From a virus: a DNA stretch of 25,433 nt. The notes under the pieces are model-generated. The model searched no databases and was not told where the DNA came from. It saw only the letters and a list, made by a program, of their open reading frames with translations. Below are positions 1 through 25,433 of this stretch, in pieces; position 1 is the first letter of the stretch, and the number at the start of each line of letters is the position of its first letter. The stretch spans positions 1 through 25,433 of IMG/VR virus record IMGVR_UViG_3300038701_001976; one strand, written 5' to 3'. Position numbers and translations under genes: made by a program.

Positions 1-281
1 AGGACATGACCGTAGACGGGCACTTGTGCACCGTCGCCTCGGGGTGGGAGGTCAATTGGAGTGGCGTTGGGGGGTGGGGCGGCCCGGTGGCCAGTCAGAA
101 GCCAAACGTAATCCACGCCTGTGAGTTTACTGATTGCTTCAAGCACATCATTCCGGGGCGCGGTCTGACCCGATTCCCATTGGGCTACGGCCCCGCGTGT
201 TTTGCCGGTGGCTTGAGCTAGTTCAACTTGCGTTAGGCTGGCTTCACTTCTGGCCAGTTTGATGCGTTCGTTCAGTTCCAT
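1..281 (-). CDS. C1/CI-type phage repressor, N-terminal part (truncated by window edge)
   Basis: Reading leftward from an ATG at 281, 93 codons stay open to the window edge. The protein starts MELNERIKLARSEASLTQ and continues through a classic XRE helix-turn-helix (LTQVELAQATGKTRGAVAQW, about residues 16-35). A linker follows, ending near VPVYGHV, the kind of sequence that precedes an S24 (LexA/CI-like) autoprotease domain, which would lie outside the window. The same frame is open further upstream to an ATG at 356, adding 25 residues. I prefer 281 because family members usually begin just before the NERIKLAR helix, although neither start has a strong Shine-Dalgarno. It diverges from a Cro-like gene across paired inverted repeats, the standard position for a lysogeny repressor. 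The HTH is clear; the S24 domain is inferred. Confidence 0.85.
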   Translation of the reverse strand, partial: MELNERIKLARSEASLTQVELAQATGKTRGAVAQWESGQTAPRNDVLEAISKLTGVDYVWLLTGHRAAPPPNATPIDLPPRGDGAQVPVYGHV

Positions 282-328
282 TGCATCAAGATATTCGGGC
301 GGACTGGCAAAGTCTTGGCTAGAGTGCC

Positions 329-357
329 TTGACGAATATACAGTTTCACTGTACATG
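329..357 (+). promoter_or_regulatory. Putative early rightward promoter (PR-like)
   Basis: TTGACG at 329-334 matches the sigma70 -35 consensus in five of six positions. It is followed after exactly 17 bases by TACATG at 352-357, a weak -10. The inverted repeat at 339-353 lies between these boxes, so a bound repressor would block the promoter. On the opposite strand TATATT (335-340) could be the -10 of a leftward maintenance promoter with no good -35, as expected for a promoter needing activation. Inferred from sequence only. Confidence 0.5.
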
Positions 358-378
358 ATCTTCATCAGTAAAACTGTA
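339..378. promoter_or_regulatory. Paired operator-like inverted repeats between repressor and Cro
   Basis: Site 1, at 339-353, is a perfect inverted repeat TACAGT-TTC-ACTGTA. Site 2, at 364-378, reads ATCAGT-AAA-ACTGTA: the CAGT/ACTG core is symmetric and the right arm is identical to site 1. Their centres (346 and 371) are 25 bases apart, about 2.4 helical turns. They lie between the divergent repressor and Cro-like genes, so they are the obvious operators. Site 2 is the more degenerate arm pair and may bind more weakly. Confidence 0.7.
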
Positions 379-391
379 CGGATGAAATTTC

Positions 392-613
392 ATGGACACA
401 GAGGATAGCCTCACCGGCATGGCCGCAGTGCGCAGCACCGTGAAGTCCATCGCCTGGCTTGCAGAGGAAATGGGAATCACCCGTGGCGCAATCCACCAGT
501 GGGGAGACAAAGTTCCCGCTGAGCGGATCGGCGAGATCGCACGCATCACAGGTCTTTCGCCGCAACGGCTACGTCCTGATCTTTTCTCAGCTGCAAGCGA
601 GGCAGCAGAATGA
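392..613 (+). CDS. Cro-like (YdaS-type) HTH regulator
   Basis: 73 residues with a compact HTH: SIAWLAEEMGITRGAIHQWG (about 19-38), then VPAERIGEIARITGLSPQRLRPDLF. The W-G-x-x-VPAER and LRPDLF signatures are typical of the YdaS/Cro group of small phage regulators. It is the first rightward gene after the divergent operator region, which is where lambda-like phages place cro, so its likely role is to shut off repressor transcription and open the lytic path. The start is the ATG at 392; an alternative in-frame ATG at 419 would still keep the HTH. The next gene begins inside its stop codon (ATGA at 610-613), implying translational coupling. Confidence 0.8.
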   Translation: MDTEDSLTGMAAVRSTVKSIAWLAEEMGITRGAIHQWGDKVPAERIGEIARITGLSPQRLRPDLFSAASEAAE

Positions 614-1065
614 CCCGCTACTACCGCACCGCCTGGCAAATCTGGAAACAACAGAACAGCGGCCGTATGCCTGAACTGGCCTCCGTTCTCGGTTTGAAGC
701 TGAGTACGGTTCGTGCATGGGGAAGCTTCCCGGGTGACCCGCATGTTGAGACCGTCTCCCGATTTACCGGCATTCCTGTCCATCAACTGGTGCGCAGTGC
801 GAGTGAGCCATGCTTCACCACCGGTCAGAATGTTTCGGTGGAGGATTTGACGTGGCCTGAATTGCGCCTCCGGGCCGCGGCCAATCTGCCAGCCACTCTC
901 GACAACCAACTGATGGGAACCCCGCCCCCAGGCCGCTCGGCATTGTGCCAGCGTAAAGCGAAGGGCGAAGCCACCCGACACGCGCACGATCTCCCGCCAT
1001 TGGATCTCAACATACAGGCAAAGGTTCTGGATTTCTCCAGAGACCATGCCGGCTTGAATATCTGA
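610..1065 (+). CDS. Hypothetical phage early protein with HTH-like N-terminus
   Basis: 151 residues. The first 70 (YYRTAWQIWKQQNSGRMPE, then LASVLGLKLSTVRAWGSF, then ETVSRFTGIPVHQLV) look like a second small HTH: helix, turn and a VRAWGSFP recognition region, followed by a helix resembling the one in the preceding Cro-like protein. The C-terminal half is basic and proline-containing with no recognised domain; it includes a WPELRLRAAANLPATLD segment that may be a third helical element. It overlaps the Cro-like gene by four bases and is followed by a 75-base gap before the next gene. It is probably a transcriptional regulator, but I do not recognise the family. Confidence 0.6.
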   Translation: MTRYYRTAWQIWKQQNSGRMPELASVLGLKLSTVRAWGSFPGDPHVETVSRFTGIPVHQLVRSASEPCFTTGQNVSVEDLTWPELRLRAAANLPATLDNQLMGTPPPGRSALCQRKAKGEATRHAHDLPPLDLNIQAKVLDFSRDHAGLNI

Positions 1066-1140
1066 ACAGTTTTTCTCCATGCCACGGACCCTATCGGGCC
1101 CTGATCAAGGCGTCACCGTAAACGACCACAGAGGCACTAC

Positions 1141-1608
1141 ATGCCGGTAAGACACACAGACGAAACAAAGAAACTGGACCGGGCACTTTCCAATTCCGTT
1201 GATGAAGTGGGCGGTCAGCTGGCCAGCGGTGAAGTGATTGGGATGTCTGGGGTTTCGATCCACCGCATCTTAAAGGGCGAGCAGCGCATTGCGCTCCACG
1301 ACGCGTACCGGATCGACCGGCTAGGCGGGGATAACGTTCTGCGCAAGTGGGCTGAGATGCAGGGCTATCGGTTGAAGCCGACCGACATGGGCGAGCCGGA
1401 TGGCGGCAGCGTGCACGACATGCTGTGTGGGCTATCCAAGGAGTCCAGCGAGGCAATCCAGATCACTTTGAAGGCCTCGGCAGACGGCGCAATTAGCGTG
1501 AATGAGGCGCGGTCAATCCTGAAAGCACTGCATGAGATGTTTGCCGCGGGACGGCAGATCGAGAGCCTTTGCCATGCAGTGCTGGCACGGGCCGGGGAGG
1601 GCGCATGA
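1141..1608 (+). CDS. CII-like phage regulatory protein (CP76-type), putative
   Basis: 155 residues. The N-terminal half (DRALSNSVDEVGGQLASGEV, then a helix-turn-helix region with SIHRILKGEQRIALHDAYRI) resembles the Phage_CP76/CII family of alphaproteobacterial and Mu/P2-like phages. In that family an HTH decides lysogenic gene expression. The C-terminal part (SSEAIQITLKASADGAISVN followed by EARSILKALHEM) is an amphipathic helical domain typical of oligomerising regulators. AGAGG lies upstream of the ATG. The third position of the early operon, after Cro, is the position of cII in lambda. The family call rests on pattern recognition only; an unrelated HTH protein is possible. Confidence 0.55.
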   Translation: MPVRHTDETKKLDRALSNSVDEVGGQLASGEVIGMSGVSIHRILKGEQRIALHDAYRIDRLGGDNVLRKWAEMQGYRLKPTDMGEPDGGSVHDMLCGLSKESSEAIQITLKASADGAISVNEARSILKALHEMFAAGRQIESLCHAVLARAGEGA

Positions 1609-1925
1609 CCATTCCTTGCCCCGTATGCGGTCGTGAGATGCGTAATTTCACGGCAGACACGATTGTGGCGCTTGCCGGACTGAAAGGGCGTGACGAGCGG
1701 TTTTTTCGTGTCCTGTTCAAGAACGTTGGGAAACCACTGTCGGGTTATGAGCTTATTTATCTCGCCTATGAAGATGACGGAGGGGCTGATCATTTTACCC
1801 CTAGTTATCTGGACGTACTGGCATCCTCAACCGTGCGCAGGCTTCGGCGCTCGCTTCCAGGCGCATTCAAGATCACCTGTCATTACGGAAAAGGCTACGT
1901 GTTGGAGATGTCCGATGTCTCGTGA
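1605..1925 (+). CDS. OmpR-type winged-helix DNA-binding protein with N-terminal CxxC
   Basis: 106 residues from the ATG at 1605, which overlaps the previous stop (ATGA). An upstream in-frame start at 1569 would overlap more and add a low-complexity leader, so it is rejected. Residues 5-8 are CPVC, possibly half of a zinc knuckle. From about residue 35 the protein matches the C-terminal winged helix of response regulators: FRVLFKNVGKPLSGYELI, then STVRRLRRSL, then a wing ending KITCHYGKGYVLE. There is no receiver domain, so it would act as a stand-alone DNA-binding protein. It is one of five adjacent small putative regulators. Its targets are unknown. Confidence 0.7.
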   Translation: MTIPCPVCGREMRNFTADTIVALAGLKGRDERFFRVLFKNVGKPLSGYELIYLAYEDDGGADHFTPSYLDVLASSTVRRLRRSLPGAFKITCHYGKGYVLEMSDVS

Positions 1926-2235
1926 TCTTCTCATGCAAGCCGCTGACGCGCTCAAGACCACCGATCCCGTCCTGGCAGCCCAGGTCCACAAAGCGGCCTT
2001 CAATTACCCGCCATCGACCAAGGGCATGGGGCTGACAGCAAGGCAGCGTGATCTGCTGAATTTCATTCGTTCATACAGCAAGATGAACCGGGGGCAGATG
2101 CCGACCTTTGAAGAAATGCGCCGTGCTCTCGGTCTGAAATCTAAATCTGCTATCCATCGGATTATCATCGCGCTTGAAGAGCGTGGGCACATTCACCGCA
2201 TTCCAACCAAGGCTCGCGCCATGGAGTTGGTCTGA
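1915..2235 (+). CDS. LexA N-terminal-type winged HTH protein without protease domain
   Basis: 106 residues from the ATG at 1915 (MSRDLLMQAADAL), overlapping the previous gene by 11 bases. Residues about 40-105 match the LexA DNA-binding domain: LTARQRDLLNFIRSY, then MPTFEEMRRALGLKSKSAIH, then a wing RIIIALEERGHIHRIPTKAR. The protein stops there, lacking the S24 autoprotease half of true LexA, so it cannot self-cleave in response to DNA damage. It may bind SOS-like or phage operators constitutively or compete with host LexA. It is followed by the methylase with a one-base TGATG overlap. Confidence 0.72.
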   Translation: MSRDLLMQAADALKTTDPVLAAQVHKAAFNYPPSTKGMGLTARQRDLLNFIRSYSKMNRGQMPTFEEMRRALGLKSKSAIHRIIIALEERGHIHRIPTKARAMELV

Positions 2236-3440
2236 TGGGTGAGGTCCGTTTTATCACACCGGACCAGCCGGTGCGCTTTCATGAATACGCCAATGTCTTT
2301 CCGATGATGGACGGCAAGCCACATGCCGATCTGGTTGAGGATCTGCGCATAAACGGCATGCAAGAACCCATCGTGATGGTTGGTGACACGATCCTTGATG
2401 GGCGCAACCGCTATATGGCCGCCCGCTCAATTGGCATTGAAATAAGGGCCGTCCAATACGAGGGCAGTGACCCTCTGGCGTTTGTGATCAGCAAAAACCT
2501 TTCGCGCCGCCATCTGACAGAAAGCCAAAGGGCTATGGTCGCGGCCAAGCTGGCAAAACTTCCAAGGGGTGCAAATCAGCATACCGCCCAGGCGGTATCC
2601 TCCCCATCGCAGTCAGATGCGGCCGGTCAGATGCAGGTCAGCGTTGATAGCGTTCAGCGGGCACGGGCCGTTCAAGATCACGGAATAGACGAATTGGCAG
2701 CGAAGGTTGAGGCTGGCGTTATTTCGGTCAAGCCAGCAGCAGAGATTGCGAGACAGCCAAAAGATCGGCAGGCAGAGATTCTGGCGAAAGGTGACGATGC
2801 AATCCTGGCCGAAGCCAAGCGTATTCGCACGGCCCGTATGTCTGACCGGAAACAAAAGCGAGCCGAGCGCGAAAGCCAGTTGGCAGCGAAGATCAGCGCG
2901 ATGCCAGACAGGCCCTTTGGCGTTATATATGCCGACCCGCCTTGGCGGTTTGAAACCTTCAATGACATTACCGGATCCGAGAAATCGGCCGACAACCACT
3001 ACCCCACCCAAACGCTTGATGTGATCAGGGGGCACAAGCCAAATTCTGCACCTGATGCAGTTCTGTTCTTGTGGGCAACGGCACCTATGCTGCCGGAAGC
3101 GCTAGAAGTGATGGCCGCATGGGGCTTCACCTACAAGTCCAGCGGCGTCTGGATCAAGGACAGGATTGGCACCGGATACTGGCTTCGCAATCAGCATGAG
3201 TTGATCCTGATTGGCACCAAAGGCTCGGTGCCCGCGCCGTCAATGGGTGATCAGATAGCATCTGTTTTTGAAGCGCCGGTGCGTGATCACTCTCAAAAAC
3301 CGGACGAAGTTGCCGAGATGATTGAGCGGCTTTTCCCGAACCTTCCAAAACTCGAGATGTATTCCCGCGACCCCCGGCCTGGCTGGGATGCGTGGGGCTA
3401 TGAGTCTAACCAACCCCGAAAGGATCCCTCCCATGACTGA
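2235..3440 (+). CDS. ParB-N / MT-A70 fusion: DNA adenine methyltransferase
   Basis: 401 residues. Residues about 5-115 form a ParB/Srx-like domain with the ILDGRNRY and ISKNLSRRHLT signatures. Residues 125-200 resemble the HTH/linker of ParB-like proteins. Residues about 225-390 are an MT-A70 N6-adenine methyltransferase with the catalytic DPPW (residues 234-237, in VIYADPPWRF), followed by LFLWAT and the motif-rich end EMYSRDPRPGWDAWG. It probably methylates phage DNA at adenine, either to evade restriction or to alter gene control; the ParB-like part may give DNA binding. The start is fixed by TGATG coupling at 2233-2237. It overlaps the next gene by eight bases. The target sequence cannot be read from the protein. 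Confidence 0.88.
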   Translation: MGEVRFITPDQPVRFHEYANVFPMMDGKPHADLVEDLRINGMQEPIVMVGDTILDGRNRYMAARSIGIEIRAVQYEGSDPLAFVISKNLSRRHLTESQRAMVAAKLAKLPRGANQHTAQAVSSPSQSDAAGQMQVSVDSVQRARAVQDHGIDELAAKVEAGVISVKPAAEIARQPKDRQAEILAKGDDAILAEAKRIRTARMSDRKQKRAERESQLAAKISAMPDRPFGVIYADPPWRFETFNDITGSEKSADNHYPTQTLDVIRGHKPNSAPDAVLFLWATAPMLPEALEVMAAWGFTYKSSGVWIKDRIGTGYWLRNQHELILIGTKGSVPAPSMGDQIASVFEAPVRDHSQKPDEVAEMIERLFPNLPKLEMYSRDPRPGWDAWGYESNQPRKDPSHD

Positions 3441-3987
3441 TATCGGACCAGACCACAATATCCAGATTGACCCGGATGCAGTGATTGCATTCCAGATTGG
3501 CAAGCTGAAACGCGCGAAGGCCAGCAGCAAGAACGCCCAGGGTGATCTGAAAGCCATCCTGAACAAGCTGGATGCGTCCGGCCTGCACACCAAAGCGGCC
3601 GTTGATGCCCTGAAGATCGTCGACAAGGGCAAGAAAGAAGAGACGGTCGAGTACATCCAGAAACTGCTGGCCTATCTGCGCATCATGGGCGAGCCGCTGC
3701 AGAAGGCGCAACTGGACCTGTTTGAATCCGGACCGGAACCGCAGCCGCTTGATGAGAAGGCCTATGCCGATGGCCTGCGCGCCGGTCGGCTTGATGATCC
3801 TTACGACAACCCGCATGACCCGAATTCAGAATCAGGACGCCAATGGCAGGCCGGTTTCGACAAGGGGCAGGAAGAGCGCCGGCTGATCCTGGCGATGGAG
3901 ACGGAAGAGCAGGATCCGGAAGATCTGTCGGAAGATGATGACGATCAGTCCGACATTGAAGATGCAGATATGGAAGCTGCGGAGTAG
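3433..3987 (+). CDS. GapR-like (DUF2312-like) plus RMF-like fusion protein
   Basis: 184 residues from the ATG at 3433. The N-terminal 90 residues are a coiled, helical domain (FQIGKLKRAKASSKNAQGDL, then LHTKAAVDALKIV, then LLAYLRIMG) with the shape of DUF2312/GapR, an alphaproteobacterial protein that binds overtwisted DNA. Residues about 108-148 (KAYADGLRAGR, DNPHDP, WQAGFDKGQ) resemble ribosome modulation factor. The last 30 residues are very acidic. A longer in-frame ORF starts at 3322 but would lie inside the methylase gene, so it is rejected. If both assignments hold, one protein links DNA topology with ribosome hibernation. Each half is a distant match. Confidence 0.6.
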   Translation: MTDIGPDHNIQIDPDAVIAFQIGKLKRAKASSKNAQGDLKAILNKLDASGLHTKAAVDALKIVDKGKKEETVEYIQKLLAYLRIMGEPLQKAQLDLFESGPEPQPLDEKAYADGLRAGRLDDPYDNPHDPNSESGRQWQAGFDKGQEERRLILAMETEEQDPEDLSEDDDDQSDIEDADMEAAE

Positions 3988-3990
3988 GGC

Positions 3991-4569
3991 ATGGGCATTT
4001 TAGCGCTCGATCCCGGCACGCACTTTGGCTGGGCTTGGTATGATCCGGCGACACGGACCAAGGAGTCCGGTTGCTGGCGTCTGGGCAAGGCCAAGGCGAC
4101 ACGGGGCGAGCGCTTTGCCCAACTCATGCAGAACCTGAAAATGTTCTGCGCAACCCACACCGTAGCAAAGATCGCGATCGAGGGGGCATCACTTGCCAGT
4201 GCCGGCAGCTCCGCATCCCGGTCCATGACCGAGGCGTGGATTCCCCTGGTGGAGCTATTCTGCCATCTGCACAAACTGCCAGAGCCATCGGTTGCAGCGC
4301 CGGCTTCGTGGCGTTCAGCCTTTATCGGCTGCACCAAAGCCCCAAAGGACGTGCAGGGCACCGAGACCCGCCGCAGATGGCTCAAGGAAAAGACAATGGA
4401 ACGCTGCCGTTCGCGCGGTTCCTATCCCTCAAATGACAACGAGGCAGATGCCATCGGCATTCTGTTTTGGGCAGTGCACGGGTGTGATGAGCGACTGGCA
4501 AAGCAGCGCGAAAATCGAAAACAGGCCAAGCGCGAAAAGCGCAGGCAGCAACAGTTGGAGTTGGTGTGA
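3991..4569 (+). CDS. RuvC-like Holliday junction resolvase (phage type)
   Basis: 192 residues with an RNase H-fold resolvase pattern: ILALDPGTHFGWA at the N-terminus (catalytic Asp7), IAIEGAS (Glu64), and SNDNEADAIGI near residue 150 (Asp149/Asp153). These acidic residues bind the metals that cut four-way junctions. A highly basic, glutamine-rich C-terminal tail (about 168-190) probably binds DNA. Phage resolvases of this type process replication and recombination branches before packaging. It starts three bases after the preceding stop, and its own stop overlaps the GTG start of the helicase gene (GTGA). Confidence 0.85.
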   Translation: MGILALDPGTHFGWAWYDPATRTKESGCWRLGKAKATRGERFAQLMQNLKMFCATHTVAKIAIEGASLASAGSSASRSMTEAWIPLVELFCHLHKLPEPSVAAPASWRSAFIGCTKAPKDVQGTETRRRWLKEKTMERCRSRGSYPSNDNEADAIGILFWAVHGCDERLAKQRENRKQAKREKRRQQQLELV

Positions 4570-6011
4570 ACGCCCACGCTTACGGCCAAGAAGATAACAG
4601 TGATTTCCGGGCGCTGCCACACAGCATTGAGGCTGAGCAGGCGCTGCTCGGGGCCATCCTGATCAATAATGATGCCTTCTTTGCAGTGTCTGATTTCCTG
4701 AGATCTGAGCACTTTTACGAAGCGTTGCATCAGCGCATATTCGAGATCTGCGCACACCTTATTCCGCAAGGCCGCAAGGTAAACCCGATCACGGCCAAAG
4801 ATCATCTCGATGCAAACGCGATGGTCGGTGAGATAACCCAGGCGCAGTATTTGATCCGTCTGGCCGCAGAAGCGGCAACGATTGTCAACGCTCGAGATTT
4901 TGGCCTGTCGATCAAGGATATGGCGACCCGGCGCAAACTGATAGCGATCGGGGAGGAATTGGTGGACCGCGCCTTGAATGCTGATTTTATCGACAAGCCC
5001 ATTCCCGACCATGCCGACGCCGTAATCGGGCAGATACAGGATGCGGTGCATGGTGATGAGGCGTTTGGGCTGAAGTCTATCCACACGCTCGCGGGTTCGG
5101 CGCTGACACAGATTTCGGATGCCATGGAAGGCAAGTCAATCATTGGCTGGTCAACAGGCCTGAAGGGGCTCGATGGCATGATAGATCTCATGGCGCCGGG
5201 TGAGATGATCCCACTCTATGGACGCTCAGGTGGAGCAAAGACGGCGCTTGCCACGCAGCTCGGAATGGCGGTGGCGCGACAAGGCGGTAGGGTTCTGCAG
5301 ATCCAGATGGAGATGAAGGGCGAGAACGTCGCAATGCGCGTTCTGTCGACGGGAACCGGTGTCAGCGTTCAGCGGCAGCGGTCTGCCAGGATCAACATGT
5401 CCGATTACGAGCGCCTGCATGAACAAGCCTCTGCCCTCAAGGACCTCCCGTTTTATCTGATCAATCCGGGGCGGTGCACCACGACCAAGCTTGTGTCGCT
5501 CATACAGGCAGCCAAGAGGCGGCTCGGTGGCTTGGATATGATCATTATCGATCACCAGCGGCTCGTGCGGTCCGAGGGGCGAATGACAGACATTCAGACT
5601 GTCGAGAATTTCTTTCAGGAGATGGTTGAGCTCAAGCACGAGATGAATGCTGTCATCATGCCCCTGGTGCAGCTGAAGACAGACGATCCGAGGCTCATGC
5701 CGGAAAAGCCGAAGGTAAGTTCTGCATGGGGTGGTGATGCGATCAACCAGTCGGCTGACATGATTTTGGCAACCCACAACGAATACCGCGTGCTTAAGAA
5801 CAATCCGCCGCAGGCAGAAAAAGGCTCACACAAACACGCTGAATGGTTGGCACGCTGTGGCCCGGCTGAAGGCAAGATCGAAATAGGCGTCCTGAAAAAC
5901 CGCTCAGGCACAGAAGGGGATTACCGCCCATTCGGGTTTGACGGGGCACGGATGCTGTTCAGCGATCTTGAGGACAGCCGGGCAGACGGCAATCCAATGG
6001 GTCTGTTTTAG
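4566..6011 (+). CDS. dnaB: Replicative DnaB-type helicase
   Basis: 481 residues, starting with GTG in a GTGA overlap with the resolvase gene. The N-terminal DnaB domain (about 14-115: RALPHSIEAEQALLGAIL) leads to a RecA-like ATPase (about 190-470). The P-loop is GRSGGAKT (219-226), so the usual Gly before the Lys is Ala224. Walker B is MIIIDH with Asp329, and the arginine finger lies in VLKNRSG (442-448). It would unwind phage DNA at the fork and be loaded at the phage origin. No separate loader or primase is recognised nearby, so host factors may be used. A CDS this complete is unlikely to be inactive despite the altered P-loop. Confidence 0.9.
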   Translation: MNAHAYGQEDNSDFRALPHSIEAEQALLGAILINNDAFFAVSDFLRSEHFYEALHQRIFEICAHLIPQGRKVNPITAKDHLDANAMVGEITQAQYLIRLAAEAATIVNARDFGLSIKDMATRRKLIAIGEELVDRALNADFIDKPIPDHADAVIGQIQDAVHGDEAFGLKSIHTLAGSALTQISDAMEGKSIIGWSTGLKGLDGMIDLMAPGEMIPLYGRSGGAKTALATQLGMAVARQGGRVLQIQMEMKGENVAMRVLSTGTGVSVQRQRSARINMSDYERLHEQASALKDLPFYLINPGRCTTTKLVSLIQAAKRRLGGLDMIIIDHQRLVRSEGRMTDIQTVENFFQEMVELKHEMNAVIMPLVQLKTDDPRLMPEKPKVSSAWGGDAINQSADMILATHNEYRVLKNNPPQAEKGSHKHAEWLARCGPAEGKIEIGVLKNRSGTEGDYRPFGFDGARMLFSDLEDSRADGNPMGLF

Positions 6012-6024
6012 AGAAAGGTGCGAG

Positions 6025-6162
6025 ATGACCATCATCATGAACGGGCACACAGTGCTCACGAATAACACGGCTGCCGCGTCTGATCTCCTGGCCTGGATAG
6101 CGCAACTGCATGCAGAGCACGTCCGACAGGGCCGCCCGGTTTCAGAGGGGCCGCTGTCATGA
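6025..6162 (+). CDS. Small hypothetical protein (45 aa)
   Basis: 45 residues, MTIIMNGHTVLTNNTAAASD followed by LLAWIAQLHAEHV and a short tail. The ATG at 6025 has a purine-rich GAGAAAGGTG nearby. It lies between the helicase gene and a small cysteine-rich protein and ends in an ATGA overlap with the latter, which supports it being translated. No domain is recognised. A longer in-frame ORF beginning at 5938 would lie inside the helicase gene and is rejected. Confidence 0.6.
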   Translation: MTIIMNGHTVLTNNTAAASDLLAWIAQLHAEHVRQGRPVSEGPLS

Positions 6163-6359
6163 CACAGCCAAGGTGTGAAACGTGCAGGTTCGTTGCTGAG
6201 GTCAGCGGAGAATATTTCAGCGTAACGTCAAAGGCAATCAAACACGGGCGTGGCCACATATTTTGCAGAAGATACCCCCAGGAAATCAAAATTCTCAACC
6301 CCGGATACTGGTGCGGTGAGCACACCCCCAAAGATCAAACAGAAGGGCAGGACACATGA
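6159..6359 (+). CDS. Small cysteine-rich (zinc-ribbon-like) phage protein
   Basis: 66 residues with two cysteine groups: CETCRF at the N-terminus (Cys6, Cys9), then CRRYP and PGYWCGEH. The order CxxC...C-R-x-P...WCGE is seen in many small phage early proteins and suggests a single bound zinc. The function is unknown; nucleic-acid or protein binding is possible. It is coupled on both sides by ATGA overlaps (6159-6162 and 6356-6359). Confidence 0.65.
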   Translation: MTQPRCETCRFVAEVSGEYFSVTSKAIKHGRGHIFCRRYPQEIKILNPGYWCGEHTPKDQTEGQDT

Positions 6360-6475
6360 CCCACGAAGAGCTTGTAGAGAAGGTGGCGCAAGCCCTAGCC
6401 TCAATCTCAACCGCCATCGCCTTAAAAAAATCTATCGTGGCCCTCACCGATTTAGAAAAGGAAACAGACACATGA
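6356..6475 (+). CDS. Very small hypothetical protein (39 aa) coupled to SSB
   Basis: 39 residues: MTHEELVEKVAQALASIST, then AIALKKSIVALTDLEKETDT. The ATG at 6356 overlaps the previous stop (ATGA) and its own TGA at 6473-6475 overlaps the SSB start (ATGA). This double coupling is the main evidence that it is real. The sequence is a single amphipathic, coiled-coil-like helix. A possible role is delivering ribosomes to ssb or binding a partner. No family is recognised. Confidence 0.55.
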   Translation: MTHEELVEKVAQALASISTAIALKKSIVALTDLEKETDT

Positions 6476-6930
6476 GCGGATCTGTAAACAAAGCGATTAT
6501 CGTTGGCAATCTTGGGGCCGACCCGGAAATCCGCGCTATGAAAAACGGTGACAAGATAGCAAGCCTGCGCATCGCCACCTCTGAATCATGGAAAGACAAA
6601 CAGTCTGGCGAGCGCCGCGAAAAGACAGAGTGGCATCAAGTTGTAATCTTCAACGAGGGCTTGGCCAAGGTGGCTGAAAACTATCTGTCCAAGGGCACAA
6701 AGGTTTACATCGAAGGCCAGTTGCAGACCCGCCAATGGGAAGACCAGCAAGGCAATAAGCGATATTCCACGGAGATCGTGCTGCAGCGCTACCGAGGCGT
6801 GCTGCAGATCCTCTCAGGCAAGCCACAGGAAGGGCAGGGAGAGGCTCAAGCCCAATCCAGTGCAGAGGACTACGCCAAACAGTCTGGCGGCTCATACGGC
6901 CGCGATATGGATGACGAGATTCCTTTTTGA
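6472..6930 (+). CDS. ssb: Single-stranded DNA-binding protein
   Basis: 152 residues from the ATG at 6472, the start that gives the canonical N-terminus (SVNKAIIVGNLGADPEIR). An OB fold spans about 5-112, with EKTEWHQVVIF and VYIEGQLQTRQWED. A glutamine-rich linker follows, and then the acidic tip DMDDEIPF, which recruits replication and repair partners. It coats single strands at the phage fork and works with the DnaB-type helicase and resolvase encoded upstream. A longer in-frame ORF from 6250 reads through the neighbouring small genes in another frame and is rejected. Confidence 0.95.
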   Translation: MSGSVNKAIIVGNLGADPEIRAMKNGDKIASLRIATSESWKDKQSGERREKTEWHQVVIFNEGLAKVAENYLSKGTKVYIEGQLQTRQWEDQQGNKRYSTEIVLQRYRGVLQILSGKPQEGQGEAQAQSSAEDYAKQSGGSYGRDMDDEIPF

Positions 6931-6998
6931 GGGGCTGACAACTGCGCATATTCGATTTTCGCCATCACCAATCCCAAAGACCCAAATGACGGTGGGTA

Positions 6999-7430
6999 AT
7001 GCACAAGCCCAAGGGACGCCTCGATCTCATATGCGAGCAGGTCGGCATTCGCATCCGGCCTATCACCCGTCGCCGCAAGGGGCCGGAGACGCATGCCAGA
7101 GAGACGCTGCGCAAGCTTATGAGGGACCATGGGGAGGGGCACTTGACCCTCGTTCTGCGGGCCATACGGGAGAGTAAGGGAAATGCGGGAGAGGCATGGT
7201 CAGAGGTCATATCGGCTGTATCGGATGTGCTGCTCCTTCGCCCGGTTTTTGCCGGGGAACAATATGGCAACTTTCTGGTTGCTATGGACGCTTTGAACCT
7301 TGGCACATTGAGGCGAAAGCATAAGGCACGCCGGCCATGGCCAATGCGGGAAGGTATCAGAACCGACATTCTCAATCATGTGGAGAGATACATTGATGGC
7401 AGCGCACAGCTTGAAATTGACGGCTTTTGA
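6999..7430 (+). CDS. Hypothetical phage protein (143 aa)
   Basis: 143 residues, basic and rich in arginine (IRIRPITRRRKGPETHARET). It has a helical central segment, MRDHGEGHLTLVLRAIRESK followed by WSEVISAVSDVLLLRP, and a basic WPMREGIR motif. I recall this layout from unnamed proteins next to DUF6362 genes in alphaproteobacterial phages, but I cannot assign a function. The following gene starts inside its 3' end. A 68-base gap separates it from ssb. Confidence 0.65.
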   Translation: MHKPKGRLDLICEQVGIRIRPITRRRKGPETHARETLRKLMRDHGEGHLTLVLRAIRESKGNAGEAWSEVISAVSDVLLLRPVFAGEQYGNFLVAMDALNLGTLRRKHKARRPWPMREGIRTDILNHVERYIDGSAQLEIDGF

Positions 7431-8064
7431 AAGCCTGGCCTCATTCTCCGAAGTGACTTTGCTGGTGCGGTTGCGCTTGCTGGAGATGGCGGACACCTAT
7501 CAGCACGCGGATCTTGGCCGCATAGGGCCATCCACGAAAGCTACATGGTGGCCGGAGATCAACGACAAATGGCGCTATGCCCGTGATGGGTCAATCGACC
7601 GCCCATACCTCAAAGAGCGCTACAGGCCCGGTGCAGAAGCCATTTCAAGGGCGGATGAGTCCATCGCCTGGATAGCCCGCCATGTGACTGATGATGAGCG
7701 CCGCACACTGCTTTCCGGCTGGCTTCAATGCCAGATATTTGGAACCCACCGGGCCTCTTTCTCCCGCTGGTGCAAGAAAAATGGAAAAAATCGTCGCACT
7801 GCGGATCGCCAAGTAAGCAAGGCCATCGAAGGGATAGCGGCGGAACTCTGTAAAAGTGGGGTTTTGTTGCGCCCGCCGAGGCTCTCACGGGTGTCTACAT
7901 TTCTCCCAAAACAGGGTAGAGATCAAGGCACAATCGGACGAGTTGCGCACCACTGCCAAGTTGGCGAGCCGTGGCAACTGGATGATCTACCAGAAATCAG
8001 AGACCTGTCATGGGCGAGAAAGCAAAATGAGCGCCGCGAAAAGCGTGCTGCACATGCGGCTTGA
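7396..8064 (+). CDS. DUF6362-like phage protein
   Basis: 222 residues from the ATG at 7396, which has GGAGAG nine bases upstream; a start at 7378 is also open. Features include TYQHADLGRIGPSTKATWWP, an EAISRADESIAWIARHV helix, a tryptophan-rich LLSGWLQCQIFGTHRASFSR segment and an HTH-like region RRTADRQVSKAIEGIAAELC. These match the general pattern of DUF6362 proteins of phages and prophages. DNA binding is likely from the HTH-like part, but the role is unknown. It is the last confidently called gene of the early operon. Confidence 0.65.
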   Translation: MAAHSLKLTAFESLASFSEVTLLVRLRLLEMADTYQHADLGRIGPSTKATWWPEINDKWRYARDGSIDRPYLKERYRPGAEAISRADESIAWIARHVTDDERRTLLSGWLQCQIFGTHRASFSRWCKKNGKNRRTADRQVSKAIEGIAAELCKSGVLLRPPRLSRVSTFLPKQGRDQGTIGRVAHHCQVGEPWQLDDLPEIRDLSWARKQNERREKRAAHAA

Positions 8065-8245
8065 GCGTGGCCGATCCCATTTCGGGTCAATATTCCAAAT
8101 CGTCTATCGCACCCGGCGTGCGCGCATGATCTGGCGAGCGGCCGCGTGCGGAATGGCTGGCCATGATGTAGAGACATTCGGTCGTTTGCCAAAGGGCGGC
8201 CGCGGTGTTTGCGAGGTTTTGGTGGAGCGCATCAAGGCTGTGTGA
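8027..8245 (+). CDS. Possible small basic protein at the end of the early operon
   Basis: 72 residues from the ATG at 8027, or 63 from the ATG at 8054. Both starts lie inside the DUF6362-like gene. The sequence is very basic (LERGRSHFGSIFQIVYRTRR) and ends GRLPKGGRGVCEVLVERIKA. It fills the 180 bases between 8064 and the non-coding spacer, and no better ORF exists there on either strand. The protein resembles no family I know, so this may be a decayed gene or chance ORF. Confidence 0.38.
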   Translation: MSAAKSVLHMRLERGRSHFGSIFQIVYRTRRARMIWRAAACGMAGHDVETFGRLPKGGRGVCEVLVERIKAV

Positions 8246-8433
8246 GTTTCGCCCAAATGGGCACAAGGGCTGAGGGTTCGCCAATCCAGATCAGTGAGCG
8301 GCGCTGAAAGTAGAAGCGCTATATCGGGCTGATATTGCGCTAATCGGTTTCTGGGGAGGCTTCTGCTCCCCCTCACTGATACATGACGATGCCCGGCAAG
8401 GCGTCATTATTCACCTCATTTGTCTGAGGTTAT

Positions 8434-8477
8434 CAGTGGCCTAGGGAGCTTGTGGAAAATGCAACCCTAGGCCACTG
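8434..8477. repeat. Long perfect inverted repeat (13-bp arms, 18-base loop)
   Basis: CAGTGGCCTAGGG at 8434-8446 is exactly complementary to CCCTAGGCCACTG at 8465-8477. The 18-base loop is A-rich near its middle. There is no T-run after it, so it is not a normal intrinsic terminator. Thirteen perfect pairs are unlikely by chance in such a short spacer. It could be a protein binding site, an RNA structural element or part of a packaging site. Confidence 0.75.
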
Positions 8478-8534
8478 CTTCTTAGAGTACCCTGTACATC
8501 AGGCATTAAGACCCAGAGCACTGGGCAATCACAG

Positions 8535-8571
8535 CCCCGTCACCCCTCAATGGGCGGCGGGGTTTTGTTTT
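8535..8571 (+). terminator. Strong intrinsic terminator
   Basis: CCCCGTCACCC (8535-8545), loop CTCAAT, and GGGCGGCGGGG (8552-8562) form an 11-position stem with one mismatch and one G-T pair, followed at once by TTTTGTTTT (8563-8571). This is a textbook rho-independent terminator reading rightward, 20 bases before the next gene. It should end the early transcript, or the transcript of an RNA from the hairpin-rich spacer. Late transcription must start beyond it or be antiterminated. Confidence 0.85.
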
Positions 8572-8591
8572 ATAGAAGGTAACGGCGGCTA

Positions 8592-8825
8592 ATGAGCACT
8601 AAGGTCTATTGCCAACGGTGGCCAACAGCATTGATCATCAGTTGTTCCGGCGGCCTGTTAGTGCATTGGGCTGGCGGTGGCGTAATCGACGTTATTTTGG
8701 TGGGTGTTATAGTGGCGACTTTCGCTATAACCGTTCCGCCCGACTCAAAGCAGCCGCGCGCACCGGGACAACCGCCAGCGGCTCCCGCACCGCGCGGGCC
8801 ACCACCGCCGCCTGGCAAACGTTAA
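8592..8825 (+). CDS. Small membrane protein with proline-rich tail
   Basis: 77 residues. A hydrophobic region runs from about 12 to 48 (TALIISCSGGLLVHWAGGG, then VIDVILVGVIVATFAITV), enough for one or two membrane segments. It is followed by a tail of about 28 residues that is mostly proline, alanine and arginine and ends PPPPPGKR. It is the first gene after the terminator. Small phage membrane proteins of this size include holins and superinfection-exclusion factors, but nothing here identifies either. The ATG at 8592 has a GAAGG upstream at a rather long spacing, so the start is uncertain. Confidence 0.55.
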   Translation: MSTKVYCQRWPTALIISCSGGLLVHWAGGGVIDVILVGVIVATFAITVPPDSKQPRAPGQPPAAPAPRGPPPPPGKR

Positions 8826-8826
8826 C

Positions 8827-8961
8827 GTGCCTAAATCAGACTGGCATCGCCTCTACTCAACAAAGAGATGGCGCAAGAGGCGCGCACATCAACTCGCAAC
8901 CAACCCTCTATGCGAGATGTGCTTAGCCCAAGGCGTCACTACACCCTCTCAGTTTCTTTAG
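8827..8961 (+). pseudogene. Truncated HNH endonuclease remnant
   Basis: From a GTG at 8827, 44 codons encode SDWHRLYSTKRWRKRRAHQL and then NPLCEMCLAQGVTTPSQFL before TAG at 8959-8961. This is the N-terminal part of the phage HNH nucleases that sit beside terminase: W-x-x-LY-S-x-x-W-R, then PLCExCLAxGxxTP. In intact homologues the next residues are usually V-D-H-I-K-P-H. Here the frame after the stop reads H-I-K and then enters unrelated sequence. The catalytic HNH half is therefore missing. In HK97-like phages the nuclease helps terminase cut cos, so its loss matters. The fragment has clear family features and can only be a remnant or a new mini-protein. Confidence 0.75.
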
Positions 8962-8979
8962 CACATTAAAAGGCCCCCC

Positions 8980-9186
8980 ATGCCCGACACCAAACTGGCC
9001 GTGAAATACCGTGCAATCGGCGACCTTGCGCCTTATGCGAGGAACTCGCGGACCCACTCGGAAAAGCAGGTCGAGCAGATCGCGGCGAGCATCAAGGAGT
9101 TCGGGTTCACCCAGCAGGCCACGCTTGAAGGCGATGGCCGCACCTTTGACGAGATCACCGCTGTACGGGCACAGGAGGCCGCGTAA
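8980..9186 (+). pseudogene. ParB-type DNA methylase with its catalytic core deleted
   Basis: An intact 68-codon ORF with AAAGG just upstream. Its first 45 residues (YRAIGDLAPYARNSRTHSEK, then QVEQIAASIKEFGFT) are the start of the ParB-N domain of phage ParB/N6-N4 DNA methylases. The next residues (QQATLEGDGRTFDEI) match the extreme C-terminus of the same family, normally written RWQ-x-FTG-x-x-A-x-L-x-G-x-TF. The catalytic DPPY/NPPY core, several hundred residues in relatives, is absent. The frame is kept across the join, consistent with an in-frame internal deletion at an FT-coding (TTCACC-like) microhomology. It ends in TAATG overlap with terS. It should have no methylase activity. Confidence 0.72.
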
Positions 9187-9608
9187 TGGCCGAGAAGAAC
9201 AAGGGCGGTCGTCCGAACAAGCTGAAGGCAGACGACGCCACGGTGAAGATTGTCAAGGGCCTCGGCAATATCCAAGCCACGAGCAAGGAATGCGCTGCCG
9301 TTCTCGGCGTGACCGAGCCGACTTGGATCAAGTTCAAGAAGGACAACCCGGAAATTGAAGCCGCTCTAATCGAGGGGCAGGGCGAAGGGCTGGCTTCTCT
9401 CAGGCGTCGTCAGTTTAAGGCGGCCAATGATGGTAACGCCACGATGCTCGTATGGCTTGGCAAGCAGTATCTCGGACAGTCGGACAAGCAGGAAATCGCA
9501 TCAACGGTTCAAGTTGAGGTGACAGATGCACGGAACGCCCTTGAACATCTCATCACTCGCAACGCTTCCGCCCGATCAAATCAAGGCGGCGCTGGCGCAA
9601 CTCACTGA
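9186..9608 (+). CDS. terS: Terminase small subunit
   Basis: 140 residues with a strong GGAGG seven bases before the ATG. A basic start (KGGRPNKLKADD) leads into an HTH (SKECAAVLGVTEPTWIKFKK) and an oligomerisation helix (LIEGQGEGLASLRRRQFKAA). The end of the homology, LGKQYLGQSDKQE, is typical of phage TerS and Nu1-like proteins. It recognises the packaging site and delivers DNA to TerL. Its 3' end overlaps the start of terL by 83 bases in a different frame, an unusually long but seemingly genuine overlap. Confidence 0.85.
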   Translation: MAEKNKGGRPNKLKADDATVKIVKGLGNIQATSKECAAVLGVTEPTWIKFKKDNPEIEAALIEGQGEGLASLRRRQFKAANDGNATMLVWLGKQYLGQSDKQEIASTVQVEVTDARNALEHLITRNASARSNQGGAGATH

Positions 9609-10869
9609 TGCCCAATGCGAGGCGCTGCTGCATGACTGGCGGTTCCTCGCCCGTGATCAGCAACTCCCGCCTGAAGGTGATTGGCTGAATTGGCTGATCC
9701 TCGCCGGACGCGGCTTTGGCAAGACCAGAACCGGGGCTGAATGGGTACGCGAACAGGTAAAGCTTGGCGAAAGCCGGATAGCGTTGATCGCTCCGACAGC
9801 ATCGGATGCACGAGACATCATGATCGAAGGCGAGAGCGGGTTGCTCTCGGTCTGCTGGGCAGGGGACAAGACGTATTCAGGTGAACCGATCGGACGCCCA
9901 TCCTATGAACCATCCAAGCGCCGCCTGACATGGGAGAACGGGGCAATCGCCACTGCATTCTCTGCCGAGGAACCGGAACGCCTTCGCGGTCCACAGCATG
10001 GAAAAGCATGGGCCGATGAATTGGCCGCGTGGAAGTATCTCCGCGAGACGTGGGACATGCTGCAATTCGGGCTTCGTCTCGGCGACAATCCGCAGGCGTG
10101 CATCACGACGACGCCTAAGCCGCTCAAACTGATCCGCGAACTGGCCTCAGACGCCCGCACAGTGGTTACGGGGGGGTCTACGTTCGACAATGCCGGGAAT
10201 CTGGCTCCGACGTTCCTAGAGGCTGTTCAAGCAAAATACGAAGGGACACGGCTCGGCCGGCAGGAATTGTATGCCGAGGTCTTGGACGAGGCCGAGGGCG
10301 CGCTGTGGACCCGTCAAATGGTCGAGGATGCCTATTTCGATGGCGCTCTCCCGGAGATGCTACGGATCGTTGTGGCGGTCGATCCAGCCATTACGGCGAA
10401 AGAGGAATCGGACGAGACGGGCATCATCGCTGCAGGTCTTGGCAGGGACGGCAAAGGCTACGTTCTCGACGACAAGAGCGGGCGATATTCGCCGAGCGGA
10501 TGGGCGGAGGAAGCCATCGAACTCTATCGCGAGTTGAAGGCCGACAGGATCGTCGCTGAGGGCAACCAGGGCGGCGAGATGGTTCGGCATACCATCCAGA
10601 CGGAATGGGCGTCAGCGCCCGTCACAATCGTTCACGCAAGCCGGGGAAAGGCTGCAAGGGCGGAGCCGGTCTCGGCGCTCTATGAGCAAAAGAAAATCCG
10701 GCACGTCAAACCGCTGCCGGAACTGGAAGACCAGTTGGTCACATGGGAGCCGCTCGGCAATCTCCCGTCTCCCGACCGGCTGGATGCGCTCGTGTGGGCG
10801 CTCACCGAATTGATGGTGGACCAGCCCGTTACCCCGGCCATGTTCCTCAAGAAAAGGCACCGCGCATGA
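9526..10869 (+). CDS. terL: Terminase large subunit (ATPase/nuclease)
   Basis: 447 residues. The ATPase has Walker A LILAGRGFGKT (57-67), Walker B AWADELAAW with Asp164-Glu165, and coupling motif TTTPKPL (194-200). The RNase H-like nuclease has VAVDPA (Asp286), VAEGNQGG (Glu345) and DRLDALVWA (Asp420), the three expected acidic residues. It pumps DNA into the procapsid and cuts it. The family resembles the terminases of alphaproteobacterial phages and gene transfer agents. The ATG at 9526 lies inside terS; it is the earliest in-frame start with a plausible N-terminus. It ends in ATGA overlap with the portal gene. Confidence 0.95.
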   Translation: MHGTPLNISSLATLPPDQIKAALAQLTDAQCEALLHDWRFLARDQQLPPEGDWLNWLILAGRGFGKTRTGAEWVREQVKLGESRIALIAPTASDARDIMIEGESGLLSVCWAGDKTYSGEPIGRPSYEPSKRRLTWENGAIATAFSAEEPERLRGPQHGKAWADELAAWKYLRETWDMLQFGLRLGDNPQACITTTPKPLKLIRELASDARTVVTGGSTFDNAGNLAPTFLEAVQAKYEGTRLGRQELYAEVLDEAEGALWTRQMVEDAYFDGALPEMLRIVVAVDPAITAKEESDETGIIAAGLGRDGKGYVLDDKSGRYSPSGWAEEAIELYRELKADRIVAEGNQGGEMVRHTIQTEWASAPVTIVHASRGKAARAEPVSALYEQKKIRHVKPLPELEDQLVTWEPLGNLPSPDRLDALVWALTELMVDQPVTPAMFLKKRHRA

Positions 10870-12179
10870 ATGTGATCAACACCGCGCTGCGGCGCCTCGA
10901 CAATATGTTCCCTGGGTATTTCAACACCACGACCAAGCGAAACCACTACATTGATTTCGGCTACCCTGAACAGGTGACGTTTGCGCAGCTCTGGCAAATG
11001 TACCAGCGAAACGGATACGCCAATGCCGCGATCGAGGCGACGATTGATCGGGTCTGGTCCGACAACCCATGGTTCCAGATTGGCGAAGAGGCAAAAAGGG
11101 AAAACCCTGCCGAGAAGCAATTGGCAGACCATCTACGGAAAATCCGTTTCTGGCAGCACGCCTCGGAAGCAGACCGCCGATCAATGGTTGGCCGATACGG
11201 CGCGTTGATCTTTCGGTTTGCCGATAACAAGCGAATGCATGAGCCTGTCGATACAGTGCCAGGTGGCATCGCGGGCCTGGTCGAGGTCATCCCCGCCTGG
11301 GAGCAGCAGCTTACCGTCTCCACGTGGGAAACAGACGAATTGTCGGAGGCTTACGGCAGACCGACAATGTTCAGCTTCAACGAGGCGGCGTTTGACTCCG
11401 CGCGCGAGAAAACCCGGTCTTTTGAGGTTCATCCCGACCGAGTGCTGATATGGTCCCGAGACGGAACGGTCCACGGCGAAAGCATGTTGCTTCCCGGATT
11501 CAACGATTTAATCACGCTGGAGAAAGTCATTGGCGCTGGTGGTGAGGGGTTCTGGAAAAACGCCAAATCTGCCCCGGTCCTAACCATCGACCAAGAGGCG
11601 CGGCTTGAGCAGATGGCGCAGGCCATGAACGTCAAGCCGGATGAACTCGCGGACAAGATGGATGAGCAGGTCAAGGATTATCAGCAGGGCTTTGACGCGA
11701 TGCTGCTGCTTCAGGGGATCAAGGCGGAAACCCTGGGCGTGACACTTCCCCAACCGGAGGAATTCATTCTGGGCCCGCTCCGGTCGTTCGCGGCGTCTTT
11801 CCAAATCCCGGAGAAAATATTGAGCGGGTCACAAACAGGTGAACGCGCGTCTACCGAAGACGCCTCACAGTGGAGTAAGCGCTGCAATTCACGGCGTGTG
11901 CGGCAGATCATCCCGACATTGGAATCGGCAATTGAACGGTTTCAGAGATACCGGCTCGTCAACGAGGCAAACTGGATGGTCGAATGGTCGGACTTGACCG
12001 AGGACAGCGCAGACAAGCGCATAGAGCGATCCGACAGGATGGCGGGCATCAATGAAAAGCATGTCCGGTCTGGCGGAATTGATCCGGTGTTCACCGAGAA
12101 CGAACTACGCGAGGCTGCCGGCTATGAACCATTGGACGAAGAACCCCCCACAGATGACATAGAGGGAGACGACGAATGA
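10866..12179 (+). CDS. Portal protein (DUF1073-like)
   Basis: 437 residues from the ATG at 10866, which overlaps the terL stop. Landmarks are FPGYFNTTTKRNHYIDFGYP near the start, YRFADN-like beta segments with GRYGALIFRF, the central HPDRVLIWSRDG, and a portal crown helix region with LSGSQTGERASTEDASQW. These match the DUF1073 portal family. Some databases label that family as anti-CBASS Acb1-like because of one member's domain, but this gene's position and size make portal the right reading. It forms the dodecameric ring through which DNA enters. The extreme C-terminus is acidic. Confidence 0.88.
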   Translation: MNVINTALRRLDNMFPGYFNTTTKRNHYIDFGYPEQVTFAQLWQMYQRNGYANAAIEATIDRVWSDNPWFQIGEEAKRENPAEKQLADHLRKIRFWQHASEADRRSMVGRYGALIFRFADNKRMHEPVDTVPGGIAGLVEVIPAWEQQLTVSTWETDELSEAYGRPTMFSFNEAAFDSAREKTRSFEVHPDRVLIWSRDGTVHGESMLLPGFNDLITLEKVIGAGGEGFWKNAKSAPVLTIDQEARLEQMAQAMNVKPDELADKMDEQVKDYQQGFDAMLLLQGIKAETLGVTLPQPEEFILGPLRSFAASFQIPEKILSGSQTGERASTEDASQWSKRCNSRRVRQIIPTLESAIERFQRYRLVNEANWMVEWSDLTEDSADKRIERSDRMAGINEKHVRSGGIDPVFTENELREAAGYEPLDEEPPTDDIEGDDE

Positions 12180-13324
12180 GTAAAACGGTGCGGGTCAACG
12201 TTCGAAGCGTGGTTAATATGGGTGCGGTGCGGCGCGAAAAGCGGAACGGTCGCGATGTGATAATTGTCCCGAGTGCTACGCTCCCCGATGACATCGTCAT
12301 GAACGGGATTAAGTATCCCGCCGACGAAATCGAGAAATCTTACACTTCCCTGAACCGAACACCGGCGCCGTATGGGCATCCTCTGGTCAATGGGCGGTTT
12401 GTCTCGGCATCCGACCCGGAGGGTATCAACCTGGCCTATATCGGGGCGCACAACGAGAATGTGCGCCGTGAAAACGGGCGGGTGTTTCTTGATAAAGTGA
12501 TCGATGTGGAGGTCGCCAATCGCACCGAAAAGGGCAAAGCGGTTATTAGCGCAATCGATGCGGGCAAGCCCATACACACCTCAACGGGGCTGCTGTGTAA
12601 CCTGGATGACCCGGAAGGCGATGATCATGAATGTGTCGCCCGCGATATTTATTTCGACCATGACGCCATCCTCTTGAATGAGCAAGGCGCGGCGACACCG
12701 GACCAGGGTGTCGGCATGCTGGTCAACTCCAAAGGGGAGGCACAAGAAATCGAAGTCGTGAATTCATCCGCGGAGGATGCAATGCGCGACCTTGACTGGG
12801 CGGTTGAAAGCGCCGTCCGCGCAATGGAGAGGGTCGACAAGATACCCATCTTTGAGCGCATCAAAACCGCCATCATGGAGGCCATGAACGGCCTTGAGCG
12901 GGAAACTTCTGCAAACAACCAAGAGGACGCAGATATGGTCGATGAAAAACAGTTTGAGGAGCTTTCCGCTACGGTGAACGCCCTCAAGGAACAGGTGGAC
13001 GGTATCGGCACGACCATTGCCGAGGCTGTTCAAAACGCGGTCAAGCCGCTCACTGACAATCTAGACGAAATGAAAGCCAACCAGACCGCCAAAGATGAGG
13101 CGGAACGGGAAGAGCTCGTGGGCAAGATCGTCAAAGCCAATCTCATGGGCGAGGAGGCGGCAAATGAGCTGACCCTCAATGCGGCTCGTGAACTGGCAAA
13201 AAACGCTGAACCAGGCAGGGCCGCTGCTTTGGCAAACGGTCGCCTGACCAACCCGGCGGATGATGATTGGGGCAGTTACGACATGAACGTTAATATTGAT
13301 GGCACGAAAAAGGAGTCCGCATAA
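12176..13324 (+). CDS. Prohead maturation protease fused to scaffold (DUF2213-like)
   Basis: 382 residues, overlapping the portal gene by ATGA. Residues about 30-185 form the protease: APYGHPLVNGRFV (His68), AYIGAHNENV, and IHTSTGLLCNLDD with Ser136 as a likely nucleophile. Residues about 250-382 are a charged, coiled-coil scaffold (FEELSATVNALKEQVDGIGT). The linker between them contains an internal start site (see the nested scaffold). The full-length protein would sit inside the procapsid, cleave capsid and scaffold proteins during maturation and be expelled or degraded. A fused protease-scaffold of this length is normal for HK97-fold siphoviruses. Confidence 0.83.
   Translation: MSKTVRVNVRSVVNMGAVRREKRNGRDVIIVPSATLPDDIVMNGIKYPADEIEKSYTSLNRTPAPYGHPLVNGRFVSASDPEGINLAYIGAHNENVRRENGRVFLDKVIDVEVANRTEKGKAVISAIDAGKPIHTSTGLLCNLDDPEGDDHECVARDIYFDHDAILLNEQGAATPDQGVGMLVNSKGEAQEIEVVNSSAEDAMRDLDWAVESAVRAMERVDKIPIFERIKTAIMEAMNGLERETSANNQEDADMVDEKQFEELSATVNALKEQVDGIGTTIAEAVQNAVKPLTDNLDEMKANQTAKDEAEREELVGKIVKANLMGEEAANELTLNAARELAKNAEPGRAAALANGRLTNPADDDWGSYDMNVNIDGTKKESA
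12935..13324 (+). CDS. Nested scaffold protein from internal start of the protease gene
   Basis: An in-frame ATG at 12935 lies seven bases after AAGAGGA (12921-12927), a good Shine-Dalgarno at ideal spacing. It would give a 129-residue protein, MVDEKQFEELSATVNALKE onward, containing the coiled coil and the alanine-rich tail (ANELTLNAARELAKN) but no protease. This matches lambda, where Nu3 scaffold is made from an internal start within gene C. The internal protein would supply the many copies of scaffold needed per head. The signal is visible; the expression is inferred. Confidence 0.6.
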   Translation: MVDEKQFEELSATVNALKEQVDGIGTTIAEAVQNAVKPLTDNLDEMKANQTAKDEAEREELVGKIVKANLMGEEAANELTLNAARELAKNAEPGRAAALANGRLTNPADDDWGSYDMNVNIDGTKKESA

Positions 13325-13762
13325 ATGGCCAACGTGATTTATCGCGGTCCGATCAAGGACCAGCCCGAGACCGTCGCCAACAAGACAGTCGGTGGCCCAT
13401 ACCTTCCCGGCGTTTTGGTAACGGTGATGGATAAGGACTTCTTCCTCGCCAGTGAATTCGACATCGAAAAGGATATCTTGATTCTTTCGAATGCCGCGTT
13501 CGCGGGCCAGGACGTGTCCACGGCTTACACAGCCGGCGACACCGGTGTGGCATACCGCCCGCGCCCCGGTGAAATTTATCAGGTGCGAATGGCAGTGGAG
13601 GCTTACTTCGAAGGGACTCCGCTCACTGTGGGCGCATCTGGTTATTTGGAGCCGGCCCAACCCGGAGAGCGCGTCTTTGCGTTTTATGAGGGTATTGACG
13701 ATGCCGTATTAGAAGGCGATTTGCGCGATGTGCGCATCGCCAATAGCTTTAACCTAGCTTAA
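13325..13762 (+). CDS. Head decoration/stabilisation protein
   Basis: 145 residues with AAAAAGGAG upstream and ATG immediately after the previous stop. It is mostly beta strand, with IYRGPIKDQPETVANKT, a compact LPGVLVTVMD region, and a C-terminal SGYLEPAQPGERVFAFYEG repeated-strand part. This is the pattern of lambda gpD- and DUF2190-like decoration proteins, which bind outside the mature capsid and lock it against DNA pressure. Its place between scaffold and major capsid gene is the lambda order (C, D, E). Confidence 0.7.
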   Translation: MANVIYRGPIKDQPETVANKTVGGPYLPGVLVTVMDKDFFLASEFDIEKDILILSNAAFAGQDVSTAYTAGDTGVAYRPRPGEIYQVRMAVEAYFEGTPLTVGASGYLEPAQPGERVFAFYEGIDDAVLEGDLRDVRIANSFNLA

Positions 13763-13775
13763 GGGGGGCCTGAAG

Positions 13776-14771
13776 ATGCTAAGATTTACTCAGGCGCAGC
13801 AAGAATACATCCTCAACAACCGCCGCGCATTCAATGCGAGGCAAGCCGAGATCGGGAAGATGATGAACAGCGGATCCGTCGCCGCCATCGGCAACGCATC
13901 CACACTGCCCAAAGACGTGTGGGGCGAATGGGATCGAGAGGGCGTGGAAGTGCAGCGGGAAGTGCTCTCGGTGTTCAACAGTCTCGCGGCCTCGGTAAGC
14001 CAGCCGATGCCTATCGGGAAGCTGGTCCACCACTTCCAGACGATATCGGATTCCAGTGCAGCTAACATCTCATTGGATGGCCGCTCTAAGGGGCGCACTG
14101 ACCGCCCGGTCATTGCGTATCACGGCACACCATTGCCCATCATCGATGTGCCATTCAGCTATGGTTGGCGGGAGGTCGAGGCAGCACGTACAGAAGGCTA
14201 CCAGTTGGATAGCGCAGGCCGTCAAAACGCCATGTACAAGGCGGCAGAAAAAGCGGAGTCCCTGGTGCTGGACGGCGACGATCAAATCATGGTGAATAAT
14301 ACATCACTATATGGTCTCCGCACTCACCCAAAACGTAACACACGCGTCACAGGCTTTGCGCTGAACGGCGCGACGGGCGAGGAGTGGTTGGGCGAAATCA
14401 CGGCGACCTTGAGGATGCTTCACGCCGATAATTTCAAGGTCCCGGCCACGATTTATGTAAATTGGGATGACTGGTTTTACGCCACCTCAACCGAATTTAC
14501 GGCCGGATATCCAAAGACCATCGCACAGCGGGTCATGGAACTGGGCGGTGTTCGTGAGATCGTCCCGGCCGACAAGCTGTGGGCTAACGAGATCATTGCG
14601 GTCAACAAGGACCGCCGTTCGCTCCAGGTTTTGAACGGCATGCCCCTAACCACACGGGCCCAGTTTCGAGCGAACCCGGAAGACGATTATAATTTCGTCG
14701 TCATGATGGCTGTCGCACTGGAGATCAAGTTTGATGCTGAAGACAATTGCGGCATCGCGCATTCTTCTTAA
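13776..14771 (+). CDS. Major capsid protein (HK97 fold, DUF6260-like)
   Basis: 331 residues. An N-terminal arm (RRAFNARQAEIGKMMNSGSV) leads to an HK97-fold core. Its parts are PVIAYHGTPLPIIDVPFSYG (E-loop-like), a long backbone helix with RQNAMYKAAEKAESLVLDG, and P/A-domain sequence such as KVPATIYVNWDDWFYATS and VREIVPADKLWANEIIAV. The protein ends NFVVMMAVALEIKFDAEDNC. This arrangement matches the DUF6260 phage capsid group related to encapsulins. It follows the decoration gene by 13 bases, with a G-rich AAGGGGGG region as its ribosome-binding site. A hairpin terminator follows. Confidence 0.85.
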   Translation: MLRFTQAQQEYILNNRRAFNARQAEIGKMMNSGSVAAIGNASTLPKDVWGEWDREGVEVQREVLSVFNSLAASVSQPMPIGKLVHHFQTISDSSAANISLDGRSKGRTDRPVIAYHGTPLPIIDVPFSYGWREVEAARTEGYQLDSAGRQNAMYKAAEKAESLVLDGDDQIMVNNTSLYGLRTHPKRNTRVTGFALNGATGEEWLGEITATLRMLHADNFKVPATIYVNWDDWFYATSTEFTAGYPKTIAQRVMELGGVREIVPADKLWANEIIAVNKDRRSLQVLNGMPLTTRAQFRANPEDDYNFVVMMAVALEIKFDAEDNCGIAHSS

Positions 14772-14793
14772 TTGGCGCCAAGTTTCTAATGGG

Positions 14794-14826
14794 GGGGCGG
14801 GCTAAGACCCGCCCCTCTGTTTCTTG
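14794..14826 (+). terminator. Hairpin terminator after the major capsid gene
   Basis: GGGGCGGG (14794-14801), loop CTAAGA and CCCGCCCC (14808-14815) pair perfectly, followed by a T-rich but interrupted TCTGTTTCTTG. A strong stem with an imperfect U-tract suggests a partial terminator. It would keep capsid and decoration mRNA more abundant than the downstream tail mRNA. Confidence 0.65.
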
Positions 14827-14842
14827 AAAAGGAATAATTACG

Positions 14843-15163
14843 ATGAAAATCAAAATCACTGAAAAGGGCTATTACGACCAGGCGGGCAATGCCGTCGCGG
14901 TCGGGACCGTCATTGATCTCGACCAGAACAATATCCCACCCGCATTAGCAAAAAAGTGCGAAATTCTCGGCAATGAGAACGCAGGCGATACACCGGTCAC
15001 AAACGATGACGCGCTCGTCGCAAAGCATCGCGGCGGCGGGTCGTATTCCATCATGCGGGGCGAGGAAGAGCTGCGAGGCGGGATGTCAAAAGAAGACGCG
15101 AATGCCTTTGATAAAATGTCAGATGAAGAAAAGGCGTCTTACCTGGCATCTCTTGGCGAATAA
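14843..15163 (+). CDS. Hypothetical head-region protein
   Basis: 106 residues with AAAAGGAA upstream of the ATG. The N-terminal part (MKIKITEKGYYDQAGNAVAV) is a small beta domain. The middle is charged and probably flexible. The C-terminal part (RGGGSYSIMRGEEELRGGMS, then KEDANAFDKMSDEEKASYL) is an acidic two-helix unit. Such small two-domain proteins often follow the capsid gene in siphoviruses, but I cannot name the role. A head-fibre or capsid-edge function is possible. Confidence 0.6.
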   Translation: MKIKITEKGYYDQAGNAVAVGTVIDLDQNNIPPALAKKCEILGNENAGDTPVTNDDALVAKHRGGGSYSIMRGEEELRGGMSKEDANAFDKMSDEEKASYLASLGE

Positions 15164-15175
15164 CCCGGGGCCAAT

Positions 15176-15616
15176 ATGATGATCGGCGACATTGCAAGCT
15201 GGCGCACGTACGCGGCGGATAGGGGGAACGATGCCCCGACCAACGCCAGTGATACGGACGCAACCGCCGCGCTCACGCGGGCGTCAGACTACATCACGCA
15301 TCACTATGTCAGACGGTTTCTGACCGGATATGATGCGACGTCGGATTATGTGGAAGAGGCGGCTTACGAAGCAGCGACGCTTGAGCTGGCAACGCCGGGG
15401 TTCTTTTCGAAAACATTCACCGAGGGGCAGCAAAAGGTTTTGACGGGTATCGACTCCATCAAGTGGACGCCGATCAAATCGGATGCCAAGTCGGTTCGGT
15501 CAGGAATGCTCTACGCCCCCACCTCGACCATAATCGACGCGATGCTTTCTGAGTATATGCCCCTTGATCGCGGCATCGGGCCTTACATCAAATCAATCGG
15601 GGGGCAGAATGAGTGA
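15176..15616 (+). CDS. Head-tail adaptor (gp6/DnaT-like connector)
   Basis: 146 residues. The helical pattern TRASDYITHHYVRRF, then EEAAYEAATLELATPGFFSK, then SVRSGMLYAPTSTIIDAMLS resembles the HK97 gp6 family (often mislabelled DnaT-like). The residue order, with an early A-L-T-R-A-S-D-Y-I motif, is characteristic. It would join the portal to the tail. Two neighbouring ATG codons (15176, 15179) are both possible starts. It overlaps the next gene by eight bases. Confidence 0.65.
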   Translation: MMIGDIASWRTYAADRGNDAPTNASDTDATAALTRASDYITHHYVRRFLTGYDATSDYVEEAAYEAATLELATPGFFSKTFTEGQQKVLTGIDSIKWTPIKSDAKSVRSGMLYAPTSTIIDAMLSEYMPLDRGIGPYIKSIGGQNE

Positions 15617-15962
15617 GGACTGGTCGTCGGTTGTCGCCGAGGCAGGGCAAGGCATAGGGGAAGTCGGCAAAACAGCAACGCTGCACACGCAATCAAATGC
15701 CGGTACAACCTATGATCCAACGGTCTCGGAAACCCCCACGGCTCTAACGGTCGTGCAATCAAAATTCGACACCCGGGAAATTGACGGGACGGTGATCCGC
15801 GCGACGGATATCAAGCTTCTCGTTTCGGCAAATGGGGCTGCAGCCGGCCCATCGGTTGGGGATTTCATTACGGTCGACAATGTTCGTTATCGTGTTGAAA
15901 TGGTGTGGCCGGTTGCGCCAGGCGATACGGTTTTGATGTGGAAGGTCCAATTACGTGGCTGA
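15609..15962 (+). CDS. Head closure/stopper protein
   Basis: 117 residues from the ATG at 15609. It is beta-rich with VVQSKFDTREIDGTVIRATD, then KLLVSANGAAAGPSVGDFIT and VDNVRYRVEMVWPVAPGDTV. This is the SH3-like pattern of the head-closure family that caps the connector after packaging. It overlaps the adaptor gene by eight bases and the minor head gene by eight. A longer ORF start at 15564 adds a sequence lying wholly inside the previous gene and is rejected. Confidence 0.65.
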   Translation: MSEDWSSVVAEAGQGIGEVGKTATLHTQSNAGTTYDPTVSETPTALTVVQSKFDTREIDGTVIRATDIKLLVSANGAAAGPSVGDFITVDNVRYRVEMVWPVAPGDTVLMWKVQLRG

Positions 15963-16899
15963 TAATGCCCGATCATTTAATGCTCTGGTCAACCGGCTTA
16001 AGCCTCGGATGCGGAAGGCGTTTCTGCAGGCCGTTCGGGACATCGTTTCCACGGCGGATATGGATCGGCTGACACGCGCGCTAGACACTGGAAACGTGAC
16101 GGAGGCTCTCGATGCATTGGGCATCGGTCCTGAGTATTACAGGCCCTTGGAAAACGCCATGGTTGAAATCTATGCCGAGGGCGGGGGGTACCAGATCGAT
16201 GCCCTTCCCAAGCAAAACCCGGATACGGGTACAAGGACAGTGTTTCGGTTCGGCGTGCAAAGCCAGCGGGCGCAGGAATGGCTCAGGCGTGAATCGTCCC
16301 GGCTGATCGTGGAAATATCCGAGGGGCAACGGAACGCCGCACGCGAGGCGATGGAACGGGGGCTGTCTGAGGGGCGCAATCCGAAGGCGGTCGGGCTGGA
16401 TCTGGTCGGGCGGTATAACCCCAAGACGCGGGAACGGTCAGGCGGAACAATTGGGCTGACATCGCGCGAAACGCGGGCCGTCCAGAATTATCGGGGCAAA
16501 CGGATTGAGGAAGGGCGCCCGGCTGATCAGGTTGAGCGCATGACCAAGCGATATGCCTCAAAGCTGTTGCGCCTTCGTGGTGAGCGGATTGCCCGAACCG
16601 AAACCATCGGCGCGCTGAATGCCGGCAGAATGGAAGCGGTTCAACAAGCCATTGATAACGGCAAGATCGGCATTGAGACGGTGACAAAGGTCTGGGATGC
16701 GACAATGGATCGGCGCACCCGAGATGCGCATGCCATCCTTGATGGCGATCAGGTGGGGTTCAATGAGCCGTTTCGATCTGTCACCGGGTCGTTTCTCAAC
16801 CACCCGGGCGATCAATCGTTAGGCGCGAGCGGAAAAGACATTGTGAATTGCCGATGCACGATGCGGATCAAGGTCGACTTTCTGGCCGGGGTGGAGTGA
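15955..16899 (+). CDS. Minor head morphogenesis protein (SPP1 gp7 / Mu F-like)
   Basis: 314 residues from a GTG at 15955, overlapping the previous gene by eight bases. The N-terminal half is helical and basic. The C-terminal half has the clear family signature: RIARTETIGALNAGRMEAVQ, a tryptophan in TKVWDATMDRRTRDAHAILD, then LNHPGDQS and NCRC near residue 300. Such proteins are packaged in small numbers with the portal, aid head assembly and may enter the cell with DNA. It is the last gene before the accessory pocket. Confidence 0.85.
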   Translation: MADNARSFNALVNRLKPRMRKAFLQAVRDIVSTADMDRLTRALDTGNVTEALDALGIGPEYYRPLENAMVEIYAEGGGYQIDALPKQNPDTGTRTVFRFGVQSQRAQEWLRRESSRLIVEISEGQRNAAREAMERGLSEGRNPKAVGLDLVGRYNPKTRERSGGTIGLTSRETRAVQNYRGKRIEEGRPADQVERMTKRYASKLLRLRGERIARTETIGALNAGRMEAVQQAIDNGKIGIETVTKVWDATMDRRTRDAHAILDGDQVGFNEPFRSVTGSFLNHPGDQSLGASGKDIVNCRCTMRIKVDFLAGVE

Positions 16900-16913
16900 T
16901 CAAAGATCAATGG

Positions 16914-16930
16914 TGAACAGATCTTGTTCA
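16914..16930. repeat. Small hairpin after the minor head gene
   Basis: TGAACA (16914-16919), loop GATCT and TGTTCA (16925-16930) pair perfectly. It lies 14 bases beyond the minor head gene and just before the stop codon of the leftward gene remnant. There is no T-run, so terminator activity is doubtful; it may simply mark the edge of the accessory pocket. Confidence 0.4.
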
Positions 16931-17023
16931 TCAATCCTCTAGATGCCCAGTCGCCTTCAGGTGGTCTGAGATAATGCGGCGGATGGCTTCTGATTGATTG
17001 GGGTTGTCGGGCTGCGCATCGCA
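16931..17023 (-). pseudogene. C-terminal remnant of a ribbon-helix-helix-type protein
   Basis: Reading leftward, 30 codons (17023 down to the TGA at 16931) encode CDAQPDNPNQSEAIRRIISD and then HLKATGHLED. The Q-P-D-x-P-x-x-SEAIRR pattern is the C-terminal half of a widespread small RHH-type (CopG/Arc-like) protein. Immediately upstream on this strand the frame hits TAG at 17026-17024 and another stop shortly before, so the N-terminal DNA-binding strand is missing. It appears 5'-truncated at about 17024, next to another 5'-truncated fragment on the other strand. Confidence 0.45.
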
Positions 17024-17189
17024 CTATTGCGCATATCAGTCAAAGATTGTGCAGGGGCTTTTGGAGCATAAGACCACGGTCGTTTACCGAGGTGACGGCT
17101 CTGAGAAGATTACAGAGCAGGTGCGGGTTTTGCCAAAGGGGTTAACCCGGCTTGCTCTGGCCATCAAGCCGGCACTTCGAGCGGCATAG
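16998..17189 (+). pseudogene. C-terminal remnant resembling a phage antirepressor (KilAC-like)
   Basis: A 63-codon frame with only a TTG start. Its believable portion begins near 17027: AYQSKIVQGLLEHKTTVVYR, then GDGSEKITEQVRVLPKGLTR and LALAI. The YQ-x-x-I-x-x-G-x-x-E start and the V-x-PKGL-x-x-LA end resemble the KilAC domain at the C-terminus of phage antirepressors. The upstream part of such a protein is absent. The assignment is by shape only; it could also be part of another phage regulator. It is followed by about 160 bases with no recognised gene, containing a small CCGGC/GCCGG hairpin at 17256-17269. Confidence 0.35.
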
Positions 17190-17349
17190 CGGAAATTTGG
17201 CTTAGGGCGCTCAATACGTCGCCACGGGGCCATCGCCGAAAATCTTGGAAATTCCCCGGCTTAGGCCGGTGGACGATGTTAAACTTGAAAGGAATGAACT
17301 ATGGCACAACAGCTGGGCCGGTTGCTGCTCACCAAGATGGGAAAAGCGA

Positions 17350-17643
17350 TCATTCCTCGATCACGACGGTCTTACCGCCGCGCGTGAGTAAGGCAAGCAA
17401 CCCCGTGATAAGTGCACCAATTAACCAAACAATGCCAATGAAGGAAAACCCGATAGCGCCGCCAATTGCGCGGCCCGCGTCCTCGAATTCATCTTGTGCC
17501 GGGTCGAGATTGGAAACGCCGGCAATGGCAGCAATCAACCATGCAAGCATAATAGCGTTGTAACCTAGGAAGATGATTAGAAACACCCAACCGAAGAACC
17601 CTCGCTTGCGGATTTCTTTGCGAACGACCCTCGCCACGCGCAC
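17350..17643 (-). CDS. Leftward two-helix membrane protein (moron)
   Basis: 97 residues from a GTG at 17643; a second GTG at 17637 has better spacing to AAAAGGGG and would give 95. A basic start (VVRKEIRKRGFFGW) leads into a hydrophobic helix (VFLIIFLGYNAIMLAWLIAA). A short acidic loop follows (LDPAQDEFEDAGRA), then a second helix (IGFSFIGIVWLIGALITGLL) and a basic tail. This KEIRKRGFFG protein type is common in prophages and plasmids but has no assigned role. It lies opposite to every structural gene, so it is probably expressed on its own during lysogeny. Superinfection exclusion is a reasonable but unproved guess. Confidence 0.8.
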   Translation of the reverse strand: MRVARVVRKEIRKRGFFGWVFLIIFLGYNAIMLAWLIAAIAGVSNLDPAQDEFEDAGRAIGGAIGFSFIGIVWLIGALITGLLALLTRGGKTVVIEE

Positions 17644-17704
17644 CCCTTTTCAGAACAGTTTTGCACTCGCATAACAATAATCACCGGATCGGCTCCACGT
17701 AAAG

Positions 17705-18157
17705 ATGTCAAATACTTTTTCAGCGTCCATCAGTGAGTGGGTGCGTAAATCCGAGGCACGCATAGAGGCGGTTGTAAAGGCATCGGCTCAAGATATCGCA
17801 GCGGAAGTTGTCAAGCCAATCGCCAAAGGCGGGCGGATGCGGGTCGATACGGGGTTTCTCAGAAACTCCCTCATGGCGTCGACGTCTTCCATGCCACGGA
17901 TCAACCCCAAGGCAAGGCCGGGTGAGAATTCGGCTTATGGTGACCCATCCGGGGAAATCGCCTTGGTGATCGCCGGGGCGGCTGCGGGCGAGCCTATCTA
18001 TTTGGGTTTCACAGCCTCATACGCGCGGCACAGGGAATTCGGGGCCAATGGCCAGCCCGGCGATGCGTTTGTGCGCACAGCGGCTGCAAAATGGCAGGAA
18101 ATTGTCAATCGGAACGCGAGGGCTCTTCAGGATCGGGTGAGTTCGCGCTCTCGATAG
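17705..18157 (+). CDS. Tail completion/neck protein (HK97 gp10-like)
   Basis: 150 residues. It has SISEWVRKSEARIEAVVKAS, then MRVDTGFLRNSLMAS and YLGFTASYARHREFGANGQP. The V-D-T-G-x-L-R-x-S and YA-x-x-x-EFG motifs are diagnostic of the HK97 gp10 / minor tail protein Z family, which forms part of the neck and finishes the tail. It is flanked on both sides by leftward small genes, so this single structural gene is isolated within the accessory pocket. The end is overlapped by the antisense gene at 18105-18314. Confidence 0.85.
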   Translation: MSNTFSASISEWVRKSEARIEAVVKASAQDIAAEVVKPIAKGGRMRVDTGFLRNSLMASTSSMPRINPKARPGENSAYGDPSGEIALVIAGAAAGEPIYLGFTASYARHREFGANGQPGDAFVRTAAAKWQEIVNRNARALQDRVSSRSR

Positions 18158-18314
18158 CCATGAGGCCCATTTGCAATCCGGTCAGCGCCTTTCGAGCAGC
18201 CTTGAGAGCCGTATCGCCATGGGGCGTCTTGCCAGTCGCGTCGCCCAGGGCATCGCTCGCGGCGCAAAGGCGGTCGTGAACCGCGATATCGTCTAAGGGT
18301 TCGTCGTTGGACAT
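18105..18314 (-). CDS. Small leftward hypothetical protein (possible moron)
   Basis: 69 residues from the ATG at 18314, MSNDEPLDDIAVHDRLCAAS then DALGDATGKT, HGDTALKAARKALTGLQMG and an acidic proline-rich tail EPSRSD. The sequence has the composition of a soluble helical protein, and no alternative gene fills 18158-18331. It overlaps the 3' end of the gp10-like gene by 53 bases on the opposite strand. There is no good Shine-Dalgarno, so the call is moderate. Confidence 0.52.
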   Translation of the reverse strand: MSNDEPLDDIAVHDRLCAASDALGDATGKTPHGDTALKAARKALTGLQMGLMAIESANSPDPEEPSRSD

Positions 18315-18331
18315 TCGGAAAGTGATACACA

Positions 18332-18745
18332 ATGGGCGTCAATGTCGAAAGCGATATTGCGAAAGCGCTGAATGATCATCTGTTGGCGCTTTCCAATGTC
18401 TGGAGTGTCTCGTTCGAGAATGTGAATTTCAGCCCACCAGCGAGCGGGCGATATCTCAGGGTGCAATTAATCCCGACCAATGTCGGAACGCCGCACGTGA
18501 ATGGCGGGCCGTTCTACTTCACCGGCATCTTTCAGGTGTCTGTCGTCGTCCCAAAAGGTGATGGCGCGATCAATGTTACGGAAGAGTCGTCCAGAATCAT
18601 TCGGCACTTTGCCTACCTAACCGAAATCGTATGCCCCTCGGGGGATATCCTGGTCAATCGCTACCCGCAGGCGGCTGGTGGGCTGGTAACTGATCAAACC
18701 TTCGAAATCCCAATTTCGATCAATTACGAATTGTTCTCAACATAA
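18332..18745 (+). CDS. Tail terminator protein (DUF4128/gpU-like)
   Basis: 137 residues. It has an N-terminal helix (VESDIAKALNDHLLALSNVW), then beta strands with RYLRVQLIPTNV and a FTGIFQVSVVVPKGDGAINV segment, then VTDQTFEIPISINYELFST. This is the alpha-beta pattern of the tail terminator family, which caps the tail tube and stops its growth. It precedes the tube gene, as in lambda (U before V). The gap to the tube gene is 12 bases. Confidence 0.8.
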   Translation: MGVNVESDIAKALNDHLLALSNVWSVSFENVNFSPPASGRYLRVQLIPTNVGTPHVNGGPFYFTGIFQVSVVVPKGDGAINVTEESSRIIRHFAYLTEIVCPSGDILVNRYPQAAGGLVTDQTFEIPISINYELFST

Positions 18746-18757
18746 CGGAGAAGTAAC

Positions 18758-19201
18758 ATGGCTTTGACTTATGCCAACGCAGCCTTGGCAATATCGACCA
18801 CCGCCGAAAATTCAGACCTCGATCTGGCTGGTTTCCAGGGGCTGATTTATACGCCCATCGGGTCAATCGGCTCTGTCGGTGAGTGGCGGACTACCGACAA
18901 TATCATCAACTATGAAACAGTTACCGATGATGTCGCGCAAAAGCAAAAAGGCATCGCGAACGCTGGGGACCCTGAAGTGGAGTGCACATGGGACGCGTCC
19001 GACGCGGGTCAACTGGCAATGGTGGCGGCACGCGGCACGTCTGACGCCTATGCGTTCCGGCTGACTTTATCTGACGGGAGTGACATATATTCGCGCGGTC
19101 TCGTCGCCGGGACGGGTGTCGCAGGCGGTGGTCGGCGCGAAGACTTCGTCTTGAGGCGCTTTACCCTCGGTCTAGTCCAGACACCGGTCGAGGATGTTTG
19201 A
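18758..19201 (+). CDS. Major tail (tube) protein
   Basis: 147 residues with ACGGAG upstream of the ATG. The protein is beta-rich: SDLDLAGFQGLIYTPIGSIG, then the tube motif INYETVTDDVAQKQKGIANA, then DPEVECTWDASDAGQLAM and DFVLRRFTLGLVQTP. The QKGI-A-x-A-G-x-PE arrangement recurs in siphovirus tube proteins. It forms the rings of the tail tube. Its TGA stop overlaps the TTG/ATG start region of the next gene. Confidence 0.85.
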   Translation: MALTYANAALAISTTAENSDLDLAGFQGLIYTPIGSIGSVGEWRTTDNIINYETVTDDVAQKQKGIANAGDPEVECTWDASDAGQLAMVAARGTSDAYAFRLTLSDGSDIYSRGLVAGTGVAGGGRREDFVLRRFTLGLVQTPVEDV

Positions 19202-19203
19202 GC

Positions 19204-19578
19204 ATGGATCTGGCGAGCCTTGTCAAGACGGATGCGGTGTTCGATCTGGAATTGCGTCACCCGGCAACTGACGAACCCATTGGAGTGGTCTGGAAAATCC
19301 GCTCCAATGAAAGCGATGAAGTGCAGGAAGCACAGCGCAAACACGCAGATAAGCTCTTGGAAAGCCGTGGCAAACTGACGACCGCCAAGATGAAAGATCA
19401 ATATCTTGACGCGGCGGCGGCGGCGGTCGCGGGATGGAATTGGGGCGAAAATACGATCAACGGCGAGGTGCCTGAATTTTCGACCGAAAAGGCCCGGAGC
19501 ATCATGGAAAAACACGGCTGGATTTATGACCAGGTTGCGAGGGCGTCCGAGAACCGGGCAAATTTTATCGTGACGTAA
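19204..19578 (+). CDS. Tail assembly chaperone gpG
   Basis: 124 residues from the ATG at 19204; a TTG at 19198 is also in frame. Features include LASLVKTDAVFDLELRHPAT, an acidic helical DEVQEAQRKHADKLLESRG and a tryptophan-containing WNWGENTINGEVPEF. The charge pattern and the position between tube and tape measure are those of gpG-type chaperones, which coat the tape measure during assembly. It ends with TAA at 19576-19578, ten bases after a slippery heptamer. Confidence 0.8.
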   Translation: MDLASLVKTDAVFDLELRHPATDEPIGVVWKIRSNESDEVQEAQRKHADKLLESRGKLTTAKMKDQYLDAAAAAVAGWNWGENTINGEVPEFSTEKARSIMEKHGWIYDQVARASENRANFIVT

Positions 19579-19934
19579 TTGATCGGATCGGCGAAGCGCT
19601 CAAGGTTCGAGCGCGATACGATACGGTCAAGGATTCGGACGGGGAAACGCGGCGGGAACGCAACAGGCGGTTCAATTTCCAATCGCCTGAAATCCCGGAT
19701 GTGGCACCGTTTGAATATCTGGCCGCCTGGCATCAGGAGATAGACAGTGGCCGCGCGTGGCAAGACGGGTTGCCGGGGCCGTTGCCCTATCAGGAAATCA
19801 TTTCTTGGCTGGTCTGTACCGGGCGTCCTGCTACCCGCACTGAAATCAACATCTTGAAAGAGATCGACATGATCTGGCGCTCCGCCGTTGCGGAAGAGCG
19901 GTCCTTGATCGCGGAGAGGGAAAGACCTGAATAG
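19204..19934 (+). CDS. gpG-T fusion by programmed -1 frameshift
   Basis: Ribosomes slipping at A-AAT-TTT (19560-19566) leave the gpG frame and read TAT CGT GAC GTA onward to TAG at 19932-19934. This adds 122 residues (YRDVIDRIGEALKVRARYDT, then FEYLAAWHQEIDSGRAWQDG and a helical end) to the first 121 of gpG, giving about 243. The downstream frame has no ATG before its conserved part; its first usable start is a GTG at 19701. Yet coding-like sequence runs back to the slip, so slippage is the simplest explanation. The gpGT:gpG ratio is needed to build lambda tails. The TMP gene starts in the T stop (TAGTG). Confidence 0.8.
19560..19566 (+). promoter_or_regulatory. -1 frameshift slippery site A AAT TTT
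   Basis: AAATTTT is an X-XXY-YYZ heptamer in the gpG reading frame (codons AAT, TTT), permitting both tRNAs to re-pair in the -1 frame (AAA, TTT). It lies ten bases before the gpG stop and exactly at the switch to the T frame. A downstream stimulating structure is not obvious to the eye. Confidence 0.8.
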
Positions 19935-21673
19935 TGGATATTTCTGTTTTGGGTTTAGAGGTCCGCTCCCAGAGCGTGGAGAAGGCCACACAATCGCTTA
20001 GTACCTTCGAGGGTGCCGCAAAGCGGGCTGAAATGACCGTCAATGAATTTGGTCGCTCAACCAATACCGCGACGGCAACGGCGGCGGCCCATGGAACGGC
20101 TGTCGGAGCGTCCACGGGCAAGTTGCAGGCCAACACGGCGGCGCTCAGAGCGCAAAACGCTGCCCTGGTGGCGAACGCCGCATCCTCGAAAATGGCTGCA
20201 TTCCAGCAGCGAAACCTTGTGTTTCAGCTGAACGACGTGTTTGTTTCGCTGGCGTCCGGGATGAATCCTATGATGGTCGCGGTCCAGCAAGGTTCTCAGA
20301 TCGCAACGATCTACGGGCCAGGCGAAGGCGGGATCGGTCGGGCATTCAAGGAAACCGGAAAACTGATCACGGGCGTTTTGACCAAGTTTCCACTTGTCAC
20401 GGCGGCGGTCGTTGGTATTGGCGGAGCCATGTTTGGCTTGCGCAAAGAGATCAACGCGGGCGCAGGCGAGACCGTTTCATATGGCGATGTCGCACTGGCG
20501 GCGTTTCAAGTCGCGCGCGATGGCGTGATGTCCATTCTTCAACCGGCGATCAATGCGATCGCGCCGTGGTTCACCGTCGCTTACCACGCGGTTCGCGATG
20601 CAACAGTGACGGTCATCAACGGAACAATCAATTCGTTTCGGGCTGGGTTTGCCATAGTTCGGGAAACCTGGTCAGATTTGCCAGAGGTCATGGGGGACAT
20701 TGTGCTTTCGACCGCGAACATGGTGATCACCGGCATTGAAAGCATGGTCAACGGAGCGATTGCTGGCATAAATCGGCTCGGCACTTTGTTGAATGAATTC
20801 ACCGGCGCCAACCTTGGCACGATTGATAGTGTTGGTCTGGGTCGTGTCGACAACCCGTTTGCCGGTGCAATGTCTGGTGTGGCCGGTGATATTTCGGCCA
20901 TCGCATCGCGGGAATTCAGCCGAAATCCGCTTGGTGGCCTGTTCAATGACATCCAGCAAAAGGCAATCGAAAACGCCCGCGATGGCTTAGAAGAGGTCGC
21001 GGACGCCACATCACGGGTAGGTTCTGGCGCCAGTGCAGCGGCAAACGACATGCAAACCGCTGTCACAGCAACCAACCGCCTCGCAGACGCGCAGCAGGGC
21101 TTGATGAATGCAGGCAAGGGTGCCTTCGGATCTTTGATCAGCGGGCTTCGCGAAGGCAAGACAGCTATGGACTCGCTGCAGGGCGCGCTTGATCGATTGG
21201 CGGACAGCCTTTGGCAAATGGCGATCGACAGCATATTCAGCGGCGGCGGCGCCGGTGGAGGTTTGGGCAGTCTCGTGGCGAGTTTCTTCGGTGGCGGGCA
21301 ACCGATGAACCTTCTGGCGGGAATCCCGGCCAGGGCGAACGGTGGACCGGTTCAGGCGGGTGGGACTTATCTGGTCGGCGAGAGAGGCCCGGAATTGTTC
21401 ACCGCGCAGTCGAATGGTTACGTCACGTCAAATGCTGACATGCGCAATTCGGATGGACTCAACATCACCGTTGGCGTTTCAGCCGATAGCCAAGGCAATC
21501 TCACACCGTTTGTTGAGCAGGTAAGCGGTCGTGTTGCGGGGCAAGTGGTTAAAGTCGCCGCGCCGAGAATTGTCGATCAATCCGTTTCAAAAACCGGCCA
21601 GTCGATTGCACAGGGTGACCAGGATAAGGTGATGGGTCGGTTTGGCGTCTCGCCCAGGGCGGTGGTGAGATGA
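19934..21673 (+). CDS. Tail length tape measure protein
   Basis: 579 residues from a GTG at 19934 (TAGTG overlap with the T stop). The N-terminus (SVEKATQSLSTFEGAAKRAE) is helical and followed by a long coiled, alanine-rich region with FQQRNLVFQLNDVFVSLASG and VQQGSQIATIYGPGE, the hallmark of the TMP_2 tape-measure family. A hydrophobic stretch (FPLVTAAVVGIGGAMFGL) could enter the membrane during injection. The C-terminus has a glycine-rich run and GGTYLVGERGPELFT. It sets tail length, suggesting about 85-90 nm by the usual ratio. Confidence 0.9.
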   Translation: MDISVLGLEVRSQSVEKATQSLSTFEGAAKRAEMTVNEFGRSTNTATATAAAHGTAVGASTGKLQANTAALRAQNAALVANAASSKMAAFQQRNLVFQLNDVFVSLASGMNPMMVAVQQGSQIATIYGPGEGGIGRAFKETGKLITGVLTKFPLVTAAVVGIGGAMFGLRKEINAGAGETVSYGDVALAAFQVARDGVMSILQPAINAIAPWFTVAYHAVRDATVTVINGTINSFRAGFAIVRETWSDLPEVMGDIVLSTANMVITGIESMVNGAIAGINRLGTLLNEFTGANLGTIDSVGLGRVDNPFAGAMSGVAGDISAIASREFSRNPLGGLFNDIQQKAIENARDGLEEVADATSRVGSGASAAANDMQTAVTATNRLADAQQGLMNAGKGAFGSLISGLREGKTAMDSLQGALDRLADSLWQMAIDSIFSGGGAGGGLGSLVASFFGGGQPMNLLAGIPARANGGPVQAGGTYLVGERGPELFTAQSNGYVTSNADMRNSDGLNITVGVSADSQGNLTPFVEQVSGRVAGQVVKVAAPRIVDQSVSKTGQSIAQGDQDKVMGRFGVSPRAVVR

Positions 21674-22026
21674 CGACCAGCATTGATTGGCCTTCCTCGC
21701 TGCCCGCCCCGCTTCAAGGGACGCTTAAGGGTGGGCACCAAGATGTATTTGTCGATGATAACAGCGCTGTTGGGAGCCCACGCCGAAGGGCTCGGTTCAC
21801 CCGTGGCTTGAAAGCGTTTCAGTTTACTCTCCGATTGACCGAGGCGGAGCGGGTGGTTCTGCAGGATACGTTCTACGAAACGACCTTGAACAATGGTGTT
21901 CGATCCTTCAACTGGACCAATCCTCTAACCTCGGCAACATATGAGGTTCGGTTTGCCGGTATGCCTGAGGAAACACACCTTGCGGCTGATTTTTACAACG
22001 TCGCTGTGACGCTGGAGCAAATCTGA
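21670..22026 (+). CDS. Tail tip protein, gpM-like
   Basis: 118 residues, ATGA-coupled to the tape measure gene. It has a beta-rich GGHQDVFVDDNSAVGSPRRR, then FQFTLRLTEAERVVLQDTFY, then VRSFNWTNPLTSATYEVRF. This is the size and pattern of lambda gpM-type minor tail proteins, which form the distal tail ring around the tape measure end. The order TMP, M, L, K, J is the lambda order, strengthening the call. Confidence 0.7.
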   Translation: MTTSIDWPSSLPAPLQGTLKGGHQDVFVDDNSAVGSPRRRARFTRGLKAFQFTLRLTEAERVVLQDTFYETTLNNGVRSFNWTNPLTSATYEVRFAGMPEETHLAADFYNVAVTLEQI

Positions 22027-22499
22027 TGCCAACCGTGACCGATGCACAGCGCCACAAGGTCAACCGCGATCCGATCAGTGATCCGCATATTGTTCTGATC
22101 GAGTTCCAAGAGGATGGCCAGTCCGCAATCGAGCGCGTTGCGATCAACAATGAAGACGTGACGTGGAGAGGCGAGACTTACACCCGCGCAGCGATTGATG
22201 TGACCATGCCTAGCACGGGCGATGGTGAAGTGACAGCACAGCTTGAGGCGGCAAATGTGGATCGCATCCTGAGCCGTGCCATTGATGGGGCAACGCAGCG
22301 GATCAATGTCCGGCTGATCCTGATCGATATCGCGGCGCCGGATACTCCGATCATCGACACGAAAAATCTGATGGTCATTCCCTCGGCGCAGGGTGGTGAT
22401 GTGATCGTTGCGCAATTGGGCGCCAGGGCAAGCGGGCAAGAGCCGATCCCGTTCAAAAGAACGACAAAGGCTCACTTTCCGGGGATATGGTTTGCTTGA
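22026..22499 (+). CDS. Tail tip protein, gpL-like (DUF1833)
   Basis: 157 residues with a one-base TGATG overlap at its start. It begins with VNRDPISDPHIVLIEFQEDG, then VTWRGETYTRAAIDVTMPST and VRLILIDIAAPDTPIIDTKN, ending PIPFKRTTKAHFPGIWF. These match DUF1833 tail-tip proteins, functional counterparts of lambda gpL. No cysteine cluster for an iron-sulfur site (as in lambda gpL) is present. It overlaps the next gene by 13 bases. Confidence 0.75.
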   Translation: MPTVTDAQRHKVNRDPISDPHIVLIEFQEDGQSAIERVAINNEDVTWRGETYTRAAIDVTMPSTGDGEVTAQLEAANVDRILSRAIDGATQRINVRLILIDIAAPDTPIIDTKNLMVIPSAQGGDVIVAQLGARASGQEPIPFKRTTKAHFPGIWFA

Positions 22500-22900
22500 C
22501 TATTATGGTGCTTGACGACCCTAATCTTGTTATCGACACGCTTCTACAAGTGCCTTACCGGCCTGGTGGTTCTGAAATATGGGGCGCTGATTGCTGGGGG
22601 ATTGTTGAACTGTGGTACGATCTCGCGCTCGGTATCAAACTCGATGACCGATCCAATCATGAGCCGGGTGAAGCGGGATTGCAGGCCGGTTTTAACGCGG
22701 CTCAACACTGGCAAAAAATCGAACAGCCGGAGGACCATTGCCTTGTCATCATGCGTGCCAAGGGCTTTGAGGCGGGGCATGTCGGGGTTTTCTATGGCGG
22801 TTCTGTTCTGCACTCCGATGAGCAGCATGGCTGTGTCTATCAACCAATATCGGATCGGTTCATCCGGTCCAAGATCACACGATTTCTGAAACACACATGA
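22487..22900 (+). CDS. NlpC/P60 tail assembly peptidase, gpK-like
   Basis: 137 residues. The catalytic Cys36 is in ADCWGIVELWYDLALG, and the histidine in GHVGVFYGGSVLHS (His98) is the second catalytic residue. A shorter start at the ATG at 22505 would remove the first six residues without affecting the domain. NlpC/P60 enzymes cut peptidoglycan cross-bridges; in the tail tip they help either assembly or penetration. Its stop overlaps the next start by ATGA. Confidence 0.85.
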   Translation: MVCLTIMVLDDPNLVIDTLLQVPYRPGGSEIWGADCWGIVELWYDLALGIKLDDRSNHEPGEAGLQAGFNAAQHWQKIEQPEDHCLVIMRAKGFEAGHVGVFYGGSVLHSDEQHGCVYQPISDRFIRSKITRFLKHT

Positions 22901-25433
22901 CCCAGATCAATACCTTACACATGGCCAGCGGCATCGGCGCGCAGCAGCGCATCGCCGTGCCTTATGGGCTGTCAGTCCAAGAGATTGCTGACCGCGTGCA
23001 TTCCGGCCTAGAGGGATTGGTTGCGTTCGTCCGTGCGCCTGCCGGTCACGCCGACGAGTGGATCGAGATACCCCGTGCGATGTGGGGTCTGATCAAGCCC
23101 AAGGTGTCGGACAGTATTCTGTTCGGCTACCGGATGGGCAAATCGGCTCTCAAGAGCGTGTTTTCGATCCTGGCGGCTGTTCTGGTCACCGTGGTCGGTG
23201 TTGCGCTTGGGCCGCTCGGTTTTGGGCTTTTGGGCTCAACGGCGGCCAGCCTGGTCGCGGCGGCAGTTGGCGTCGGTGCGCAACTGGCGATCAATGCACT
23301 CTTCCCGCCTGAACCACCTGACCTTTCATCGCGCGGTCGGGAAAACCAGCGCCAGCTTTCGGACGTGAACAGTGACAGCAATCTGATCGCAAAAGAGGCA
23401 TACCTCGCCTATTCGATCAATCGACGCATTCTCCTGCCTGAGATCGCATCGCCTTTCTTTTATCTCGATGATGGGTTACAGGCGATCAATCGGGTCCTTG
23501 CCCTGGATGGCCATAACCTGATTTCTGACATTGAGATCAACAACAATCCGATTTCGGATTTTGACGCGATCTCCGTTGAAACCCGCGACGGTGCGGAGGC
23601 ATCCCCCGTCTCGACGTTCATTGACAAGATCGCGCACTCTGATCGGGTAGGAGAAACGCTCAGCACGTTTTCTTTGGACGAGGATGTTCTTGTCGATCAG
23701 GAAACGCCGTCAAACTCCGAACCTCGCTGGTTGCGGTTCACCAGTAAGGGCCATCCCAAGCTAGAAGAAATCAGCGTCCGCATTCAAGTGGACTCGTTTG
23801 CCAAGTCGGACTCAGCCGATGACAAGGTGGTCGTCCCGATCCGGGTTCGGTTTCGCGAAAAAGGGTCCATGGCTGGCTGGTCGAAAGTGCCGGAAATCCA
23901 TTTGCGCGGGCGGGATATATCATCGAGCCTCAAGGAAATCAGGATTCGCTGGGACGCCGAATTCGGTGCGGCAGATCAGGCCGGCGACATTCAATATCGA
24001 TTCTATCAACAGGTCCCGGAAACGCCCGACACGCTTTCGGATGGCTCTGCCGGGGTGCAGTGGCAGGCCGATGCGCACTTCGTCTCTGGCGCCGGTATCC
24101 GGGACGCGCAAAACATTTCCGGTTTCCGGAACGGTCTACGCATCACGCTGGATGAGGCAATTTATCCCAAGGGTGAGTATGAGTTTGAGATCAAGCGCGG
24201 CATGGCTGTGCGGGAGAAAGATTTGGCCGATGATTATCGATTTGGATCCAAATTCCGGTCTCTGTTTCTGGGCTACACCGATGGTGCCACATGGATCGTG
24301 CCGCAAGACCAAGGGGCGTTCGTGCCGAGGATATCGGTCGCCCAGGTCACGTCCATCGCAAACGATCAGCCATGCCAGCGGCCAGGAACGGCTCTGGTCG
24401 CTCTAAAATCCCTCGGCCAGTCCATGCAAAGGGTCACGGCCTATTGCACGCGGTATGTTTACGATTGGGATGGTGCGGGTTGGGACACACTCACCACGAC
24501 CAAAAACCCCGCCGTGCACTACCGGCAGATGCTGTTCGATTATCTGAGACACCATGGCATCGACACAGCTCTGATCGCTGATGATCAGTTTGTCGCGTGG
24601 CGGGCGGAATGCGAGACACAGGGCTATGAGGTGTCGGCAGTGTTCGCGGGTAGTGGGGTCAGGGATGCACTCGCGGCCATCGCGGCGGCGGGATACGCCC
24701 GCCCCCGAATAAGTGATGGCTTCGGAATTGATTATTTCCGGGACCGATCATCGGAGCGTCCGGTCCAGTCCTTCAGCCCGCGCAATTCGAATATCTCTGT
24801 GGAATGGGTGGCAACGGAAAAACCGGTCGGCATTCGCGCCAAATTCCAGAACGAAGAGAATGGTTTTGAAGACGATGAGATGCAGATCAACAATCCGTTC
24901 TATTCGAATTTCAGCGGATACCAGGTCACGACCTATCAGACGATCTCAAAGCCGTCCCTGATCGAGCGCAGAGCCCATTTTGACATGTTGCAAGCCTACT
25001 ACCAGGGGCGACGGTCATGGATCGTTGAAACGGCCCTGGAGGGTCTGGTTTGCGAGCGCGGCGATCTGGTCGCGGTCGTCTCGGACATTGTGAATGATGC
25101 AGGGTCGGGCGCGAGGATCAGGGAAGTGATCAACGCCAATACGATCAGAATAGATCAGGATATCCCGGCCGAGGGAACGGTAAGCATCTTTGCGGAAGCC
25201 AACATCTTCGACGCAGACAACATCTTTGCGGTCGGCGCTCAATCGGTGTGCCTGATCTCAACACCCGTCGGCACTGTCATGCGCAGCATCACAGCCGCCT
25301 ACGATGACGTGATCCGGCTGGATGAGGACCTGCCCAATGTGGACGTCCTCGGCGCGCATATCGTGATTGGGACGACATCGGAATTTACCTCGCGCTGCGT
25401 TGTTTCCGAGGTTCGTCGGCAGGGCGAAGAATT
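22897..25433 (+). CDS. Central tail tip/fibre protein, gpJ-like (truncated by window edge)
   Basis: Open for 845 codons from the ATG at 22897 to the window edge. The N-terminus (ASGIGAQQRIAVPYGLSVQE) includes a ubiquitin-like part. Residues about 86-136 are two hydrophobic stretches (VFSILAAVLVTVVGVALGPL and SLVAAAVGVGAQLAINALF), as in lambda I/J-type tip proteins. A long beta-rich body follows with INRVLALDGHNLISDIEINN, LKEIRIRWDAEF, and LIERRAHFDMLQAYYQGRRS, the last typical of the gpJ phage-tail module. It forms the tip that recognises the host. The receptor-binding end is outside the window. Confidence 0.87.
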   Translation, partial: MTQINTLHMASGIGAQQRIAVPYGLSVQEIADRVHSGLEGLVAFVRAPAGHADEWIEIPRAMWGLIKPKVSDSILFGYRMGKSALKSVFSILAAVLVTVVGVALGPLGFGLLGSTAASLVAAAVGVGAQLAINALFPPEPPDLSSRGRENQRQLSDVNSDSNLIAKEAYLAYSINRRILLPEIASPFFYLDDGLQAINRVLALDGHNLISDIEINNNPISDFDAISVETRDGAEASPVSTFIDKIAHSDRVGETLSTFSLDEDVLVDQETPSNSEPRWLRFTSKGHPKLEEISVRIQVDSFAKSDSADDKVVVPIRVRFREKGSMAGWSKVPEIHLRGRDISSSLKEIRIRWDAEFGAADQAGDIQYRFYQQVPETPDTLSDGSAGVQWQADAHFVSGAGIRDAQNISGFRNGLRITLDEAIYPKGEYEFEIKRGMAVREKDLADDYRFGSKFRSLFLGYTDGATWIVPQDQGAFVPRISVAQVTSIANDQPCQRPGTALVALKSLGQSMQRVTAYCTRYVYDWDGAGWDTLTTTKNPAVHYRQMLFDYLRHHGIDTALIADDQFVAWRAECETQGYEVSAVFAGSGVRDALAAIAAAGYARPRISDGFGIDYFRDRSSERPVQSFSPRNSNISVEWVATEKPVGIRAKFQNEENGFEDDEMQINNPFYSNFSGYQVTTYQTISKPSLIERRAHFDMLQAYYQGRRSWIVETALEGLVCERGDLVAVVSDIVNDAGSGARIREVINANTIRIDQDIPAEGTVSIFAEANIFDADNIFAVGAQSVCLISTPVGTVMRSITAAYDDVIRLDEDLPNVDVLGAHIVIGTTSEFTSRCVVSEVRRQGEE

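Follow-up and report, generated by a model that had tools for sequence, protein, structure and literature searches.

The stretch of DNA analyzed here (the window), a 25-kb virus fragment of 25,433 bases from IMG/VR, very probably carries a degenerate ParB-TLS locus, in which remnants of an HNH nuclease gene and of a ParB-domain methylase gene precede the terminase genes of a phage that need not be defective. ParB-TLS loci, in which genes for methylases and ParB proteins, including fused ParB-methylases, precede the gene for the terminase large subunit (TerL), have been described for Paracoccus phages, where 36 ParB-methylases lie ahead of terminase genes (PMC6536676). As in those loci, a gene of the ParB-domain methylase family lies in the same order directly before the genes for the terminase small subunit (TerS) and TerL, and the tail of the stub matches the intact C-terminus. 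The position is established by the overlap with TerS, the match to phrog_620, and synteny with the related locus L126, and the ParB domain is only partial. Unlike a ParB-TLS methylase, the stub has lost about 350 residues, including the catalytic domain, and there is no intact DNA-modification gene at positions 8980-9186. Therefore, we classed the locus as a degenerate ParB-TLS remnant and not as a working one. Other phages already provide examples of both such loci and such decay. The features on which the analysis rests are collected in Table 1.

Table 1. Features of the degenerate packaging locus and of the second methylase gene in the window
Feature	Position	Strand	Evidence
Second, intact methylase (ParB-like N-terminus and MT-A70 domain with DPPW), early region	2235..3440	+	PF05063 E 7e-22; phrog_4715 ParB-like E 2.5e-16
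HNH endonuclease stub	8827..8961	+	phrog_2323 match; gapless alignment to AP-16-3 HNH; shuffle test
H-I-K codons 3' of the HNH stop	8962..8970	+	AP-16-3 alignment; profile score gain
Shine-Dalgarno-like AAAAGG, 6 nt before the methylase-stub ATG	8968..8973	+	Sequence
ParB-methylase stub, N-terminal 44 residues (MPDTK...EFGFT)	8980..9111	+	phrog_620 E 1.1e-13; 59.9 bits to methylase profile
Deletion junction GFT/QQATLE, about 350 residues missing	9111..9112	+	Flank statistics of intact proteins
ParB-methylase stub, C-terminal 24 residues QQATLEGDGRTFDEITAVRAQEAA and TAA	9112..9186	+	Matches C-terminal end of intact methylases
TerS Shine-Dalgarno AGGAGG inside the retained methylase tail	9173..9178	+	Sequence
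Terminase small subunit TerS	9186..9608	+	phrog_309 E 8e-11; 66% identical to L123
Terminase large subunit TerL, Terminase_6N/6C type, intact	9526..10869	+	PF03237 E 8e-25; PF17289 E 6e-16

The first remnant begins with GTG at position 8827 and ends with TAG at 8959-8961, and its 44-residue translation is VPKSDWHRLYSTKRWRKRRAHQLATNPLCEMCLAQGVTTPSQFL. It matches three PHROGs families, namely phrog_2323 (E 4.3e-9), phrog_589, and phrog_144, with E values ranging from 4e-9 to 9e-7. Against a profile built without it, the stub scores 45.6 bits, compared to 8.7 bits for the best of 2000 shuffles. The intact HNH protein of Sinorhizobium phage AP-16-3 (97 residues; L281:3001-3294) aligns to the stub without gaps and places the Asp of I-V-D-H-I-K opposite the stop, such that TAG occupies the Asp codon position of V-D-H-I. 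The H-I-K codons that follow are in register with intact HNH proteins, and including them raises the profile score to 49.8 bits. These results bear out the initial annotation, which had described a 44-residue HNH start cut at this Asp with H-I-K still readable beyond it. Past H-I-K, HNH sequence is missing (about 45 residues), and with it the latter half of the active site. The stub does not retain the D-H ... H/N catalytic residues of the HNH fold, and the Asp of V-D-H-I is itself replaced by the stop. The distance from the HNH stop to the ATG of the methylase stub is 18 bases (8962-8979) and not the 16 given previously. Immediately upstream of the HNH stub, a 77-residue frame (8592-8825) that contains a hydrophobic segment and is rich in proline near its end had no family match.

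The second remnant runs from ATG at 8980 to TAA at 9184-9186 and encodes 68 residues (MPDTKLAVKYRAIGDLAPYARNSRTHSEKQVEQIAASIKEFGFT, followed by QQATLEGDGRTFDEITAVRAQEAA), in which the two halves are fused in frame. Intact ParB-methylases of this family are normally about 420-440 residues long. Tested against a profile made from intact ParB-methylases, the first 44 residues reach 59.9 bits, where no shuffle exceeded 5.1, and the last 25 residues reach 16.2 bits, where shuffles peaked at 4.6. A single 74-residue frame matches profile positions 17 to 433 of 435. The tail aligns with the very end of intact enzymes, for example DFTGQAATLECDGRTFAEIEAQRKQAAA in L126, and it likewise matches the C-terminal end of the methylases in L006, L004, L112, and L061 and in most loci found with the tail pattern. 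That pattern was found in at least 120 stretches, which mostly belong to full-length methylases, along with several fragments at contig ends and some decayed genes. Spurious homology of the C-terminus, which the initial annotation had named as a way for its reading to fail, is ruled out by the tail profile score and by the position of the matches at the ends of intact enzymes. Its proposal of an in-frame join between the two ends of a ParB-methylase is thus upheld by the profile scores and the L126 alignment, with 44 and 24 residues as the two parts. The ribosome-binding site that it mentioned corresponds to the Shine-Dalgarno-like AAAAGG.

The junction itself was compared with the corresponding flanks of intact proteins. 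In 151 of 168 of these, E-F-G-F-T is followed by N-P, and in 138 of 140 the tail is preceded by T-G (T-G-x-x-A), with T-G-Q-Q-A in 5. The window reads GFT/QQA, and the Gly of F-T-G is lost, which indicates that the two F-T sites were not simply the endpoints of the deletion. The simple case of slippage between two F-T-encoding sites is ruled out because it would have retained this Gly. Microhomology at the junction probably did not exceed one or two bases, as judged from the protein sequences.

Intact methylase genes occupy the same place in relatives. Locus L126 carries a 420-residue methylase with ParB_N and N6_N4_Mtase (residues 192-388) domains and the C-terminal end FTGQAATLECDGRTFAEIEAQRKQAAA; the gene ends a few bases before TerS, and TerL there is 68% identical to that of the window. 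An intact methylase also precedes a related TerS in L006 and in Psychrobacter phage pOW20-A. For the nearest TerL relatives (L121, L122, and L123), the upstream sequence available is limited (about 1.1 kb for L121, 6 kb for L122 and L123), and neither gene occurs in it. In the phage collection, the only DNA-level match was 62 bases long and lies inside TerS of phage pOW20-A, and a search for TerS in 289 genomes of one class returned two weak matches only. None of the relatives found is nearly identical to the window and carries intact genes, so that neither the precise ends of the deletions nor their order can be read off directly. The check proposed in the initial annotation, a look for intact versions of both genes at this locus in relatives, succeeded for the methylase (L126, L006, and pOW20-A) and not for the HNH gene, which was found intact before the terminase type of the window in no locus. 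For this reason, the HNH half of the ancestral gene order is drawn from the stub itself.

Several other loci show comparable decay. L352 and L399, both on the minus strand with coordinates given on the reverse complement, contain an HNH-family gene, a methylase that keeps only positions 21-142 and 321-428 out of frame (7171-7871 in L352), TerS, and TerL. This arrangement resembles that of the window, whereas the HNH gene is different, the deletion ends differ, and the methylase is out of frame, which marks an independent event. The L367 methylase keeps positions 15-89 and 154-430 and lacks 90-153, and those of L349 and L381 are interrupted about halfway by a stop. Since these genes decayed independently, loss of the methylase core is recurrent.

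From these comparisons, we infer an ancestor that would have carried HNH, ParB-methylase, TerS, and TerL genes in one operon. The HNH gene would have gained a stop at the active-site Asp, and its 3' half would have been lost in a deletion that extended almost to the methylase start. The methylase would have lost about 350 internal residues in frame, with little microhomology, if any, at the deletion ends. The methylase tail would have been kept together with the TerS Shine-Dalgarno sequence and start overlap, such that terminase expression could survive. Most likely, the stubs have no protein function. The catalytic N6_N4_Mtase domain is absent and only the two ends of the profile are left; methylation from this gene is not expected because that domain is lost.

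The proposed role of the tail derives from the arrangement of the TerS start. AGGAGG falls within the Q-E-A codons of the tail, 7 bases before the TerS ATG, and the stop of the methylase stub overlaps this ATG (TAATG). By a rough count, the next frame starts inside the methylase gene in 73 of the 105 loci with a complete methylase end. A deletion extending through the tail would take the start signals of TerS with it, which may be why this part was retained. Short ORFs before terminase genes should accordingly be read with caution, as they may be stubs that persist as carriers of such signals. More broadly, accessory genes of the packaging locus, such as HNH and ParB-methylase genes, can be lost while the terminase stays constrained.

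The stub is homologous to phage HNH proteins of the HK97 GP74 type that lie upstream of the terminase (KpF5, RHph_TM3, and RHph_Y3_1) or at the genome end (AP-16-3 and 16-3). In HK97, cos cleavage is reportedly promoted by GP74 (PMC9410871), and the view of HNH as a terminase partner, as put forward in the initial annotation, holds for that phage. It does not carry over to the window, where the HNH frame is truncated before the catalytic His and the adjacent terminase is not of the HK97 type (TerL_ATPase/TerL_nuclease): TerL is of the Terminase_6N/6C type and TerS belongs to phrog_309. Among the loci gathered, an HNH gene occurs within 3.5 kb upstream of TerL in 23 of 38 HK97-type loci and in 0 of 115 Terminase_6-type loci. 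The sample is not random, since it was assembled through similarity to TerL, TerS, methylase, or HNH sequences, and it includes several near-duplicates. Four HK97-type loci have no methylase, three of them fetched for HNH, and leaving out those four gives 19 of 34 for the HK97 type. In typed loci that combine HNH, methylase, and terminase genes, TerS is Terminase_4 and TerL is TerL_ATPase/TerL_nuclease, whereas methylases precede both terminase types. HNH thus goes with one terminase type. Judged by this gene content, loss of the HNH gene does not argue for a packaging defect, because its family accompanies HK97-type terminases and none of the 115 of the Terminase_6 type.

This distribution also allows a different cause for the same remnants. 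In this less likely reading, the methylase junction would be the crossover scar of a terminase swap, through an unequal exchange inside the methylase gene between an HK97-type HNH-methylase locus on the left and a Terminase_6-type methylase-TerS-TerL locus on the right. The outcome would be an obsolete HNH gene and a shortened hybrid methylase; both would still be remnants, and only the cause would differ. HNH genes beside ParB-methylases occur with Terminase_4/TerL_ATPase in the sampled loci that were typed, while the window has Terminase_6. Moreover, nuclease genes upstream of terminase genes have been described as a hot spot that marks exchange boundaries (PMC10448857). It is rather doubtful that an HK97-type module (cos, HNH-assisted) was replaced by a Terminase_6-type module, with the methylase 3' end serving as the new TerS translation-start region; if so, the HNH gene would have been left partnerless. 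Against a swap, neither half is long enough to be placed, as the N-terminal half and the tail match methylases of both terminase types, and a methylase beside the terminase type of the window needs no swap, as L126 shows.

Retention of the 68-residue frame for a function of its own, either as a translated leader cistron coupled to TerS or as a small DNA-binding protein, is unlikely. The in-frame fusion, the ribosome-binding site of its own, the TAATG overlap with TerS, and the AGGAGG inside the tail would fit such a role, and the frame is free of stops and frameshifts, as selection for a short product would also leave it. However, the TerS start signals require the tail only and not the ParB half, and the same fusion was found in no relative. 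The junction pattern GFTQQAT, degenerate over all codons, occurred in 26 stretches of IMG/VR viral contigs, none of them in a ParB or methylase frame, and in 385 genomes from a single bacterial class it was not found even with up to two mismatches; relatives close to the window's own record may be missing from both sets. These scans gave no sign of a conserved mini-gene. The alternative that relatives carry the same short ORFs as conserved genes thus found no support, and the initial reading of gene remnants is reinforced by the scans and by the intact methylases at the same place in relatives.

The same annotation had suggested that the methylase frame could yield a ParB-only mini-protein. 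In 152 of the 156 intact proteins where it was located, the G-H-G-R motif lies 13 residues beyond the point at which the stub ends (EFGFT), and the stub therefore holds about half of the ParB domain and not a complete N-terminal domain with this motif. Because the stub stops before G-H-G-R, a functional ParB-only product appears unlikely. ParB-only proteins do occur in L008 (3659-4228) and L009 (4253-4963), where they have a C-terminal zinc-ribbon-like CPHCG motif and no methylase, and their genes overlap the TerS start.

A defective or domesticated prophage whose stubs form part of a general decay is very unlikely. Two inactivated genes do lie side by side, yet no further broken gene was found. 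The left part of the window encodes a repressor, a CII-like gene, a ParB/MT-A70 methylase, a RuvC-like resolvase, a DnaB-like helicase, and SSB, and the right part encodes TerS, TerL, portal, capsid, connector, tape-measure, and tail genes. The late genes were assigned to head, connector, and tail families, are tightly packed, and together with the terminase genes are open up to the end of this 25-kb fragment. TerL is 73-78% identical to its nearest relatives (L121-L123) and shows a codon-position pattern of purifying selection; differences in TerL and TerS gather at third codon positions, a pattern that covers the whole divergence and not only the time since the loss. The phage need not be defective because its Terminase_6-type terminase does not go with this HNH and because another ParB-domain methylase is kept, for which seven relatives, themselves fragments, gave no matching counterpart. 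Consequently, the defective or domesticated state or alternative packaging route that had been proposed from the loss of both genes does not follow.

Finally, a collapsed or chimeric contig is very unlikely as the source of the junction: the IMG/VR record is a viral fragment from a single assembly, yet the region has no long repeat able to cause collapse, the junction preserves the frame, and comparable decayed methylases occur in other contigs.

Additional observations were made in the flanking regions. At 8434-8477, in the interval leading up to the packaging genes, two 13-bp arms (CAGTGGCCTAGGG / CCCTAGGCCACTG) form an inverted repeat without mismatches around a spacer of 18 bases, which may serve in packaging or regulation. 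The sequence CCCCGTC...GGCGGGG followed by TTTTGTTTT (8535-8570), which separates the early region from the late operon, is terminator-like when read by eye and was not listed by the computed scan. A 97-residue membrane-like frame at 17350-17643, on the minus strand but inside the late operon, is a possible moron gene.
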